A program made the translations under genes and the position numbers. A stretch of 64,000 bases of DNA from a bacterium (lineage in GTDB: Bacteria > Desulfobacterota > Binatia > HRBIN30 > CADEER01): positions 310,001 to 374,000 of the forward strand of contig JAHBUY010000002.1 of the NCBI GenBank assembly GCA_019637795.1. Reading direction: 5' to 3'. Numbering within the stretch: position 1 is the first letter of the stretch; the number at the start of each line of letters is the position of its first letter. Below the pieces are notes generated by a model. That model saw only the letters and a program-made list of their open reading frames with translations. It did no database searches and had not been told where the DNA came from. Of the stretch, positions 1 through 64,000 are shown piece by piece.

Positions 1-1779
1 GTGCTGCTGGCGCGCAAGGAGAAGGTCGACGAGCTGGTGGCCGCCGGGCTGACGCACGCCTTCGTGTCGCTGCACGCCCACGACGAAGCGCTGTCGCTGC
101 AGTCGACGCAGAAGGTCGGCGACTTCGCGCGCACCGTGCAGGGCATCAAGCACCTGGTGGCCGCCGGCCGGCAGACGGCGCTCAATCACGTCATCACGGC
201 GCGCAACTATCCCTACCTGCGCGAGTACGTCGACTTCGTCCGCGCCGAGCTCGGCGGCCGGGTGAAGATCTCGTTCGCCTTCGTCACGCCGCAGTTCAAG
301 GCGCTCGACAACATCGAGGTCATGCCGCGGCTGTCGCTGGTGATGCCCTACCTGAAGCGCGCCCTGTACCGCGCCATCGAGATCGGGCAGCCGTTCAGCA
401 TCGGCTCGCGGCAGGGCATCCCGTTCTGTTTCCTCGACGAGTTCCGCGCCTGGTCCGACGGCTACGTGCTCCCCAACTCGGCGATCGCGGAGGACGCGCC
501 GCAGAAGCAGCGCGGGCCGATGTGCGACGCGTGCCGCTTCGGCCGCTACTGCACGGGTCTGTGGCGGCCGTACGTGGCGCAGTACGGGTTCGACGAGCTG
601 CGGCCGGTGCCCGGCCCGCCGTTGACCGAGGAGGAGCGGGTGTCGCTCAACGCCGGCTCGATGCCCGAGCCGTGGGGCGTGCCGCGCAGCTTCGACGAGG
701 TGCCGGAGGTGGTGCGCGAGCGCGCCCTCGAAACCGGCCCGCCGGAGATCGGCACGCCGCCGCTCGCCGACCGCCTGCCGGCCTTCGTGCCGCAGCGCAC
801 CCGGCCGCTGCGCGTCGCCATGTTCGGCAGCGGCCGGCAGGCGCGGCGCCTGGCGCGCGCCGCGCGCACCGTGCCGGGGCTGTCGATCGACGCCGTCGCC
901 TCGCCGCACGCGCTGCAGGCCGACCTCAGCGACTTCGGCGGTTGCCCGGCGTACGCCGACCCGGCGGCGGTGTTCGACGACATCCGGCCGGACGCGGTGA
1001 TCATCGCCGCCGCGACGCCGGCGCACGAGCCGCTGGCGCGGCTCGCCATCGCCCGCGGCGTCCCGGTGCTGCTCGAGAAGCCGCCGGCGCCGAGCGAGGA
1101 GCAGGCGGCGGCGCTGCAGGCCGCGGCGGCGGCCGCCGGATCGGTCGTCGTGATGGCGCACAACGCCGTCCACGCCCCCGGCCTCGACCGCCTGCTCGCC
1201 CGGCCGCTGACCGCGGGCACGCTCTCGTACGTCGTCCGCCGCACCCCGGGGAGCCCGGACACGATGCGCACATGGAACCGCTCGTTCCTCTACGAGACCG
1301 CCTACCACCTGGCGTCGGTCATCGGACGCGCCTGCGGCGGCGGCATCGGCGACGTCGCGCAGGCGTCGTACCGCGGCGAGGGCCGGCCCGAGTACCTGCG
1401 CCTCGAGCTGCGCTACGGCGGCGCCGTCGCCGAGCTGGTGCTCGACTTCACCGCCGCGGTGGAGGAGGACACGCTGGCGCGCCGCGCCGCCGACGGCGAG
1501 CTGGTGTGGCGCCGGCAGGGGCGCGAGGTGACGCTCACCGACGCCGCCGGCGCCCACCCGGTCGAGCGCCAGGGCAACGACGTCGAACGCATGCTGACCA
1601 ACTTCCGCGACGTGGTGCTCGGCGCCGCCGCGCCCGCCGCGACGCTCACCGAAGCCCTCGACGCGATGCGCACCGCCGGCCGCATCGTCGCCGCCCTGGC
1701 CGCGGCCGGGGCGCCGTTCGAACGCGCGACGGCGCCCAAGCACGTCGCCTCGCGCGCCCTCCAGCAGCCGCTCGCCTGA
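1..1779 (+). CDS. Radical SAM / Gfo-Idh-MocA fusion protein, 5'-truncated
   Basis: The reading frame is open from the first base and begins inside a radical SAM barrel; the CxxxCxxC cluster loop must lie left of the window. Residues about 1-200 show barrel motifs (VSLHAHDE, LNHVITARN) and end in a cysteine cluster CDACRFGRYCTG, as in twitch/SPASM-like auxiliary Fe-S binding. After a Pro-rich linker, residues about 270-590 form an NAD(P)-binding Gfo/Idh/MocA oxidoreductase: Rossmann start VAMFGSGRQARR and the EKPPAPS motif. The two halves would couple radical chemistry with a sugar-type dehydrogenase; the substrate cannot be read. The GTG at base 1 is probably not the true start. The fusion is seen directly; its function is inferred. 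Confidence 0.8.
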   Translation: MLLARKEKVDELVAAGLTHAFVSLHAHDEALSLQSTQKVGDFARTVQGIKHLVAAGRQTALNHVITARNYPYLREYVDFVRAELGGRVKISFAFVTPQFKALDNIEVMPRLSLVMPYLKRALYRAIEIGQPFSIGSRQGIPFCFLDEFRAWSDGYVLPNSAIAEDAPQKQRGPMCDACRFGRYCTGLWRPYVAQYGFDELRPVPGPPLTEEERVSLNAGSMPEPWGVPRSFDEVPEVVRERALETGPPEIGTPPLADRLPAFVPQRTRPLRVAMFGSGRQARRLARAARTVPGLSIDAVASPHALQADLSDFGGCPAYADPAAVFDDIRPDAVIIAAATPAHEPLARLAIARGVPVLLEKPPAPSEEQAAALQAAAAAAGSVVVMAHNAVHAPGLDRLLARPLTAGTLSYVVRRTPGSPDTMRTWNRSFLYETAYHLASVIGRACGGGIGDVAQASYRGEGRPEYLRLELRYGGAVAELVLDFTAAVEEDTLARRAADGELVWRRQGREVTLTDAAGAHPVERQGNDVERMLTNFRDVVLGAAAPAATLTEALDAMRTAGRIVAALAAAGAPFERATAPKHVASRALQQPLA

Positions 1780-1842
1780 TCCCGAGATCGATCTCCGACC
1801 GCGCGGGCGATCTGGTGTGCTGACGAGGCCTCGGCGCTCCCC

Positions 1843-1878
1843 CCGCCTCCGCCCGCTCCATCGACCTGGCGGAGGCGG
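1843..1878. terminator. GC-rich hairpin downstream of the radical SAM fusion
   Basis: Perfect 11-bp arms CCGCCTCCGCC / GGCGGAGGCGG with a 14-base loop. It follows the end of the upstream gene by about 65 bases and precedes the promoter of the next gene. No U-tract follows, so it may be a pause or protection structure rather than a classical intrinsic terminator. Confidence 0.45.
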
Positions 1879-1924
1879 ACCTTGGGACTGTCGGTCCGGG
1901 ACATCGTGCGCCCGATGCGCGCGC

Positions 1925-1952
1925 TTGCGAGCGTCGCGCGCCGCGCGCTAGA
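1925..1952 (+). promoter_or_regulatory. Putative promoter TTGCGA-N16-GCTAGA
   Basis: TTGCGA at 1925-1930 and GCTAGA at 1947-1952 with a 16-base spacer, 36 bases before the ATG at 1989. The same box pair recurs upstream of several other genes in this window (near 5190, 13570, 25600, 34140, 38110), which is the main support. Confidence 0.45.
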
Positions 1953-1988
1953 CCTCGCGCCGACCGGTCGGGGGCGCGCACGCCGGCA

Positions 1989-3833
1989 ATGTCCGATACT
2001 GCCAGTCAGGAGACATCGCCGGCTCGTCCGCGCCGCCCGCGCGGCCGGCGGGCGGACGCCGCGCTGGGTCTCCTGCTCTTCGCCGGGACGGTTCTCTATC
2101 TCGCCGCGCACCCCCTGAACCTGGGCACGCCGGACGAGGCCCACGGTCTCCTCTCCGCCATGCGGGTGTTGCACGGCGAGGTGATGTACCGCGACGTGTT
2201 CGAGCCCGCGACGCCGGGCTTCGTCCTGATGATGGCCGGGCTCTTCCACCTCTTCGGGGCGAGTCTGGCGACCGCGCGCCTGGCAGCCGCGCTGCTCCAC
2301 GGCGCCACGGCGCTGCTGCTGTTCCTCGTCTGCCGGGGGCTCGGCGTGCGGCGCTCGCTGGCCTGGACGTGCGGCTTCGCCTCTCTCGTCGTCTGCCAGC
2401 CGATGTTCCCGATCGCCAGCTATCACTGGCTGGCGACGTTCCTGTGCGTGCTCCTGCTGGCGCTCTGCCTGCGCCCGGGGGCGGCGGCATCGCGCGCCCT
2501 CGTCCTCGGTCTCTGCGTCGGTCTGCTGATCGCCGTGCACCAGCAGCGCGGATTGAGCATGGGAGTCGGGGTCGCGGCCGTCTTGATCGCCGAACCGCTG
2601 CTCGCGCCGCGCGACCGGCGCGGGCCGGCCGGCGCGGCCGCGCGGCGAGCGCTCGTCGTCTTCGCCGCGGGCGTGACGCTGATCGTCGGCCCGCTGCTCG
2701 CCGCGCTGATCGCCACGGCCGGCTTCCAGCCGGTGTGGAATGCCCTCGTCGTCGTGCCGCTGGTCAACTACCGGCAATCGATCGGGTGCGCGTGGGGACT
2801 GGACATCGCTGGCGGCAGCCGATCGCCCGTTTCACCGTACCTGCGGTACCTGCCGGCGACGCTGATCCTCACCGCGCTGCCCCTGCTGGCGCGGTCGCGG
2901 CGCCAGCGGGACGGCGAGCGGCGGCGCGTTCTCGCCGTGCTGACGGCGCTCTGTGGCGCCGCCATGCTCTCGATCCTCTACTATCCCGACAGCATCCATC
3001 TCGCGCTCATCGCGCCGCTGTTCCTGGTCGCCTGGTCCGATGCGATCGAGCACGGCCTGCGACGGCTCCCGACCGCGGCGGGGCGCGCCGCCGCCGCCCT
3101 GGTGACCGTCGCCGTGTTGCTGGCCGGCGGCGCCGAGCTGTCCGACAACCTGATCGCCCTGCGCGCCCGCTACACGATCCCCTACCAGAGCGCGTTCGGG
3201 AGGATCGATCTCGACCGACCCAGCCCACGGGCATGGGCGGAGATCAGCGAACGCCTCGACGCCGACCCCGCGCGGGCGCTCTACGTCTACCCGCTCGCCA
3301 ACTACCTGCATCTGCTGCTCGGCGCCCACAACCCCGTGCGCTTCGCCTTCATCGCGCCCGGCTACACCTCGCCCGATCAGTTGGATGAAATCGTCGCGGT
3401 GCTGACCGCCAGACGCCTCCCCTACGTCGTCGTGACGCCGAACGTGGCGCGCGCCGATGATCCGGTCGCTCGCTTCATCCGCGAGCACTACGCTCCGGAT
3501 CCGACGCTGGCGCCGTCGCTCTGGCGCCGCAAGGCGGACGGCGCGAGTGGCCCGGGGGCCGCGACGCCCGGGCCGCTCTCACAGCGCCGAACCGCCGCCC
3601 GGCAGCCGGACGCGCAGGAAGTGCGTGCGCTCGGCCATCGGCAGACGCAGCAGGCGGCGGATCTGATCGCGCAGCGCCGCCGCGCTCTCCCGCTCGAGCG
3701 CGGCGAGCTTACGCTCGCGGCTTCCGCGACCGCCGCGCCGGCGGCGGCGTCCGGGCTTCCGCACGGGTGGCCTCCAGGATGGGTAGGACCGCCCGATCGC
3801 GAGGCCGATCGGCGGCGCGTTTGCTGCGAATGA
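1989..3833 (+). CDS. Polytopic GT-C-type glycosyltransferase-like membrane protein
   Basis: A 614-residue inner-membrane protein. After a short basic N-terminus comes TM1, then a periplasmic loop with the acidic GTPDEAHG motif and ...VMYRDVFEP, as in GT39/ArnT-like enzymes that use polyprenyl-phosphate sugars. About ten hydrophobic helices follow, then a soluble C-terminal domain from about residue 390. The last ~85 codons (from about 3580) run antisense through the end of the convergent module below and look low-complexity, so the functional protein may end near residue 530 or the tail may be spurious extension. ATG at 1989 is chosen because it follows the putative promoter and precedes the first helix. 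The substrate is unknown. Confidence 0.65.
   Translation: MSDTASQETSPARPRRPRGRRADAALGLLLFAGTVLYLAAHPLNLGTPDEAHGLLSAMRVLHGEVMYRDVFEPATPGFVLMMAGLFHLFGASLATARLAAALLHGATALLLFLVCRGLGVRRSLAWTCGFASLVVCQPMFPIASYHWLATFLCVLLLALCLRPGAAASRALVLGLCVGLLIAVHQQRGLSMGVGVAAVLIAEPLLAPRDRRGPAGAAARRALVVFAAGVTLIVGPLLAALIATAGFQPVWNALVVVPLVNYRQSIGCAWGLDIAGGSRSPVSPYLRYLPATLILTALPLLARSRRQRDGERRRVLAVLTALCGAAMLSILYYPDSIHLALIAPLFLVAWSDAIEHGLRRLPTAAGRAAAALVTVAVLLAGGAELSDNLIALRARYTIPYQSAFGRIDLDRPSPRAWAEISERLDADPARALYVYPLANYLHLLLGAHNPVRFAFIAPGYTSPDQLDEIVAVLTARRLPYVVVTPNVARADDPVARFIREHYAPDPTLAPSLWRRKADGASGPGAATPGPLSQRRTAARQPDAQEVRALGHRQTQQAADLIAQRRRALPLERGELTLAASATAAPAAASGLPHGWPPGWVGPPDREADRRRVCCE
3579..3764 (-). CDS. Small basic protein downstream of a nucleotidyltransferase
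   Basis: A 61-residue frame with a GTG start that overlaps the end of the upstream nucleotidyltransferase gene by 56 bases. The N-terminus is Arg-rich; the body is helical and the end reads RTHFLRVRLPGGGSAL. I recall similar short C-termini beside AbiEii/DUF6036-like nucleotidyltransferases, so I infer a partner (antitoxin-like) protein, but cannot verify this. No separate ribosome site is visible, so translation would be coupled. It also overlaps antisense with the tail of the GT-C gene, so one of the two frames may be misannotated here. Confidence 0.5.
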   Translation of the reverse strand: MRKPGRRRRRGGRGSRERKLAALERESAAALRDQIRRLLRLPMAERTHFLRVRLPGGGSAL

Positions 3834-4206
3834 CGTCGTCGAGGCTGGCGACCAGCAACACCGCGCCGTCCAGCTCGAGGCGCTGCGCGCGGGCGCGCAG
3901 GGACGCGAACGAGCGCACGCCGTGGATGGTGGTCATGAAGTCGACCTGCACCCCGCCGTCGTCGTCGACGACGCGGAAGAGCGACGAGGCGGGGTAGTAC
4001 GGACGCAGGATGGTGGCGCGCAGGCGGTCGGCGAACGCCTTCAGCTTGCGGATGTTGGTCGGGTTGGTGCGGAAGAGGAAGTCGAAGTCGAGGGTCGTCA
4101 CCGGCGCGCCGTGCAGGGCGGCCGCCGCGTTGCCGATCAACACCGCCTCGAGTCGGCAGTCGGACAGCGCCGTGGCGATGCGGCGCAGAAGTGGCGCGGC
4201 ATTCAT
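3709..4206 (-). CDS. Nucleotidyltransferase-fold protein, module A
   Basis: 165 residues starting at the ATG at 4206; a GTG 66 bases upstream (4272) would add unconserved residues. The fold signature is IGNAAAALHG followed by TTLDFDFLF, the glycine-rich loop and the Asp-x-Asp metal site of the Pol-beta-like nucleotidyltransferases (MenT/AbiEii/DUF6036 type). A later VQVDFMTT supplies a likely third acidic residue. The C-terminus is basic. Such proteins act as toxins that add nucleotides to tRNA, or as uncharacterised NTases. With the overlapping small gene it forms a two-gene module in the order NTase then small protein, directly downstream of a second NTase module. Confidence 0.75.
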   Translation of the reverse strand: MNAAPLLRRIATALSDCRLEAVLIGNAAAALHGAPVTTLDFDFLFRTNPTNIRKLKAFADRLRATILRPYYPASSLFRVVDDDGGVQVDFMTTIHGVRSFASLRARAQRLELDGAVLLVASLDDVIRSKRAADRPRDRAVLPILEATRAEARTPPPARRSRKPRA

Positions 4207-4326
4207 CGCCGCGACGCTACCAGAAGCGCGCCGCACCCCACCAGCCGGCGTTGGTTGGACCGCGCCCGACACGACGAGACCGGCAACGGTCGATCGGGCG
4301 CCTCCGTCGGAATCGCCGGCGCTCGC

Positions 4327-4893
4327 TCAGGCGGGCGGCAGCGCCGCGCAGAGCTCGTCCCAGCGTCTGACGCGCGCATCATCCGCGCCGACGCAGTCGA
4401 TCAGCCAACGGCGAACGTAGGCGCGGTCGAGCTGCTCCCCCTGCACGGCCAGGATGCGCTCGATGTCCACCAGGTCCTTGCCGCGAAAGAAGAGCAGCTT
4501 GAAGAGCGTCAGATCCTCCGCCGACAGGATCCGGATGGGCTGACCGAGGAGCGAGACCTCGACCGTGCGCCGGGCCGCCGACTCGTGCAGCGGAATCGAG
4601 ACGACGAAGAGATCGACCGGCATGTCGCCATAGCGGGCGCGCACGTCCCCGCGCTCGCGCGCCGATCGCTCGGCTTGGGCGCGATCGAGCTCGACCCCGG
4701 CAGCCTGCAGCGCGTCGAGCGCCGGACCGATCCCCTCGGCTGGGAGGAACAGGTTCAGGTCGAGGTCCTGTGTGCCACGCGGCGCGCCCCAGAATCCGTA
4801 TGCCACCGCGCCGCCGACGGCGTACGGAATTCCGACCCTGGCGAGAGCGCTGCCCAGCGAGACGGCCAATTCGGCCGGCGTCTCGACGCTCAT
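4327..4893 (-). CDS. Nucleotidyltransferase-fold protein, module B (AbiEii-like)
   Basis: 188 residues. Its ATG overlaps the stop of the upstream small gene (ATGA at 4893-4890), so translation is coupled and this start is preferred over far-upstream alternatives. Motifs: AVGGAVAYGFWG (loop), GTQDLDLNLF (paired Asp), and MPVDLFVV (third Asp), in the order expected for an AbiEii/DUF6036-type NTase. The C-terminal half contains SAEDLTLFKLLFFRGKDLVDI, a typical family helix. Likely the toxin-like member of a pair with the preceding 92-residue protein. Confidence 0.8.
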   Translation of the reverse strand: MSVETPAELAVSLGSALARVGIPYAVGGAVAYGFWGAPRGTQDLDLNLFLPAEGIGPALDALQAAGVELDRAQAERSARERGDVRARYGDMPVDLFVVSIPLHESAARRTVEVSLLGQPIRILSAEDLTLFKLLFFRGKDLVDIERILAVQGEQLDRAYVRRWLIDCVGADDARVRRWDELCAALPPA

Positions 4894-5168
4894 GACCGCG
4901 ACTGACGCCAGCGTGCCATGAGCGCGCTCCACTTGGCCTCGAAGTCCGGCGCCGGCGGATCGCGCCGCGCCACGATCGCGGCGCGATCCGGCCGCGCCGC
5001 CAGGATCGCGCGCGCACTGGCGCAGGCGCGGGCAACCCACTCGCCGCGCTCGGCCAGCGTCAGGTGGCGCACCGGGGCGACGTCCGGCTCGACCTCGTCG
5101 CGCAACGTCGCGCGCGCGCGGTCCAGGCGCTCCACCCACGCCCGAGTGCGCCTCCGCACGTCGTCCAT
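4890..5168 (-). CDS. Small helical partner of the module B nucleotidyltransferase
   Basis: A 92-residue, charged, mostly helical protein ending in DFEAKWSALMARWR. No enzymatic motif is visible. It lies immediately upstream of the NTase gene and shares four bases with it, the arrangement expected of an antitoxin. There is no Shine-Dalgarno sequence before the ATG; instead a GCTAAC -10-like box ends 8 bases upstream, so the message may be leaderless. The role is inferred from position. Confidence 0.65.
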   Translation of the reverse strand: MDDVRRRTRAWVERLDRARATLRDEVEPDVAPVRHLTLAERGEWVARACASARAILAARPDRAAIVARRDPPAPDFEAKWSALMARWRQSRS

Positions 5169-5176
5169 GCGGGACC

Positions 5177-5203
5177 GTTAGCACGGCGGCTTCCCGGGCG
5201 CAC
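5177..5203 (-). promoter_or_regulatory. Putative promoter of nucleotidyltransferase module B
   Basis: On the minus strand, GTGCGC (5203-5198), a 15-base spacer and GCTAAC (5182-5177). The -10 box ends 8 bases from the ATG at 5168, implying transcription starting at or next to the start codon. One base differs from the TTGCG-type -35 seen elsewhere in the window. Confidence 0.35.
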
Positions 5204-5415
5204 CGGACGGCGCGCTCGCCGGGGCGCGCGCCTGGCCCAACGAACGAACCGCAGCGCCTCGGACCCGCCGCATCGGCCGCGCACCGCCGGCGACCGCGAT
5301 GATCGATGGTCGAGGCACGGACGGGGGTTAACCCTGATGGGGAAAGTCCGAACTATCGCGCGCCATCGCGCGACGACTAGAGACGGTCGGCGTGCGGGAG
5401 GTGTCGGCATGGTCG

Positions 5416-5751
5416 ATGAGGCTGCTGCTCGTGATCGCGTGCGGCGGATGCGCCATCCCGGTGCGCACTTCGTCGACCACGACCTACCATCTCATCGTCG
5501 CCATCGGGGTGGTGGCGGTCAGTGACCCCGAGCACACCGCTGCCGTCGTCACGCGGGCGCAGTCGCTCGGCGTCGCGGTCAGCGACCGTCCCGGCTTGAA
5601 GCTCGGCGTCGGCTACGCCTCCAGCACCGTGACCAGCGTCAGCGAGGGGGCTGAGGACGTTCGCATCGAAGCCGCCGATCGTCCCTTCGGGCCGCTCACC
5701 ATCACCGTCGACAAGGCCGCGCTCGCGCCGCCCGCGACGCCGGCTCCCTGA
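5416..5751 (+). CDS. Small putative lipoprotein
   Basis: 111 residues from the ATG at 5416; an in-frame GTG at 5392 is possible. The N-terminus is MRLLLVIACGGC, a short lipoprotein signal with Cys at position 12. The rest is Thr/Val/Ala-rich without recognised motifs. A candidate -10 (ACTAGA, 5376-5381) lies 35 bases upstream. It is followed at 28 bases by another lipoprotein gene and probably heads a three-gene operon. I do not recognise the family. Confidence 0.55.
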   Translation: MRLLLVIACGGCAIPVRTSSTTTYHLIVAIGVVAVSDPEHTAAVVTRAQSLGVAVSDRPGLKLGVGYASSTVTSVSEGAEDVRIEAADRPFGPLTITVDKAALAPPATPAP

Positions 5752-5779
5752 CTCATCGCCGACCAACTGGAGGTCCACC

Positions 5780-6427
5780 ATGCGCGCCACGCCGCTTCCC
5801 CTTCTCGTTGCCTGTTGGCTTTGGCTGCTCGCTGCCACCGGCTGCGCCGGACGGCACGCGATCGTCGCCGCCACCGGCACCAACATCGGCGTCGAGATCT
5901 CGGAGAACCCACAGACCCAGGCGCCCTATGCCAAGCTCGGCTACCAGCGCACCGAGTGGGCGATCGTGCCCACCAACCGCACCGGCGAGAAGGGCCCAGG
6001 AGATACGGAGCACAGCGCCAAGGACCACGGCGAGGTGCTGATGGAGCTGCGCTACGGCGGCATCTTCGATACCGGGCCGAGCAGCGGCATCTACCAGCGC
6101 CTGGCGATCGGCCGGACCGCGGTGACGCAGCCAGGGGCCGCCTTCATGTTCGCGCGCGACGCCGACGGCGGCATCAATTCCACGACCGCCGCCGCCCTGC
6201 AGAGCGCGCTCACCATTCCCGTGGTCGAGAGCGACGTCGTTCGGAAGCAACTGGAGATCGGCCGCAAGCACGACTGCAAGGCGGCGAACGCGGCGGTGGT
6301 CGATGCGGCGATCATCGCCACGGGAAAGTGGACTACCTACGACGACTTCCGCGACGGCATCCCACCAGCCACCGCCAGCGACGTCGATGCGATCCTCGCC
6401 GCGATCGCCGACGTGAGCTGCACTTGA
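5780..6427 (+). CDS. Hypothetical lipoprotein
   Basis: 215 residues with a clear signal: hydrophobic stretch then LAATGC lipobox (Cys at 22). A good ribosome site (GGAGGT) sits 8 bases before the ATG. The mature part contains a Gln/Tyr-rich region (KLGYQRTEWAIVPTN) and two Cys residues near the C-terminus. No known domain recognised. The next gene begins 12 bases after the stop, so the two are cotranscribed. Confidence 0.75.
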   Translation: MRATPLPLLVACWLWLLAATGCAGRHAIVAATGTNIGVEISENPQTQAPYAKLGYQRTEWAIVPTNRTGEKGPGDTEHSAKDHGEVLMELRYGGIFDTGPSSGIYQRLAIGRTAVTQPGAAFMFARDADGGINSTTAAALQSALTIPVVESDVVRKQLEIGRKHDCKAANAAVVDAAIIATGKWTTYDDFRDGIPPATASDVDAILAAIADVSCT

Positions 6428-6439
6428 GGAGACGCCCAC

Positions 6440-6634
6440 ATGGCAGTCACCGTCCGGACGCTGACGCGTCGCATCCCCCTCGATCCGCCGACTGATCTCA
6501 AGGACCGCATCGAGACGCTCTGCGATCAGATGGCGACCGGCAACCAGGGGCGCCGCCTGGTGGCCACCTTCACCGTCGGACCGCAGCTCATCCTGGTGTT
6601 CCAGATCGCGCCCGACAACCAGACGCCGGCCTGA
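6440..6634 (+). CDS. Small hypothetical protein
   Basis: 64 residues with a GAGGAG ribosome site before the ATG. No signal peptide or helix-turn-helix is evident; the C-terminal half is beta-rich (LVATFTVGPQLILVFQIA). It closes the small operon with the two preceding genes for lipoproteins. Function unknown. Confidence 0.6.
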   Translation: MAVTVRTLTRRIPLDPPTDLKDRIETLCDQMATGNQGRRLVATFTVGPQLILVFQIAPDNQTPA

Positions 6635-6676
6635 CGCCGCACCGCGCGATCCCTCTGTCCGCTGTGCGCGGAATGC

Positions 6677-7660
6677 TCAGCGCGGCGCGGCGGCGACCGT
6701 TGGTGGCGGCAGCCCACGGCGGGCGGCCAGGCGCGGGCCGTTGAGGATCGGCTCGAGGCCGTCCGCCAGGCGGGCGGCGAAGAAGCGATGGCCCTTGGGC
6801 GTCGGGTGGCCGTCGCCCTGAATGCAGAGGTCGCCGCGGCGATAGGTCTCGAAGTCCAGGCCGGAGGAGACGCGCGCCGCCCCCAGCGCGGCGGGCGCGA
6901 TGTCGTCGAGTCCCTGGAAGCCTTGGGCCCAGAACTCCCAGAAGACGACGGCGAGGCCGCGCTGTTCCACGTCGCGCGCCAGGGCGCGCAAAGGCTGGCG
7001 GAGGTACTGCTCGCGATCGGCGTCGCTGGTCCAACCCGCCGTGCGCACCTGCCAGGCGTTGAGGAGCCAGCGGCCGGCGGCGAAGGGCAGCAGCGCCTGG
7101 GCGAGCGGCGAGCGATGGATCTCCATGAGGCGGTAGTTCATGTCGCGGTGGCCGGTGAACAGGTACGAGAAGACGACGATGTCGGGATCGAAGCCGCGCC
7201 CGTAGGCGTCGTAGGTGCGGAGGTTCGAGGGCAGGTAGTTCATCGGGTTGCCGAAGTTCTGCACCTCGAACACGCGCTCGGGATGGCGCGCCGCGAGCTC
7301 GCGCGCCAGCGCGCCGGACAGGTCCTCGCCATCGTCGACCCCGGTGCCGAAGACCATCGAGTCGCCGTAGAGCTGGATGCGAATGGTGTCGGGGCGGGCC
7401 CGCGTCAGGGGCACGTCGGGGCCGCGGAACCCCATCGCGTTGAGCTGGACGTCGTGCTCGCGGCCGGTGGCGTCGCGCTGCCGCGGATTGGTGAGGACGC
7501 AGATATCGCCGGCGCCGCAGCGGTAGGCGTCGTAGCTCAGGTCGGCGCGCCAACTGTCGCGCCCGTGGCCGGTCAGCAGCAGGACGATGGCGAGCCCGGC
7601 GAGCCCGCCGCCCACCGCCGCGACGGCGCGCAGGACCGATCGCCGCACGCGCCACGTCAT
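6677..7660 (-). CDS. SGNH/GDSL hydrolase, membrane anchored
   Basis: 327 residues; the ATG at 7660 overlaps the stop of the upstream membrane-protein gene (ATGA). Residues about 8-30 form one membrane helix. The hydrolase follows: block I LYGDSMVFGTG with the catalytic Ser, an Asn-containing block (FGNPMNYLPSN), and the terminal block V DGHPTPKGH carrying the Asp/His pair. Such enzymes are typically acyl- or acetylesterases acting on glycans or lipids at the cell surface. It is the last gene of a five-gene minus-strand operon, consistent with a late modification step. Confidence 0.85.
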   Translation of the reverse strand: MTWRVRRSVLRAVAAVGGGLAGLAIVLLLTGHGRDSWRADLSYDAYRCGAGDICVLTNPRQRDATGREHDVQLNAMGFRGPDVPLTRARPDTIRIQLYGDSMVFGTGVDDGEDLSGALARELAARHPERVFEVQNFGNPMNYLPSNLRTYDAYGRGFDPDIVVFSYLFTGHRDMNYRLMEIHRSPLAQALLPFAAGRWLLNAWQVRTAGWTSDADREQYLRQPLRALARDVEQRGLAVVFWEFWAQGFQGLDDIAPAALGAARVSSGLDFETYRRGDLCIQGDGHPTPKGHRFFAARLADGLEPILNGPRLAARRGLPPPTVAAAPR

Positions 7661-9468
7661 CCGGCCGGCGGCGCGGCCGGGCCGGTGATCTCGTACAGCG
7701 TGATCGGCATCGACGCCATGTACCACGGGGCCCGGGTGACCGCCGGGCCGGTGACCAGGCGGTGGTGGCGGAATTCGATCGACCGCGAGGCGATCGGGCG
7801 CAGCGCGAAGCGTTCCTCGATGCCCCGGCAGGCGATGGCCGGATGGCCGTCGAAGCCGTGGTAGCAGTACGGGCCGCGCAGATACGTCCAGCAGCCGGCC
7901 GGCGCCCCGGCGGCGTCCAGCAGGTGGCTCGCCGGAACGATGCGCAGCTCGGGAAGATCGCCGGCGGCCGCCGCCTCGGCGGCGATGTAGCGGTAGCGGT
8001 CGGCGATCTCGATGCTGACCCGCTCCGGGCCGTCGTCGGGCACCGCCACGCCGCACCCCGCCGGCACCTGGCGCAGGAGGTCGCGGATCGCCGACTCGGA
8101 GGCGACGTGGCCATAACGGCGGGCCAGGTACTCGCGCGCGCCAACGGGCACCGCCGCCAGCGCCAGCACGAGCGCGGCGTATGCGGGCCAGCGGCCGATG
8201 GCGCGGGCCGGCAGCCGCGCCAGCGCCCGGTCGAGCGCCACGCCGGCCATCAACGCCAGCCACCCGAACGCCGGGATGCCGTAGCGCACCGTCTCGAGGT
8301 GCGTGCCGGCGGGGTCGGGGAACAGGCCGCGCAGGTAGACCGGCACCAGTGCCGCCGCCAACCCGGCGAGCACCACCGGCAGGGCGCGGCGGCGATACAG
8401 CGTCCAGACGGCGAACGGCGCCGGCGCCCACAGCCACGGCGGGATGAGCAGCGGCGACCACGCCAGGTCGCCCCAGGGCACCCAGCCGAGCGCGTCGAAC
8501 GGCGGCACGCTGCTCGACCCCAGGCCGGCGGTGGGGCTGGTGACGATGGCGTAGGCGCGGAACCCGACCGCCACCAGCAGCGCCGCCGTGACCGTCCACA
8601 CCGCCGGCCGCGCCCACCAGCGGCGGGGAAGGCGCAACGCCGCCACCGCCACCGGCAGCAGGCCGAGCGCGCCCTCCGGCCGGCACCACATCGCCCACGC
8701 CGCCAAGGCCAGACCGGCGGCGTAGAGGTCGACGCGCCGGGTCCGCCCCGCCGCCAGCACGCAGGCGACGGCGGCGAGTTGCAGGCTCGACAGGACGCCC
8801 TCCAAGTGGTCGCTGCTGGTCAGCACGGCGTGCGCCGGCAGCGCGGCGAGCATGACGCCGGCGAGCAGCGCCGCCCCGAGCGTGAGGTCCAGCTCGCGCG
8901 CCAGCCACACCAGGAGCGCCGGCGCGAGCAGCGCCAGCAGGCGCGGCACGAGCATCGCCTGCCACATGAAGGCGGACCACGCCGGCGGCAGCAGGTGGAC
9001 CAGGACGGCGACGCCGCCGTAGCCTTCGACGTAGCGCATCAGGCGCGTGTAGCCCGAGCCGCCGTCGGTGAGGATGTTGGCCTGGGTCAGTCCGAAGCGG
9101 ACAACGGCGCTCCAGGCGAGCACGGCGGCGCCGGCGAGCAGCCAGGCACGCCCCGACCCGTCCGCGGTCGGCGTGGCGCCGCCGCCGCCCCAGCCGGTGG
9201 TGCAGAACGCCACCGTCAGCAGCGCCAGCACCATGCTGGCGGTCGCCGCCGCCTCGCCGGCGGTGAACGGACCGTCGCGCCACGAGTCCGCCAGGCGCTC
9301 GATGCGTCGCTCGCGTCGCGCATCCGGGCTCGCGCCCGCCGACTGGGCGGAAACGACGCCGGCGAGCAGCAGCCCGAGCAGGGCGATCGCCGCCGCCGTG
9401 GCGACCTGACGGCGCCGCCGGCGCGCCGACCCGGCGAGCGGCGGCCGACTCAGGTTGTGGCCAGCCAT
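7657..9468 (-). CDS. Polytopic GT-C-like membrane protein
   Basis: 603 residues. The start at 9468 overlaps the asparagine synthase gene by 19 bases. About 10-12 predicted helices (for example LVPRLLALLAPALLVWLA, TVTAALLVAVGFRAYAI) precede a C-terminal soluble domain of about 150 residues with several Cys/Tyr pairs (RGPYCYHGFDG). The topology matches GT-C glycosyltransferases or flippase-like surface-glycan proteins, but the N-terminal acidic motif is not obvious. It lies between asparagine synthase and the SGNH hydrolase, so a role in assembling or moving a surface glycan is inferred. Confidence 0.7.
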   Translation of the reverse strand: MAGHNLSRPPLAGSARRRRRQVATAAAIALLGLLLAGVVSAQSAGASPDARRERRIERLADSWRDGPFTAGEAAATASMVLALLTVAFCTTGWGGGGATPTADGSGRAWLLAGAAVLAWSAVVRFGLTQANILTDGGSGYTRLMRYVEGYGGVAVLVHLLPPAWSAFMWQAMLVPRLLALLAPALLVWLARELDLTLGAALLAGVMLAALPAHAVLTSSDHLEGVLSSLQLAAVACVLAAGRTRRVDLYAAGLALAAWAMWCRPEGALGLLPVAVAALRLPRRWWARPAVWTVTAALLVAVGFRAYAIVTSPTAGLGSSSVPPFDALGWVPWGDLAWSPLLIPPWLWAPAPFAVWTLYRRRALPVVLAGLAAALVPVYLRGLFPDPAGTHLETVRYGIPAFGWLALMAGVALDRALARLPARAIGRWPAYAALVLALAAVPVGAREYLARRYGHVASESAIRDLLRQVPAGCGVAVPDDGPERVSIEIADRYRYIAAEAAAAGDLPELRIVPASHLLDAAGAPAGCWTYLRGPYCYHGFDGHPAIACRGIEERFALRPIASRSIEFRHHRLVTGPAVTRAPWYMASMPITLYEITGPAAPPAG

Positions 9469-11288
9469 CGACGCTTCCAGGCCAGCAGCACGGCCAGGTT
9501 CCACAGCGGCTTGTAGAGATTGGTGGCGCCGTCGCGATACTGTCGCAGCAGGCGCTCGACCGCGCCACGGTCGAGCAGCCCGTCGCGATACGACGACGGA
9601 TCGAGCAGCAGCTCGTTGAACCAGTCCGCGAGCTCGTGGCGGATCCAGCGCGACACCGGCAGCCAGAAGCCGTGCTTGGCGACCCAGCGACGCCCGCCGA
9701 GCGCCCGGCGCAGGATCCACTTCCGCCGCAGGCCGTGCAGCTTGTACGACGACGGCAGGCGCGCCGCGAGCTCCGCCAGGCGCCGATCGAGGAAGGGGCT
9801 GCGGATCTCCAGCCCGCGCGCCATGCCGGCGCGGTCGAGCTTGGTGAGGATGTCGCCCTCGAGATAGATCGCGGTCAGGACGCGCAGGGCGCGGTCGACG
9901 GCGTCGGCGCCGTCGACCGCGCGGACCTCGGCGAACAGATCGCCGCCCGGCGCCGCGGGGAAGAGGGCGCGGATCTCGCTCGGCCGATGGCTCATCGCCC
10001 AGGCGAGGCTGCGCACCTCCGCCGGCTCGCCCAGCGCCCGCGATGCCTGGCGCAGGCGGAAGCTGGTGCTGAAGTGCCGCTCGCCGACCGGCCAGCGCGC
10101 CGCCAGCCAGGCGGCGGCGTGGCGCTTCAGCGGATCGAGGACGCGCGTCGCGGCGTCGAGGCGATCGGCGAGGAAGGAATCGTAGCCGGCGAACATCTCG
10201 TCGGCGCCGTCGCCGCTGAGCACGACCTTGACGTGCTCGGCCGCCAGCTCGCTGAGGACGTAGGTGGGGAGGACGGCGGCGTCGGCCAGGGGTTCGTCGA
10301 GCTGGTCGGCGAGCCGCTCGAGCGTGTCGACGAGATCGCCGGCGCGAAAGCACCGCACGTGGTGACGGCTGCCCACCGCCGCCGCCGCGCGGGCGGCCTC
10401 CTCGCTCTCGTCCCAGCCGCCGTCCTCGAAGCCGATGGTGAAGCAGTCCGGCGGCGCCTCGGGCATCGCTCGCGCCGCCGCCTGCAGCACCAGCCACGAA
10501 TCGTTGCCGCCGGACAGGAAGACGCCGATCGGATCGTCGCTCATCAGGCGCGCCCGCACGGCGCGCTCGAAGGCCTCGCGCACCTGCGCGCACGCGGTGT
10601 CGACGTCGATCGGCTGGCCGGCCGGCGGCAGGCGCCAGTAGCGCTCGAGGCGCAGGGCGCCGCCCTCGGCGACCAGGCGATGCGCGGCCGGCAGGCGGCG
10701 CAGGCCGCGGAAGATCGACCAGGGGCTGGGGACGTAGTCGAGCAGGAGATAGCGCGCCAGGGCCTCCGGCTCGACCGCCGGCGCCGCGCGCCGCGCGGCG
10801 AGGATCGCCTTCGGCTCGGAGGCGAAGAGCAGGCGCCCGTCCTCCTCGCCGTAGTACAGCGGCTTCTTGCCGAAGCGATCGCGCGCCAGCAGCAGGCGCC
10901 GGCAGGCGCCGTCCCACAGGGCGAAGGCGAACATGCCGTCGAGGCGCTCGACCACGTCGACGCCCCAGGCGCGGTAGCCGTGCAGGATCGCTTCGGTGTC
11001 GCAGCGGGTGCGGAAGACATGGCCCGCCGCCTCCAGCTCGCGCCGCAGCTCGAGGTGGTTGTAGATCTCGGCGTTGGCGACCAGCCACACCTCGCCGGCC
11101 TGCATCGGCTGGGCGCCGCCGGCGACGTCGACGATCGCCAGCCGGCGATGGCCGAGCGCGATGCCGCCGTCGACGTGCTGCCCGGCGCCATCCGGACCGC
11201 GATGGCGCAGGCGGGCGGCCATCGCCTCGACTGTCGCCGCCGCCACCGGAGCGCCGTCGAGGCTGAGGACGCCGCAGATGCCGCACAC
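9450..11288 (-). CDS. asnB: Asparagine synthase (glutamine-hydrolysing)
   Basis: 612 residues, the usual length for AsnB. The N-terminal glutaminase begins MCGICG with catalytic Cys2, then RLRHRGPDG and a glutamine-site ANAEIYNH. The synthetase half has the ATP-pyrophosphatase loop FLSGGNDS near residue 257 (normally SGGLDS, so Leu is replaced by Asn) and SGDGADEMFAGYDSF. Reaction: Asp + Gln + ATP to Asn + Glu. In polysaccharide or exosortase-type loci AsnB homologues often amidate sugars or peptides rather than free Asp. Its place between a GT2 and a membrane protein favours that reading, which is an inference. Confidence 0.93.
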   Translation of the reverse strand: MCGICGVLSLDGAPVAAATVEAMAARLRHRGPDGAGQHVDGGIALGHRRLAIVDVAGGAQPMQAGEVWLVANAEIYNHLELRRELEAAGHVFRTRCDTEAILHGYRAWGVDVVERLDGMFAFALWDGACRRLLLARDRFGKKPLYYGEEDGRLLFASEPKAILAARRAAPAVEPEALARYLLLDYVPSPWSIFRGLRRLPAAHRLVAEGGALRLERYWRLPPAGQPIDVDTACAQVREAFERAVRARLMSDDPIGVFLSGGNDSWLVLQAAARAMPEAPPDCFTIGFEDGGWDESEEAARAAAAVGSRHHVRCFRAGDLVDTLERLADQLDEPLADAAVLPTYVLSELAAEHVKVVLSGDGADEMFAGYDSFLADRLDAATRVLDPLKRHAAAWLAARWPVGERHFSTSFRLRQASRALGEPAEVRSLAWAMSHRPSEIRALFPAAPGGDLFAEVRAVDGADAVDRALRVLTAIYLEGDILTKLDRAGMARGLEIRSPFLDRRLAELAARLPSSYKLHGLRRKWILRRALGGRRWVAKHGFWLPVSRWIRHELADWFNELLLDPSSYRDGLLDRGAVERLLRQYRDGATNLYKPLWNLAVLLAWKRRWLATT

Positions 11289-11295
11289 GCCGGGT

Positions 11296-12171
11296 CTACT
11301 CCACCGCCGGACGCGTCGAGCGCAGGCGCAACGCCACCACCGCCACCATGCCCAGCCCGACGATCACCAGGCTGGTGCACGCCAGGATGACGCAGGCGAG
11401 CAGCGCCGCGCCGCGGCTGGCGCCCCACCAGGGCACCGCCAGCATCCCCAGCAGCGGCACGACGGCGGCGAGCAGGAAGAGCTTGAGCGGGTTGTGGCGC
11501 AACACGACCTCCGCCAACCCCTGGCCGACCTGCAGGGTCTGTCGCAGCACCCGGATCTTCGAGCGGCCGACGCGCGGCCGGTACTCGATGGCGCGGTAGT
11601 GGATGAAGGCGCCGCTCAGCGTCATGATCAGCGTCTGGGTGGTGGTGAAGGAGAAGCCGCGCGGCAGGTCGGGAAAGAGCGGCAGCACGTCGCGGCGGCG
11701 AAACAGGCGCAGCCCCGAGTTGGGGTCGGGAATCCACTGGCCGGCGACGAAGCTGGCGAGCCAGAGAAAGGGCGAGCGCAGGCGGCGGGCGCGATAGTGC
11801 ACGCCGGTGCGGGCGCCGACCACCAGGTCGTGCTCGGCCATCAGCGGCAGCAGCTCCGGCAGGACCTCGATCGGATACGTCCCGTCGCCGTCGGTGATGG
11901 CGATCAGCTCGTGCCGCGCCGCGACGATGCCGGTCTTCAGCGCCCGGCCGTAGCCGGCGCGGGTGGGATGGCGGAGGACGCGCGCGCCCGCCGCCTCGGC
12001 CTCCGCGGCGGTGGCATCGGTCGAGCCGTCGTCGACGACCAGGATCTCCAGCGGCGTCGCGCTGCCGGCGAAGGCGGTGGCGATGGCGCGGACGGTGGCA
12101 CCGATGCTCGCCGCCTCGTCGTGGGCGGGAACGATGACCGTCAGGCCGTTCGCCGGCGGCAGCGCGCTCAC
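11296..12171 (-). CDS. Glycosyltransferase family 2, DPM1/polyprenyl-phosphate type
   Basis: 291 residues starting at GTG 12171, which shares four bases (GTGA) with the radical SAM gene before it. Motifs: VIVPAHDEAASI, VVDDGSTD, then the metal-binding DGDGTYP, and FSFTTTQT near the acceptor site. Two C-terminal helices (FLLAAVVPLLGMLAVPWW and a second of about 23 residues) anchor it in the membrane. Such enzymes load a sugar from an NDP-sugar onto a polyprenyl phosphate, the donor used by GT-C proteins like the one two genes downstream. Confidence 0.9.
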   Translation of the reverse strand: MSALPPANGLTVIVPAHDEAASIGATVRAIATAFAGSATPLEILVVDDGSTDATAAEAEAAGARVLRHPTRAGYGRALKTGIVAARHELIAITDGDGTYPIEVLPELLPLMAEHDLVVGARTGVHYRARRLRSPFLWLASFVAGQWIPDPNSGLRLFRRRDVLPLFPDLPRGFSFTTTQTLIMTLSGAFIHYRAIEYRPRVGRSKIRVLRQTLQVGQGLAEVVLRHNPLKLFLLAAVVPLLGMLAVPWWGASRGAALLACVILACTSLVIVGLGMVAVVALRLRSTRPAVE

Positions 12172-13547
12172 ACGTGCGCTCCCACGACGCTGCGCAGCAC
12201 GCCGCCGCCCTGTCGGGCGAGCGTCGACCAGGGCGTGTGGGTCAGCAGCCGCGCGACGCGCGACGGATGGAGGAAGAAGGACAGCACCGCCCAGCGGAAC
12301 AGGCGCCGCAACTCGGCGGCATCGACCTGGGCGAAGCTCTTGGCCTGCGCCGACACGTCCTGCTGCGACAGATCGCCGGCGGTCACCCTGCCGGCCGCGA
12401 TCAACTGATCGCGCAGGTCGGTCGCCAGCCGGGGCGCGTAGAGATTGAACGACGCGTAGTCGAGCGGCAGGCCGCGGGCGAAGCGGATCGTCGCCGCGAT
12501 CTGCTCCCGCGTCTCGTCCGGGCTGCCGAGCACGAAGTGGCCGCAGGCGCGGATGCCGAGATCGCGCGCCGTCTGCAGGATCTGGCGCGTCCGCGCGTGC
12601 TGGACGGTCTTGCCGAGCTTGCGCCCGACCGCGGCATCGCCGGTCTCGACGCCGACCAGGATCACCTCGCAGCCGGCGCGCGCCATCAGCCGCAATGTCT
12701 CGTCGTCGAGCACGTCGAGCCGGCATTCCGCCGACCAGCGCAGCCGCAGCCCGGCGTCGACGATGCGCTGGCAGAGCTCCTGGGCGCGGCGCCGCGTCGG
12801 ACCGAAGGTGAAGTCGCGCACGTACACCTCGGCGACCCCGAGCTCCTGGATGAAGCGCAGCTCGTCGATGACGTCGTCGAGCGCCCGCTCCTGCCCGGGG
12901 AGATTGCGCGAGGCGCAGAAGGTGCAGGGAAAGGGGCAGCCGTAGCGGGTGAGCACGGTGGTCGAGCTGCGCCAGCGGGTGAACGGCAGGCGATAGCGGG
13001 TGAGCGGGAAGAGATCGTGCCGCGGCCGGCCGTAGCGCAGGGGGCCGTCGGTGCGGACCGGGCGGACGGTCGGCGAGCCGCCGTTGCGCAACACCACGCT
13101 GCGCGCCGCGGTCGCGTCGCCGGCCGCCAGCTCGATCAGCGTCGGCTCGGCGAAGTGCTGCAGGAAGCCGTCGAAGGCGCGGCTCTGCGCCAGGGTCTCC
13201 AGCGGCGCGAAGGAGGCGACGTCGCCGAGGCCGTAGACGCGGGCGCCGGTGCGCTCCTTGAGCGCGGCGAGGAAGCGGTCGTCGTGCTGCAGCGAGACCG
13301 CGGAGGTGAGCGAGAACACCGTCTCGGGCTGGCAGGCGACGGCGCGCTCGAGGGCCGCGGCGGCCGGCAGGTCGTCGGCGATGGCATCGAGGACCTGCAG
13401 CTCGTGGGCGGCGTCGAGCAGCCCCGAGAGGACCAGCAGGTCGACCGGCGCCCACAGGTAGTCCGCCTTGGTCACCTCGCCGCAGGCGTAGTCGCGCAAC
13501 ACCGGCCGCCCCGGGGCCGGCGGATTGAGCAACAACACCCGCGCCAT
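12168..13547 (-). CDS. B12-binding domain radical SAM protein
   Basis: 459 residues from ATG 13547 (MARVLLLNPPAPG); an ATG 36 bases upstream at 13583 is less likely because it falls in the promoter boxes. The N-terminal ~180 residues form a B12-binding-like Rossmann domain (LLLNPP, VFSLTSAVSLQHD). The radical SAM cluster motif is CPFPCTFC near residue 215, followed by DFTFGPTRRR and GVETGD, typical of the HpnR/BchE-like class that methylates or rearranges lipids and glycans. It is the first gene of the operon. The substrate is unknown. Confidence 0.88.
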   Translation of the reverse strand: MARVLLLNPPAPGRPVLRDYACGEVTKADYLWAPVDLLVLSGLLDAAHELQVLDAIADDLPAAAALERAVACQPETVFSLTSAVSLQHDDRFLAALKERTGARVYGLGDVASFAPLETLAQSRAFDGFLQHFAEPTLIELAAGDATAARSVVLRNGGSPTVRPVRTDGPLRYGRPRHDLFPLTRYRLPFTRWRSSTTVLTRYGCPFPCTFCASRNLPGQERALDDVIDELRFIQELGVAEVYVRDFTFGPTRRRAQELCQRIVDAGLRLRWSAECRLDVLDDETLRLMARAGCEVILVGVETGDAAVGRKLGKTVQHARTRQILQTARDLGIRACGHFVLGSPDETREQIAATIRFARGLPLDYASFNLYAPRLATDLRDQLIAAGRVTAGDLSQQDVSAQAKSFAQVDAAELRRLFRWAVLSFFLHPSRVARLLTHTPWSTLARQGGGVLRSVVGAHV

Positions 13548-13556
13548 CGCCCAACA

Positions 13557-13583
13557 CCTACTGCGCGGCTCACGGTTCCGCAA
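13557..13583 (-). promoter_or_regulatory. Putative promoter of the radical SAM-to-SGNH operon
   Basis: Minus strand: TTGCGG (13583-13578), 15-base spacer, AGTAGG (13562-13557), 9 bases from the ATG at 13547. It fits the box pattern shared with other genes of the window. The short distance implies a leaderless or nearly leaderless transcript. Confidence 0.45.
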
Positions 13584-14001
13584 AGCGGAATTCTGCCCCG
13601 CAGGCCCCTGCCCGCCGGTGATCCCGGGCGCCTCGCTCCGAGCCCCGGGCGCGGGGAACGACGGCCCTCCCAGCCGTCTCCCGGCGGCGCGCGGACCGGC
13701 GGTCGCATTCGCGCCCGACCACGCCCACGCCCGCCCCGTCCGGATGCGGCGCCTGGTGATACGACCGACTTAGGGTAATCCCTAATTGAATTATCATCTC
13801 TGCCTTCGCTACTGGTGCGGTCCGATCCGCTGCGGGTGTGGGTGACGCAGTCCGTCGCGGCGGCATCGCATCGGGGGATCGCTCGCGAACATCAGAGGCT
13901 GTCTGGCTGCGAACGAGCGGCGTTCGCATCCATTTTCGCGCGGAGGGGGAGCGAGTCCGCGCATTTCTTTCTTTCCATCTCATCAAGGGAGGTCGGCAAC
14001 G
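13584..14001. other. Divergent intergenic region upstream of the propeller gene
   Basis: About 420 bases with no gene I can support. It holds a small inverted repeat TTAGGG-TAAT-CCCTAA at 13770-13785, next to an AT-rich stretch (AATTGAATTATCAT) that stands out from the GC-rich surroundings and could carry the propeller promoter or an operator. A strong ribosome site (GGGAGGT) precedes the ATG at 14002. No hairpin terminator is seen. Confidence 0.35.
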
Positions 14002-17000
14002 ATGCGGCAGTGGCAGACTATTCTGGCAGGAATCGGCTTTGGCGCGGTGTTGATCGCCGGCACCGTCGGCCATGCGGCCGGCGCCGTCGACCTGGTGTCG
14101 GCGCGCGCGGCGGCGGGCAGGGGAAACGGCAACGTCGTTGCCGGCGACTACAAGATCAGCGGCAACGGTCAGTTCGCGGTGTTCACGAGCTATGCGACCG
14201 ATCTGGTGAACGGCGTCGCCGACAGCAACGGCACGCAGGACGTGTTCGTGCGCGATCTCGTCGCCGGCACCACCAAGTTGGTGAGCGTCAACAGCGCGGG
14301 GACGGCGAGCGGCAGCGGCTATTCCTACGCCCCCGCGATCAGCGCCGACGGCCGCTACGTCGCCTTCGGGAGCTACGCCAGCGACCTCGTCGGCGGCGGC
14401 CTCGATAGCAATGGAACGCTCGACGTGTTCGTGCGCGACATGATGACGGGCACGACCGCCCTGGTGAGCATCAACAGCGCCGGCACGGCGAGCGGCAACT
14501 CGGCCTCGCCGTATTCCGCGATCTCGATCAGCGCCAACGGTCGGTACATCGCCTTCGATAGCTGGGCGAGCGACCTCGACGGCGGCGGAATCGATACCAA
14601 CGGCACGGTGGACGTCTTCGTGCGCGACATGGTGGGCGGGACGACGACCCTGGCGAGCGCCAATGCGACCGGCACCGCGAGTGGCATTTCGTACTCCTCT
14701 GCGCCGGCGCTGAGCGCCGACGGCAACGCCGTCGCGTTCCTCAGCTATGCCACCGACCTCACCACCGACACGGATCTCAATGGCAATCAGGATGTCTTCG
14801 TGCGCCAGCTCGGGCTCGGAATCACCAAACTCGTCAGCGCCAACAGCGGCGGCTCCGATACGGGCAACGGCTTTTCGTACAGTCCGGCGATCAGCGGCGA
14901 CGGCAGTTACGTCGCCTTCGCGAGCTATGCGGACGACCTGGTCTCTGGCGGCATCGACACGAACTTCAGCTCCGACGTCTTCGTCCGCGACGTGCTCGCC
15001 GGGACGACCGCGTTGGTCAGCATCAACAGCGGCGGCACCGCGAGTGGAAACTACTGGTCGCCGAATACCGGTAACGCGATCTCGATCAGCGCCGACGGGC
15101 GCTACGTCGCGTTCGACAGCTATGCGAGCGATCTCCACGCGGCGGACACGAACGGCACGGTCGACGTCTTCGTGCGCGACCTGGCGTTCGGCACGACCGC
15201 TCTCGCCAGCCTGAACAGCGCCGCCACCGCCAGCGGCAACTCGTTTTCGGGCGCGCCGATGCTGAGCGCCGACGGGAGCACGGTCGCCTTCGTCAGCTAT
15301 GCGTCGGATCTGGTCGCCGGCGGGCTCGACAGCAACGGCAACCAGGACGTCTTCGTCCGCGACCTCGGTACCAATACGACGAAGCTGGCCAGCATCAACC
15401 ACGCGTCGAGCGCGAGCGGAAACGGCTATTCCGCCTCCCCGCTCGCCGTCAGCGCGGATGGCCAACAGGTGTTGTTCTTCAGCTACGCGCCGGACCTCGA
15501 CGCCTTCGGGACAACCGGCGCGGGGGATCTGTTCGTGCGCGATGACGGCGCGGCGTCCACCAAGGTGGTGAACGCGACGGCGGCGGGGGTCAGCGGCAAC
15601 GCCGCGGCGGCGGGCGCTGGAGTCAGCGCGGATGGCCGGTACGCCGTGTTCGTCAGCGTCGCCAGCGATGGCTCCCCGAGCGACCACAATGGAGCCACGG
15701 ATGTGTTCGTCCGCGACCTGTTCACCGGCGCGACGAAACTGGTCAGCGTCGACGCCAGCGGCACGGAGCCGGGCAACGGCGCCTCGGACACGCCCACGAT
15801 CAGCGCCGACGGCCGCCTCGTGGCGTTCCGCAGCTCGGCGAGCAACCTCGTATCGGGAGGGATCGACACCAACAACACCACCGACGTCTTCGTCCGCGAC
15901 CTGGTCGCCGGAACCACGACGCTGGTCAGCGTGAACAGCGGCGGCAGCGCCAGCGGCAACAGCTCGTCCTCCGCGCCGACGATCAGCGCCGACGGCAAGC
16001 ATGTCGCATTCGCCAGCTACGCCGGCGACCTGGTCGGCGGCGGGCTCGACAGCAACGGCAACCAGGACGTCTTCGTCCGCGACCTGGCCGCCGGCACGAC
16101 GGCGCTGGTCAGCATCAACAGCGCCGGCACGGCGAGCGGCAACGGGTACTCGCTCTATTCTCGGCTGTCGATCAGCGCCAACGGCCAGCGGGTCGCCTTC
16201 GACAGCTACGCGAGCGATCTCGTCGGCGGGGGAATCGACACGAACGGCACCGTGGACATCTTCGTGCGCGACCTGGTGGCCGGCACCACGACCCTGGCGA
16301 GCATCAACGCCGCCGCCACGGCGAGCGGCAATTCGTTCTCCTATGAGCCGGCGCTCAGCGCCGACGGCAGCGCGGTCGCGTTCGTCAGCGTTGCCAGCGA
16401 CCTCACCGCCGACCCGGACGGCAATGGGACCTACGATGTCTTCCTGCGCCAGCTCGGCCCGGGGACGACCAAGCTCGTCAGCGTCAACAGCGGCGGCACG
16501 GGAACCGGCAACGGCTATTCGGCCAGTGCGGCGGTCAGCGCCGACGGTCGCCAGGTCGCCTTCGTGAGCTACGCCAACGACCTGGTGTCGGGCGGAATCG
16601 ATACGAACTTCAGCCAGGATGTGTTCGTCCGTGACGTGAGCGGCGGGACCACGCGCCTGGTCAGCATGAACAGCGCGGGCACCGCCAGCGGCAACAGCTA
16701 CTCGGGGAATGCCGCCCCGCGCATCAGCGGCGACGGCCAGTTCGTGGCCTTCGACAGCTACGCCAGCGATCTCGTGGCTGGCGGCATCGATGCCAACGGG
16801 ACGTTGGATGTGTTCCTGCGCGATGTCGTGGCCGGAACGACCGTGTTGGCGAGCCTCAACGGGTCCGGCACCGCGAGCGCGAACGGACAGTCGCGGGAAC
16901 CGGTGATGAGCCCGAGCGGACTGTTCGTGATCTTCAACAGCGACGCGACCGATCTCGTCCTGAACGATCGCAACGGCCGTCAGGACGTGTTCCGGTTCAC

Positions 17001-17562
17001 CGGCGAGCTGTGCGCCGCCGCGCCGCGCCCCTCCTGCAAGCAGCCGGCGGTGTCGGCAAAGGCCCTGCTGCAGCTCAAGAAGAACCTCGACAGCGGCAAG
17101 GACAAGCTGGGATGGAAGTGGCTCAAGGGCGACGTCACGCCGCTGGCGGAGTTCGGCGATCCGCTCACCGAAACGTCCTATGCGCTGTGCGTCTACGACC
17201 GCACCGCCGGCGTGCCGGCGTTGAAGCTGAACCTGGTCGCCCCGGCGGGCGACACCTGCGGCGCGAATCCGTGTTGGAAGGCGGTCGGCGGGGGCTTCGC
17301 CTACAAGGACAAGGCGGCGACCAATGACGGACTGTCCAAGATGCTGCTCAAGGAGGGGGCGACGCCCGGCAAGGCCAAGATCCTCGTCCTCGGGCGGGGC
17401 GCCGGTCTGGGAATGCCCGCGCCGGTCGGCCCGGGGCTGCTGGCCCAGGACACCAGCGCCACCGCGCAACTGGTGAACAGCGCCGGCGCCTGCTGGGGCG
17501 CCGAGTTCTCGGCTCCGGCGACCAAGAACTCCGCGGCGGCGTTCAAGGACAAGGCCGACTGA
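14002..17562 (+). CDS. Secreted 16-repeat beta-propeller protein
   Basis: 1186 residues; strong ribosome site GGGAGGT before the ATG. Residues 1-28 are a signal peptide (hydrophobic core, ends VGHAAGA). Then come sixteen repeats of about 61 residues, each with SADGRYVAFxSYASDL, a Gly/Asp/Asn loop (DSNGTQ), DVFVRDLxxGTTxLVS and NSxGTASGN. This is the TolB/PD40-like WD40 pattern. DVFVRD varies to DLFVRD (unit 8), DVFVRQ (4), DVFLRQ (13) and ends as DVFRF in unit 16. A C-terminal module of about 180 residues follows, with KDKLGWKWLKGD, LCVYD, paired Cys and final AAFKDKAD; I recall this module from Binatota-type proteins. Units 1-7 and 10-16 are a long internal duplication. Probably extracellular or periplasmic, binding partner unknown. 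Confidence 0.85.
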   Translation: MRQWQTILAGIGFGAVLIAGTVGHAAGAVDLVSARAAAGRGNGNVVAGDYKISGNGQFAVFTSYATDLVNGVADSNGTQDVFVRDLVAGTTKLVSVNSAGTASGSGYSYAPAISADGRYVAFGSYASDLVGGGLDSNGTLDVFVRDMMTGTTALVSINSAGTASGNSASPYSAISISANGRYIAFDSWASDLDGGGIDTNGTVDVFVRDMVGGTTTLASANATGTASGISYSSAPALSADGNAVAFLSYATDLTTDTDLNGNQDVFVRQLGLGITKLVSANSGGSDTGNGFSYSPAISGDGSYVAFASYADDLVSGGIDTNFSSDVFVRDVLAGTTALVSINSGGTASGNYWSPNTGNAISISADGRYVAFDSYASDLHAADTNGTVDVFVRDLAFGTTALASLNSAATASGNSFSGAPMLSADGSTVAFVSYASDLVAGGLDSNGNQDVFVRDLGTNTTKLASINHASSASGNGYSASPLAVSADGQQVLFFSYAPDLDAFGTTGAGDLFVRDDGAASTKVVNATAAGVSGNAAAAGAGVSADGRYAVFVSVASDGSPSDHNGATDVFVRDLFTGATKLVSVDASGTEPGNGASDTPTISADGRLVAFRSSASNLVSGGIDTNNTTDVFVRDLVAGTTTLVSVNSGGSASGNSSSSAPTISADGKHVAFASYAGDLVGGGLDSNGNQDVFVRDLAAGTTALVSINSAGTASGNGYSLYSRLSISANGQRVAFDSYASDLVGGGIDTNGTVDIFVRDLVAGTTTLASINAAATASGNSFSYEPALSADGSAVAFVSVASDLTADPDGNGTYDVFLRQLGPGTTKLVSVNSGGTGTGNGYSASAAVSADGRQVAFVSYANDLVSGGIDTNFSQDVFVRDVSGGTTRLVSMNSAGTASGNSYSGNAAPRISGDGQFVAFDSYASDLVAGGIDANGTLDVFLRDVVAGTTVLASLNGSGTASANGQSREPVMSPSGLFVIFNSDATDLVLNDRNGRQDVFRFTGELCAAAPRPSCKQPAVSAKALLQLKKNLDSGKDKLGWKWLKGDVTPLAEFGDPLTETSYALCVYDRTAGVPALKLNLVAPAGDTCGANPCWKAVGGGFAYKDKAATNDGLSKMLLKEGATPGKAKILVLGRGAGLGMPAPVGPGLLAQDTSATAQLVNSAGACWGAEFSAPATKNSAAAFKDKAD
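14158..15363 (+). repeat. Propeller internal duplication, copy 1 (units 1-7)
   Basis: Units 1-7 align in register with units 10-16 at a constant offset of 1644 bases (548 codons). Checked anchors: AGCGGCAAC at 14158 against AGCGCCGAC at 15802; GACAGCAAC at 14221 against 15865; CTCGATAGC at 14401 against 16045; TGCGCCAGCT at 14801 against 16445; GAACTTCAGC at 14961 against 16605. The rare features DVFxRQ and IDTNFS occur only in the paired units 4/13 and 5/14. Confidence 0.75.
15802..17001 (+). repeat. Propeller internal duplication, copy 2 (units 10-16)
   Basis: Second copy of the seven-unit block, offset 1644 bases from copy 1; in the last unit the offset shrinks to 1638 (two codons lost). 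Unit 11 also shares about 40 consecutive near-identical bases with unit 7 (16031-16080 against 15311-15360), suggesting recent exchange between units. Confidence 0.7.
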
Positions 17563-17568
17563 GCGAAG

Positions 17569-17605
17569 GCGAGGGCGGCACGCCACCAGCGCGTGCCGCC
17601 CTCGC
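17569..17605. terminator. Perfect GC-rich hairpin after the propeller gene
   Basis: Perfect 15-bp arms GCGAGGGCGGCACGC / GCGTGCCGCCCTCGC with loop CACCAGC, starting six bases after the stop. No U-tract on either strand. It very likely ends or protects the long transcript. Confidence 0.7.
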
Positions 17606-17700
17606 AGCGCCGCACGGGGACGCAGCCGGGGATCGAGCCTGGCGGGCCTGGCACGGAAAGCCCACGGTCGAAGCCAATCAGCGCCGATCGGCTGTCAGCC

Positions 17701-17886
17701 TCGATACGACAAAACACCTTCACCACGGAGGCACGGAGACACGGAGGGCGCAGCGTCGCAATGGCGGGTGGATGCGATCCCTATGGCCATTGCTGATGGC
17801 GTTGGGGATCTCGCCCCCGAACCCCCTCTTGTCCAGCTTACTCCGTGTCTCCGTGCCTCCGTGGTGAAATGTTTTCGTCAGATCGA
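17701..17886. repeat. Long inverted repeat of the CACGGAG family
   Basis: Two 28-base arms are perfect inverted copies (17719-17746 and 17841-17868; core TTCACCACGGAGGCACGGAG), 94 bases apart. Imperfect pairing continues outward to 17701 and 17886, about 46 bp per side. Between them, 17776-17810 holds a second imperfect hairpin (arms GATCCCTATGGCCAT and ATGGCGTTGGGGATC). No protein is encoded. A diverged single arm recurs at 21758-21786. I recall similar ACCACGGAG/ACACAGAG repeats as dispersed elements in many environmental genomes. Confidence 0.75.
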
Positions 17887-17920
17887 GGTTCGCTTCTGGG
17901 GCCCGATCCCGGCATCCCCT

Positions 17921-18637
17921 CTACGCGGCGCTGCTCAACTGCGGCGCGCCGGCGGAGCGGATCGCTTCGTAGGGCGGCGCCGGCTCGACGCGGAGCTGGC
18001 GGCGGACCTCGTCGAGCGGCAGCGACAGCGCGGCCTCCCAGTCGTGGGCGGGCAGCCAGGCGGCGCGGCGGCCGCGGCGGAAGCCGTCGACGATCAGGCG
18101 CCGGGCCTCGCCGCGACCCGCCTTCAGCCAGGCGACGGCGACGATGAAGCCGACGCCGGGGTTGCGGGTCTGGGCGAAGCTGAAGGCGAGCAGGGCCGCT
18201 TCGCCGACCAGATCGCGGCCGAAACCGGTGACCACGTGCCAGAGGTCGTGCGAGTCGCGCAGCCGCTCGCCGAACAGCCGGCGCTCGGGGCCGTTGTCGA
18301 CGCGGCTCTCCTGCATGCTGGCGGCGACCAGGCCGTCGGCGGTGATCTGCTCGCGGTGGACGAAATCGGCATAGATGCGGCCGAGGGTGCCCGGCGGCAG
18401 CGCCACCAGCGCGGCGCGGTCGCTCAGCGTCGCCAGCAGCGAGCGGCGCTCGCGCAGGATGCGGGCGCCGACCGGGTCGCGGCGGAAGCGCTGGAAGATG
18501 CGCTCGCCGGAATTGCCGGACAGGGCGTCGATGATGCGGAACACCTGGCCGGTGTCGTCCGGATTGCTGATCAGGGCGCGGATGGCGCGCCAGGCGTCGA
18601 GCGGGCGGATGCGTCGCTTGCTGGGTCGCTGCTCCAT
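17921..18637 (-). CDS. COQ4-like protein
   Basis: 238 residues with a strong ribosome site (GGGAGGT) before the ATG. The family hallmark is present: RDSHDLWHVVTGFGRDLVGE, that is HDxxH followed eleven residues later by Glu, the metal-binding motif of Coq4. In ubiquinone makers Coq4 organises, and may catalyse, ring modification on the membrane. No other quinone gene is nearby. It is divergent from a TetR regulator with a palindromic operator between the two, so it is probably controlled by that regulator, possibly in response to lipid or CoA ligands. Family assignment is firm; pathway is inferred. Confidence 0.85.
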   Translation of the reverse strand: MEQRPSKRRIRPLDAWRAIRALISNPDDTGQVFRIIDALSGNSGERIFQRFRRDPVGARILRERRSLLATLSDRAALVALPPGTLGRIYADFVHREQITADGLVAASMQESRVDNGPERRLFGERLRDSHDLWHVVTGFGRDLVGEAALLAFSFAQTRNPGVGFIVAVAWLKAGRGEARRLIVDGFRRGRRAAWLPAHDWEAALSLPLDEVRRQLRVEPAPPYEAIRSAGAPQLSSAA

Positions 18638-18668
18638 CGGCTACCTCCCGGATGCGCCTCGAGGATTA

Positions 18669-18686
18669 ACTGACAGAGCTGTAAGT
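18669..18686. promoter_or_regulatory. TetR-type operator between the COQ4-like and tetR genes
   Basis: Imperfect palindrome ACTgACAG-AG-CTGTaAGT, 31 bases from the COQ4-like start and 5 bases from the tetR start. Arm structure (ACT-N-ACAG...) and size fit TetR-family sites. Its position would repress both genes. Confidence 0.6.
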
Positions 18687-18691
18687 AGTTG

Positions 18692-19378
18692 ATGCCCCTG
18701 CCTCGGTCAAGAACGAAGAACGGCAGGCGCCGCGCGGCCGCCGCGCCACGCCGCCGGCGCTCCGCGGACGACGCCAAGCGGGCGATTCTCGACGCCGCCG
18801 AGGCGCGCGTCGCCTCGGGCGGCCCGGCCAGCGTGCGCCTGCAGGACATCGCGGCCGACGTCGGCGTGTCGCATCCCGCCATCCTGCACCACTTCGGCAG
18901 CCGCGAGGATCTCCTGCGGGCGGTCATGGAGCGCGCCCTGGCGGCGCTGCGCGCCGATCTGCTCGCCACCCTGACCACCACCGGCGAGGCGCACATCGAC
19001 GTCACGGCGCAGATCGAACGCGTCTTCGACGTGCTCGGCGGACACGGCCAGGCGCGGCTGATGGCCTGGTTCGCGCTGTCCGGCGCGCCCCCCGAGCGGG
19101 GGCGCGATCAGGCGTCCGATTTCTTCATCCGCGAGCTCGCCACGCTCGTCCACCAGCGACGGATGGCGCGCTATGCCGAACAGGGGCGGCGGCCGCCGGC
19201 GGACGAGGACACGCTGTTCACCATCCTGCTGGCGGCCCTGGCGCTGCTCGGCGACGCGCTGCTCGGCGCCTCGGCGCGCGAGAGCAGCGGCCTCGACGAT
19301 CCGGCCGCGGGGCGGCGCTTCCGCACCTGGTTCGCGCAGTTGCTGGTCGCCCACCTCGACGGCGGCGACCTCCCCTGA
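18692..19378 (+). CDS. TetR/AcrR family transcriptional regulator
   Basis: 228 residues from ATG 18692 (a TTG precedes it directly). After an Arg-rich leader, residues about 25-75 form the helix-turn-helix: AILDAAEARVA...VRLQDIAADVGVSHPAILHHFGSREDLL. The C-terminal ligand domain is helical and unassigned. No Shine-Dalgarno sequence is seen and the operator abuts the start, so the message may be leaderless and autoregulated. Divergent from the COQ4-like gene, its likely target. Confidence 0.9.
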   Translation: MPLPRSRTKNGRRRAAAAPRRRRSADDAKRAILDAAEARVASGGPASVRLQDIAADVGVSHPAILHHFGSREDLLRAVMERALAALRADLLATLTTTGEAHIDVTAQIERVFDVLGGHGQARLMAWFALSGAPPERGRDQASDFFIRELATLVHQRRMARYAEQGRRPPADEDTLFTILLAALALLGDALLGASARESSGLDDPAAGRRFRTWFAQLLVAHLDGGDLP

Positions 19379-19413
19379 CCCTCGGGGCGCGCGACCGCTG
19401 GGCGAGCCGCCGG

Positions 19414-19447
19414 CGGCGGTGGGATGCCGCGCGCCATCCCACCGCCG
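19414..19447. terminator. Perfect hairpin between convergent genes
   Basis: 13-bp perfect arms CGGCGGTGGGATG / CATCCCACCGCCG with an 8-base loop, between the tetR stop (19378) and the stop of the convergent lipoprotein gene (19470). No U-tract; symmetric, so it can serve both strands. Confidence 0.65.
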
Positions 19448-19469
19448 CGAACGTCGCGGCCGCGTCAGC

Positions 19470-20378
19470 TCAGCCGCACTTCTTCAGCTTGGCGTCGGTG
19501 CAGCTCCGGAACGTGTCGTCGACCGAACCGTCGCCGCCGTAGTCGACCTCGATGCCGCCGCTGCTGGTGAAGCTGACCACCGCCTCTCCCTCGTCGACGA
19601 CCACCCGCAGCGCGCCGCCGATCGCGCAATCGCCGTTCGCCGGGTAGCTGAGCGGCTCGATGGTCTCGAAGGAAACCGGGCCCGTGCACTGGGTGTCGAC
19701 CGACCCGGCCGCGTCGACCAGCGAGCTGCCGTCGGCGGCCAGGGTCACCGTCTCGGTGACATTGAACGAACCTTTGACATTGCGGCCGCCACCGCTGGCC
19801 TCGATGGTGGCGTCGACCACGACCCCGAACGGCTGCCCGACCGGCAGCGGCACCCCGGGACAGCTCCCCGGCGAGTCGATGCCGATGGTGCCGTCGATGA
19901 AGGTGCGCGCGCCGCCGGCGCTGGTGGTGCAGCCGGCGAAGGTGAAGCTGAGCTGACTGCCGTTGGCGCCCGGCGTGCAGCCGGTCTGGATCGTGCCGCC
20001 GCTCAGGCAGGGCACGGCGATCGGCGGCAGCGAAATCGCGGCCCGTCCGGCCGTCACCGCCCGGCTGCCGCCGCCGGCGAAGTCGGACAGCGAGGCGACG
20101 CTGCCGAGCACGCCGGAGAGGAACTTCTGCACCTTCGGCGCGCCGCTGAAGCTGCCGCCGCCGGGGGTGTTGGTCGCCTGCGGCACCCGGGTCGCCGTCG
20201 GGGTCAGGGTCGGCCCGCCCGGCGTCACCGTCGGCGCCGCCACCGTCGGGGTGCGCGTCGAGGTCCGCGTCGCCGTCGGCTTCGGCGTGCCGCCGCCATT
20301 GTTGTTGCTGTCGCCGCACCCCGCCGCGCTCACCAACAGCGCCGCCAGCACCGGTACGGCCCATCCCATCTGTCGCAT
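19470..20378 (-). CDS. Lipoprotein with Thr/Pro-rich linker
   Basis: 302 residues; the ATG at 20378 is chosen because GGAGG lies 6-7 bases upstream. Signal with lipobox VSAAGC. Residues about 30-75 form a low-complexity linker of TPTATRT-like repeats, then a beta-rich domain with paired cysteines (CTGPVSF, DCAIGG, FRSCTDAKLKKCG). No enzyme motif. Similar linker lipoproteins are frequent in the lineage I suspect. Located on the cell surface or the periplasmic face; function unknown. Confidence 0.8.
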   Translation of the reverse strand: MRQMGWAVPVLAALLVSAAGCGDSNNNGGGTPKPTATRTSTRTPTVAAPTVTPGGPTLTPTATRVPQATNTPGGGSFSGAPKVQKFLSGVLGSVASLSDFAGGGSRAVTAGRAAISLPPIAVPCLSGGTIQTGCTPGANGSQLSFTFAGCTTSAGGARTFIDGTIGIDSPGSCPGVPLPVGQPFGVVVDATIEASGGGRNVKGSFNVTETVTLAADGSSLVDAAGSVDTQCTGPVSFETIEPLSYPANGDCAIGGALRVVVDEGEAVVSFTSSGGIEVDYGGDGSVDDTFRSCTDAKLKKCG

Positions 20379-20554
20379 CCGCTCCCTCCAATCGGGCGGG
20401 CTCCCCGCCACGCAGTGATTGCCGCAGGAGTCTCCCGCGGCTTGCGTCTGCTGCGTTCGATGCGAGTGAACGGCGTTCAGGACTGCTGAACGGAGGTGGC
20501 GGAGCGTGGGGGGCGATGGGCTCCCTGGCCGCGGCCGGGCGCGACCGGCCGCTC
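20379..20554. other. Gap between the lipoprotein and OYE genes
   Basis: About 175 bases between two minus-strand genes. Apart from the GGAGG ribosome site of the lipoprotein gene I see no conserved structure or reading frame. Confidence 0.3.
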
Positions 20555-21742
20555 TCAGAGGACGCAGCGGACGCCGCCGCGGTCCATCTCGGCGACGCAC
20601 TTGTTGCAGGAGATGCAGCGCGATCGGGTCGCCTCGCCGCGCTGCATGCGGGCGATCAGGTCGGGATCGGCGATCAGGGCGCGGCCCATGGCGACGAAGT
20701 CGAAGCCCTCGCGCATCGCCGTCTCGAGATTGTCGAGCGAGAGGATGCCGCCGAGCAGGATCAGCGGCACCCGCACGGCGGCGCGCACGGCGCGCGCCTG
20801 CTCGAGGAAGAACAGCTCCTCGAACGGATACTCGCGGATGACGCGGCGGCCGAACCAACGCAGCACCTGGCGCTGCAGGGGGCTCTTCTCGACCTCGATC
20901 ATCTCCCGCAGCGGCCGCTGGCCGCGGAAGAGGTAGAACGGCGTCCGGCTGGTGAAGCCGCCGCTCAGCTCGATGGCGTCGACGCCGGCCGCTTCCAGGC
21001 GCTGGGCGACGCCGACCGCGTCGTCGAGCTCGAGGCCGCCGCGGAAGCCATCGCGCAGGTTGGTCTTGGCGATGATCGGCACCCGCGGACCGACCGCCTC
21101 GCGCACCCGCGCCAACACGGCCAGCGGCAGCCGCATGCGGTTGTCGAGGCTGCCGCCCCACTGGTCGCGGCGGCGGTTGATCGCCGGGCTGAGAAACTGG
21201 CTGAGCAGGTAGCCGTGCCCGAGGTGCAGCTCGACGGCGTCGAAGCCGGCCAGCATCGCCAGCTCCGCGGCGCGTCCGAACTCCTCGACCACGGTGGCGA
21301 TGTCGGCCGCCGTCATCGCCCGCGCGAACGGCATGCCGGCCATGGCGCCGTAGCCGTTGAAGGTGCGCGACGGCCCCAGCGGCCGCCGGCCCATCGCGCG
21401 GTTCTTGCTGAAGTAGCCGCAGTGGCCGAGCTGCAGCGAGGAGGCGGCGCCGGCGCCACGCACCGCGGCGGTGAGCTCGCCGAGCGCCGGGACGATCGCC
21501 TCGCGCAGGTACATCTGCTCGCCGAAGGTGCGGCCGTTCGGGGACACCGCGCAGTAGGCGACGGTGGTCATGCCGACGCCCCCGGCGGCGATGGCGCGGT
21601 GGTGCTCGGTCAGCGCCGGCGACGGCACGCCGCCCGGCGTCATGCCCTCGTAGGTCGCGGTCTTGATCACCCGGTTGCGCAGCGCCAGGCCGGCGAGCGT
21701 CGCCGGACCGAACACCCTGGCACGAGCAGCGGCGGCATCCAT
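20555..21742 (-). CDS. Old yellow enzyme family NADH:flavin oxidoreductase
   Basis: 395 residues from ATG 21742; a longer start at 21772 would run into the upstream repeat. FMN-barrel motifs: LRNRVIKTATYEG, LQLGHCG, active-site HLGHGYLLSQFLSP, NRRRDQWGGS, and phosphate-binding ILLGGI...FVAMGRALIADPDL. The protein ends with CISCNKC plus a fourth Cys ten residues later, the [4Fe-4S] ligands of the 2,4-dienoyl-CoA reductase subgroup, but stops there, without the FAD/NADPH domains of FadH. It would reduce enoates, taking electrons from a separate partner. Confidence 0.88.
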   Translation of the reverse strand: MDAAAARARVFGPATLAGLALRNRVIKTATYEGMTPGGVPSPALTEHHRAIAAGGVGMTTVAYCAVSPNGRTFGEQMYLREAIVPALGELTAAVRGAGAASSLQLGHCGYFSKNRAMGRRPLGPSRTFNGYGAMAGMPFARAMTAADIATVVEEFGRAAELAMLAGFDAVELHLGHGYLLSQFLSPAINRRRDQWGGSLDNRMRLPLAVLARVREAVGPRVPIIAKTNLRDGFRGGLELDDAVGVAQRLEAAGVDAIELSGGFTSRTPFYLFRGQRPLREMIEVEKSPLQRQVLRWFGRRVIREYPFEELFFLEQARAVRAAVRVPLILLGGILSLDNLETAMREGFDFVAMGRALIADPDLIARMQRGEATRSRCISCNKCVAEMDRGGVRCVL

Positions 21743-21757
21743 CGAGCGGAGAGCACT

Positions 21758-21786
21758 ACCACAGAGGGCCACGGAGGAGCACGGAG
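21758..21786. repeat. Solitary CACGGAG-family repeat arm
   Basis: ACCACAGAGGGCCACGGAGG... resembles one arm of the inverted repeat at 17701-17886, with several changes and no matching arm nearby. It occupies the divergent gap between the OYE and GH1 genes. Confidence 0.45.
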
Positions 21787-21832
21787 GGCGCGCGGTGGCA
21801 CCGGGAGCGGGGCGGTGCTAGCGACTCGCCGC

Positions 21833-23611
21833 ATGAAGGGGAACCTCGGACGCGGGCTTCTGTGCGTGGCCGTGCTGCTGTCGGCCGGCTGCGGGAATGG
21901 CGGCGATCATCGCGCCGCCGCCACCGCGACGGCGGTCGCAACCGGCACGCCGCCGCCGACGGCGACCGCGACCATGCCGCCGAGCGCGACGCCGTCACCC
22001 CCGCCGCCGGCCACCGCCACCGTCGCCGCGAGCGCGACGGCCACCGCCAGCGCGTCGGCCACGGCCACGACGACGGCGACGGTGACGGCTCCGCCGACGC
22101 CGACCGAGACGGGGTCCCTCGTGTTCGGGCAGCCCGGCGCGATCGCCGCGCCGGCCGGGCGTGGCAGCTTCCGCTTCGGCGCCGCCACCGCGGCGACGCA
22201 GATCGAGGACCAGAACCCGACCACCGACTGGTACCTGTGGACGGCGCCGGCGCCGGACGGCCTCGGCCACGACACCTTCGTCGGCGACGCGGTCCAGGGC
22301 TACTCGCGCGCCATCGACGACGTCGAGTTGCTGCGCAATCTGCACCTCGACTCCTACCGCTTCAGCATCGAATGGGCGCGCGTCGAACCGCGGCGCGACG
22401 TCATCGACGAGTCGGCGCTGGCGCATTACGACGCCGCGATCGACGCCCTGGTCGCTGCCGGCATCCGACCGAACGTCACCGTGCACCACTTCGCCAGCCC
22501 GGTGTGGGTCGACGATCCCCGCCATCTCGACTGTCCGGGCGGCCCGACCGACGCCAACCTGTGCGGCTGGGCCGATCCGGTCGGCGCCGAGCAGATCATC
22601 GCCGAGCTCGCCGCCCACGCCCGCCTGCTCGCCCAGCGCTACGGTGATCGCGTCGACGACTGGGCGACCTTCAACGAGCCGGTGAACTACCTGCTGGCGA
22701 GCTACGGCATCGGCCAGTTCCCGCCCGGCCGCACGCTGCTGATCGCCGACTTCGGCGCGGTGATCACGGTGGTGCGCAACGTCCTGCGGGCGCATGTCGC
22801 GATGTACGATGCCATCAAGGAGGCGGACCAGATCGACGCCGACGGCGACGGCGTCGCCGCCAACGTCGGCCTCACCCTGAACGTCGCTGAGTGGCTGCCG
22901 AGCCACGCCAACGCGCCGAGCACCCGCCCGGAGGACATCGCCGCCGCCGAGCGCATCCGGTACGTCTACCACCACGTCGTCCCCGACTCGCTGCTGTTCG
23001 GCGGCTTCGACGCCGATCTCGACCAGGTGCGCGAGGAGAGCCACCCCGACTGGACCGGGAAGCTCGACTGGCTCGGCGTCCAGTACTACAGCCGCCAGGG
23101 CGTCAGCGCCGAGCCGCCGCTGATTCCGGTGCTCAACCTCATGGTGTGCATCGGCGACCTCGACTTCGGCACCTGCGTGCCGCCGCCCGACCCGACGCAC
23201 TGGGTCCCGGCCATGCGCTACGAGTACTACGAGCCCGGGATCTACAACGTCCTCACCGACTTCGCGCGGCGCTGGCCGTCGCTGCCGCTGACCGTCACCG
23301 AATCGGGCCTGGCGACCGAGAACGGCACCCGCCGCGCCGAGCACGTGGTGCGCTCGCTCGAGCAGATCCACCGCGCCCTCGACGAGGGCGTCGACGTGCG
23401 CGGCTACTACCACTGGAGCCTGATGGACAACTTCGAATGGGCGCAGGGGTTCGTGCCGCGCTTCGGCCTGCACCGCGTCGACTTCGCCACCTACGCGCGC
23501 ACCCCCACCGAGGGCGCCACCGTGCTGGGCGAGATCGCCGCCGCCCGCCGCATTCCCGCCGCCATGCGGGCCCGGTACGGCGGCCTCGGCCCGATGTCGC
23601 CGGAGCCGTGA
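21833..23611 (+). CDS. GH1 family glycosidase lipoprotein
   Basis: 592 residues from ATG 21833. Lipobox LLSAGC (Cys at about 20) is followed by about 75 residues of Ala/Thr/Pro linker. The GH1 barrel then shows FRFGAATAATQIED, SYRFSIEWARVEP, the acid/base motif TFNEPVNY, and the nucleophile motif VTESGLATENG (usually TENG), then GYYHWSLMDNFEW. It should cleave beta-glucosides or related sugars outside the inner membrane. The linker is unusual for GH1, which is most often cytoplasmic. No strong ribosome site is visible. Confidence 0.88.
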   Translation: MKGNLGRGLLCVAVLLSAGCGNGGDHRAAATATAVATGTPPPTATATMPPSATPSPPPPATATVAASATATASASATATTTATVTAPPTPTETGSLVFGQPGAIAAPAGRGSFRFGAATAATQIEDQNPTTDWYLWTAPAPDGLGHDTFVGDAVQGYSRAIDDVELLRNLHLDSYRFSIEWARVEPRRDVIDESALAHYDAAIDALVAAGIRPNVTVHHFASPVWVDDPRHLDCPGGPTDANLCGWADPVGAEQIIAELAAHARLLAQRYGDRVDDWATFNEPVNYLLASYGIGQFPPGRTLLIADFGAVITVVRNVLRAHVAMYDAIKEADQIDADGDGVAANVGLTLNVAEWLPSHANAPSTRPEDIAAAERIRYVYHHVVPDSLLFGGFDADLDQVREESHPDWTGKLDWLGVQYYSRQGVSAEPPLIPVLNLMVCIGDLDFGTCVPPPDPTHWVPAMRYEYYEPGIYNVLTDFARRWPSLPLTVTESGLATENGTRRAEHVVRSLEQIHRALDEGVDVRGYYHWSLMDNFEWAQGFVPRFGLHRVDFATYARTPTEGATVLGEIAAARRIPAAMRARYGGLGPMSPEP

Positions 23612-23784
23612 GCGGCGCCCCCCCAGCGAGGGCCACGCCGGCGCAACGGACCCGCTCGAGATCGCGCCCCGCGTTGCGAAGCCTCGGCCGCCGTCGAGCA
23701 CGGGCGAGACCGTCCGCCTCCACTCGGGGGGCGTCGCCGCGTTGCCACCACTGGAGCGCTTGGTTAATCTTCGGCGCTGAAGTT

Positions 23785-23807
23785 TTAATAGGCGATCGGC
23801 CTATTAA
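23785..23807. promoter_or_regulatory. Palindromic operator upstream of the Fic gene
   Basis: Perfect 9-bp arms TTAATAGGC / GCCTATTAA separated by GATCG, in an AT-rich island within GC-rich DNA. It lies 24 bases before the GTG at 23832. The encoded Fic protein carries a C-terminal winged-helix-like region, so autoregulation is likely. Confidence 0.6.
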
Positions 23808-23831
23808 GCATTGCTGAGCGAGGCCACGGGC

Positions 23832-24998
23832 GTGCGGCGAGGCGAGAGCGGCCACTACGAGGTGACATCGGTGGGGGGAGAGCAGGTTCGGGCCTTCGTG
23901 CCCGCCCCGTTGCCCCCGACGCCGCCGCTTGCGCTCGACGGCGGGTTGCAGCGCGCGCTGGAGTCGGCGGTGCTCGGCCTCGGCCGGCTCGACGGGGTGT
24001 CGTCTCTCCTGCCCGACAAGTCGCTCTTTCTCTACTCGTACGTGCGCAAAGAGGCAGTGCTCTCGTCGCAGATCGAAGGCACGCAGTCGTCGCTCTCCGA
24101 CCTGTTGTTGTTCGAGCTGGAGGAAACGCCCGGGGTGCCGCTCGACGACGTTGTCGAGGTGTCCAACTACGTCGCCGCGCTCGATTTCGGTCTCGCGCGC
24201 CTGCGGGAGAACTTTCCGCTCTCGAACCGGCTGATCCGCGACATCCACGGCGTGCTGCTGTCGCGCGGACGCGGCGGCGGCAAGGACCCTGGCGCGTTTC
24301 GCCGCTCGCAGAACTGGATCGGCGGCACGCGCCCCGGTAACGCGGCCTTCGTGCCACCGCCGCCGAATTTGGTCGCCGATTGCATGGGAGCGCTCGAACA
24401 CTTCCTCCACGCCGCCGACGACCATCTACCGGTGTTGTTGCGGGCCGGGCTCGCGCACGTGCAGTTCGAAACGATCCACCCGTTTCTCGACGGCAACGGC
24501 CGCGTCGGCCGCCTGCTGATCACCTTCCTCCTCTGCCACAATGGCGTCCTGCGCGAGCCGCTGCTGTACCTCAGCCTGTACTTCAAGCAGCACCGCCCCG
24601 AGTACTACGCGCTGCTCGACCAGGTTCGCCGCGACGGCGACTGGGAGGCCTGGCTCGGGTTCTTTCTCGAGGGGGTTCGGCAGACGGCAGACGCCGCGGT
24701 GTCGGCGGCACAGCGACTCTCCGATCTGTTCCGCGGCGACCGCGGACGCATCGAGCCGCGCGGCCGGCGCGCCGGCTCGGCGCTGCGCGTCCATGATTCG
24801 CTCAAGACACGCCCCATCGTGTCGATGCCGCAGGTCTGCCGACAGACCGGCCTCTCCTTCCCCGCCGCCTCCGCGGCCATGGATTTGCTCGCTGAGCTGG
24901 GCATCGCCCGCGAGCTGACCGGCAAGCGGCGCAATCGACTGTTCGCCTACGATCGCTATCTGGCGATCCTGAACGAGGGGACGGGGCCGCCGCCATGA
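23832..24998 (+). CDS. Fic family protein (AMPylase-type) with C-terminal winged helix
   Basis: 388 residues from GTG 23832; a TTG at 23811 would put the start 3 bases after the palindrome. The N-terminal family segment HYEVTSVGGEQVRAFVPAPLPP is followed by the inhibitory helix SSQIEGTQS (S-x3-E-G) and, near residue 216, the catalytic HPFLDGNGRVGR. The last ~90 residues (SMPQVCRQTGLSFPAASAAMDLL) look like a winged helix. Fic enzymes transfer AMP from ATP to protein hydroxyls; the Glu of the inhibitory helix keeps them off. The complete motif set suggests an active, self-inhibited enzyme. Confidence 0.9.
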   Translation: MRRGESGHYEVTSVGGEQVRAFVPAPLPPTPPLALDGGLQRALESAVLGLGRLDGVSSLLPDKSLFLYSYVRKEAVLSSQIEGTQSSLSDLLLFELEETPGVPLDDVVEVSNYVAALDFGLARLRENFPLSNRLIRDIHGVLLSRGRGGGKDPGAFRRSQNWIGGTRPGNAAFVPPPPNLVADCMGALEHFLHAADDHLPVLLRAGLAHVQFETIHPFLDGNGRVGRLLITFLLCHNGVLREPLLYLSLYFKQHRPEYYALLDQVRRDGDWEAWLGFFLEGVRQTADAAVSAAQRLSDLFRGDRGRIEPRGRRAGSALRVHDSLKTRPIVSMPQVCRQTGLSFPAASAAMDLLAELGIARELTGKRRNRLFAYDRYLAILNEGTGPPP

Positions 24999-25034
24999 GC
25001 CCGCAGCCGCCCTGTAGGCAGTGACCTCCGCCCC

Positions 25035-25571
25035 ATGGCGACCGCCACCGTCTACGCGTTCGACATCCAGCTCTCCGACGTCGATCGCGGCGTCTACGAG
25101 GCGGTGTCGCTGCGTGCCGCCTGCCAGCCGTCGGAAACCGCCGAGTACCTGCTGACGCGCGTCCTCGCCTACTGTCTCGAGTATCGCGAGGGCCTGGCGT
25201 TCACCGGCGGCCTCGCCGAGCCGGACGAACCGGCGCTGGCGGTGCGCGACCTCACCGGTGCGTTGCAGACCTGGATCGACATCGGCACGCCCGACGCGGC
25301 GCGCCTGCACAAAGCCAGCAAGGCAGCGGCGCGCGTGGTGGTGTACACGCACAAGGATCCGGCGCCGTGGCTGCGGCTGCTGGCCGAGGCGCGCATCCAC
25401 CGCGCCGACGCGTTGGAGATCTACGCCGTCGACCGCGCGCTGGTGGCGGCACTCCGCGAGCGCCTCGAACGGCGGATGACGTTCGCGCTCGTGGTCACCG
25501 ACCGCCACCTGTACGTCACCATCGACGAGACCTCGCTCGCCGGCGTCGTGACGCGGCTCCCACTCACCTGA
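25035..25571 (+). CDS. yaeQ: YaeQ family protein
   Basis: 178 residues, the family length. Family signatures: YAFDIQLSDVDRGVYE, QPSETAEYLLTRVLAYCLEY, EPDEPALAVRDLTGALQTWIDIG and RVVVYTHKD. YaeQ has a PD-(D/E)xK nuclease-like fold; its cellular role is unclear. It starts 36 bases after the Fic gene and may be cotranscribed with it. Confidence 0.9.
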   Translation: MATATVYAFDIQLSDVDRGVYEAVSLRAACQPSETAEYLLTRVLAYCLEYREGLAFTGGLAEPDEPALAVRDLTGALQTWIDIGTPDAARLHKASKAAARVVVYTHKDPAPWLRLLAEARIHRADALEIYAVDRALVAALRERLERRMTFALVVTDRHLYVTIDETSLAGVVTRLPLT

Positions 25572-25585
25572 GCCCGGCGCTCGCG

Positions 25586-25612
25586 TTGCCGCCGCGCGGG
25601 CGTGGCACTATG
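25586..25612 (+). promoter_or_regulatory. Putative promoter TTGCCG-N15-ACTATG
   Basis: TTGCCG at 25586-25591 and ACTATG at 25607-25612, 41 bases before the ATG of the GFA gene, leaving room for its AGGAAGGA ribosome site. Spacing matches the other boxes in the window. Confidence 0.35.
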
Positions 25613-25653
25613 GTGCCGTCGACTCCCACCCCGGCGGAAAGGAAGGACAGGCG

Positions 25654-26061
25654 ATGGAGATCGAGGGCGGATGCTACTGCGGCGCCGTGCGCTACCAGGC
25701 CACCGGCGACGCGCTGTTCAGCGGCCAGTGTCACTGCCGCGAGTGCCAGTACATCTCGGGCGGCCACCCGAACGTCGTCATGGGCATGCCGGAGGCCGGC
25801 TTCGCCTACACGAAGGGAACGCCGAAGCAGTTCCGCCGCGACGATCTGCCGCGCCCGGTGACGCGCGAGTTCTGCCCCGAGTGCGGCACGCACCTGCTCG
25901 CCAGGAGCCCGAACCTGCCCGGCGCGGTGCTGCTCAAGGTCGGCAGCTTCGACGATCCGAGCCGCTTCCCGGGCCCGCAGATGGTGATCTTCACCATCGA
26001 CAAGCAGGCCTTCCACCACGTTCCCGAGGGCGTGCCGGCCTTCGAGCGCGCGCCCGGTTGA
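25654..26061 (+). CDS. GFA family zinc protein
   Basis: 135 residues. Zinc-binding pattern of the GFA/CENP-V fold: GGCYCGAVRY, then CHCRECQ, then EFCPECGTHL. Historically called glutathione-dependent formaldehyde-activating enzymes, though most members lack a proven function. A purine-rich ribosome site (GGAAGGA) precedes the ATG. The next gene starts on the last bases of this one (TTGA), so they form an operon. Confidence 0.9.
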   Translation: MEIEGGCYCGAVRYQATGDALFSGQCHCRECQYISGGHPNVVMGMPEAGFAYTKGTPKQFRRDDLPRPVTREFCPECGTHLLARSPNLPGAVLLKVGSFDDPSRFPGPQMVIFTIDKQAFHHVPEGVPAFERAPG

Positions 26062-26702
26062 GCGCCGTCGTCGTCCGCCCGTACGAGCCGGGCGACCGCG
26101 CCGCCGTGCGCCGGATCTGCCATCAGACCGGCTTCATGGGCGATCCCGCCGACTGGTACTGGCGCCACGCCGACAGCTTCGCCGACATCTGGTCGGGCTA
26201 CTACACCGACCGCGAGCCGGACTCGTGCTTCGTCGCCGTGCGCGACGAGGCGGTGGTCGGCTATCTCGCCGGCTGTGTCGACAGCCAGCGGGCGCCGACG
26301 ACCGCGAAGGCGCTGGGCGGCGCGGCGCTGCGCTACGGCCTGTTCGTGCGCCCCGGCACGGCGCGGTTCCTGTGGCGCGGCGTCGTCGACTCGCTGCGCC
26401 AGGGGGCGCCGCGCGAGCTGGCCGGCGATCGACGCTGGCCGGCGCACCTCCACATCAACCTCGCCCCGGCGGGGCGCGGCGCCGGCGCCGGCAGCGCGCT
26501 GATGACCGCCTGGCTGCGCCGCCTCGCCGCGCTCGGTTCGCCCGGCTGCCACCTCGGCACGATGCTGGAGAACCGCCGCGCCGTGGCCTTCTTCCAGCGC
26601 CACGGGTTCGCGGCCCATGGCGAGCCGCAGCTCGCTCCCGGCATGCGCACCCGTTCGGGCGAGCGCATGCACGTGCTGTTCATGGTCCGTTCGCTCGCCT
26701 GA
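26058..26702 (+). CDS. GNAT family N-acetyltransferase
   Basis: 214 residues with a TTG start overlapping the GFA stop (TTGA); no ATG or GTG is available before the conserved VVVRPYEPGD. The acetyl-CoA-binding loop is degenerate but placed correctly: INLAPAGRGAGAGSALM (R/Q-x-x-G-x-G/A). Then LGTMLENRRAVAFFQRHGF, the typical last strand and helix. The acceptor is unknown. Coupled to the GFA gene. Confidence 0.85.
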   Translation: MSAVVVRPYEPGDRAAVRRICHQTGFMGDPADWYWRHADSFADIWSGYYTDREPDSCFVAVRDEAVVGYLAGCVDSQRAPTTAKALGGAALRYGLFVRPGTARFLWRGVVDSLRQGAPRELAGDRRWPAHLHINLAPAGRGAGAGSALMTAWLRRLAALGSPGCHLGTMLENRRAVAFFQRHGFAAHGEPQLAPGMRTRSGERMHVLFMVRSLA

Positions 26703-26895
26703 AGCGACCGGGCCCCTCGAGTCACCGCCTGCGGAACCGCGCACCGGCGCGGCCGCCTGGCGCAGGAACCGCACGCCCGCCGTCCCGGCGCGCCGCTGAC
26801 GCGCCGTCCGGTCCGGGTCGCCAGTTCCCCCGTTCGTGGGACGAGCTGGTACAGCCGTCGCGGCCGCGGTAGCAGGCGGGCAGGAGGCCGGGACC

Positions 26896-27513
26896 GTGAT
26901 CCACTACGACTACTACGCCGACATCCCGCGCGAGGTGCTCGAGGCGTTCGTGGGCGAGCAGGAGATGGGACGCCTGGTGACGGTCGGCGCCGACGGCGCG
27001 CCGCGCATCGGGCTCTATCCGTTCGCCTACGACGGCGACGCCGTCGAGATCCATCTGCATCGCGCCGACGCGCAACTGGCGGACCTGGCGGCGCGGGCGC
27101 GCTGCCTGTTCGAGGTCGACGAGATCCTCGCCACCATCCCGTCGTACTGGGTGCATCCCGAGAACGCGGTGATGGCGACCGCCTATCACCGCACGGTGAT
27201 CTTCGAGTGCGCGGCGGCGGTCTCGCTCGACGGCGACGCGCTGGCGGCGCAGCAGACGCGCCTTCTGGCGCGCTACCAGCCGGAGGGGGGCTTCCGCGCG
27301 GTCGCGCCCGACGATCCGCTCTACCGCGGCGCCATCGGGGTCATCGCCGCCGTGCGCCTCGCCATCACCGGCGCGCAGGTCAAGTTCAAGCTCGGCCAGA
27401 ACCGGCCGCCGGCGGTGCGCGCCCAGGTGATCGAGGCGCTGCGGCGGCGCGGCCGTCGCAACGACGCCCGCGCCGCCGACGCGCTCGCCGGGACGATCGA
27501 CGCCGGCAGGTAG
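26896..27513 (+). CDS. Pyridoxamine 5'-phosphate oxidase-like (PaiB-type) FMN protein
   Basis: 205 residues from GTG 26896, with AGGAGG eight bases upstream. The split-barrel pattern is GRLVTVGADGAPRIGLYPFAYDG, an acidic strand, then ARCLFEVDEILATIPSYW. Near the end VKFKLGQN resembles the KLSQN motif of PaiB-like FMN-binding negative regulators. Probably a flavin- or haem-binding protein; no substrate can be read. Confidence 0.75.
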   Translation: MIHYDYYADIPREVLEAFVGEQEMGRLVTVGADGAPRIGLYPFAYDGDAVEIHLHRADAQLADLAARARCLFEVDEILATIPSYWVHPENAVMATAYHRTVIFECAAAVSLDGDALAAQQTRLLARYQPEGGFRAVAPDDPLYRGAIGVIAAVRLAITGAQVKFKLGQNRPPAVRAQVIEALRRRGRRNDARAADALAGTIDAGR

Positions 27514-27581
27514 CGCGGCGCTTCCCTCCGGGGCGTCGCCCGCGCTAGAGGACGTTGCCGCCGCGCGAGAGGAGGATCGCC

Positions 27582-28124
27582 GTGCCGTCCGTCCACCTGC
27601 GTCTGCTCGTCTCTGGTCTGCTCGTCCTGGGACTGTTCGCCGGCGCCGCCGCCGCCGATGACACGGCCGGCGTCGCGCTGCTGTTCGCCAAGAACCCGGG
27701 GACGCTCAGCGCCGGCGACCGCCTGGCGATCTACCGGAAGCTCGACCTCAAGGTGGCGAAGGATGGCAAGAGCCTGGTCGACGATGCCTGCGGCCAGGAG
27801 GTCTCGTCGGAGGTCGAGGTGAAAGACCTCGACGGTGACGGCGTCGACGAGGTGCTCATCACCTACGGCAACACCTGCCTGTCGGGCATGGCCGGCACCT
27901 CCGTGATCATGTTCATCAAGGACAAGTCGGGCCGCTACCAGAGCCAGCTCGGCTTCCCCGGCGTGATCGCCGAGGTGCGCCCGGCCAAGGGGGGCAAGGG
28001 CTATCCGGACCTGCTGATCGGCGGACCGGGCTTCTGCTTCCCGCTGTGGCACTGGAACGGCAAGGCCTACGTCCACCTCCGCGACGAGCCGCAGAGCGCG
28101 GGAGGCTGCGATCGGCAGCAATAG
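27582..28124 (+). CDS. Secreted FG-GAP-like hypothetical protein
   Basis: 180 residues from GTG 27582, chosen for GAGGAGG just upstream. Signal peptide with core LVSGLLVLGLFAGAAAA. The mature part holds VKDLDGDGVDEVLITYGN, a calcium-loop-like repeat as in FG-GAP/VCBS propeller blades, and a C-terminal half with GGPGFCFPLWHWNGKAYV. Four cysteines could form disulfides. Periplasmic or extracellular; role unknown. Confidence 0.75.
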   Translation: MPSVHLRLLVSGLLVLGLFAGAAAADDTAGVALLFAKNPGTLSAGDRLAIYRKLDLKVAKDGKSLVDDACGQEVSSEVEVKDLDGDGVDEVLITYGNTCLSGMAGTSVIMFIKDKSGRYQSQLGFPGVIAEVRPAKGGKGYPDLLIGGPGFCFPLWHWNGKAYVHLRDEPQSAGGCDRQQ

Positions 28125-28202
28125 CGCGCCGGCCGGCGTCGCGCGGCGCGGCCCACCAGGGCGCGCGCCGATGCCGGGGACCGCCCGCGTCGAGAAGCGG
28201 CG

Positions 28203-29549
28203 ATGAACGCGGACCTGGCCGCGCCGTTCCTGGCGATCAGCGGCTCCCTCGAGGCACCGTCGGATCGCGCCCCGGCGCTGGCCGGCGACACCCGCGCCGA
28301 CGTCGCGATCGTCGGCGGCGGCCTGACGGGCCTGTCGACGGCGCTGGCGCTGAGACGGGCCGGGGTCGACGTCGCCGTGCTCGAACGCGAGTTCTGCGGC
28401 TTCGGCGCCAGCGGCCGCAACGCCGGACATCTGACGCCGACCATCGGCAAGGACCTGCCGACGCTGCTGATGCTCCACGGCGAGGCGCGCACGGCGGCGA
28501 TCGTGCGCTTCGCCGACCACTGCGTGCGGCGCACCGAAGCGCTGATCGCCGAGCACGGCATCGACTGCGACTACGCGCCGTCCGGCAACGTGATGGCGGT
28601 CGTGCATCCGAAGCAGGAACGGCGGTTGCGCCGCGCCGCCGCGCTCGCCGGCCGCGTCGGCGCGCCGCTGCGGTTCCTCGAGCCCGACGAGATGCGGGCG
28701 CGCGGGCTGCCGCCGGCGTTCCGGTCCGGCGTGCTCGAAGGCGCCGGCGGCACGCTCGAGCCCGGCAAGCTGGTCCTCGGTCTGCGCCGCGCCGCGCGCG
28801 CCGCCGGGGTGCGGCTGCACGAGGGCACGCGGGTGGTCGAGGTGAGGGCGGGCGCGCGGCCGGCCGTGCGCACGCCGCACGGCACGCTGCGCGCCGAGCA
28901 CGTGGTGATGGCGAGCAACGCCTGGACGCGCGAGATCGGCGCCCCCGGCGCGAAGATCCTGCCGCTCTACGTGACGCTCTTCGAGACCGCGCCGCTGAGC
29001 GACGCACAGCGCGCCGCGCTCGGCGGCTGGCCACGCCGCGAGGGCATCTACACGGCGCACGAGATGCTGGAGAGTTATCGATTGAGCGCCGCGCGCACCA
29101 TCATCGGCGGCTCCAAGGCGCCGCGTTACGCCTGGGGCGCCCGGCCGGGCACTCACGGCGGGCCGCACGCGCGCAGCCAGGGGGAAATCGCCGCCGCCTT
29201 CCGCGCTCGCTTTCCGGTCCTCGCCGAGCTGCCGATCGCCCACTTCTGGGGCGGCTGGATCGCGATGACGCTGAGCTTCCTGCCGTCGATCGGCCGCGTC
29301 GGCCGCGACGGCACGCTCTGGCACGCGCTCGGGTACAACGGGCACGGGGTCGCGCAGGCGACGGCGGTCGGCGACATCCTGGCCGACGGCATCCTCGGGC
29401 GCGACAACGAATGGGCGCGCGTCTTCCCGAAGCCGGCGCCGACCCTACCGCCCGAGCCGTTCCTCTGGCTGGCGGCGCGCGGCCTGCTCGCCGTCTTCCG
29501 CACCATCGATCGCATCACCGACCGCCAGCTCCGCGAGGGCCGCCGCTAG
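28203..29549 (+). CDS. FAD-dependent oxidoreductase (DadA/PuuB-like)
   Basis: 448 residues. FAD-binding VAIVGGGLTGLSTALALRRAG, ending in Glu (VLERE), then GFGASGRNAGHLTP, characteristic of amine oxidases such as gamma-glutamylputrescine oxidase. The C-terminal motif HFWGGWIAMTLSFLPSIGRV and GYNGHGVAQAT closes the flavin site. It would oxidise an amino acid or polyamine derivative. The TAG stop lies in the left CTAG flank of the inverted-repeat element that follows, so insertion there left the reading frame intact. Confidence 0.88.
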   Translation: MNADLAAPFLAISGSLEAPSDRAPALAGDTRADVAIVGGGLTGLSTALALRRAGVDVAVLEREFCGFGASGRNAGHLTPTIGKDLPTLLMLHGEARTAAIVRFADHCVRRTEALIAEHGIDCDYAPSGNVMAVVHPKQERRLRRAAALAGRVGAPLRFLEPDEMRARGLPPAFRSGVLEGAGGTLEPGKLVLGLRRAARAAGVRLHEGTRVVEVRAGARPAVRTPHGTLRAEHVVMASNAWTREIGAPGAKILPLYVTLFETAPLSDAQRAALGGWPRREGIYTAHEMLESYRLSAARTIIGGSKAPRYAWGARPGTHGGPHARSQGEIAAAFRARFPVLAELPIAHFWGGWIAMTLSFLPSIGRVGRDGTLWHALGYNGHGVAQATAVGDILADGILGRDNEWARVFPKPAPTLPPEPFLWLAARGLLAVFRTIDRITDRQLREGRR

Positions 29550-29714
29550 CAGCCCGTTGAAAAACAGGTCGGCTACTGCGGGCAGGTCTTGTGCGCCAGC
29601 TCTTTGTTGCCGAATCCTCGACAAAACCGACCGGTTTGCCTCCGGTTCGGCGCCTCGATCTGGCGCACAATCCCTCGCCCTCGCTACGCCGCCTGTTTTT
29701 CAACGGACCGCTAG
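29546..29714. mobile_element. MITE-like inverted-repeat element flanked by CTAG
   Basis: A 161-base element (29550-29710) with 19-base terminal inverted repeats matching at 17 positions: CAGCCCGTTGAAAAACAGG on the left and its inverse on the right (29692-29710). Both sides are flanked by CTAG (29546-29549, 29711-29714), a possible 4-bp target duplication. Inside, TTGTGCGCCAG (29589-29599) pairs perfectly with 29660-29670 and the centre is palindromic (AAACCGACCGGTTT). No protein is encoded, so movement would need a transposase in trans. It could also act as a terminator. Confidence 0.7.
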
Positions 29715-29890
29715 GGCTGGCGCGGTCTGGGCGAGCGGAGGGGCCGTACGACCCAGGTGGGACCCGCGGCGCGGCGGAGGTGCCCCGGGGGACTCCAGAC
29801 CAGCCGCGAGACGGCGCGACGAGGTCGCATCGGCACGCCGGGACCGATTCCACTGGTACGGACCCCCCGGCTGGGCCAGGGGGCGCCGCG
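29715..29890. other. Gap between the MITE-like element and dgkA
   Basis: About 175 GC-rich bases before the convergent dgkA stop. I see no gene, strong hairpin or promoter. Confidence 0.3.
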
Positions 29891-30277
29891 TCAGCCGACG
29901 AGGTGGGGGCCGAGCACCAGCGCGGCGATGACGGCGGCGCCGATGGCGGCGATGAGCACCGCGCCGGCGGCGACGTCCTTGGCGTGCTTCACCAGCGGGT
30001 GGAACTCCGGCGAGGCGACGTCGGCGAGGAACTCGAAGGCGGTGTTGAGCGCCTCGGCGGTCCACACCGACATGATCGCCAGCACGATCCAGCACCACTC
30101 GGCGGTGGCGAGCCGGAGCAGCAGGCCGATCGCGCACACCGCCACCGTGGCGGCGGCGTGGATCCAGGCGTTCTGCTGCGAGCGCAACATCGTCCAGATG
30201 CCGGTGAAGGCATGGGCGAAGGAGCGAATGCGACCGGCGACGGAGAAGGCGCGCGGGGACTCCATCGCCGGCGTCAC
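29891..30277 (-). CDS. dgkA: Diacylglycerol kinase (DgkA family)
   Basis: 128 residues with three membrane helices. Family motifs: EALNTAFEFLADVASPEFHPLVKHAKDVAAGAV, the active site of small prokaryotic DAG/undecaprenol kinases. The GTG at 30277 shares bases with the upstream stop (GTGA); an ATG at 30265 is the alternative. It phosphorylates diacylglycerol or undecaprenol to recycle lipid carriers. Last gene of a three-gene operon with an anchored beta-rich protein and a CoA transferase. Confidence 0.92.
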   Translation of the reverse strand: MTPAMESPRAFSVAGRIRSFAHAFTGIWTMLRSQQNAWIHAAATVAVCAIGLLLRLATAEWCWIVLAIMSVWTAEALNTAFEFLADVASPEFHPLVKHAKDVAAGAVLIAAIGAAVIAALVLGPHLVG

Positions 30278-30795
30278 TGGCGGCTCGGCACCTGCCAGGT
30301 GGTGGCGCCGTCGGCGGCGCGCAGCAGGCCGCGGCCGCTGCCGTCCGCGACGCTGATCCGCACCCGCTCGCGTTCCTGGCCATCGAAGAACACCAGGCCC
30401 GGTTGGTCGTTCACCAGGCCGAGCACGGCGCGCAGCGCGGCGCGCCCGCCGGTGAGCGTCAGCGCCGGCCCGTCGCCGGTGACGTTGAGGATCATGCGGC
30501 TCGCCTCGCCGTTCAGCACCACGGCGGGCGTGCCGTCGGCCTCGAGGCCGATGTTGGCGCGCGGGCGACCGGCGCCGTCGAAGAAGCTGAGCCCGCTGTT
30601 GGTGGTGAGCAGGGCGCGCACGCGGCCCTGGTCGTCGAGCAGCTTGAGCGTGCGCCCGCTGAGCACGCCGTCGTCGCCCGCGCCGACCAGCAGGGTGGCG
30701 GCGAGCACGAGCGTCAGCCCGACGAGCAGGATCCGGTGCCGACGCTGTGCGCGCTCGAGCGCGGCGAGCCGGGCGGCCAGCGCCTCGGGGGCCAT
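30274..30795 (-). CDS. Membrane-anchored beta-rich hypothetical protein
   Basis: 173 residues. A short charged helical start is followed by one membrane helix (LLVGLTLVLAATLLVGAG) and a beta-rich domain with repeats of the type LLDDQGRVRALL, FFDGAGRPRANIGL, FFDGQERERVRI. No known catalytic motif. Its ATG shares one base with the upstream CoA-transferase stop (TGATG), and its own stop overlaps dgkA. Topology suggests the repeat domain is periplasmic. Function not known to me. Confidence 0.75.
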   Translation of the reverse strand: MAPEALAARLAALERAQRRHRILLVGLTLVLAATLLVGAGDDGVLSGRTLKLLDDQGRVRALLTTNSGLSFFDGAGRPRANIGLEADGTPAVVLNGEASRMILNVTGDGPALTLTGGRAALRAVLGLVNDQPGLVFFDGQERERVRISVADGSGRGLLRAADGATTWQVPSRQ

Positions 30796-32006
30796 CAGAT
30801 GACCTCGCGATCCTTCAGCGCCGCGACCTCGTCCCACGAGTAGCCGAGCACCTCGGTGAGGATCTGCTCGGTGTGCTCGCCGAACTCCGGCGCCGGCAGG
30901 CGGACGCTGCCCGGCGTCTCGCTCAGATGCACCGGCAGGCCGATCACCTGCGTCGGCCCGAAGCGCGGGTGGTCGAAGTCGACGACGTAGTCGTTGGCCT
31001 GCACCTGCGGATCGTTGGGCAGGTCGTCGACCGCGTTCACCTGGCAGAAGATGAAATCGCCGCCGGCGCGCAGGATGCGCAGCCATTCCGCCAACGGCTT
31101 GCTGGCGAACACCGCGTCGAGGATCTCGATGGCGGCGCCGGCGTTGGCGGCGCGGACGCGCAGATCGACGAAGCGCTCGTCGGTCGCCAACTCCGGCCGG
31201 CCGACGGCGCGGGCGAAGTCCGCCCAGTAGCGATCGGGCTGCAGCATGCCGAGGCAGATCCAGCGCCCGTCCTGGCACTGATAGTGGTTCCACAGCGGAT
31301 TCGCCTGGTACTTGCGCGGCATGCGCGGAATGGCGAAGCCCCACATCAGGCGCGCCGAGACGCTCAGGCCCTGCAGCGCCATCATGCTGCCGAGATGCGA
31401 GCCGTCCACCGCCTGGCCGACCCCGAAGCGCTCGCGCGCCAGCAACGCCGCCAGCACGCCGTAGGCGAGCATGATCGCGCCCATCTGGTCGGCGATGCCG
31501 CCGGCGATGGCGAGCGGCGGCATGTCGGGCTCGCCGGCGGCGAGCATGATGCCCGAGCGCGCCAGACCGAGCTGGTCGAACGACGGATCGCCGCTCTCCG
31601 GCCCCTCGGGCCCGTACCCGGTGGCGGTGGCGTAGATCAGGCGCGGGTTGCGCGGCTGCAGTTGCGCATAGCCGAGGCCGAGCCGCTCGGCGACGCCCTT
31701 GCGGAAGTTCTGCACGAAGACGTCGGCGGTCTCGACCAGCTTGTAGACGATCTCGCGGCCCTCGGGCTTCTTGAGGTCCAGGGTGATGCCGCGCTTGTTG
31801 CGGTTGTTGGCCTCGAAATAGAAATTCGGCTTGTCCGACATGTCGATGCCGCTCATCTTCGCCATGCCGCGGCCGGGATCGCCGCCGACCCGTTCCTCGA
31901 TCTTGATCACGTCGGCGCCGAGATCCCCGAGCATCGCCGAGCAGACCGGACCCTGCTGCCAGATCGTCCAGTCGATCACCCGTATTCCGTCGAGCGGCAT
32001 CGCCAT
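30795..32006 (-). CDS. CaiB/BaiF family (family III) CoA transferase
   Basis: 403 residues, full length. Start ATG 32006 behind AGGAG. Motifs: GIRVIDWTIWQQGPVCSAMLGDLGADVIKIE, NRNKRGITLDLKKPEGRE, and VDGSHLGSMMAL containing the catalytic Asp. These enzymes move CoA between carboxylic acids through aspartyl-CoA anhydrides. First gene of the operon with the anchored protein and dgkA. Substrate cannot be predicted; degradation of aromatic, terpenoid or carnitine-like acids is common for the family. Confidence 0.93.
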   Translation of the reverse strand: MAMPLDGIRVIDWTIWQQGPVCSAMLGDLGADVIKIEERVGGDPGRGMAKMSGIDMSDKPNFYFEANNRNKRGITLDLKKPEGREIVYKLVETADVFVQNFRKGVAERLGLGYAQLQPRNPRLIYATATGYGPEGPESGDPSFDQLGLARSGIMLAAGEPDMPPLAIAGGIADQMGAIMLAYGVLAALLARERFGVGQAVDGSHLGSMMALQGLSVSARLMWGFAIPRMPRKYQANPLWNHYQCQDGRWICLGMLQPDRYWADFARAVGRPELATDERFVDLRVRAANAGAAIEILDAVFASKPLAEWLRILRAGGDFIFCQVNAVDDLPNDPQVQANDYVVDFDHPRFGPTQVIGLPVHLSETPGSVRLPAPEFGEHTEQILTEVLGYSWDEVAALKDREVI

Positions 32007-32310
32007 CCCAGCACTCCTGTTCGCCGATTCGATCGGCCCGGCCCCGGCCGATCGCGCGCACTCTATGGGGCCCCGTGGCGGGCTGACAAGTTACGGGCCG
32101 CCAACATTGCGGGCCGTCAACGCGGTCGGGACATGCCACCTCGCATGCGAGCACAACATTTTCGTTGACTTCGCGCTGGCGACGACGCTACCGAACACGT
32201 AGCACAGCAGAATCCTCAGTCGTTCATCCTTTCTGGCAGACGCAGGGAACGGCGCGCCTCGGCGCCGGCAGGGTGCCGGCGACGACGTGGCCCGACGGTG
32301 GTGGCAGCGC
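32007..32310. other. Divergent intergenic region between CoA transferase and TPR genes
   Basis: About 300 bases. It holds a 12-base direct repeat CGGGCCG(C/T)CAAC at 32094-32105 and 32110-32121 (16-base period, one mismatch), a perfect 12-base palindrome CTCGCATGCGAG at 32140-32151, and a possible -35 TTGACT at 32165 with a weak -10 (TACCGA) 18 bases on. The stretch 32150-32230 is less GC-rich than its surroundings. Together these look like control sites for one or both genes. No reading frame is convincing. Confidence 0.4.
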
Positions 32311-32991
32311 ATGGCTCGACCCGACGAGACTCGCGGCGGTTTCTGGCAGCGGTGGTTGCGCGGCAGGCCAACCGCGCCCGCGCCGGCGAGCGAGGGACTG
32401 GAGGCCTTCCAGGAAGGGCGCCATGGCGATGCCGAGCGCCTGCTGAGCGCCGAGCTCGCGCGCAGCGAGCGCCAGGCCCCCGGAACGCTGGCGGTGGCGC
32501 GGGCCATGGTCGACCTCGCCGAGCTCTATCGCGGCCAGGCGCGGTTCGAGGAAGCGGAGGCGCTCTTCAATCGCGCCATCGCTCTGCTCGAGGCCCTGCC
32601 CGGCGCGCCGGCGCGCGCCCTGGTGCGGCCGCTGAACAGCCTGGCGCTGGTGTATCGCGCGCAGGGGCGGTACGCGCAGGCGGAGCCGCTCTGCCGGCGC
32701 GCCCTGACGCTCGCCGAGGGCAGTCACGGACCCGAGCATCCGGCCACCGCGAGCGTCGTCGGCAATCTGCTCACCGTCTATCTGGCGCAGGGCCGCTACG
32801 GCGAAGCGGCGCCGCTCTTCCAGCGCTCGGTGACGCTCAAGGAGCGTCTGCTCGGGCCGAAGCATCCGGATCTCGCGGCGAGCCTCAGCAACTACGCCGC
32901 CTTTCTGCGCAAGACGCAGAACGAGCGCGAGGCGGCGGCGTGGGAAGCGCGGGCGCGCGCCATCAGCGGCGAGCCCGCCAGCCGCACCTGA
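32311..32991 (+). CDS. Tetratricopeptide repeat protein (kinesin-light-chain type)
   Basis: 226 residues from ATG 32311; an in-frame GTG at 32287 would add eight. Four to five TPR units of the 42-residue KLC type are visible (LAELYRGQARFEEAEALFNRAI, LALVYRAQGRYAQAEPLCRRAL, LLTVYLAQGRYGEAAPLFQRSV). No signal or membrane helix. A scaffold for protein contacts, partner unknown. The pentapeptide-repeat gene begins 17 bases later and is probably cotranscribed. Confidence 0.85.
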   Translation: MARPDETRGGFWQRWLRGRPTAPAPASEGLEAFQEGRHGDAERLLSAELARSERQAPGTLAVARAMVDLAELYRGQARFEEAEALFNRAIALLEALPGAPARALVRPLNSLALVYRAQGRYAQAEPLCRRALTLAEGSHGPEHPATASVVGNLLTVYLAQGRYGEAAPLFQRSVTLKERLLGPKHPDLAASLSNYAAFLRKTQNEREAAAWEARARAISGEPASRT

Positions 32992-33008
32992 CGGCCGCCC
33001 CGACCCCC

Positions 33009-34082
33009 ATGCGACGATTCGGGCACGCGCTCCTCGGCGCCGCCGCGGCGCTGCTCATCGGGCTGGTGCTGTGGCAGGTGCCGCAGTGGCAGACCGCGGA
33101 GTGGCGCGGCGTGCTCTCGCCGCGCGAGCAGCTCGAGCTCGAGAACCAGGTGCGCCAGACGCTCGCCATCCTGCTCGGCGCCGGCGCCTTCCTGACCGGG
33201 CTGGCGCTCCTCTGGTGGCGGGTCGGCGCCAGCGAGCGCGCCGCCAGCGACGCCGTGCGCCTGGCCGAGGACAGCCAGCGCCGCGAGCGCTTCACCCGCG
33301 CCGTCGGCCAGCTCGCCGACGATCGGCTGGAGGTCCGACTGGGCGCCATCTACGCCCTCGAGCAGGTGGCGAACGAGTCGGCGCAACAGCACCAACCGGC
33401 GATGGAGGTGCTCTGCGCCTACCTGCGCGAGCGCGCCGCCTGGGAGCCCGAGCGGCCGGCCCCGTCGCGCCTGGCGACCGACGTCCAGGCGGTGCTCACC
33501 GTGCTCGGCCGGCGCGCCGTCGCGCACGAGGCGGGCGGCGGGTTCCGCCTCGACCTGCGGCGCACCGACCTGCGCGGCGCCGACCTGAACGGCGTCAACC
33601 TCGAGCGCGCCAACCTCTTCGAGTCGCACCTGGAAGGAGCGACCATGCAGGCGGCGCGTCTGGCGCACGCCGACCTGCGCGGCGCCTGGCTCGACAACGC
33701 CGATCTCGTGGAAGCCGACCTGCGCGGGGCCGACCTGCGCGAGGCGCATCTCGACGGCACGTACATGGTCGAGGCCCGCCTCGAGGGCGCGGATCTCGGC
33801 GGCGCCCACCTCGCCGGCGCCTATCTCGGCGGCGCCTCGCTGCAGGGCGCCGACCTCGGCGGCGCCCACCTCGACGGCGCGTATCTGTACAAGGCCAACC
33901 TCGAGGGCGCGTCGCTGCACGCCGCCCGCGTCGTTAGCACCATCGGCGTGCCCCGCGACGAGCGCGAGCGGGTGAATCGCACGGCCGCCGCGCTCGACGC
34001 CCCGCCCAGCCCGAGCGCGGCGCGGCCGCGCGCCGGCGAGCCCGCCGCGAAGCCGGCCGTGCTGCGCCGCGCCCGCCGCTGA
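33009..34082 (+). CDS. Membrane-anchored pentapeptide-repeat protein
   Basis: 357 residues from ATG 33009. Two N-terminal helices (about residues 7-22 and 55-75) flank a short loop; a coiled, charged segment follows (AEDSQRRERFTRAVGQL). From about residue 185 to 310 there are about 25 pentapeptide units A(D/N/H)L(R/E/D)G, which stack as a right-handed square helix. The C-terminal ~45 residues are Ala/Pro/Arg-rich. Similar proteins place the repeat domain in the cytoplasm behind two helices. Likely a structural or interaction role beside the TPR protein. Confidence 0.85.
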   Translation: MRRFGHALLGAAAALLIGLVLWQVPQWQTAEWRGVLSPREQLELENQVRQTLAILLGAGAFLTGLALLWWRVGASERAASDAVRLAEDSQRRERFTRAVGQLADDRLEVRLGAIYALEQVANESAQQHQPAMEVLCAYLRERAAWEPERPAPSRLATDVQAVLTVLGRRAVAHEAGGGFRLDLRRTDLRGADLNGVNLERANLFESHLEGATMQAARLAHADLRGAWLDNADLVEADLRGADLREAHLDGTYMVEARLEGADLGGAHLAGAYLGGASLQGADLGGAHLDGAYLYKANLEGASLHAARVVSTIGVPRDERERVNRTAAALDAPPSPSAARPRAGEPAAKPAVLRRARR

Positions 34083-34123
34083 GCGCCGCGTCGCGGCGAA
34101 CGGCCGCGCCGGCAAACCCGTGC

Positions 34124-34150
34124 TTGTGGGCGCGCGGGGGCTCCGATAGC
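34124..34150 (+). promoter_or_regulatory. Putative promoter TTGTGG-N15-GATAGC
   Basis: TTGTGG at 34124-34129, 15-base spacer, GATAGC at 34145-34150, 12 bases before the MFS start codon. No Shine-Dalgarno sequence lies in between, so transcription would begin a few bases from the ATG. Confidence 0.4.
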
Positions 34151-34162
34151 TTGCCGCCGGCG

Positions 34163-35395
34163 ATGCACACGGTACCGGCGAGCAACGAGCGCAACGTTCT
34201 CCTGCTCACCGGCGTCGGGCATTTCGCCACCCACTTCTTCGAGCTGATGTTCCCCACCCTGGCGGTGGCGCTGGCCAGGCAGAGCCAGGTGCCGATCGAC
34301 GAGGTGCTGAGCTGGAGCTTCCTCGGCTATCTGGCGTTCGGGCTCGGGGCGCTGCCAGCGGGTCTGCTGGGCGATCGCGTCGGCACCCGCCTGCCGCTGC
34401 TGGCGGCGCTGTTCGGTCTCGGGGTCGCGGCGCTGGCGGCCAGCGAGGTCACGTCGCCGCGGGCGCTGATCATCTGCCTCGCGGCCATGGGCGCGCTCGC
34501 CAGCGTCTATCACCCGCTCGGCATGAGCCTGATCTCGCGCACCATCGACGCCCGCGGCCGCGCCCTCGGGATCAACGGCATCTTCGGCAATCTCGCCATC
34601 GCCCTGACGCCGGTGGTGACCGCCACCCTCTGCGCCCACTTCGGCTGGCAGGACACCTACCGGCTGGTCGGCTACGCGATGTGCGCGCTGGCGGTCGGCT
34701 GCGCCTTCCTGCCGGTGCAGGAGCCGGCGCCGCGCGCCGTCGCCGCCGAGGCCGCCGGGACGCCGATCGCCTGGCGACCGCTGCTGGTGCTGCTGGTGGC
34801 GGCGACCCTCGCCGGCGTCAGCTATCGCGGCACGACCCTGTTGCAGCCGGCCTACTTCGCCGAGCGGGTGAGCGAGATCTGGTTCGGCGCCGCGGTGTCC
34901 GTCGCCTATCTGCTCGGCGTCGGCGGCCAGTACCTCGGCGGTCTGCTCGCCGACCGGCACGACCAGCGCCGGCTGTACCTGCTCTTCCACGCCTGCAGCC
35001 TGCTGCCGCTGCTGTTGATGAGCGTGCTCGGCGGCATGCCGCTGGTGGTCAGCACCGCCGCGTTCGTGTTCTTCAGCCTCGGCATGCAGCCGATCGAGAA
35101 CAGCCTGGTGGCGCACTACGCGCCGCCGCACCGGCGGGCGGCGATCTATGGTCTCAAGTTCGTCTGCACCTTCGGCGTCGGCTCGCTGGCGGTGTGGCTG
35201 GTGGGCTGGGCCGACGGCATCGGCGGCCTGGCGCACGCCCTGCGCTGTCTCGCCGGCGTGGTCCTGCTGGTGATCGTCGCCGCCGCGGTGCTGCTGCGCA
35301 TGGATGATCGCGTCGCCCCGCGCCCGGCGCGCGCGGCGACGGCCGCGCGCCAGCCAGGTGGCGCGAGGCCGCAGGATTCGGCGGTGCTGCCATGA
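34163..35395 (+). CDS. MFS transporter
   Basis: 410 residues, about twelve helices in two halves. Start ATG 34163 (MHTVPASNERNVLLL); the next upstream start is unconserved. Loop 2-3 carries the MFS signature GLLGDRVGTRLPLL, and loop 8-9 has GGLLADRHDQRRLYLL. VGHFATHFFELMFPTLAV at the N-terminus resembles the fosmidomycin-resistance/FsR branch. It exports or imports a small molecule, unidentified. Its last bases (ATGA) start the histidine phosphatase gene, so it heads an operon with the phosphatase and the aminotransferase-Mur ligase fusion. Confidence 0.88.
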   Translation: MHTVPASNERNVLLLTGVGHFATHFFELMFPTLAVALARQSQVPIDEVLSWSFLGYLAFGLGALPAGLLGDRVGTRLPLLAALFGLGVAALAASEVTSPRALIICLAAMGALASVYHPLGMSLISRTIDARGRALGINGIFGNLAIALTPVVTATLCAHFGWQDTYRLVGYAMCALAVGCAFLPVQEPAPRAVAAEAAGTPIAWRPLLVLLVAATLAGVSYRGTTLLQPAYFAERVSEIWFGAAVSVAYLLGVGGQYLGGLLADRHDQRRLYLLFHACSLLPLLLMSVLGGMPLVVSTAAFVFFSLGMQPIENSLVAHYAPPHRRAAIYGLKFVCTFGVGSLAVWLVGWADGIGGLAHALRCLAGVVLLVIVAAAVLLRMDDRVAPRPARAATAARQPGGARPQDSAVLP

Positions 35396-36024
35396 GCGGC
35401 GTGCGACGTCTGGTGCTGGTGCGGCACGGCGAAACCACCGGCCAGTCGAGCGTCCGCTACTACGGCGCCACCGACGTGCCGCTGAGCGCGCTCGGCGAGG
35501 CGCAGATGCGGCGCGCCGGCGCCGCCCTGGCGGGCGAGGCGTTCGACGCCGTCTACGCCAGCCGGCTGCAGCGGGCGCGGCGCGGCGCGGCGCTGATCGC
35601 CGGCGCCGCCCACGCGCCGCGCCCGGTGGCGGCGTTCGACGAGGTGAGCTTCGGCGACTGGGAGGGCTGGACGCGCGAGGAGATCGCGCGCCGCGCGCCC
35701 GCGGCGTTCGCCCGCTGGCAGGCCGACCCCGAGCGCTTCGTCTATCCGGGCGGCGAATGCCGCCAGGCCTTCCACCGTCGGGTCGCCGCCGGGCTCGCCG
35801 CGCTGCTGGCCGACCCCCCCGGCGCGCGCCTGCTGCTGGTCGCGCACCGCGGCGTCATCGCCGTCGCGCTGAGCGAGCTGCTCGGCCTGGACGCCGCCGC
35901 GCGGCGCGTCCTCGACATCGGCCTCGGCTCGATCCACGTGCTCGTCCGCGACGGCGCCGGCTGGCGCGCCGAGCGGCTGAACGCGCTCGACCACCTCGCC
36001 GACGTCGCGGAGGCGAGCGCATGA
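35392..36024 (+). CDS. Histidine phosphatase (phosphoglycerate mutase-like)
   Basis: 210 residues. LVLVRHGETTGQSSVRYYG carries the phosphorylated His (RHG); ASRLQRARRGAALIAG, DEVSFGDWEGWTREE and LLVAHRGVIAVALSE supply the other active-site Arg, Glu and His. This subgroup includes alpha-ribazole phosphatase (CobC) and broad-specificity phosphatases; no cobalamin gene is near. It overlaps by four bases with both neighbours and is probably part of one pathway with the downstream fusion enzyme. Confidence 0.9.
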   Translation: MSGVRRLVLVRHGETTGQSSVRYYGATDVPLSALGEAQMRRAGAALAGEAFDAVYASRLQRARRGAALIAGAAHAPRPVAAFDEVSFGDWEGWTREEIARRAPAAFARWQADPERFVYPGGECRQAFHRRVAAGLAALLADPPGARLLLVAHRGVIAVALSELLGLDAAARRVLDIGLGSIHVLVRDGAGWRAERLNALDHLADVAEASA

Positions 36025-38030
36025 GCCGCCTGTTCGCCGGCGGCGCCGCGCGCGTGCGCGAACGCCGCGGGCGCGCCGCCGAGCGGCTGCGCGGACTCAC
36101 CCTGTCGCCGATCAAGGACGTCGAGCTGCAGGCGAGCCGCATCCCCGGCGTCGTCTCGCTGGCGCAGGGCATCCCGAGCTTCGACACCCCGGAGCCGATC
36201 AAACGCTTCGCGGCCGAGCGCATGGCGGAGGGCGCCTGCGCCCGCTACTCGGTCAGCCCCGGCCTGCCGGCGCTGCGCGAGGCGATCGCCGAGGCGCTGG
36301 CGCGCGAGGGCATGCCGTACGACCCCGACCGCGAGGTCCTGGTCACCGTCGGCTCGATCGAGGCCATCGCCGCCACGCTGCTGGCCCACCTCGACGACGG
36401 CGACGAGGTGCTGGTGGTGTCGCCGACCTACGCCTCCTACCTGCCGGCGATCCGCCTCGCCGGCGGCGTGCCGCGCTGGGTGCCGCTCGACGAGGACGCG
36501 CACTTCGACCTCGACCCCGACGCGATCGCCAACGCGGTGTCGCGCCGCACCCGGGCGCTGCTCCTGTGCAACCCCAACAATCCCACCGGCACCGTCTTCT
36601 CGCGCGCCCAGACGCTGCGCATGCTGCGCGTCGCCGCCGCGCACGACCTGCTGGTGATCACCGACGAGGTGTACAAGGACTTCGTCTACGGCGAGGCCGG
36701 CATCTTCAGCGCCGCCATGGAGCCGAGCGCGCGCGAGCGCGTGATCCGCGTCTGCTCGTTCTCGAAGGCGTACGGGATGACCGGCTGGCGGGTCGGCTTC
36801 CTGCACGGACCGGCGGAGCGCGTCGCCGACGTCCTCACCGTCCACGACGCGCTGGTCACCTGCGCGCCGGTGGTGTCGCAGTACGCGGCGCTGGCGGCGC
36901 TCGAGCTGGGCGGCGCGTTCATCGCCGAGTTCGCCGCCGAGTTCCGGCGCCGCCGCGACCACGTCGTCGAACGCCTCGACGCCCTGTCGCAGGTCTTCGA
37001 TTACCAGAAGCCGAACGCGTCGTATTTCGCCTTCCCGCGCGTCAAGGACACCGTTCCCCTGGCGCGCGATTCGCGGCGGCTGGCCGCCGAGCTGCTGCAC
37101 CACGCGCGCGTCGCCCTGGTGCCCGGCGTCGCCTTCGGCCCCACCGGCGAGGCCCACCTGCGGCTCTGCTACGCGCGGCCCGCGGCCGACGTCGACCTCG
37201 CCTTCGATCGACTGACGGAGTACTTCGGCGGCCGCCCGGCGCGCGATCGCGTCGCCGTGCCCGCCACCCTGCCGGCGCGCGCGCCGACCGCCCGGCTCGC
37301 GCTGCGCCGCCGCGGCGTCGCGCTGCTCCGCCGCCTGGCGCACCGCCGCCTGCAGCGCATGCGGCCGAAGGTGGTGGCGATCACCGGCACGCACGGCAAG
37401 ACGGTGCTGAAACGCACCCTGGCCGAGCTGCTGGCACGCCGCCTGCGCGTGCACGCCAACCCGCTCTCCCACAACACCGCCATCGGCCTGCCCCTGGCGG
37501 TGCTCGACGCCGAGCTCGACACCCGCCGGCCGCTGGCGATCGCGGCCGCCTTCGCCCGGGCGGCGTGGCGCGCCTATGGACCGGTCCCCCCGCTCGACGT
37601 CATGGTGCTCGAGCTCGGCGTGCGCCGCCGCGGCGACATGCGCGCCCACCTGGAGATCGTGCGCCCGGACGTCGTGGTGGTGACGCCGGTCGCCGCCAGC
37701 TACACCGACGACCTCGAGGCGATGAAGACCCTGCGCGCCGAGATCGGCCTGCTGTGTCGCGACGCGAGCCAGCGCGGCGCCGCGGTCCTGCTCTGCGGCG
37801 ACGATCCGATGCTCGCGGCGCTCGCCGCCGAGCTGCCCGGCGCGCGCACGTTCTCCGCCCAGGAGCTGCGGACGGGCGCAGCGGGCACGACGTTGGCGCT
37901 CGACGGCCGGGACCTGCCGGTGCACCGCGACATCGTCGGCGCCAGCGGTCAGCGCGCCGTCGCCGCCGCCGTCCACGTCGCCCGCCTGCTCGGCGTCGAC
38001 GACTCCGAGATCGCCGCCTACCTGGATTGA
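36021..38030 (+). CDS. Aminotransferase-Mur ligase fusion
   Basis: 669 residues beginning at ATGA overlap with the phosphatase gene. Residues about 20-405 are a class I/II PLP aminotransferase: SLAQGIPSFDTPEP, CNPNNPTG, TDEVYKDFVY and the PLP lysine in CSFSKAYGMTGWRVG. After a basic linker, from about residue 445 to the end is a Mur-ligase central domain: VVAITGTHGKTVLKRTL (P-loop), NPLSHNTAIGLPLAVL and LELGVRRRGDM, closest in layout to MurF. The C-terminal Mur domain that binds the amino acid is missing; the protein ends where the central domain normally ends. I infer that the aminotransferase makes an amino acid that the ATP-dependent half helps join to an acid. Confidence 0.87.
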   Translation: MSRLFAGGAARVRERRGRAAERLRGLTLSPIKDVELQASRIPGVVSLAQGIPSFDTPEPIKRFAAERMAEGACARYSVSPGLPALREAIAEALAREGMPYDPDREVLVTVGSIEAIAATLLAHLDDGDEVLVVSPTYASYLPAIRLAGGVPRWVPLDEDAHFDLDPDAIANAVSRRTRALLLCNPNNPTGTVFSRAQTLRMLRVAAAHDLLVITDEVYKDFVYGEAGIFSAAMEPSARERVIRVCSFSKAYGMTGWRVGFLHGPAERVADVLTVHDALVTCAPVVSQYAALAALELGGAFIAEFAAEFRRRRDHVVERLDALSQVFDYQKPNASYFAFPRVKDTVPLARDSRRLAAELLHHARVALVPGVAFGPTGEAHLRLCYARPAADVDLAFDRLTEYFGGRPARDRVAVPATLPARAPTARLALRRRGVALLRRLAHRRLQRMRPKVVAITGTHGKTVLKRTLAELLARRLRVHANPLSHNTAIGLPLAVLDAELDTRRPLAIAAAFARAAWRAYGPVPPLDVMVLELGVRRRGDMRAHLEIVRPDVVVVTPVAASYTDDLEAMKTLRAEIGLLCRDASQRGAAVLLCGDDPMLAALAAELPGARTFSAQELRTGAAGTTLALDGRDLPVHRDIVGASGQRAVAAAVHVARLLGVDDSEIAAYLD

Positions 38031-38099
38031 CGCCCGGGGGCTCCGCGCCCGACGGGCGGGGATGACGGCTCCTCGGCGCCGAGACCCGGGCGCGCCCGG

Positions 38100-38126
38100 T
38101 TGCGCTCTCCCCCGGCGCCGGCTAGC
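38100..38126 (+). promoter_or_regulatory. Putative promoter TTGCGC-N15-GCTAGC
   Basis: TTGCGC at 38100-38105, 15-base spacer, GCTAGC at 38121-38126; a ribosome site (CAGGAGGA) and ATG follow 30 bases on. It gives the thioredoxin gene its own transcript, 126 bases after the previous stop. Confidence 0.45.
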
Positions 38127-38155
38127 AGTCGCCGACCGATGACAGGAGGATCCCC

Positions 38156-38617
38156 ATGTCGCGTTGGCTGATGCTCGTCCCCTTCACCGCCCTGCTGGCG
38201 TTCGGCGCCGTCGAGACCGCGGTCGCCGGCGGCGACTGGAACGACCAGAACATCAAGTGGCGCAGCTACGACGACGGGCTCGCCGAGGCGAAGAAGGCCA
38301 AGAAGCCGGTCATGCTCATCTTCTTCACCGAGTGGTGCCCGCACTGCAAGAACTACAGCGGCGTCTTCCATGACCCGAAGGTGGTCGCGAAGTCGAAGGA
38401 CTTCGTCATGATCCGGCTCGACGCCGACCAGAACAAGGAGCTGAGCGAGAAGTACGCGGTGGACGGCAGCTACATCCCGCGCACCTACTTCCTCTCGTCG
38501 ACCGGCACGCTGTCCGAGATCCACGCCCCGCGCGAGCAGTTCAAGTATTTCTACGACGAGCGCAACCCCGCCTCCGTCCTCGCCGGGATGGATGCGGCGC
38601 AGAAGCAGTTGAAGTAG
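38156..38617 (+). CDS. Periplasmic thioredoxin-fold protein
   Basis: 153 residues with a signal peptide (core WLMLVPFTALLAFGAV, cleavage after AVAG). Active site FFTEWCPHCKNY is a CPHC pair, typical of oxidising or isomerising Dsb-like proteins (DsbA/thioredoxin_7 type). The cis-Pro loop is GSYIPRTYFL. It acts on disulfides outside the inner membrane; many secreted proteins in this window contain paired cysteines. Strong ribosome site CAGGAGGA. Confidence 0.88.
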   Translation: MSRWLMLVPFTALLAFGAVETAVAGGDWNDQNIKWRSYDDGLAEAKKAKKPVMLIFFTEWCPHCKNYSGVFHDPKVVAKSKDFVMIRLDADQNKELSEKYAVDGSYIPRTYFLSSTGTLSEIHAPREQFKYFYDERNPASVLAGMDAAQKQLK

Positions 38618-38718
38618 CGCCGGGCCTCGCGGCGCGGGTTGAACCCCGCCGGCTGCGCGCCATCGCCGGCCAGACCCGCGGTGGCGCGGGCAGGCGGTCG
38701 CGCGCGATCCGATTTCCG

Positions 38719-38752
38719 CCTGGAGGGCGCCGTTCCCGCGGCGCCCTCCAGG
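38719..38752. terminator. Perfect hairpin between convergent thioredoxin and DUF3604 genes
   Basis: 14-bp perfect arms CCTGGAGGGCGCCG / CGGCGCCCTCCAGG with a 6-base loop TTCCCG; no U-tract. It ends 7 bases from the stop of the minus-strand gene and can serve both transcripts. Confidence 0.7.
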
Positions 38753-38759
38753 GGTCGCG

Positions 38760-40970
38760 TCACTGGTTGACGTAGATCGGCGACGACCAGGCGCGCTCCT
38801 CGTTCATGCTCAGGCAGTCGTCGTCGTAGGGCGTGCGGTAGTCGCCGAAGCAGGGGTGCACCTTCACGCAGTTGCCGGCGGCGTCGTACTCGCAGCGCAG
38901 CGCGCCGGCGTTGACCGCCGGCGTCGGCTCCTGGATGGCGCGCACGTAGTAGAGGACGTCGCGCTCGGCGACGCGGTAGTCGGGATCGTCGAACTCGACG
39001 GTGCAGCCGGCGGGATCTTTCGGACACTCGAACCGCCGCCACGGATCCTCGATCAGGTTCGCCACCGGCTCGCCCTTGGCGCGCTGCGGGCGGATGCGGA
39101 CCACCTCGATGCGGGTGATGAGGTTGCGTTCGTCGCTCGGGTTGTAGCACTCGCCGCGGCACAGCCGCTCGAGCCGATCCTTCGCCAGCGCGTCGACGGC
39201 ATAGTCCGGACAGCCGGGGAGCTGCTTGAACGAGCCGACGGCGCGGACGCGGAAGCGCGGGGTCTGGTGCATGGTGACCTCGGCGCCCATCGGCGCGACG
39301 CCCTGCGGCCCGTTCAGCAGATCGAACCACAGCAGCAGGCGCTCGCCGCTGGTGCCGTAGACCTCGCGCCGCTTGAGCGCGTTCCAGATGGCATCGCGAT
39401 CGCGGCCCTCGCTGTGCACGGCGACCAGACCGCCGGTCATGAAGAACGACGCCTGGCGCTCGAGGTCGACCATCTGGAAGCCCTGGATGCCGCTGACCCC
39501 GTTGGGGTCGAAGGGGATCGATTCGTCGCCGGTGCGGGTGTCGGCGGGGAACATGCGGTCGGCCCAGGTCGCGTCCTTCGGCCCCGCCGCCTCGGTGAAC
39601 GCGCGGCGCGCGAATTCCTTGTACCCGGTGCCCGGCCGCGCGGTGTGGTTGTCGCTCGAGCCGATGTAGCCGAAGCGGAAGCGGCGCGGCGGCGCGTTCG
39701 GATCGTCGAAATTGCCGATCGCCGCCATGTACTGCGTCGAGCTGAGCGGGCGCATGTTGAACGCCGGGTTGAAGCAGTCGCGGCAGTAGCCGCAGTCCTT
39801 CCAGTCGTCGATCGTGCTCCCCGGGACGGTGTGGCGGCCGGCGACGCCGGCGGCGAGGTAGTTGCGGCGCGCCGCCTGCACGCGCTGCTCGCACTCGTCG
39901 GCGGGGGTGTCGCCGCAGCGGCCGCGGATGATCTCGCCCGCCTGCCAGCAGCACGGCAGGTAGTCGGCGGTTGGTTCGGGGCAGATCGCCTCGCCGTCGT
40001 CGCCGAAGATCACGTCGCGCCAGTTGCGATACTCCTCCGCATTGCCGTGGCCGGAGTAGACCTCGACCAGCGTCTGCTTGTCGGGATCGTGCATGGCGCC
40101 GACGAGCTGCTTGTCCCAGGCGCTGCCGGGCGGCGTGTAGAGGCCCCAGGTGGTGCCGTGCGGGATGACGATCGTGTCGAAGCCCCACTGCGAGAGCTTC
40201 TCGTAGAGGACGTCCGGCGTCTGCGCCGACTCGTGGCAGTCGGCGGGGAGCTCGCGGCTGTCGACGCCCTCGGGGCAGAGCGGCGTCTCGCGCAGCTCCT
40301 GCTGGTAGGTGGCGACGTCGAAGTACTGCTGGCGGTGGGCGAAGTCGAAGAGCGGCAACTGGATCCGCTGCCACAGCGGCGGCGAGGAGCGCAGCGCGCC
40401 GACGAGCTGGGCGCTGAGGGCGCTGATCGGGCGCGTCGGCACCTTGTCCTCGTCGAGGTCCTTGAAGATGACGTTCTTGTGTCCGTAGTGGTCCTTCGCC
40501 GTCTGGCCGACCTGCGTCCACTCCCAGCCTAGGAACGCGACGATGTCGGGATTCTTCGGATCGCCGGCGACCGCGTTGCACTGGCGGATCGACTCCTTGG
40601 TCTCGCGCCAGTGCTGCGGCGACACGCCCTCGGCGTGGTCGTTGATGCTCCAGAAGTCGAGGTCGCTGCAGTAGCGGGCGAAGTCGCAGGCGTCCGCCGG
40701 CGGGTGCGTCCCCTCGCCGTTCAGGAACGGCAGGCTGCGCATGAAGGCGTCGGGCGAGAAGGTGGTGTGGACGTGCAGGTCGCCGAAGAGGATCTGCTTG
40801 GCCGGCGGCGCGCCCGGCGCCAGCGCCGCCGCGGCCTTCGCCTGCGTCGCCTGCCGCGCCGCGACGACCGCGGCCGGAATCGCCGGACCCGTGATCTCCC
40901 CCGGTCCCTGGTGCTGGCCGCGGCATCCCGCCAGCACGAGCAGCAGCCAGGCCAGTCGCTGGATCTTCAT
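38760..40970 (-). CDS. DUF3604 (PHP-like) lipoprotein
   Basis: 736 residues. Lipobox LLVLAGC (Cys 16). The PHP/DUF3604 signature is complete: LFGDLHVHTTFSPDAF, FWSINDHAEG, FLGWEWTQV and GSSDNHTARPGTGYKEF, with His/Asp metal ligands. Numerous Cys pairs (CGYCRDCFN, CPEG) suggest disulfides, consistent with export. Such proteins are abundant in environmental Gram-negatives and are thought to be metal-dependent hydrolases or phosphoesterases, with no proven substrate. An 8-bp hairpin with a 4-base loop (41028-41047) precedes the gene. Confidence 0.88.
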   Translation of the reverse strand: MKIQRLAWLLLVLAGCRGQHQGPGEITGPAIPAAVVAARQATQAKAAAALAPGAPPAKQILFGDLHVHTTFSPDAFMRSLPFLNGEGTHPPADACDFARYCSDLDFWSINDHAEGVSPQHWRETKESIRQCNAVAGDPKNPDIVAFLGWEWTQVGQTAKDHYGHKNVIFKDLDEDKVPTRPISALSAQLVGALRSSPPLWQRIQLPLFDFAHRQQYFDVATYQQELRETPLCPEGVDSRELPADCHESAQTPDVLYEKLSQWGFDTIVIPHGTTWGLYTPPGSAWDKQLVGAMHDPDKQTLVEVYSGHGNAEEYRNWRDVIFGDDGEAICPEPTADYLPCCWQAGEIIRGRCGDTPADECEQRVQAARRNYLAAGVAGRHTVPGSTIDDWKDCGYCRDCFNPAFNMRPLSSTQYMAAIGNFDDPNAPPRRFRFGYIGSSDNHTARPGTGYKEFARRAFTEAAGPKDATWADRMFPADTRTGDESIPFDPNGVSGIQGFQMVDLERQASFFMTGGLVAVHSEGRDRDAIWNALKRREVYGTSGERLLLWFDLLNGPQGVAPMGAEVTMHQTPRFRVRAVGSFKQLPGCPDYAVDALAKDRLERLCRGECYNPSDERNLITRIEVVRIRPQRAKGEPVANLIEDPWRRFECPKDPAGCTVEFDDPDYRVAERDVLYYVRAIQEPTPAVNAGALRCEYDAAGNCVKVHPCFGDYRTPYDDDCLSMNEERAWSSPIYVNQ

Positions 40971-41085
40971 CTCCGTACCCCCACGATGTTGGACTTGCGC
41001 CGCGCCGGGCGCGGCCGGTGGACGACGGCCCACCGCTCGCGGTGGGCGCGCCCCACCAGCAGCCTGCGCCTGTGTGGCCGGAGGG

Positions 41086-41119
41086 GAAAGAAAAATCAAA
41101 CGACCGGTCGGCCGGTCGT
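41086..41119 (-). terminator. Intrinsic terminator overlapping the end of the phosphofructokinase gene
   Basis: Minus strand: perfect 8-bp stem ACGACCGG / CCGGTCGT with a 4-base loop, directly followed by TTGATTTTTCTTT. The stem encodes the last residues (TGRPVV) and the stop codon TGA sits inside the U-tract. This is the clearest classical terminator in the window. Confidence 0.75.
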
Positions 41120-42400
41120 CTCCAGCGGCTCGATCTGGAACTGCGGCGGCTCGCGCTCGATCAGATAGGCGAACTGGCGCGTGAGCTCGTCGCGATCCAT
41201 TCCGGCGGTGGCCGCGAACCGCTCCAGCTCGGCCGGATCGTCGAAGTCGTCGCGCCGCAGGCGGATCATGTAGCGGCGGGCGATCGCGTAGCGCGCGGAG
41301 TGGATGTCGACCAGGCGCACCCGGGTGCGGCCGGTGGTCGGATCGAGCAGGTTGGCGAAGGGGATCGGCACGAAGCTGCCGCCCTGCATCGACACCATCG
41401 CCGCGTGGCCGCCGGCGATCAGGAACTTCGCCGCGCAGTAGCCGAGGTCGCGGCAGTACTCCATGTCGTAGGGGATCGGATCGGCGCAGCGCAGCTCGTA
41501 ACCGATGTCCTTGGCGGCGATCTTGGTCTTGATCGTCGTCGACCGCAGCCGTTCCTGCACGGCGCGCTTGATGATCTCGCCGATGTTGATGTCGGCGATG
41601 CGGACGTGCCCGTGCTCGTCGCGCTCGACGCTCTCCAGCTCCGCCAGGTCCTCGGGGCGGATCCCCTCGACGACCCCCTCGGCGACCACCGCCACGCCGT
41701 GCTTCTGGCCGAGGCTGCGCCGCTTGATGATGGCGCCGACCAGCGTGTCGACGATCTCCTGCAGCCGGATGCCGTGGCTGCCGAACTCCTCCGGAATCAG
41801 CGTCAGCGTCGCCCCCGCCGCCTTGCCGATGCCGAGCGCCAGGTGCCCCGCCTTCCGGCCCATCGAGATGACGATGTACCAGTGCGAGGTGGTGTGGGCG
41901 TCGACCATCAGGTTCTTCACGATCTCGGCGCCGACATGGCGGGCGGTCTGGAAGCCGAAGGTGTCGATGCTCGGCGGCAGGTCGAGGTCGTTGTCGATGG
42001 TCTTCGGCACGTGCACGACCTTGAGCCGCCCGCGCGACTGCGCCTCCAGCCGCATCGCCGAGAAGGCGGTGTCGTCGCCGCCGATGGTGATGAGCTGCGA
42101 CACGCCCAGCGTCTGCAGCGTCTGCACCGTGGTCTCGAGCAGCGCCGGATCGGTGGTCGGGTTGGCGCGCGCGATGCCGATGCAGGAGCCGCCGCGGAAG
42201 TGGATGCGGCTGACCGAGTCGATGGTGAGCGGCCGCGCGTGGTCGGTGCGGCCGCGCATGAGGTGCTCGAAGCCGTCCTCGATGCCCAGCACCTCGACGC
42301 CCTCGAGCACCGAGCGGATGGTCGCCGCGCCGATGACGCTGTTGATGCCCGGCGCCGGGCCACCGCCGACCAGGATCGCCAACCGCTTTCGTTCGCTCAT
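41096..42400 (-). CDS. Phosphofructokinase, PPi-dependent type
   Basis: 434 residues from ATG 42400, eight bases behind GGAG. Motifs: LVGGGPAPGINSVIG, the substrate loop PKTIDNDLDLP, and GGDDTAFSA. ATP-dependent enzymes have GGDG at that place; Asp there, together with PKTIDND, marks the pyrophosphate-dependent (PFP) group. It converts fructose 6-phosphate and PPi to fructose 1,6-bisphosphate reversibly. A terminator is built into its 3' end, and a pair of inverted repeats lies upstream. Monocistronic. Confidence 0.88.
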   Translation of the reverse strand: MSERKRLAILVGGGPAPGINSVIGAATIRSVLEGVEVLGIEDGFEHLMRGRTDHARPLTIDSVSRIHFRGGSCIGIARANPTTDPALLETTVQTLQTLGVSQLITIGGDDTAFSAMRLEAQSRGRLKVVHVPKTIDNDLDLPPSIDTFGFQTARHVGAEIVKNLMVDAHTTSHWYIVISMGRKAGHLALGIGKAAGATLTLIPEEFGSHGIRLQEIVDTLVGAIIKRRSLGQKHGVAVVAEGVVEGIRPEDLAELESVERDEHGHVRIADINIGEIIKRAVQERLRSTTIKTKIAAKDIGYELRCADPIPYDMEYCRDLGYCAAKFLIAGGHAAMVSMQGGSFVPIPFANLLDPTTGRTRVRLVDIHSARYAIARRYMIRLRRDDFDDPAELERFAATAGMDRDELTRQFAYLIEREPPQFQIEPLETTGRPVV

Positions 42401-42545
42401 CGCATCCACTCCGGCTCGGGATGCCTGCCCAACGCACCCGGGTTGTGCTCCCTCTCTTCGCGTCGCGCCGCCACGCCGTCAAGCCGCCCCGCGGCGAGCC
42501 GCGCCGCGGCAGCGGCGCTCTCCACGGACGCCGCGCGACGCGCGA

Positions 42546-42568
42546 GCCCGGCTCATTCATGAGCTCGC
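42546..42568. promoter_or_regulatory. Inverted-repeat site 1 in the pfk/DOMON divergent region
   Basis: GCCCGGCTCATTCATGAGC... matches the reverse complement of 42700-42722 at 20 of 23 positions. It contains its own small dyad CTCAT-TC-ATGAG. It lies about 150 bases upstream of the phosphofructokinase start, where an operator for that gene could sit. Confidence 0.5.
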
Positions 42569-42699
42569 GTCGCGAGCGCGCCGAGCCGGCGCCAGATCCG
42601 GCCCGGCGCAGCGACGACCGACGCAGGCGGACTCGACCGTCCGTCGAGGCGGGCGGAGCGCGCGCGGCCGGCGATGGCTTGCGATCGGCGCGGGCGGTA

Positions 42700-42726
42700 G
42701 CGAATTCATGAATGATCCGGGCTAGA
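42700..42726. promoter_or_regulatory. Inverted-repeat site 2 with -10-like box
   Basis: GCGAATTCATGAATGATCCG... holds the 10-base palindrome ATTCATGAAT and is the inverse of site 1. GCTAGA (42721-42726) overlaps its right end and lies 9 bases before the DOMON start, so a bound protein would cover the promoter spacer. Confidence 0.5.
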
Positions 42727-42735
42727 AGGGCGGCG

Positions 42736-43266
42736 ATGATCCTGCAGCGCCTCGTGCCCCATCCCGACACGCCGTCCCCGGCGGTGCGCGAGCTGACCGT
42801 CGCGGTCGAGCCCGCCCGGGCCAGCGTCCGCCTCGCCTACACGCTGCGCGGCGACCTCGACGCCCTGGCGATTCCCGCCGCGACCACGCCGCGCCCCGCC
42901 GACGAGCTCTGGCGCCACACCTGCTTCGAGGCGTTCGCCGCCCCCGGCGAGGGCGAGCCGTACTACGAATTCAACTTCGCGCCGTCCGGCCAGTGGGCAG
43001 TGTACGGATTCGCGGCCTACCGCCAGCGCCGCGACGGCGCCACCCTGGCGCCGTCGACCGCCTGGGAGCGGGACGCGGATCGCCTGCTCCTCAACGCCGT
43101 GCTGCCGATGGCGCCGCCGCTCCGCCTCGGCCTCTCCGCCGTCATCGAGACCCGCGCCGGCGCCCACGCCTACTGGGCGCTGCGCCACCCGGGCCCGCGC
43201 CCCGACTTCCACCACGCCGGCAGCTTCGCGCTCCACCTGCCCGCGGGCGAGGACCCGCGATGCTGA
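42736..43266 (+). CDS. DOMON-like domain protein
   Basis: 176 residues from ATG 42736, with AGAAGGG just upstream. Beta-sandwich pattern with ELWRHTCFEAFAAPGEGEPYYEFNFAPSGQWAVYGF, found in DOMON-like/CBM9-like proteins. No signal peptide, so apparently cytoplasmic. It overlaps the next gene by seven bases, tying it to the NamZ-like protein. Possible sugar or haem binding, not shown. Confidence 0.75.
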   Translation: MILQRLVPHPDTPSPAVRELTVAVEPARASVRLAYTLRGDLDALAIPAATTPRPADELWRHTCFEAFAAPGEGEPYYEFNFAPSGQWAVYGFAAYRQRRDGATLAPSTAWERDADRLLLNAVLPMAPPLRLGLSAVIETRAGAHAYWALRHPGPRPDFHHAGSFALHLPAGEDPRC

Positions 43267-44465
43267 CCGGCCTCGACCGCCTGCTCGCCGAGCCGGCGCT
43301 GCGCGCGCCCCTCGCCGGCCGGCGCGTCGCCCTGCTGGCGCATCCGGCGTCGGTCACCGCCGATCTGACGCACGCCCTCGACGCTCTCGCCGCCTGCGGC
43401 GACCTGCGCCTCAGCGCCGCGTTCGGACCGCAGCACGGCCTGCGCGGCGACAAGCAGGACAACATGGTCGAGTCGCCGGACTTCACCGATCCGCGCCACG
43501 GCATCCCGGTGTTCAGCCTCTACGGCGACGTGCGCCGGCCGACGGCGGCGATGATGGCGACGTTCGACGTGCTGCTGGTCGACCTGCAGGACGTCGGCAC
43601 CCGCATCTACACCTTCGTCACCACGCTGCGCTACGTGCTCGAGGAGGCCGCGGCGCGCGGCAAGGCGGTCTGGGTGCTCGACCGCCCGAACCCGATCGGC
43701 CGCCCGGTCGAGGGTCCGCTGCTGCGCCCGGGCTGGGAGAGCTTCGTCGGCGCCGGTCCGCTGCCGATGCGCCACGGGCTGACCCTCGGCGAGTTGGCGC
43801 GCTGGTTCGTCCGCCACCTCGCCCTCGATCTCGACTGCGCCGTGGTCGAGATGCGCGGCTGGGATCCCGCCGCGCCGCCCGGCTGGGGCTGGCCGCTCGG
43901 CGAGCGCGCCTGGGTGAACCCGAGCCCGAACGCCGCGACGCTCGGGATGGCCCGCGCCTATCCGGGGACGGTGATGCTCGAGGGCACGACGCTGAGCGAG
44001 GGGCGCGGCACCACCCACCCGCTGGAGCTGTTCGGCGCCCCCGACCTCGACCCCGAGGCGCTGCTCGCCCGCATGGCCGCGCTCGCGCCCGCCTGGCTCG
44101 CCGGCTGCCGCCTGCGCCCGTGCTGGTTCGACCCCACCTTCCACAAGCACGCCGGCCACCTCTGCGCCGGCGTCCAGATCCACGTCGAGGACGGCGCCTA
44201 CGCCCACGACGCCTTCCGCCCCTGGCGCCTGGTCGCCCTCGCCTGCAAGGCGCTGCGGGCGCTGCGCCCGGACTACCCGCTGTGGCGCGATTTCGCCTAC
44301 GAGTACGAGCACGAGCGCCTGGCCATCGACCTGATCAACGGCGGTCCGCTGCTGCGCGAGTGGGTCGACGACCCCGCCGCCACCCCGCAGGACCTCGATG
44401 CCCTCGCCGCCGCCGACGAGATCGCCTGGGCGGCGGAACGCGACGACGTCCTGCTGTATCGCTGA
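43260..44465 (+). CDS. namZ: DUF1343 protein, NamZ-like exo-N-acetylmuramidase
   Basis: 401 residues from ATG 43260, inside the last codons of the DOMON gene. Family motifs: VALLAHPASVT, FGPQHGLRG, LLVDLQDVGTRIYTF, LDRPNPIGR, NPSPNAATL and EGTTLSEGRGTTHPLELFGAP. The family (GH171) releases MurNAc from muropeptides in peptidoglycan recycling. Unlike secreted NamZ this protein has no signal peptide, so it would act inside the cell, or export is by another route. Coupled to the DOMON-like protein, which may help bind glycans. Confidence 0.85.
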   Translation: MLTGLDRLLAEPALRAPLAGRRVALLAHPASVTADLTHALDALAACGDLRLSAAFGPQHGLRGDKQDNMVESPDFTDPRHGIPVFSLYGDVRRPTAAMMATFDVLLVDLQDVGTRIYTFVTTLRYVLEEAAARGKAVWVLDRPNPIGRPVEGPLLRPGWESFVGAGPLPMRHGLTLGELARWFVRHLALDLDCAVVEMRGWDPAAPPGWGWPLGERAWVNPSPNAATLGMARAYPGTVMLEGTTLSEGRGTTHPLELFGAPDLDPEALLARMAALAPAWLAGCRLRPCWFDPTFHKHAGHLCAGVQIHVEDGAYAHDAFRPWRLVALACKALRALRPDYPLWRDFAYEYEHERLAIDLINGGPLLREWVDDPAATPQDLDALAAADEIAWAAERDDVLLYR

Positions 44466-44477
44466 CGCGCGCCGGCG

Positions 44478-45638
44478 CTACGCCGCGCGCGGCCAACGAC
44501 CGTCGCGGCCGCCGACGTAGCGCGCGGCCGGGCGGATCAGCCGGTTGGCCTCCATCTGCTCGAGGATGTGCGCCGTCCAGCCGCCGACGCGGGCGAGCGC
44601 GAAGGTCGGCGTGAACAGCTCCGCCGGCAGCCCCACGCCGTGCAGCAGCAGCGCGGTGTAGAACTCGACGTTGGTGTCCAGCCGGCGCCGCGGTTTCAGC
44701 TCGCGCAGCACGCGCAGCGTCGCCGCCTCGACGATCCGCGCGTCGGCGATCAACGTCCCGTCGCCGCCGCGCGCGCCGAGCGCCAGCGCCGCGGCCCCGA
44801 GCACGTCGGCGCGCGGGTCGCGAACGCGATAGACGCGATGCCCGAATCCCATCATGCGAGCCCCGGCGCCCACCTCGCGGCGAACGTACGCGTCCGTCTC
44901 CGCCTCCAACGTGCGGCCGGAACGCGCCGCCGCAGCGCGCAGCGCGAACACCATGTCCAGCGCCGGTCCCGGCGCGCCGCCGTGCAGCGGACCCTTCAGC
45001 GCCCCGATCGCCCCGACCACCGCCGAGCACGGGTCGGACTGGGTGCTGGCGATCACCCGGGCGGTGAAGGTGGAGGCGTTCATGCCGTGGTCGACCACCG
45101 TGTTGCAGTAGGTCTCCAACGCCCGCACCACCGCCGGATCCGCCTCGCGGCCGTCGAGCAGCCAGAGGAAGTGCGCGACGTGGCCGAGATCGCGCCGCGG
45201 CGCCGGCAGCCCGCGCCCGGCCCGCTCGCGCCAGTACGTCGCGATCACGGTCGGCATCGCCGCCACCAGAGTGATGGCGTCGTCGAGCGCCGCCGCCCGA
45301 TCGCCGCCGCCGCGCGCCCCGAGGCTGAGGCTCGCGACCCCCATGCGCAGCGCGTCCATCGCCGGCACCGCCCGCCGCGCCGCGTCGCGCAGCAGCGCCC
45401 GCGTCGCCGCGGGCAGCCCCCGCCGCGCCGCCAACGCCTCGGCCAGCGCCGTCCGCTCCGCCGGGCTCGGCAAGCGCCCGTGCCACAGCAGGGACAGCAC
45501 CTCCTCGAAGTGGGCGTGCGGCGCCAGCTCCTCGACCGGGTAGCCGCCGATGATCAACCGACCGCGCTCGCCGTCCACCTCGCTCAAGCGCGTCGCCGCC
45601 ACCACCACGCCCTCCAGTCCCGCTGCGATGTCGTCCAT
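44478..45638 (-). CDS. Citrate synthase family protein
   Basis: 386 residues from ATG 45638 behind GGGAGGG. Catalytic His residues lie in GPLHGGAPGPAL and MGFGHRVYRV; the third position reads RLDTNVEFYTALLL, with Glu where classical citrate synthases have Asp (NVDF). I recall NVEF in some short citrate/methylcitrate synthases, so it is probably active. It condenses acetyl- or propionyl-CoA with oxaloacetate. Divergent from a helix-turn-helix-citrate synthase fusion across an AT-rich region with three palindromes. Confidence 0.88.
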   Translation of the reverse strand: MDDIAAGLEGVVVAATRLSEVDGERGRLIIGGYPVEELAPHAHFEEVLSLLWHGRLPSPAERTALAEALAARRGLPAATRALLRDAARRAVPAMDALRMGVASLSLGARGGGDRAAALDDAITLVAAMPTVIATYWRERAGRGLPAPRRDLGHVAHFLWLLDGREADPAVVRALETYCNTVVDHGMNASTFTARVIASTQSDPCSAVVGAIGALKGPLHGGAPGPALDMVFALRAAAARSGRTLEAETDAYVRREVGAGARMMGFGHRVYRVRDPRADVLGAAALALGARGGDGTLIADARIVEAATLRVLRELKPRRRLDTNVEFYTALLLHGVGLPAELFTPTFALARVGGWTAHILEQMEANRLIRPAARYVGGRDGRWPRAA

Positions 45639-45681
45639 GATCCGCCCTCCCGGCGCCACTGCGGCGCGCCACCGGATGCTC

Positions 45682-45739
45682 ATCAATTGATTCTGTGCTG
45701 TCAATCTTGATTGGTAATTACATGATTGACTGCTCAATC
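45682..45739. promoter_or_regulatory. Triple palindrome between the two citrate synthase genes
   Basis: Three dyads share the half-site CAAT: ATCAATTGAT (45682-45691), CAATC-TT-GATTG (45702-45713) and GATTGA-CTGC-TCAATC (45724-45739), all perfect. The block is strikingly AT-rich in this genome, and lies 43 bases from one start codon and 22 from the other. It probably holds both promoters and the binding sites of the HTH domain of the neighbouring fusion. Confidence 0.65.
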
Positions 45740-45761
45740 AATGTAGTGATACCGGGCGCGC

Positions 45762-46973
45762 ATGCCGACCTATCTCAGCGCGCGCGAGGCCGCGGCGGAG
45801 CTCGGCGTCAGCCTGGCGACCCTGTACGCGTACGTGAGCCGCGGGCAGATCCGCTCCGAGCGCGAGGGCGCGGCGCGCCAGCGGCGGTATCTCGCCGAGG
45901 ACGTCTGGCTGCTGAACGCGCACAAGCGCGGCCGGCGCGATCCGGCGCGGGCGGCGCGGGAGGCGCTGCACTGGGGCATGCCGGTGCTGGAGTCGCGTCT
46001 CTCGGTGATCCACGGCGGGCGTCTGTACTACGCCGGCCATGACGCGGTGGAGCTGGCGGCGCGGGCGACCATCGAGCAGGTGGCGGCGCTGCTGTGGTCG
46101 GGCGACGTCGACTCGCCGCTGCCGGCGGAGCCGATCGCCAGCGACGCCGTCGAGTGGCGCAGCGCCGCGGCCCTGGCGCGGCGGGTGGCGCCGCTCGACG
46201 GCCTGCAGCTCTTCCTGCCGCTGGCGGCGGCGCGCGACCCGCACGCCTTCGACCTGCGGCCGCTGGCGGTGCAGCGCGCCGGCGGCCGCATCCTGCGCGT
46301 CCTCGCGGCGGCGGCGGCGGGAACGCGGCCGACGACGGAGCCGGTGGCGCGCCTGCTGCAACGGCGCTGGGCGCCGCGCGATCCCGGCGCGGCGCGCCTG
46401 CTCGACGCGGCCCTGGCGCTGTACGCCGACAACGGCCTCAATCCGTCGAGCTTCACCGCCCGCTGCGTCGCCTCGGCCGGGTCGACGCCCTACGCCGTGG
46501 TGACCGCCGGCCTGGCGGCGCTGCAGGGCGTCAAGCACGGCGGCGCCTGCGAGCGCGCCGCCGGGCTGCTCGACGAGGTGCGCGACGCGCGCGGCGCGGC
46601 GGCGACGCTGGCGGCGCGGCTGCGCCGCGGCGAGGCGGTGCCCGGCTTCGGCCACCCGCAGTATCCCGACGGCGATCCGCGCGCCGCGCACCTGCTGGAA
46701 CGGCTGGCGGCGCACCGGCCGTCGTCGCCCGAGGTGGCGCGGGCGCGGGCGCTGGTCGACGCCGTCGGCGCGGCGATGAACGAGCGGCCGACCATCGACT
46801 TCGCGGTCGTCGCCCTCTGCCGCACCCTCGGGCTGCCGCCCGGCGCGCCGCTGTGGCTGCTCGGCGTGGCGCGGGTCGTCGGCTGGATCGCGCACGGCCT
46901 CGAGCAGTACCAGGAGGGCCGCGCCATCCGGCCGCGCGCCCGCTACGCCGGCGCGCTGCCGGCCGCGGAGTGA
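45762..46973 (+). CDS. Helix-turn-helix-citrate synthase fusion
   Basis: 403 residues. Residues 1-55 are an excisionase/MerR-like DNA-binding domain: YLSAREAAAELGVSLATLYAYVSRGQIRSE...RRYLAEDV. A citrate synthase domain follows with all three catalytic positions present: QGVKHGGACE, VPGFGHPQYP and PTIDFAVVAL. Such fusions are known in proteobacteria, but their role is unsettled. Given the divergent citrate synthase gene and triple palindrome, I infer a regulator that senses acetyl-CoA, oxaloacetate or citrate through its enzyme-like domain. Confidence 0.85.
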   Translation: MPTYLSAREAAAELGVSLATLYAYVSRGQIRSEREGAARQRRYLAEDVWLLNAHKRGRRDPARAAREALHWGMPVLESRLSVIHGGRLYYAGHDAVELAARATIEQVAALLWSGDVDSPLPAEPIASDAVEWRSAAALARRVAPLDGLQLFLPLAAARDPHAFDLRPLAVQRAGGRILRVLAAAAAGTRPTTEPVARLLQRRWAPRDPGAARLLDAALALYADNGLNPSSFTARCVASAGSTPYAVVTAGLAALQGVKHGGACERAAGLLDEVRDARGAAATLAARLRRGEAVPGFGHPQYPDGDPRAAHLLERLAAHRPSSPEVARARALVDAVGAAMNERPTIDFAVVALCRTLGLPPGAPLWLLGVARVVGWIAHGLEQYQEGRAIRPRARYAGALPAAE

Positions 46974-47011
46974 GTCCGAGCGCGGGCGGCGCCGGAGGGA
47001 GCGTGCGATCG

Positions 47012-47344
47012 ATGGGCAAGCGCCTGCTGCTGGTCGTCGCCGGCGCGCTGGCGGCGTCGTGCGGGACCTTCCGCAACTTCTACAACGACACCGACATCCC
47101 GGACCTGCCGTATCGGCAGCCGTACGGCGGCGTGCGCATCGACGTCATCCTCGGCGTCGACATGTACGACGACGAGCGCTGCGGTTCCGGCCGCTGGCCG
47201 GCCTGCGTCCTGCAGCGCGTGTTCGTCGGCCCCTATCTCCTGACGATCGATCTCGCCGCCTCCGCGCTGACCGACACTCTGACCTTGCCCGCGACGTCGT
47301 CCGCTCCGGAGGCACCCCGCGAATCGCCCCGGCCAGCGGATTAG
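47012..47344 (+). CDS. YceK/YidQ-like lipoprotein
   Basis: 110 residues from ATG 47012; GTG 47003 is closer to the GGAGGG and is possible. Signal with lipobox LAASC. The family pattern is CGT..., PYGGVRIDVILGVDM, CVLQRVFVGPYLLTIDLAASALTDTLTLP. YceK-like lipoproteins influence outer-membrane assembly in enterobacteria; exact role unknown. It follows the HTH-citrate synthase gene by 38 bases. Confidence 0.75.
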   Translation: MGKRLLLVVAGALAASCGTFRNFYNDTDIPDLPYRQPYGGVRIDVILGVDMYDDERCGSGRWPACVLQRVFVGPYLLTIDLAASALTDTLTLPATSSAPEAPRESPRPAD

Positions 47345-47411
47345 CGAGGCGCCGCCGCTTGGCCGGCCGCGCGCTTCCCCATCGCCGCTCGTCTGTGGTG
47401 AGGTGGGGCGC

Positions 47412-48497
47412 ATGAGCGACGCCCTCGACTTCGTGGTCAATCGTTCCGACCTGCGCCAGTGCGCCGTCGAGCCCGGCCGCGTCGCCGGCGATACCGCGCT
47501 CGCGACCGGGCAGATCCTGCTGCGCATCGACCGCTTCGCGTTCACCGCCAACAACGTCACCTACGGCGCGGTCGGCGACATGATCGGCTACTGGGACTTC
47601 TTCCCGGCGCGCGCGGGCTGGGGTCGGATCCCGGTGTGGGGCTTCGCCGATGTGCTGGCGTCGCGCCACGACGCGGTGGCGAGCGGCGAGCGCCTCTACG
47701 GCTACCTGCCGATGTCGACCCACGTCCTGCTGGCGCCCGACCAGGCGACCGCCGCGACGTTCGTCGATGCCGCGCCGCACCGCGCCGCGCTGCCGCCGAT
47801 CTACAACCAGTACACCCGCTGCGCCGCCGACCCGCTCCACTCCGGCGATCGCGAGCCGTACATCGCCCTCTTCCGCCCCCTGTTCGCGACGGCGTTCCTG
47901 CTCGACGACTTCCTCGCCGGCGAGAACGCCTTCGGCGCCCGCCAGGTCGTGCTCAGCAGCGCCTCGTCGAAAACGGCCCTGGGGCTCGCCTGCCTGCTGC
48001 GGACGCGCGGCGGCGCGCGGGTGATCGGCCTCACCGCGCCCGCCAACGCCGCCTTCGTGGACGAGACCGGATACTACGACCGCGTCGTCCCCTACGACGC
48101 GGTGGAGACGCTGCCGGCGGCGCCGACGGTGTTCGTCGACTTCGCCGGCGACGGCGCGGTGCGGGAGCGCGTCCATCGCCACCTCGGCGACCGCCTCCGC
48201 CGCAGCGCCCAGGTCGGGGTCACCCACTGGGAGCGGATCGCCGCGCCGGCCGCGCTCCCCGGTCCGGCGCCGGCCTTCTTCTTCGCGCCGACCCACTTGC
48301 AGCGGCGCCTGCAGGAGTGGGGCCCGGCGCCGTTCCAGCGCCGCCTCGACGCGGCCCTGCAGCGTTTCCTGACGGCCAGCGCCTGGCTGCGCATCGTCGA
48401 GCACCGCGGCCCGGCCGCCGTCGAGCGCCTCTACCGCGCCATGGTCGACGGCCGCGTCGACCCCGCCGCCGGCCATATCTGCACCCTGTCGCCCTGA
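47412..48497 (+). CDS. DUF2855 family protein
   Basis: 361 residues from ATG 47412 behind GAGGTGGGG. Layout resembles a medium-chain dehydrogenase stripped of motifs: LLRIDRFAFTANNVTYGAVGDMIGYWDFFPA, VLLSSASSKTALGLA (in place of a NAD-binding GxGxxG) and VFVDFAGD. DUF2855 proteins are common in environmental bacteria; function unknown. The stop is followed by a GC-rich hairpin. Confidence 0.85.
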   Translation: MSDALDFVVNRSDLRQCAVEPGRVAGDTALATGQILLRIDRFAFTANNVTYGAVGDMIGYWDFFPARAGWGRIPVWGFADVLASRHDAVASGERLYGYLPMSTHVLLAPDQATAATFVDAAPHRAALPPIYNQYTRCAADPLHSGDREPYIALFRPLFATAFLLDDFLAGENAFGARQVVLSSASSKTALGLACLLRTRGGARVIGLTAPANAAFVDETGYYDRVVPYDAVETLPAAPTVFVDFAGDGAVRERVHRHLGDRLRRSAQVGVTHWERIAAPAALPGPAPAFFFAPTHLQRRLQEWGPAPFQRRLDAALQRFLTASAWLRIVEHRGPAAVERLYRAMVDGRVDPAAGHICTLSP

Positions 48498-48499
48498 CG

Positions 48500-48546
48500 C
48501 CCGGGCGCCGCCCGGGGGGCCGGCGCCGCCGCGTTCGGCGCCCGGG
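48500..48546. terminator. Hairpin between convergent DUF2855 and adaptor genes
   Basis: Perfect 11-bp arms CCCGGGCGCCG / CGGCGCCCGGG with a 25-base GC-rich loop, starting 3 bases after the stop. No U-tract. Confidence 0.5.
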
Positions 48547-48576
48547 GATGCGGTGGAGACGCGCTGCTGGCGCGGC

Positions 48577-49779
48577 TCAGAGCGGCGCCACCCGCACGCC
48601 GTCGGCGACCTGATCGCTCGGGTGGAGCACGACGGCGTCGCCGAGCGCCAGGCCGTCGAGGAGCTCGGTCTGCTGCGCGGTGGCGCGCCCGACCTCGACC
48701 CGGCGCAGCGCGGCGCGGCCGTTCGCCACCGCGAACACGTGCCAGGCGTCCTGGCGGCGGAAGAGCGCGCTCGACGGCACCAGCAGCACGTCGTCGGCCT
48801 CGGCGACGACGATGCGCGCCTCGATGCGATAGCCGTCGCCGAGCCCGCCGCTGTCGGCCGTGAAATCGCCGATGACGTTCACCCGCTGCTCCTCGACGCC
48901 GAGCGCCGACACCTTGGTGAAGCCCGACGGCTCGACCCGGCGCACCTGCGCCGCCAGCGGCGTCGGGCCGCCCCACTCCTCGACCAGCATCGCCGCCCCC
49001 GGCCGCACCTTGACCGCGTCGGTCGACAGCAGATCGACGACGATCTCCAGATCGCTCGGATCGCCGATCTCGACCAGCGGCTCGCCGGCGGCGACCACCC
49101 GCTCGCTCTTCTGCGGCACGCGCAGGACGCGGCCGGTCACCGGCGCCCGCAGCTCGATGCAGCCCGGCTCGCCGGATTCGCAGGCGGCGACCATCGCCTG
49201 GTTGCCGTCCGCGCCCGGCGCCATCAGCGCCGCCTTCGCCGCCTCGAGGTTGAAGGCGGCGGCGCGCTCCGCGAACTGCGATGCCTCGAGCTCCTTGTGG
49301 CGCAGCGTTTCGTCGAGCTCGGCCCGCTCCTGTTCCTCCTTGCCGATGGTGCCCGACCTGCCGAGCTGGCGGGCGCGGTTGGCGCTGCGCTGCGCCTGCG
49401 CGAACGCCGCCTCGGCGTTCTCCACCTGGGCGCTGGTCTCGCGCAGCGCCGCCTGCGCCGCCTCGAGGCGGGCCAGCGCCTCGGCGCGGGTGCGCGGGTC
49501 GAGCGGCACCGGGTGCATGCGCGCCACCACCGTCCCCTGCTGCACCGGGTCGCCGGGCTCGAGCGTCAGGCGCGCCAGGCGGCCGGCGATCGGCGCCGCG
49601 ACCACGAAGCGATCGCGGACCCGCGTCTCGCCCTCCTCGTCCACGGTCACCACCAGCCGGCCCCGCTCCACGTGCCCGACCTCGACCCGTACCGGCGCCG
49701 GCCGGAACACCAGCCACACCAGCACCGCCGCCAGCGCCAGCCCCGCGCCCGCGGCGGCGCGCCGTCTCCATGCCTGCAT
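48577..49779 (-). CDS. HlyD/MacA-type periplasmic adaptor of an ABC exporter
   Basis: 400 residues. One N-terminal membrane helix (GLALAAVLVWLVF), then the lipoyl/barrel halves (VVAAPIAGRLARLTLEPGDPV and ELRAPVTGRVLRVPQKSE) around a helical hairpin of about 110 residues rich in Ala/Glu/Gln. It links the inner-membrane ABC pump to an outer-membrane channel. It lies 117 bases downstream of the permease gene, with a hairpin in the gap. Confidence 0.9.
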   Translation of the reverse strand: MQAWRRRAAAGAGLALAAVLVWLVFRPAPVRVEVGHVERGRLVVTVDEEGETRVRDRFVVAAPIAGRLARLTLEPGDPVQQGTVVARMHPVPLDPRTRAEALARLEAAQAALRETSAQVENAEAAFAQAQRSANRARQLGRSGTIGKEEQERAELDETLRHKELEASQFAERAAAFNLEAAKAALMAPGADGNQAMVAACESGEPGCIELRAPVTGRVLRVPQKSERVVAAGEPLVEIGDPSDLEIVVDLLSTDAVKVRPGAAMLVEEWGGPTPLAAQVRRVEPSGFTKVSALGVEEQRVNVIGDFTADSGGLGDGYRIEARIVVAEADDVLLVPSSALFRRQDAWHVFAVANGRAALRRVEVGRATAQQTELLDGLALGDAVVLHPSDQVADGVRVAPL

Positions 49780-49807
49780 CCGATCACCAGCTCCAGGGGG
49801 AATCGCG

Positions 49808-49875
49808 CGCGGAGACGCCGAGCGACGGCCCGGGCTCCGACGCCCCAGCGCGCGCCGGGCCGCCGCGTCTCCGCG
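49808..49875. repeat. Inverted repeat between the permease and adaptor genes
   Basis: CGCGGAGACGC (49808-49818) pairs perfectly with GCGTCTCCGCG (49865-49875); the adjacent GGCCCGGG/CCGGGCC adds to the stem. The CGGAGAC core recalls the repeat family at 17701-17886. It may trim expression of the adaptor relative to the permease. Confidence 0.4.
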
Positions 49876-49896
49876 TGCATCCTTTGGCGGTCATGC

Positions 49897-52260
49897 TCAT
49901 TCGCGCGTCTTCAGTACTTCGACCAGGTCGAGGCGGTCGAGGCGACGGCGCACCAGCCAGGCCGAGCCGACGGCGGCGGCGAGCAGCACCAGCAGCGCGA
50001 AGGCGTAGGTCTCGAAGCGCACCACCATCGGCATGCGGAACAGCTCCCACTGGTACTGGCGGGCCAGGGCCATGCACATCTGATAGCCGATGAGGTAGCC
50101 CAGCGGCACGGCCAGCACGGTCAGCAACGCCTGCTCGCCGAGCAGCAGCACCGCCACCTCGCGACGGGTGAAGCCGAGGACGCGCAGGCTGGCGAGCTCG
50201 CGGCCGCGCTCCGAGAGCGCGATGCGCGCCGCGTTGTAGACGATGGCCACCGCAACGACGCAGGCGAAGCCGACCAGGATGGTGACGAAGATGCCCATGC
50301 TGCGCGCCACCGTGTCCTCGAAGCTGCGCAGCGCCACCTCGCGGATCGAGACGCCGGCGACCGATGGCATGCGCTTGAGCTCGCCGTAGAGGCGCGCCGA
50401 CTGGTCGGGATCGATGGTCAGGAAGGCGCCCGAGAGGCCGCCCTCCTCGCGCAGCAGGCGGTGCAGCGCGCCGCGGTCCATGTAGGCGTTGAAGCCGATC
50501 AGCTCGTCGACGGTGCCGGCGACCCGCAGCAGGCGCCGCGGCCGGCTGCCCTCGAGCACCTCGACGGTCAGCAGGTCGCCGGTGCGGACGCCGAGCACCT
50601 CGGCGAGCATGCTGGTGAGCAGCACGCCGTCGGCCGGCACCGCCACCGGGCGCAGGTGGTCGTCGATCAGGCGGTGCAGCTCGCTCCCGGCATCGAGGCC
50701 GGTGAGCCCGACGCGCCGCGAGCGGTGCGCGAAGCGCAGCTCCGCGGCGACGGCGCGGAAGGGCTCGGCGCGGCGGACGCCCGGCAGATGCGCGAGCGCG
50801 AAGCGCGCCCGCTCGGGAAGCGCCTCCTGGAATCCGAGCGTAGCGTCGTCGCGCTGCACCAGCCGGAACTGCACCTCGGCGAGATACTCGATGGCGTCGA
50901 CGAAGTAGCGGCCGACGATCAGGATGGCGACGGCGAACGCCATGCCGACGATCGCCGCCATGGCGCGCGCCGGCCGGCGCAGGACGTTGCGCAGGATCAT
51001 CCGCGCCGGCGCCGGCAGCAGCCGGCGCAGGCCGGCGCGCTCGAGCGGCCCGGCGTGGAACTCGGGCGGCGACTCGGGGCGCATCGCCTCGGCGGGCGGC
51101 AGGGCCAGGGCGCGCCGCGTCGCCGCCCAGGCGCCGAGCAGCGCCGCCCCGCCGGCGATCAGGATCGCCGGGCCGATGACGCTCGGGCCGGCCTCGAAGC
51201 GCAGCACCGGGAAGCGGTAGAAGTCGACGTACATCCGGTTGACCAGCATGCCGAGCCAGATGCCGAGCCCGCTGCCGACCAGGCTGCCGCCGGCGACGGC
51301 GACCAGCGCGAAGCCGAGGTAGTGCGCCGCCACCGCCCAGTGCGCGTAGCCGAACGCCTTCAGCACCGCGATCTGGTCGCGCTGCGTCGCGACCAGGCGC
51401 GACAGCACGATGTTGAGCAGGAACGCCGCGACGCCGAGGAAGATCGCCGGCAGGACGGTGCCGAAGACCTGGTTCTGGGCGATCTCGTCGGAGAGGAAGC
51501 GGTGCGAGATCCACGTGTCGCGGCCGCCGGCGCGCAGGCCGCCGTAGCGTTCCAGGGCGCGGTCGAGCTCGGCGATCACCGCCGCCTCGCTGGCGCCCGG
51601 CGCCAGGGCGACGACGACGTCGTTGAAGGCGCCGTCCATGTCGAACGCCGGCCCCATCGCGTCGCGGCTCATCCACAGCACGCCGAAGCGGCGGTTGTCG
51701 GGGAAGATGTCGCTGCCGCGGATCTCGTAGACGTACTCCGGCGACAGCGCGATGCCGACGATGCGCAGGCGCTGCCAGCGGCCGTTGAGGATCGCCCCGA
51801 GGGTGTCGCCGACCGCGAGCCGGTTGGCGCTGGCGAACGCCTCGCTGACGATCACCTCGTCGCGGCGGCCGGGCTCGACCCAGCGCCCGCGCCGCAGGTG
51901 CAGGTCGTTGAGGATCGGCACCCGGCGCTCGGGGATCGACTGCAGGCGGCCGGTCGCCGGCTCCGCGAGGCCGGGCACGTCGAGCGTCACGTCGAAGACG
52001 ATGCGCGTCTGCAGCGCGGCGACGCCGGGGATGCGCGCCAGGCGCGCCGCCAGCGCGTTCGGCGCCCGCTTCAGGTGCACGAACACGTCGGCGAAGCGGT
52101 ACGCGGCGTAGTAGGCGTCGCGCGACATCTGCAACGACTGGTAGGCGGCGCGGGTGGAGACGAACACCGCCACGCCGCAGGCCACCACCAGCGCGATGGC
52201 GACCATCTGGCCGCGCAGGTGCCAGAGGTCGCGCGCCAGCTTGCGGTTCAGGGCGCGCAT
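49897..52260 (-). CDS. FtsX-like ABC exporter permease
   Basis: 787 residues with two FtsX core regions, each preceded by a large periplasmic MacB-PCD-like domain. N-terminal helix [22 protein letters not shown]; first FtsX block [24 protein letters not shown] near residue 265; second block [41 protein letters not shown] near 660. The double-FtsX plan matches exporters working with HlyD adaptors. It starts 22 bases after the ATPase gene. Confidence 0.9.
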
Positions 52261-52282
52261 GCGGCTCGCGCCGGCGCGCCGG

Positions 52283-52990
<708 letters not shown>

Positions 52991-53140
52991 GGGTGCTGAG
53001 TAGTGGAAGCGCCCCCGGCCCGCAAAGCATGGCCCGGGGCGCCGTGGCCGCCGAGCGCCCGCCGCCGTTGCGTCGCGGCGACGGATGACGTTGTGATCGC
53101 CCGGCATCGCGCGCCGGCGCGAACGGACAAAGGGGGAACG

Positions 53141-53662
53141 ATGGAGATCCAGCAGCCGGGGGGCCACCTCGACCAGATGATGCGGCAGACGCGCGGCAAC
53201 CTCATCCAATTGAGCAGCATGGCGGACATGAAATCGAGCATGCTGCTGACCCTGTCGTCGGTGGTGTTGACGCTCGCCGGCCGCTACGTCGCCGACCCGG
53301 TGTTCGGCACCGCGGTGCTGGTGCTCGGCGCCTGCTGCCTGCTCACCATCGGGCTCGCGACCTACGCCGCGATGCCGAAGGTGCCGGTGATCGCCAGCGG
53401 CGGCGCCGATCTCGCCGACAGCCGCTTCAACCTGTTCTTCTTCGGCGACTTCGTGCGCATGGACTACGGCGCCTTCCACGACGCCATGGAAGCGGTGATG
53501 AACGACCCCAGCCGCACCTACGAGATGCAGGTGCGCGAGGTCTACACGCTCGGCCGCTTCCTCGCCGAGCGCAAGTACCGCTACCTGCGCCTCGCCTACC
53601 TCGCCTTCATCGCCGGCCTGGTCGCCAGCACCGCGCTGGTGGTGGTGGCGCGCTTCGGCTGA
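53141..53662 (+). CDS. PycTM-like (Pycsar effector) membrane protein without a partner cyclase
   Basis: 173 residues from ATG 53141 behind GGGGG. An amphipathic start ([28 protein letters not shown]) leads into two helices (about 30-45 and 52-73), then a loop with [22 protein letters not shown], a helical part [32 protein letters not shown] and a last helix. This order matches the PycTM family, formerly annotated DUF5706, which kills phage-infected cells on binding cCMP or cUMP. No cyclase gene is within reach, so it may belong to another signalling context. Family call from remembered motifs. Confidence 0.7.
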
Positions 53663-53698
53663 GCCGCGCCCCCCACTGTCGCCGCCGCGCCCCTCGGG

Positions 53699-53704
53699 TA
53701 TAGT
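53699..53704 (+). promoter_or_regulatory. TATAGT -10-like box of uvrA
   Basis: TATAGT ends 15 bases before the uvrA ATG with no ribosome site in between, suggesting a leaderless message. A weak -35 (CTGTCG at 53676-53681) lies 17 bases upstream. Confidence 0.35.
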
Positions 53705-53719
53705 CCGGCGATTCCCCGC

Positions 53720-56700
53720 ATGGCGGACGACCTCATCCACATCGTCGGCGCGACGCAGAACAACCTGAAGGGCGTCGACGTCCGCATCCCGCTCAACGCC
53801 CTGACCGTGATCACCGGCGTCTCGGGGTCGGGGAAGTCCAGCCTCGCCTTCGACGTGCTCTACGCCGAAGGGCAGCGCCGCTACGTCGAGAGCTTCTCCG
53901 CCTACACGCGGCAGTTCCTCGACCGCATGGACAAGCCGCAGGTCGAGCGCATCGACGGCATCCTGCCGGCGATCGCCATCGGCCAGGGCAACACGGTCAA
54001 GACCTCGCGCTCGACGGTCGGCACGATGACCGAGCTGCACGACCACCTGAAGCTGCTGTGGGCGAAGATCGGCGTCCTCCACTGCCGCCAGTGCGGCGAA
54101 CCGGTGCAGCGCGCGACCGCGGAGTCGGTGGCGGCCGAGCTGCTGGCGCGTGGCGAGGGCACGCGGGCGCTGGTCACCTTCGACGTGTCGGTGCCGGCGA
54201 ACCTGCCCTGGAGCGAGGTGCGCGCCGGCCTGGTCGCCGCCGGGTTCCGCCGCCTGCTGCTCGGCGGCGAGGTGCGGGAGATCGAGGAGATGGCGAGCGC
54301 CGACGGCGCGCCCTCCCTGTCCATCGTCGCCGACCGGGTGGTGGCGCGCGCCGAGCACAAGCGCCGGCTGGTGGATTCGATCGAGCAGGCGTTCCGCTTC
54401 GGCAAGGGGCGCCTGGCGCTCGTCTTCCCCGACGACGGCGGCGCGCGCGCCCCCTACAGCGAGGCCCTGGAGTGCGCCCGCTGCCACATCGCCTACCGCG
54501 AGCCGACCGCCAACCTCTTCTCCTTCAACAGCCCGCTCGGCGCCTGCGAGCAGTGCCGCGGCTTCGGCCGGGTCATCGACATCGACCTCGAGTTGATCAT
54601 TCCCGATGCGACGAAGTCGCTCGCCGACGGCGCCATCAAGCCGTGGTCGACGCCCTCCACGGAGTGGGAGCGCAGCGAGCTGCGGAAGTTCTGCGCCCGC
54701 GCCGGCATCCCACTGCACGTGCCGTTCGAGCGGCTGGAGCCGGCGCAGCGCGCGGCGGTGATCGACGGCGCGGGCAAGTACTTCGGCATCCGCGGCTGGT
54801 TCAAGTGGCTGGAGGGCCGCACCTACAAGATGCACGTGCGGGTGTTCCTCGCCCGCTACCGCAGCTACCGCGTCTGCCCCGCCTGCGACGGCGGCCGGCT
54901 GACGCCCGACGCGCTGCTCTACCGCATCGACGGCCGCACCGTCGTCGACGTCAACCGGATGAGCGTCGCCGCGGCGGCGGCGTTCTTCGCCGACCTGCGC
55001 CTCTCCGGCGTGCAGGAGGAGATCGCGCACCTCGTCCTCGGCGAGATCCGCCACCGCCTGCGCTACCTGCTGGCGGTCGGCCTCGACTACCTGACCCTCG
55101 ACCGCCAGTCGCGCACGCTCTCCGGCGGCGAGCTGGCGCGCGTCGACCTGACCCGCGCCGTCGGCTCCTCGCTGGTCAACACCCTCTACATCCTCGACGA
55201 ACCCTCGGTCGGCCTGCACCCGCGCGACAGCCAGCGCCTGGTGAAGATCCTCCAGGAGCTGCGCGCCAAGGAGAACACGGTCGTCGTCGTCGAGCACGAG
55301 GAGGAGATCATCCGCGAGGCCGATCACATAATCGACATCGGCCCCGGCGCCGGCGAGCGCGGCGGCGAGGTCCTCTTCGCCGGGCCCTATCCGGCGCTGC
55401 TGCCCGAGACCCGGTCGCTGACCGCGCAGTACCTGACCGGCCGCCGCCGCATCGCGGTGCCGGCGAAGCGGCGGCGGCCGATCCGCCATCACGAGCTCAT
55501 CATCCGCGGCGCCCGCGCGCACAACCTGCGCGACGTCGACGTCCACATCCCGCTCGGCCGCCTCGTCTGCGTCACCGGCGTCTCCGGCTCCGGCAAGTCG
55601 ACGCTGATGGAGGACGTCCTCTACCGCGGCCTGCGCAAGCGGCTGGGGCAATTCGACGGCGTGCCCGGCGCGCACGAGGACATCGCGGGCTGGAACCGCG
55701 TCGGCCACGTCGTGCTCGTCGACCAGTCGCCGCTCGGCACCACGCGGCGCGCCAACCCGGTCACCTACCTGAAGGCCTTCGACCCGATCCGCGACCTGTT
55801 CGCCGCCACCCCGCTGGCCCGCCTGCGCGGCTTCACCGCCGCGACCTTCTCCTTCAACGTCGCCGGCGGCCGCTGCGAGACCTGCGGCGGCGAGGGCTAC
55901 GAGAAGGTCGAGATGCAGTTTCTCTCCGACGTCTACGTCACCTGCCAGGCCTGCAACGGGGCGCGCTTCCGCGCCGACGTGCTGGAGGTCTCGTACCGGG
56001 GCCGGTCGATTCGCGAGGTGCTGGAGCTCACCGCGGAGGAGGCGGTCGCCTTCTTCGGCGGGGACTGCGAGACCGCCGCTCGCCTGCAGCCGCTGCTCGA
56101 CGTCGGCCTCGGCTACCTGCGCCTCGGCCAGCCGCTGACGACGCTGTCCGGTGGCGAGTCGCAGCGCCTCAAGCTCGCCGCCGCCATCGGCCAGCCGACC
56201 AAGGGGCACACGCTCTTCCTGTTCGACGAGCCGACCATCGGCCTGCACTTCGCCGACGTCGAGACGCTGCTCGCGGCCTTGCAGTCGCTGGTCGAGCGCG
56301 GCCACTCGGTGGTGGTGATCGAGCACAACATGGAGGTCGCCAAGGCGGCGGACTGGGTGATCGACCTCGGCCCCGACGGCGGCAGCGGCGGCGGCCGCGT
56401 CGTCGCCGAGGGCACGCCCGAGGACGTCGCCGCCACGCCCGGTTCGCACACCGGACGCTATCTCGCCGCCGCGCTCGCCGGGCCGAGCGCCGCGCCGCCC
56501 GCGCCGCGGGTGCGCGAAGCGGCGGCGGCGGGCAACGGCGCCGGCCTGATGCGCATCGTCGGCGCCAACGAGCACAACCTGAAGGACCTCCATCTCGACC
56601 TGCCGCGCGACCAGCTCATCGTCGTCACCGGGCTGTCGGGATCGGGGAAGTCGACGCTCGCCTTCGACATCGTCTACGCCGAGGGGCAGCGCCGCTACCT

Positions 56701-59293
56701 CGACAGCCTCTCCACCTACGCCCGCCAGTACGTGAAGGTCCTGCCGCGCCCCGATGTCGACCTGCTCGCCGGCGTGCCGGCGACCGTCGCCATCGAGCAG
56801 CGCCTGAGCCGCGGCTCGCGCAAGTCGACCGTGGCGACGGTGACCGAGATCTCGCACTACCTGCGCCTGCTCTACGCCAAGATCGGCGTCCAGCACTGCG
56901 TCACCTGCGGCGAGGCGCTCAGCCCGCTCAGCCGCGAGCAGATCGCCGCCCGCATCCGGAAGGAATTCAAGGGCGAGGAGGTGAGCCTGCTGGCGCCGGC
57001 GGTGCGCGGCCGCAAGGGCATCTACAAGGAGCTCTTCCAGGCGGCGCGCAAGCTCGGCTACCGGCAGGCGCGCATCGACGGCGCGCTGCTCGCCCTCGAC
57101 CCCCTACCGGCGCTGGCGCGCTACAAGGAGCACGACATCGACATCGTCGTCGGCGCCGTCGACCTCGCCGCCCGCGGCGCGCCGCACCTGCCGGAGCTGA
57201 TCGCCGCCGCGCTGCGCCTCGGCAGCGGCACGGTGATCGCGCGCGCCGGCGCGCGGGAACGGCTCTACAGCGAGCGCCTGTACTGCGGCCGCTGCGGCGT
57301 CGGCTACGAGGCCCTCGACCCGCGCCTGTTCTCGTTCAACAGCCGGCAGGGCGCCTGCGCGACCTGCGACGGCCTCGGCAGCGAGGCGACGTTCGAGGTC
57401 GATGCCCTGATCGCCGACCCCGAGCGGCCGCTCGGCGAGGCGCTCCAGGCGGCGCTCGCCGCCGGCGGACTGGCGACCCGGCGCGTCATCCGCGAGGTCG
57501 CCAAGCGCCACCGCGTGCCGCTGAAGAAGCCGCTCGGCGCGCTGACGGCGAAGCAGCGCGCGGCGTTCTTCGAGGGCAACGGCGCGCCCGGGCTGCGCGG
57601 CGCGCTCGAGGAGCTGATCGTCGAGGACGCGGAGGTCGGCGAGGCGCTGTCCGGCCTGCTCGGCGAGCGGCCGTGCCCGAGCTGCGGCGGCACACGGCTC
57701 AACGCCCGCGCCCGCGCCGTGCGGGTGCTCGACCGCAGCATCTGCGAGGTCACCGCCGCCTCGGTCGCCGACGCCCGGCGCGCCCTCGCCCGCTGGCACT
57801 TCGGCGCCCGCGACGCGGCGATCGCCGCCAACGTGATGAAGGAAATCATGCCGCGGCTGCAGTTCCTCGAGGAGGTCGGGCTGCCGTATCTGACCCTCGA
57901 CCGCCCCGCCGACACGCTCTCCGGCGGCGAGGCGCAGCGCATCCGCCTGGCGGCGCAGCTCGGCTCGAACCTGCGCGGCGTCTGCTACATCCTCGACGAA
58001 CCGACCATCGGCCTGCACCCGCGCGACAACGCCATGCTGATCGAGACGCTCGGCGGGCTGAAGGCGAAGGGCAACACGCTGCTGGTGGTCGAGCACGACG
58101 AGGCGACCATCGCCGCCGCCGACCTGGTGGTCGACCTCGGACCCGGCGGCGGGGCGCGCGGCGGCGAGTTGGTGGCCATGGGCCCGCCGGCCAGCCTGGC
58201 GGCGCAGGCGCGCTCGGTGACCGGCCGCTTCCTCGGCCGGACGCGCCCGCGGCTGGGCCCCCTGCGTTCGGTGCAGGGACTGCCGCGGCTGCGCCTGCGC
58301 GGCGCCCGCGAGCACAACCTGAAGGGCATCGACGTCGAGCTGCCGCTCGGCGCCTGGACCTGCGTCACCGGCGTGTCCGGCTCCGGCAAGTCGACGCTGG
58401 TGCGCGACGTCCTGTTCGCCGGCCTGCGCCGCCGGCTCGGCCTCGCCGGCGGGCGCGTCGGCGCCTTCACGGCGCTCGAGGGCTGGGAGACGATCCAGCG
58501 CGTCGTCGAGGTCGACCAGACGCCGATCGGCCGCACGCCGCGCTCGACGCCGGCGTCGTACGTCGGCTTCTGGGACGAGATCCGCCGCCTCTTCGCGCTC
58601 ACCGGCGACGCCCGCAGCCGCGGCTACAGCGCGTCCCGCTTCTCCTTCAACGTCAAGGGCGGCCGCTGCGAGGCGTGCGCCGGGCAGGGGCGGATCAAGA
58701 TGGAGATGAGCTTCCTGCCCGACGTCTACGTCGCCTGCGATGCCTGTGGCGGCGCCCGCTTCAACGCCGAGACCCTCGCCGTCACCTACAACGGCCGCTC
58801 GATCGGCGAGGTGCTGGCGATGACCACCGACGAGGCCGCCGCGTTCTTCTCCGCCGTGCCCGGCGTGGCGCAGCCCCTGCGCCTGCTCGCCGACATCGGC
58901 CTCGGCTACCTGACCCTCGGCCAGGGCAGCAACACGCTCTCCGGCGGCGAGGCGCAGCGCATCAAGCTCGCCTGGGAGCTCGGCAAGCCGTCGCGCGACG
59001 CCACCCTCTACGTCCTCGACGAGCCCACCACCGGCCTGCACTTCGCCGACATCGAGAAGCTGATCGACGTGCTGCACCGCCTGGTCGACCGCGGCAACAC
59101 CATCGTCACCATCGAGCACAACCTCGACATCATCAAAGAGGCCGACTGGCTGATCGACCTCGGCCCCGAAGGCGGCGCCGCCGGCGGCGAGGTCGTCGCC
59201 ATGGGCCCGCCGACCGAGATCCTCAGGGCCAGGCGCTCGCACACGGCGAAGTTCCTGCGGCAGTTCCTGAACACGGGCGCCGCGCGCCCATAG
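53720..59293 (+). CDS. uvrA: Double-length UvrA (tandem fused excinuclease subunit)
   Basis: 1857 residues, about twice normal UvrA. Two complete copies are joined near residue 943: both begin with IVGA(T/N)...NLK and contain two ABC modules. Four Walker A loops occur (GVSGSGKSS at 33, then near 619, GLSGSGKST near 971, and near 1550). Signatures are [11 protein letters not shown] (first), [22 protein letters not shown] and [11 protein letters not shown]; the first lacks the usual Gln. Zinc-finger cysteines are present ([22 protein letters not shown] type). UvrA dimers recognise bulky DNA lesions; this is a covalent dimer, as in Chlamydia. No ribosome site; a TATAGT box lies close upstream. 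Confidence 0.93.
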
Positions 59294-59319
59294 CGACAAC
59301 CCGAAGCGCTCCCACGGAC

Positions 59320-59357
59320 CTTCGCGGCCGCGCCGCCGCGCTCTCGCGGCCGTGAAG
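59320..59357. terminator. Hairpin downstream of uvrA
   Basis: CTTCGCGGCCG pairs with CGGCCGTGAAG (10 of 11) across a 16-base loop, 27 bases after the stop. No U-tract. Likely the end of the long uvrA transcript. Confidence 0.4.
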
Positions 59358-59501
59358 CAGCGCGCCACCTACCCAGTTTCACGCCCGGCCTTCGACGCCG
59401 GCTCATATATTCACTCCGTAGGTCGACGCTGCCAATAGAATAGCGTTAAATCAGCTACTTGTAGGACGCGAATCAATTCTGTATCCATTCATTCATCATT
59501 C
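59358..59501 (+). promoter_or_regulatory. AT-rich promoter region of the HipA/YjjJ-type gene
   Basis: Bases 59400-59495 are far less GC-rich than their surroundings. A small dyad CTACTTGTAG (59454-59463) overlaps a possible -35 TTGTAG with TGTATC some 15 bases on. Such islands often mark regulated or acquired genes; autoregulation by the HTH-bearing kinase is possible. Confidence 0.35.
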
Positions 59502-60881
59502 ATGACGCGCGCCGAAACCCGGGATCTGGTCGCTGAACTGAGGCGCCGAGGGCCGTTGCGGGCGAGCGAGCTGCAGCGCAGCCTGGCAGTGAGCCAGCCG
59601 ACTCTGTCGCGGCTCGTTCGCGCCGCCGGGCCCGACGTCACCCGCATCGGCAGGGCGCGGCGCAGCGGCTATGCAGCCAGCCGCGAGATCCGCGGTCTCG
59701 GTCGCGCATGGGCCGCGTATCGGGTGCGCAGCGAGGGGCGCATCGACCAGGTCGCCACCCTGCACGCGCTGGCGCCGCGCGGGTGGTGGTGGCAGACGCC
59801 AGCCCCGCCGGAGTGGCTGGGTGGGGACGTTGCCCCTGGCGTCTTCCCGGATCTGCCGTGGTTCTTCGAGGATCTGCGGCCGCAGGGCTTTCTTGGTCGG
59901 GCCTTCGCGCGCCGGCATGCCGCGGCGCTGGGACTCGGCCAGGATCCCCAGCAGTGGAGTGCGGATGAGGTCCTCGTGGCGCTCCTCGCCCTCGGCGACG
60001 ACTTGCCCGGCGATCTCGTCATCGGCGATCGCGCGGTCGCCGCCCTGCAGCGCGCGCGATTGAGCGATGCCGCCGCGGTACCCGACGCGGAGCGTCCGGC
60101 ACGCTACGAGTCGCTGGCGGTGGCGGCACTGGCCGGCGATGTGGCCGGCTCGTCCGCAGGCGGCGAGCAGCCGAAGTTCGCGACCGTCTGCCGGGCAGCG
60201 GACGGCAGCGTGCGCCATGTGCTGGTGAAGTTCTCGCCGCCGGTCGATACCGCCGCCGGCCAGCGGTGGGCGGATCTGCTGCGCTGCGAGCACCTGGCGA
60301 CCGAGGTGCTGCGCGACCATGGCATCGCGGCCTGTCACACCGCGTGGTGCGCGGGATCTGAGCGCGTCTTTCTCGAGGTGACCCGCTTCGACCGCCTCGG
60401 CGAGCACGGCCGGCGCGGCGTGGTCTCGCTGCTCGCCGTCGCCATGGCGACCGGCGCCACGCTGGACAGTTGGGCGGCGGCGGCCGACTGGCTCGAGCGC
60501 GATCGCTGGCTGACCGCCCAGGACGCCGACACGCTGCGGGTGTTGTGGTGGTTCGGGCGGCTCATCGCCAACGCCGACCAGCACTTCGCGAATGTCAGCC
60601 TGCTGCTGGAAGACCGGCGTCCACTGGCGCTGGCGCCCGTCTACGACATGCTTCCGATGCACTTCCGCCCGACCGCCGCGGGCGAGATTGCCGATCGCCG
60701 GTTCGACATCGACGTCGCGCCGCCCCGCCTGCACGCCGCGTGGGCCACCGCCGCCGCGATGGCCGGCGCGTACTGGATGCGCGTGCGCGACGATCCGCAC
60801 GTGTCCACACCCTTCCGCGCCACCGCCGCGGCCTGCGGCGAATTGGTGCACCATGCCGTGCAGCGGCTCAGGGTCACCTGA
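59502..60881 (+). CDS. yjjJ: HipA-like serine kinase with N-terminal HTH (YjjJ/HipH type)
   Basis: 459 residues. Residues 1-65 form a winged helix (RRRGPLRASELQRSLAVSQPTLSRLVRAAG). The kinase part follows: GGEQPKF (nucleotide loop), VLVKFSPP (ATP lysine), LIANADQHFANVSLL (catalytic Asp and Asn) and APVYDMLPM (metal Asp). YjjJ of E. coli carries the HTH and HipA domains in one chain and needs no separate HipB. The AT-rich upstream island fits a self-regulated toxin-antitoxin-like unit. Confidence 0.88.
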   Translation: MTRAETRDLVAELRRRGPLRASELQRSLAVSQPTLSRLVRAAGPDVTRIGRARRSGYAASREIRGLGRAWAAYRVRSEGRIDQVATLHALAPRGWWWQTPAPPEWLGGDVAPGVFPDLPWFFEDLRPQGFLGRAFARRHAAALGLGQDPQQWSADEVLVALLALGDDLPGDLVIGDRAVAALQRARLSDAAAVPDAERPARYESLAVAALAGDVAGSSAGGEQPKFATVCRAADGSVRHVLVKFSPPVDTAAGQRWADLLRCEHLATEVLRDHGIAACHTAWCAGSERVFLEVTRFDRLGEHGRRGVVSLLAVAMATGATLDSWAAAADWLERDRWLTAQDADTLRVLWWFGRLIANADQHFANVSLLLEDRRPLALAPVYDMLPMHFRPTAAGEIADRRFDIDVAPPRLHAAWATAAAMAGAYWMRVRDDPHVSTPFRATAAACGELVHHAVQRLRVT

Positions 60882-61184
60882 GCATCAGCATTCCGCGGGT
60901 CTCACTGCGTCATTGCGTTCGACCCCCGACAACCATTCGGGGTCGGGGTTGTCGGAGCCCTGCGGTCGCACTTCATCCATGCAGCCTCGAGGTCCGACGG
61001 CGTCTTGTCGGCGAACGGGATCACACAGGCGATCCCTTGCCGGAGCTCATCGGCGCGCACCCCGGCGATCTCGAGCGTCTGATGACCGGGATGCCGCCGG
61101 CGTATCGGCTGCATGCGCACACCCACCGACGGGACTGGCCGGCGGGCTCGTGCGCGCTCGACATGATGGCCTCCGCGAACGCGC
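60882..61184. other. Convergent intergenic region with hairpin
   Basis: About 300 bases between the HipA-like gene and a convergent membrane-protein gene. Nested stems GACCCC/GGGGTC (60921-60926 with 60939-60944) and CCGACAACC/GGTTGTCGG (60926-60934 with 60947-60955) lie here as alternative folds and may terminate transcription. Short frames on both strands (for example 60902-61126 minus) have no recognisable domain; I treat them as chance or decayed sequence. Confidence 0.4.
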
Positions 61185-64000
61185 TCAGTAGCCGCGCAAC
61201 CGCTGCACCAGCTCGTCCAGGGCCGGGAACTGGGTGGCCAGCAGGGTGAGCAGCGGCAGGCCGACGAAGGTCGCCGCCTGCTGGAAGAAGCGGGCGTCGA
61301 GGTCGACGTGGTTGGGCCGCCGGTTGGCGGCGAGGCTGAGCAGGGTGTTGCGCTCGCTCTGCAGGAGCACGGTCGCGAAGACGACGACCAGCGCCAGCAC
61401 CAGCCCGATCGTCAGACGCAGCAGCGTCTGCTGCGGGTGGAACGGGTACGACATGATCGCGAAGCACAGCGACAACGCCCCGAGCATGGCGCCGGTGAGC
61501 AGGATGCGGAGGTGCAGGAAGACGTAGCCGAAGTAGCGGGTCAGCTCGGCGGCGACGAACTCCTCGGCGACCCGCAGTTGCGGCAGCGCCGGCTTCGGGC
61601 GGGTCTGGTGCCGGCCCAGCTCGTCGCGGTAGCCCTTCTCCTTGCCGCCGTCGGCGGTGGGCGCGGCGCTGGGCGCGTTGTCGGGAGCCGCCAGATCCTC
61701 GTCCCACCGGTTCGGCAGTTGGCGGAGCAGGCGCGCCGCCGCCTCCGCCAGGCCTTTCTGCGCCGAGGCGCCGTAGGCCCAGGCGCCGTGGCCGGCGAGC
61801 GCGTTGACCTCCGAGTCGAAGGTGCTGGCGATCTCCGGCGCCGCCGCGGCCGTGCCCGCGAAGGCGGTCTCCGCGCTGCGCGTGCGCAGCAGCTCGAGTC
61901 GATCGATCGAGTCTCGCAGCTCCCCGAGCTGCGCCGGACCGCGGGACGAGCGGAAGCCGAGCGCCTCGGCGCAATGGTCTGGCAGGCGCTCGAAGGCGTG
62001 CAGCAGTGGCGTGCGCCCGACGGCGCGCAGCAGCGCCCGCAGCCGCTGCCAGACGAGGAAGAACCGGCATCCGGCGACTCCCACTGCGTACACGAGGCCG
62101 ACGAAGACGAACCGGGCCGCGTCGGCCCACTGCGGGTTCAGGGCGCGAACGTTCGACTGCACCGCCCAGACGGCGATCGCGGCGGGTATCATCGCCACCA
62201 GGTACGGTGCGATGCGGTCGGCGGTCCACGGCGATCCCGCCTCGCCGAGGGCCTGGCGCAGGCGATCCTCCAACGGCTCGAACGGGGTGTCGCGCACCAC
62301 CGCCGCCATGCTCCGCGCGTGCTGCAGCAGTTGTTGCCGCCGCGCCGCGCCGTAGGTGAGCAGCAGCGCGCACACGGCCAGCCACGCCGTCGGCACGAGC
62401 GGCGACAGGCCGCTGCGGAAATCCAACGCCCGCGCCAGCGCGGCGCCGACGACGTCGTGGCTGGTGGCGGCGGTGGCGGCATGTGCGGCGTTCCCGCCGA
62501 CCAGGGCCAGCCAGGTCTGAAGCTCGCCCCGCCGCGGATCGAAGCGCGTCGCATTCACCGCCAGGCAATAGAGCGCCGGCGCCAGTAGGGCCCCGAACCA
62601 CGCCGCGGCGAGCGCGATGCGGCGGTCGAGCACGGGAACGGGAGACAGCACCCAGCGCAGCGTCGAGGAGTGCCCCCACGGGAGCCAAGCCTTCGGTAAC
62701 AGCAGGTACAGCGTGACGGCCATCAGCGCCGCCCACGCCAGCGCGGTAACGGCGAAGGGCGAGCGCGGCGCCTGCCCGATGTTCAGGGTTGGCCCGGCTG
62801 CCCCCTCGCAGCCGTCGGCGGCCGGCGGCGATGCCGGCTTGATCAACGGCGACCAGAGGAAGTTCCGGGCCGCCGAGCCGCGCAGGCTGGCCTCGTCGCG
62901 GGGATCGCGCCAGTGGATCGGCCAGAACTCGCCGTTGCCGACGGCGCTGATCCACAGGTAGGGGCCGCCCGTGTCGTCGCCCCGCAGGCGATAGTCAATC
63001 ATGTTGCCAACGATCGTCGCCGCCGCGTCGCGATCTTCCTCCGCCAACGCCAGCTCCGCCAGCGCCGCCAGCGCGGCGTTGTACGTCGCCTGCTGGCCGT
63101 GGGCCGCGAAGGGCAGCACGATGTCGCGGCTCTGGGTCGCGGTGGTCAACGGGTAGCTGCTCGCGACCCACATGCCGTCGAGGTCGCGCAGCCAGCGCGG
63201 GTGCAGGTACGTGACGTCGGCGAGCAGCGTGTACAACTGCACGTCGGGCAGCTCGCGTTTGATCTGCCGCGCCAGGAAGAGCTTGTCGCGCGTGTCAGAG
63301 CCGAGAATGCCGACGAACGCGACGTTGCGGCGACGCAGGTCGGCGAGCACGGTCGAGAGCTGCAGATCGGCGGTGTTGGCGGAATCCGCCGCCGCGAATA
63401 CCGGTGGCACGTCGCGGCGCTGCTGGCCGTCGTCGAAGGCGAGGGTCAGCGACGAGCGGGCACGGCTGTTCAGCGTCTTCTCGTCCGCCAGCAGGCCGGC
63501 CTCCGCCCACGCCGAGCGCGCCTGCGCCAGGTGCAATGGATAGGGCACGCGCAACGGCGACCTTCGTGTCGTGGCTGGCGGGTTCTGTTGCCGCCCCGGA
63601 CAGTTCGCCGACCCGCGGCCCGTGGCGCCGTACGCCGTGCCGGCCTCGTAGAAGAGCACGGTGTTGTCGGCGCTGGCGCCATGGTCGGCGAGGAACTGCT
63701 CCATCGCGCACTGCGTCGCCCGCGACGACCAACTGAGGGCGCGGAAGCGGGTGGCGCACTGACCATCGCAATCCGCGCTGTTGAGACGCTGCGGCAGGTT
63801 CTCAGCCGTGGCGCCGGCACTGAACAGGCTGATCCTCTGGCGGTTCGTCGCGGTCGACTTCTCGCACTCATTCTCCTTCTCCTGGCCGCTGGCTGCGGTC
63901 GGCCATTCGCCTGGCGTCGCGCCCCCGCGCCGCCAGCGTTCGATCGCATTCCTCATCGTCGGCGCCGAGCCCGAGAACGAGGGTCCGACGATGGCGATCG
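61185..64000 (-). CDS. Large membrane protein with binding-protein-like N-terminus, 5'-truncated
   Basis: At least 938 residues; the frame stays open through the right window edge, so the ATG at 63956 is not the true start. The visible part begins IAIVGPSFSGSAPTMRNAIE, a loop resembling type I periplasmic-binding proteins, and continues with VAFVGILGSDTRDKLFLARQIKRELPDVQLYTLLAD and WVASSYPL, the strand-helix alternation of that fold. After about residue 430 seven to eight helices follow, interrupted by a helical soluble region (residues 640-790, with EVNALAGHGAWAYG). The protein could be a membrane sensor or receptor. I do not know its function. Confidence 0.7.
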   Translation of the reverse strand, partial: IAIVGPSFSGSAPTMRNAIERWRRGGATPGEWPTAASGQEKENECEKSTATNRQRISLFSAGATAENLPQRLNSADCDGQCATRFRALSWSSRATQCAMEQFLADHGASADNTVLFYEAGTAYGATGRGSANCPGRQQNPPATTRRSPLRVPYPLHLAQARSAWAEAGLLADEKTLNSRARSSLTLAFDDGQQRRDVPPVFAAADSANTADLQLSTVLADLRRRNVAFVGILGSDTRDKLFLARQIKRELPDVQLYTLLADVTYLHPRWLRDLDGMWVASSYPLTTATQSRDIVLPFAAHGQQATYNAALAALAELALAEEDRDAAATIVGNMIDYRLRGDDTGGPYLWISAVGNGEFWPIHWRDPRDEASLRGSAARNFLWSPLIKPASPPAADGCEGAAGPTLNIGQAPRSPFAVTALAWAALMAVTLYLLLPKAWLPWGHSSTLRWVLSPVPVLDRRIALAAAWFGALLAPALYCLAVNATRFDPRRGELQTWLALVGGNAAHAATAATSHDVVGAALARALDFRSGLSPLVPTAWLAVCALLLTYGAARRQQLLQHARSMAAVVRDTPFEPLEDRLRQALGEAGSPWTADRIAPYLVAMIPAAIAVWAVQSNVRALNPQWADAARFVFVGLVYAVGVAGCRFFLVWQRLRALLRAVGRTPLLHAFERLPDHCAEALGFRSSRGPAQLGELRDSIDRLELLRTRSAETAFAGTAAAAPEIASTFDSEVNALAGHGAWAYGASAQKGLAEAAARLLRQLPNRWDEDLAAPDNAPSAAPTADGGKEKGYRDELGRHQTRPKPALPQLRVAEEFVAAELTRYFGYVFLHLRILLTGAMLGALSLCFAIMSYPFHPQQTLLRLTIGLVLALVVVFATVLLQSERNTLLSLAANRRPNHVDLDARFFQQAATFVGLPLLTLLATQFPALDELVQRLRGY

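Follow-up and report, generated by a model that had tools for sequence, protein, structure and literature searches.

The window, by which we mean the whole stretch of 64,000 nucleotides that was analysed, carries three overlapping genes on its forward strand between positions 34124 and 38030, the last of which encodes a fusion protein. These genes and the features of the fusion protein are as follows:

34124..35395 (+), MFS transporter (MFS_1, 2.1e-41)
35392..36024 (+), histidine phosphatase, CobC-like, directly upstream of the fusion gene (His_Phos_1, 4.3e-51)
36021..38030 (+), fusion gene, 669 aa, class I aminotransferase plus MurF-type central domain (ORF, Pfam, NCBIfam, conserved fusion)
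36021..37226 (+), aminotransferase half, aa 1-402 (Pfam Aminotran_1_2; Foldseek 1gd9)
36429..36431 (+), Tyr137, PLP-stacking position (alignment with the Trp of Thermus AspAT)
36765..36767 (+), Lys249, the invariant PLP Schiff-base lysine
37227..37289 (+), low-confidence linker, aa 403-423 (AlphaFold2 model)
37290..38027 (+), MurF-derived half, central (ATPase) domain only, aa 424-669 (Pfam, profile match to MurF structures, fold)
37386..37403 (+), Walker A / P-loop GTHGKT, aa 456-461 (sequence)

The open reading frame of the fusion gene runs from ATG to TGA with zero internal stops and matches both Aminotran_1_2 and Mur_ligase_M, in agreement with the initial annotation, which had proposed an aminotransferase and a Mur ligase domain in one frame; the PLP lysine (K249, located in SFSKAYGMTGWRVG) and the P-loop are also present as claimed there. 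The letters ATGA at 36021-36024 hold both the start of the fusion and the stop of the phosphatase gene, and a second ATGA, at 35392-35395, plays the same part for the phosphatase start and the MFS stop; the MFS gene possibly starts at an alternative ATG at 34163. An operon with these two neighbours had been proposed, and the overlapping starts and stops in the window are in line with it. The histidine phosphatase is kept upstream of the fusion in 7 of the 8 genomes examined in the window's order, the MFS gene at only 3 loci in the same survey. The phosphatase scores 137 bits with TIGR03162, which is below the cut-off; the CobC-like protein is conserved at 46-58% identity through most of the order, and no link to cobalamin is evident. 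Two other sets of neighbours were set aside. The threonine dehydratase downstream of the fusion (L036, L037, L043, L109) reflects the synteny of one Binatota-type family and is absent from others, and the same holds for the FIST and conserved unknown genes upstream of it. Elsewhere in the window lie two divergent citrate-synthase-like genes (44478-45737 on the minus strand and 45762-46973 on the plus strand), one of which has an N-terminal helix-turn-helix-like stretch, as judged by eye from the translations.

An AlphaFold2 model of the fusion shows two domains connected by a linker in which segment 406-422 has pLDDT values below 50. Aminotran_1_2 (PF00155) matches aa 44-398 (2.8e-63; 214.7 bits versus a gathering score of 19.7), and the top Foldseek match of this half is 1gd9, with a target-normalised TM of 0.91. 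The N-terminal half thus belongs to the class I aminotransferases by both profile and fold, and by its fold it looks like an ordinary broad-specificity aminotransferase. The top NCBIfam match is the model for the guanitoxin-type (GntC-type) cyclodehydratase, NF041364, yet the score of 299.9 bits compares with a cut-off of 415, and this identity, which we rejected, is further weakened by other aminotransferase models that score nearly as high. DapC models also match, far below their curated cut-offs, and the best score of the Patescibacteria members described below is with PRK07683, 'aminotransferase A', likewise far below the curated cut-off. The residues K249, D215, Y218, N187, Y76, R257 and R381 are kept in all 52 aminotransferases of this kind that were compared. 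The residue that stacks on PLP is, by alignment, Trp in Thermus AspAT, Phe in 1gd9 and Tyr137 here; it is Tyr in 52 of 52 members, but in only about one quarter of the other aminotransferases compared.

The second half descends from MurF and has lost much of what a ligase needs. Mur_ligase_M matches aa 454-613 (9e-8), the half matches MurF structures by profile, and when modelled alone (pLDDT 93.5) its top Foldseek matches are MurF structures as well. Among the Mur models murF TIGR01143 scores highest, with 93 bits versus a curated cut-off of 288.6, and this half is therefore not a MurF by score. It is not a three-domain MurF either. In an alignment with the 474-aa MurF of the same genome it spans residues 76-308, which leaves the ATPase domain only. 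The initial annotation was thus right that the C-terminal Mur domain is lacking, but incomplete, as the N-terminal UDP-binding domain is absent too. The carbamylated Lys is missing in 55 of 55 aligned Mur halves and the catalytic His in 53 of them (31 of 31 fused and 22 of 24 split), whereas the Mg-binding Glu is retained in 53 of 55, and 52 of 55 have a Glu one residue before the position of the carbamylated Lys. The Walker A motif of the window's fusion, GTHGKT, fits the GxxGKT consensus, and its Lys is retained in 29 of 31 fused members. Among the 24 split members, the Gly before this Lys is found in only 2 and the Thr after it in 9. Walker A is repeatedly eroded in the split proteins, for example to GSTNK, GTTRR or GITSK (genes L054, L055, L059, L060, L121-L123 and L181-L200). 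Its motifs are thus not those of a functional ligase. The split Mur-like protein, in which the Mg-binding Glu and the new Glu stay despite the erosion of Walker A, is a putative pseudo-ligase under selection. The possibility that the fusion serves as the genome's own MurF is ruled out by the full MurF encoded elsewhere in the window's genome. All ten other genomes tested likewise have a further MurF-like gene of full or nearly full length, which scores over the curated cut-off in 5 of them. In the window's genome a second MurF-like match (G000:C1:650192-651262; 145 bits, below the cut-off) was observed besides the true murF.

A genome-wide search found the fused architecture in Binatota-type, SAR324-like/Lambdaproteobacteria, Dadabacteria and some Patescibacteria genomes, as well as in one genome labelled Gracilibacteria. 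In the window's class, 25 of 148 genomes carry the aminotransferase half (defined by a match at E<=1e-90), and the fusion occupies a single frame in all 22 class genomes with a contig long enough. The conservation of this frame in 22 class genomes and in other phyla rules out a frameshift artefact, which the initial annotation had named as a possible refutation. Most Patescibacteria carriers encode the halves as two separate genes, adjacent or overlapping; a Mur-like gene directly follows nearly every aminotransferase of the clade, the exceptions being G116 and L182, the latter situated at the edge of its contig. One Patescibacteria pair, L194, is fused. This adjacency supports the functional link between the halves that had been proposed from the fusion. 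In the following we refer to both arrangements as the module. In a tree of 97 sequences all aminotransferases of the module group together in one clade (SH-aLRT 99). Within it the fused members form a single clade (SH-aLRT 100), which is nested among split Patescibacteria sequences and whose basal members are two fused sequences from Patescibacteria/Gracilibacteria; the fusion thus goes back to a single event. The simplest reading of this tree, which depends on its root, would be that this event took place in Patescibacteria and that the fused gene was later transferred to the other phyla. On a contig labelled Bacillota (L052, 1-2677) the aminotransferase-Mur frame runs into FAD oxidoreductase-like sequence, which represents either a further fusion or a misassembly. 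Our literature search found no published description of an aminotransferase-Mur module, in line with the earlier remark that the pathway was undescribed, and the enzyme family is real, conserved and apparently new to the literature.

D-alanine is required for bacterial peptidoglycan, and alanine racemase (Alr), a standard drug target, is treated as near universal. We scored alr with TIGR00492 in the 148 class genomes and found it in 120. It was present in 6 of 25 module carriers versus 114 of 123 non-carriers, a difference with a nominal Fisher p-value of 1.9e-12 that is inflated by kinship because related genomes are not independent. Among high-quality class genomes, alr was found in 4 of 14 carriers versus 80 of 81 non-carriers. 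Accordingly, 10 of the 11 high-quality class genomes without alr carry the module. One of these is the window's genome, which has a completeness of 100 and no match to TIGR00492 anywhere, and three of its four family relatives (G001-G003) have alr and no module. The pattern recurs in Patescibacteria, with alr in 2 of 28 carriers versus 14 of 20 non-carriers, whereas the D-Ala-D-Ala ligase Ddl shows no such difference (18 of 28 versus 15 of 20, p=0.53, also nominal). At E<=1e-20, 10 of the 28 Patescibacteria carriers have no Ddl. The complementarity is not absolute. Six class genomes keep both alr and the module, and neither was found in nine genomes of the class, G004 among them, or in six of the Patescibacteria controls; most genomes in these counts are metagenome assemblies. 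In one fusion carrier (G007:C7:1129356-1130440) alr lies in two pieces in different frames, possibly a decaying racemase gene or an assembly error. A D-amino-acid transaminase (TIGR01121) over the cut-off was found in none of 68 genomes, the window's included; class IV aminotransferases below this cut-off occur in Binatota-type genomes. A literature search on alanine racemase and peptidoglycan in the candidate phyla radiation returned no paper.

Patescibacteria genomes share the gene order lysS - nadD-like - serS - X - ddl - ftsQ - envC-like, the members of which we verified in G641 and G817 with NCBIfam and Pfam models. At six loci X is alr, between serS and ddl (G641, G643, G653, G647, G644 and G139; ftsQ was detected 3' of ddl in the first four), and in G654 alr adjoins ddl at a place with no serS match. 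At three loci (G803, G817 and G697) X is the aminotransferase-Mur pair, followed in each case by ddl and then ftsQ. The pair comes right after ddl in G847 and G888, and in other carriers it stands directly between serS and ftsQ or ddl is located elsewhere. On a serS tree the alr and pair states need 6 changes, at least 4 of which are forced by supported branches. In G116 (L155, 4296-6364), a deep branch of the clade, the aminotransferase gene comes without a Mur gene; it has a TrmB-like gene upstream and directly overlaps a gene for a D-Ala-D-Ala ligase. The exchange of alr and the pair beside ddl is difficult to account for without assuming that the module takes over the function of alr, and the absence of alr together with the shared position next to ddl points to the supply of D-alanine for peptidoglycan. 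Such a role is strongly suggested by these comparisons of genome sequences.

We consider it quite probable that the module supplies the D-alanine of peptidoglycan in the stead of alr, most likely by racemisation and with a Mur partner that does not ligate. Several observations speak against it, namely the carriers that keep alr, the genomes with neither alr nor module, the Patescibacteria carriers without Ddl, the ordinary fold of the aminotransferase half and the class IV aminotransferases below the cut-off in Binatota-type genomes. The aminotransferase half would then be a fold-type-I PLP enzyme that turns L-alanine into D-alanine, with Lys249 taking the alpha proton and Tyr137 returning one on the opposite face. 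There is precedent for this chemistry. In Escherichia coli cystathionine beta-lyase, which is also of fold type I, the PLP-stacking Tyr111 is the acid and Lys210 the base in alanine racemisation, and the Wolbachia enzyme has been reported as a stand-in for Alr (PMC5025676). The fold-type-I GlyA of Chlamydia pneumoniae weakly racemises alanine in vitro (PMC3935232). From its PLP-stacking position we infer that Tyr137 may be equivalent to Tyr111, and the invariance of Tyr137 together with these precedents leads us to favour a Lys249/Tyr137 racemase, with D-transamination in second place. The Mur half of the fused clade would bind a nucleotide without ligating and could act as a regulatory or docking domain toward Ddl or MurF, possibly sensing the nucleotide. 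For a fuller version of this scheme we see about even chances: a dedicated fold-type-I alanine racemase whose MurF-derived partner domain binds nucleotide and couples the making of D-alanine to ATP or to the cell-wall pathway. This enzyme would have arisen in Patescibacteria, exchanged places with alr there several times, become fused once and spread to Binatota, SAR324-like bacteria and Dadabacteria, where alr was lost.

D-alanine could also be made by D-specific transamination of pyruvate with a D-amino acid such as D-glutamate. The aminotransferase fold, the intact set of transaminase residues including R381 and the lack of a D-amino-acid transaminase over the cut-off in carriers all fit this reaction. 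Class I aminotransferases, however, normally use L-amino acids, and the characterised D-amino-acid transaminases are, to our knowledge, of fold type IV; this route therefore seems to us unlikely. We doubt even more that the aminotransferase works elsewhere in cell-wall amino-acid metabolism, for example in a diaminopimelate-type reaction, so that its complementarity with alr would be a by-product of lineage. The PRK07683 and DapC matches speak for such a function, but their scores lie far under the curated cut-offs, and it would account neither for the precise exchange with alr in the serS-ddl interval nor for the switches that recur on the serS tree.

Two further possibilities assign a catalytic role to the Mur half. 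The initial annotation had envisaged that the aminotransferase makes an amine, that the Mur half ligates this amine to an acid, and that the product, a small secreted amide, is exported by the MFS protein. The physical fusion, the Walker A motif and Mg-binding Glu that the fused clade has retained, and the overlapping operon with MFS and phosphatase genes in the window are all compatible with this scheme. Yet the loss of the catalytic His and carbamylated Lys and of the substrate-binding domains speaks against ligation, the rarity of the MFS gene speaks against a secreted product, the neighbours in Patescibacteria are ddl and ftsQ rather than genes of secondary metabolism, and the absence of alr would be left unexplained. 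We now regard this scheme as very improbable. MurD2 and MurL reportedly act by ligation followed by epimerisation in place, for D-glutamate. By analogy the Mur half could add L-alanine to a precursor that the aminotransferase half then epimerises, and the MurF descent of the one half and its fusion to a PLP enzyme would suit such a pair. The Mur half, however, has neither the UDP-MurNAc-binding and amino-acid-binding domains nor the ligase residues, and Ddl and a separate MurF-like gene are still present in most carriers, which makes this the least probable of the readings that we have weighed.

The genomic evidence thus points strongly to the module as a non-homologous replacement of alanine racemase with an unusual domain partner. 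If this is true, a widespread substitution of alr would close a gap in the pathway of Patescibacteria and Binatota-type bacteria, and the module would combine gene displacement in place with domain fusion and likely transfer between phyla. It would also mean that the joining of a MurF domain to a D-alanine-making enzyme has recurred with an unrelated enzyme.

Several known systems resemble the module in part. The class I aminotransferase of Pyrococcus horikoshii (1gd9/1dju) and its relatives share with it the fold, 37% identity and all PLP-site residues, but the module is distinguished by the invariant Tyr137, by the clade-specific residues E35, K219, R243 and T280, and by being joined to or paired with a Mur domain. 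With Alr (TIGR00492, fold type III) it shares the slot before ddl in Patescibacteria and a complementary distribution, whereas sequence and PLP fold are unrelated. MurF, the UDP-MurNAc-tripeptide:D-Ala-D-Ala ligase, has the central domain in common by profile and fold and, with the fused clade, also Walker A and the Mg-binding Glu; unlike MurF, the Mur half is without the N- and C-terminal domains, the catalytic His and the carbamylated Lys, and the carriers tested have a separate MurF-like gene. Cystathionine beta-lyase and GlyA are fold-type-I PLP enzymes that cover for the absence of Alr, as the module would; they are other enzymes with a side activity, whereas the module is a dedicated clade that replaces alr in place (PMC5025676, PMC3935232). 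The MurF-Alr fusion (PRK11930 / NF008897), whose MurF region is matched by the Mur half, likewise combines a MurF domain with a D-alanine-making enzyme; it consists of a full MurF and a fold-type-III Alr, whereas here a cut-down MurF domain is joined, in the reverse order, to an enzyme of fold type I.

Follow-up and report, generated by a model that had tools for sequence, protein, structure and literature searches.

The window, by which we mean the whole 64,000-nucleotide stretch of DNA that was analyzed, harbors a back-to-back pair of citrate-synthase-family genes that are divergently oriented and share a 123-bp gap (Table 1). One of them encodes a CitA-like citrate synthase (CS), while the other encodes a fusion of an HTH domain to a citrate synthase body (HTH-CS). 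Sequence comparison across relatives makes it very likely that HTH-CS acts locally as a dedicated one-component transcription factor, which would regulate the divergent CS gene as well as its own expression, most probably by repression. An enzyme fold thus seems to have found new use as a metabolite sensor, still listed in databases as citrate synthase.

Table 1. Coordinates (positions in the window) of the two citrate-synthase-family genes and of the putative operator elements between them.
Feature	Position	Strand	Remarks
CitA-like citrate synthase (CS)	44478-45638	-	386 aa, TNVEF motif, PF00285 353 bits; proposed target gene
Divergent intergenic region common to both genes	45639-45761	.	
Accessory half-site ATCAATTGATT (dyad 1 of the original prediction)	45682-45692	+	TTGAT/C pattern across loci
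First operator arm GTCAATCTTGATT	45700-45712	+	exact match to conserved arm
Second operator arm AATCAATG	45736-45743	+	about 19 bp beyond usual position
HTH-citrate synthase (HTH-CS) fusion	45762-46973	+	403 aa, PF12728 + PF00285; proposed regulator

Both ORFs of the divergent pair are present as had been claimed from the sequence. Translation of CS is taken to start with the ATG at 45638, which gives the stated length; the mechanically called ORF reaches upstream to a TTG (45737) inside the operator. The top PDB match of CS is CitA of Bacillus subtilis (2c6x, E 1e-76). The genome (6.16 Mb, 12 contigs) carries a third CS, of type I, elsewhere (C1:906117-907202), so neither gene of the divergent pair need be the housekeeping enzyme. 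The CS gene is directly adjoined, in convergent orientation, by a gene for a NamZ-type exo-beta-N-acetylmuramidase (43260-44465).

HTH-CS combines a DNA-binding domain and a small-molecule-binding domain in one chain. Its N-terminus matches HTH_17 (PF12728, residues 4-48, scoring 27.9 bits where 27 is the cut-off) and its body matches Citrate_synt (PF00285, residues 71-392, E 2e-60); the domains as a whole span residues 4-50 (HTH) and 71-398 (CS). In the AlphaFold2 model (mean pLDDT 86), the HTH at the N-terminus is joined to the CS body by a linker of low confidence (residues 61-75), and the nearest PDB folds are 2-methylcitrate and citrate synthases. Against the MerR profiles, HTH-CS scores below the cut-off for PF00376 (23.1 vs 28.2) and marginally above it for PF13411 (21.8 vs 21.6). 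The Pfam domain scan reported no LysR (CitR-type) domains for this protein.

The gap between the two genes is AT-rich, as originally noted, with 54% GC compared to 73% for the window, and its core (45680-45750) falls to 34%. The three perfect dyads described there are also real (45682-45691, 45702-45713 and 45723-45740): three dyads with an arm of at least 5 and a gap of at most 4 were seen against 0.4 in local shuffles (P 0.024), and there are 7 CAAT/ATTG words, compared with 0.07 predicted from their rate in the window and 0.9 in local shuffles (P<1e-4). What is conserved, however, is not a set of three palindromes but a 13-bp arm followed, in the window, by a displaced AATCAATG. Dyad 2 corresponds to the first arm, dyad 3 holds the displaced second arm, and dyad 1 overlaps an accessory TTGAT/C. 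The same displacement of the second arm is found in one relative (L010).

The unit conserved among related loci is GTCAATnTTGATT-N4/5-AATCAAT. Comparison of the dyads across homologous loci found the half-site conserved beside other HTH-CS genes: of 47 non-redundant HTH-CS genes (<85% identical), 35 have the arm GTCAATnTTGATT, with up to 2 mismatches, in the 250 bp upstream of them, against 0.9 expected from dinucleotide shuffles, although these loci share descent and the sites are not fully independent. The second arm is nearly as regular, with ATCAA beginning 3-6 nt past the first arm in 33 of 37 aligned sites, and L011 carries a near-complete dyad, GTCAAGATTGAAT-CGTG-AATCAATATTGAC. In addition, 12 of 34 loci have the accessory TTGAT/C at most 20 nt upstream of the first arm, compared with 1.5 in shuffles. 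The operator ranges over Binatota-like MAGs, Chloroflexota (L007, L008), Deinococcota, Actinomycetota and Pseudomonadota. The loci come from these and other MAGs and from Deinococcus (L029, L038), Nonomuraea (L044), Agrobacterium (L028), Azospirillum (L036), Niveispirillum (L030), Chelatococcus (L031), Ewingella (L032) and Burkholderiales (L033, L037, L040-L042, L050). The invariance of the operator is matched by that of the HTH, in which residues T20, Y22, V25, S26, R27 and G28 do not vary among 36 homologues. In four loci (L039, L041, L042 and L045) the operator reaches or overlaps the HTH-CS start codon, which is in line with autorepression.

The operator is also nearly exclusive to HTH-CS loci. 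The genome to which the window belongs has a single exact copy of the arm, at the window locus, and a multi-site regulon in this genome was therefore rejected. A strict full-operator pattern was scanned in 148 genomes of the same class, 41 with HTH-CS and 107 without detected HTH-CS. The exact operator was found in 13 of the former, always beside the HTH-CS gene, and in 1 of the latter (Fisher P 1e-7), while a reversed control pattern gave 0 matches in the same scan. Most of the HTH-CS genomes of the class that lack the full operator belong to one family (f5), whose HTH-CS proteins are longer, stand-alone and without operator. A clade of such longer stand-alone proteins (427-442 aa, no operator) was seen in L021, L022, L023, L071 and L075-L078. 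A promoter-like TTGACG...ATGGCGTGATT recurs upstream of three of the longer stand-alone genes, and in L021 and L023 the divergent neighbor of HTH-CS resembles inositol-phosphate synthase.

The 35 loci with an operator differ in the gene that faces HTH-CS. This gene encodes a CitA-like CS in 14 and a GltA-type CS in two (NF004126 above cut-off in L016). In seven it encodes an HMGL-like enzyme (PF00682) related to homocitrate, isopropylmalate and citramalate synthases, a count that includes a partial ORF in L018 assigned by its likeness to L019. The HMGL-like partners have a different fold from CS but belong to the same reaction type, the condensation of an acyl-CoA with a 2-oxoacid, so that 23 of the 35 partners are condensing enzymes of this kind or their relatives. 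The remaining ones are CoA-transferases (2), operons of 2-hydroxyacid dehydrogenases or transporters (5), a Rieske-oxygenase cluster (1) and others (4). The HMGL-like partners in L007, L019, L029, L038, L044 and L066, which come from several phyla, are uncharacterized; their best model is the nifV homocitrate synthase, with scores below its cut-off. The idea that HMGL-like partners are Re-citrate synthases that replace a missing CS was not supported, since, of the four class genomes with this pairing that were checked, three (G311, G349 and G375) encode an additional CS of the Si type and one (G336, 84% complete) shows none. By eye, the CitA-like partner CS in L020 (2751-4199) has an N-terminal extension resembling CBS domains.

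The HTH-CS proteins of the operator type group together in the tree, with a support of 87/99 that falls slightly short of the strict threshold, while the partner type switches repeatedly on the tree. A constant protein and operator with changing neighbors are the signature of a regulator, while an enzyme subunit would be expected to keep its partner.

The catalytic residues were compared in both proteins. The original prediction that the fusion has all three catalytic positions holds, with His259, His298 and Asp346 present, and the substrate-binding arginines are kept as well. It missed that the oxaloacetate-binding His of CS is replaced by Asn in the clade of the window's HTH-CS; at the same position, equivalent to E. 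coli His226, two homologues from Burkholderiales (L041 and L042) have Gln. The separate CS was correctly described as having Glu at the third catalytic position (TNVEF). Glu is common to all CitA-like partner enzymes and to B. subtilis CitA (2c6x), and is thus a mark of the subfamily and not a defect; the reading of CS as a degenerate enzyme (Asp to Glu) was rejected on these grounds.

HTH-CS could also be a trigger enzyme, that is, an active citrate or methylcitrate synthase that also binds DNA and couples turnover to gene control. Nearly all homologues retain the catalytic His/His/Asp and the Arg positions for the substrate, which suggests that the CS domain may still be enzymatic. We consider this reading unlikely, given the replacement of the oxaloacetate-binding His described above and the weak match to curated enzyme models (TIGR01800, 147.8 bits against a cut-off of 421.3; NF009005, 147.1 against 332). 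In addition, Caulobacter CitC, a possible member of the family, does not complement E. coli gltA (PMC7083601). The catalytic residues are also lost in two homologues: the triad is Q/H/F in L046, a partial loss with the HTH kept, and L/L/E in L047, where both His are gone and Glu stands for Asp while HTH and operator are kept. In these two loci (L046:3441-4742, Acidovorax pACP3.2; L047:3444-4733, Massilia WG5) HTH-CS is divergent from Rieske oxygenase genes. Because the operator persists despite partner change and despite the catalytic loss in L047, the most fitting reading of HTH-CS is that of a local, dedicated transcription factor whose sensor domain derives from CS.

A mechanism may be proposed for such a factor. 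The N-terminal HTH, of the MerR/excisionase type, would bind the first arm and the displaced second arm, and the CS-derived domain would serve as a dimerizing metabolite sensor. On the operator, the HTH-CS dimer would repress both divergent genes, including its own, and repression could be relieved or strengthened by a ligand in the CS pocket, such as a 2-oxo acid (for instance oxaloacetate), an acyl-CoA or a citrate-like product. For this protein we infer DNA binding, dimerization, a ligand, and repression instead of activation. The first arm contains, on the minus strand, a perfect -35 hexamer facing the CS gene (TTGACA, 45704-45699), and its occupation would occlude RNA polymerase at the CS promoter. 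Occlusion is also suggested by -10-like hexamers enriched 17 bp beyond the first-arm TTGACN across loci (z 3.7). No sigma-70 promoter in the 123-bp gap passes a simple scan, so repression via overlap with the -35 is only suggested. As for the switch that had been predicted, its regulatory character is strongly supported by the conserved half-sites and by the near-exclusive presence of the full operator at HTH-CS loci, while the element involved differs from the three dyads. That HTH-CS might sense TCA or methylcitrate intermediates is plausible; in other genomes the operator targets extend past citrate chemistry.

Activation is conceivable too, although we hold it improbable. HTH-CS might sit in a long-spacer promoter, as MerR-type activators do, and activate the divergent gene through DNA distortion. 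Its HTH is MerR-like, judging from the marginal PF13411 match, and TATA-like hexamers toward the divergent gene are enriched 19-20 bp from the second-arm TTGAT (z 4.3). However, the conventional reading, with the first-arm TTGACN as -35 and the 17-bp spacing given above, does about equally well, and the displacement of the second arm means that the long-spacer geometry is not kept in the window. Finally, global carbon control of CS genes is common, but it is very improbable that the site is the operator of another, global regulator and the HTH of HTH-CS a relic, since genomes carry roughly one such site each, almost always at the HTH-CS gene irrespective of which gene faces it, and the recognition-helix residues are invariant.

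In B. subtilis, the LysR-type regulator CitR is divergent from the minor citrate synthase CitA. This citA-citR pair is the closest analogue of the locus described here, as it likewise places a CitA-like CS with Glu at the third position opposite a dedicated local regulator; unlike CitR, the putative regulator of the window has a CS fold and a MerR/excisionase-like HTH. Local metabolite control of CS gene expression, as predicted for HTH-CS, is also exerted by Bacillus CcpC, a LysR regulator of TCA genes that responds to citrate, its demonstrated ligand (PMC8514465); the sensor domains are unrelated. Caulobacter crescentus has two CS-family genes with consecutive locus tags, citB and citC (CCNA_03757 and CCNA_03758). 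CitB is 37% identical to B. subtilis CitA and complements E. coli gltA, while CitC does not (PMC7083601). This is the behavior predicted for an enzyme-regulator pair, and CitC, which is not described as a regulator in that study, is by its published behavior a candidate member of the HTH-CS family.

No description of an HTH-citrate synthase regulator was found in the open-access literature. NCBI annotates HTH-CS homologues as 'citrate synthase family protein'; WP_236762366.1 (pAt, A. fabrum C58) and WP_109332332.1, for example, share the protein family and the operator of the window's fusion, but their annotation is that of an enzyme family with no regulatory role. The family of regulators would be new, while its general kind, a one-component factor with an enzyme-derived sensor, is already known. 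The comparisons point to what is probably a broad family of transcription factors with a CS-fold sensor, most of whose members are filed as citrate synthases, and in which one ancient operator would have persisted in several phyla and come repeatedly to serve new genes, those of acyl-CoA/2-oxoacid condensing enzymes and of other carboxylate catabolism. If this is true, the annotation of many 'citrate synthases' would be corrected to probable regulators, and the operator motif would predict the targets of HTH-CS. This reading also yields a testable prediction for Caulobacter CitC. The family would then show clearly how an enzyme of central metabolism can become a gene switch over its own relatives.
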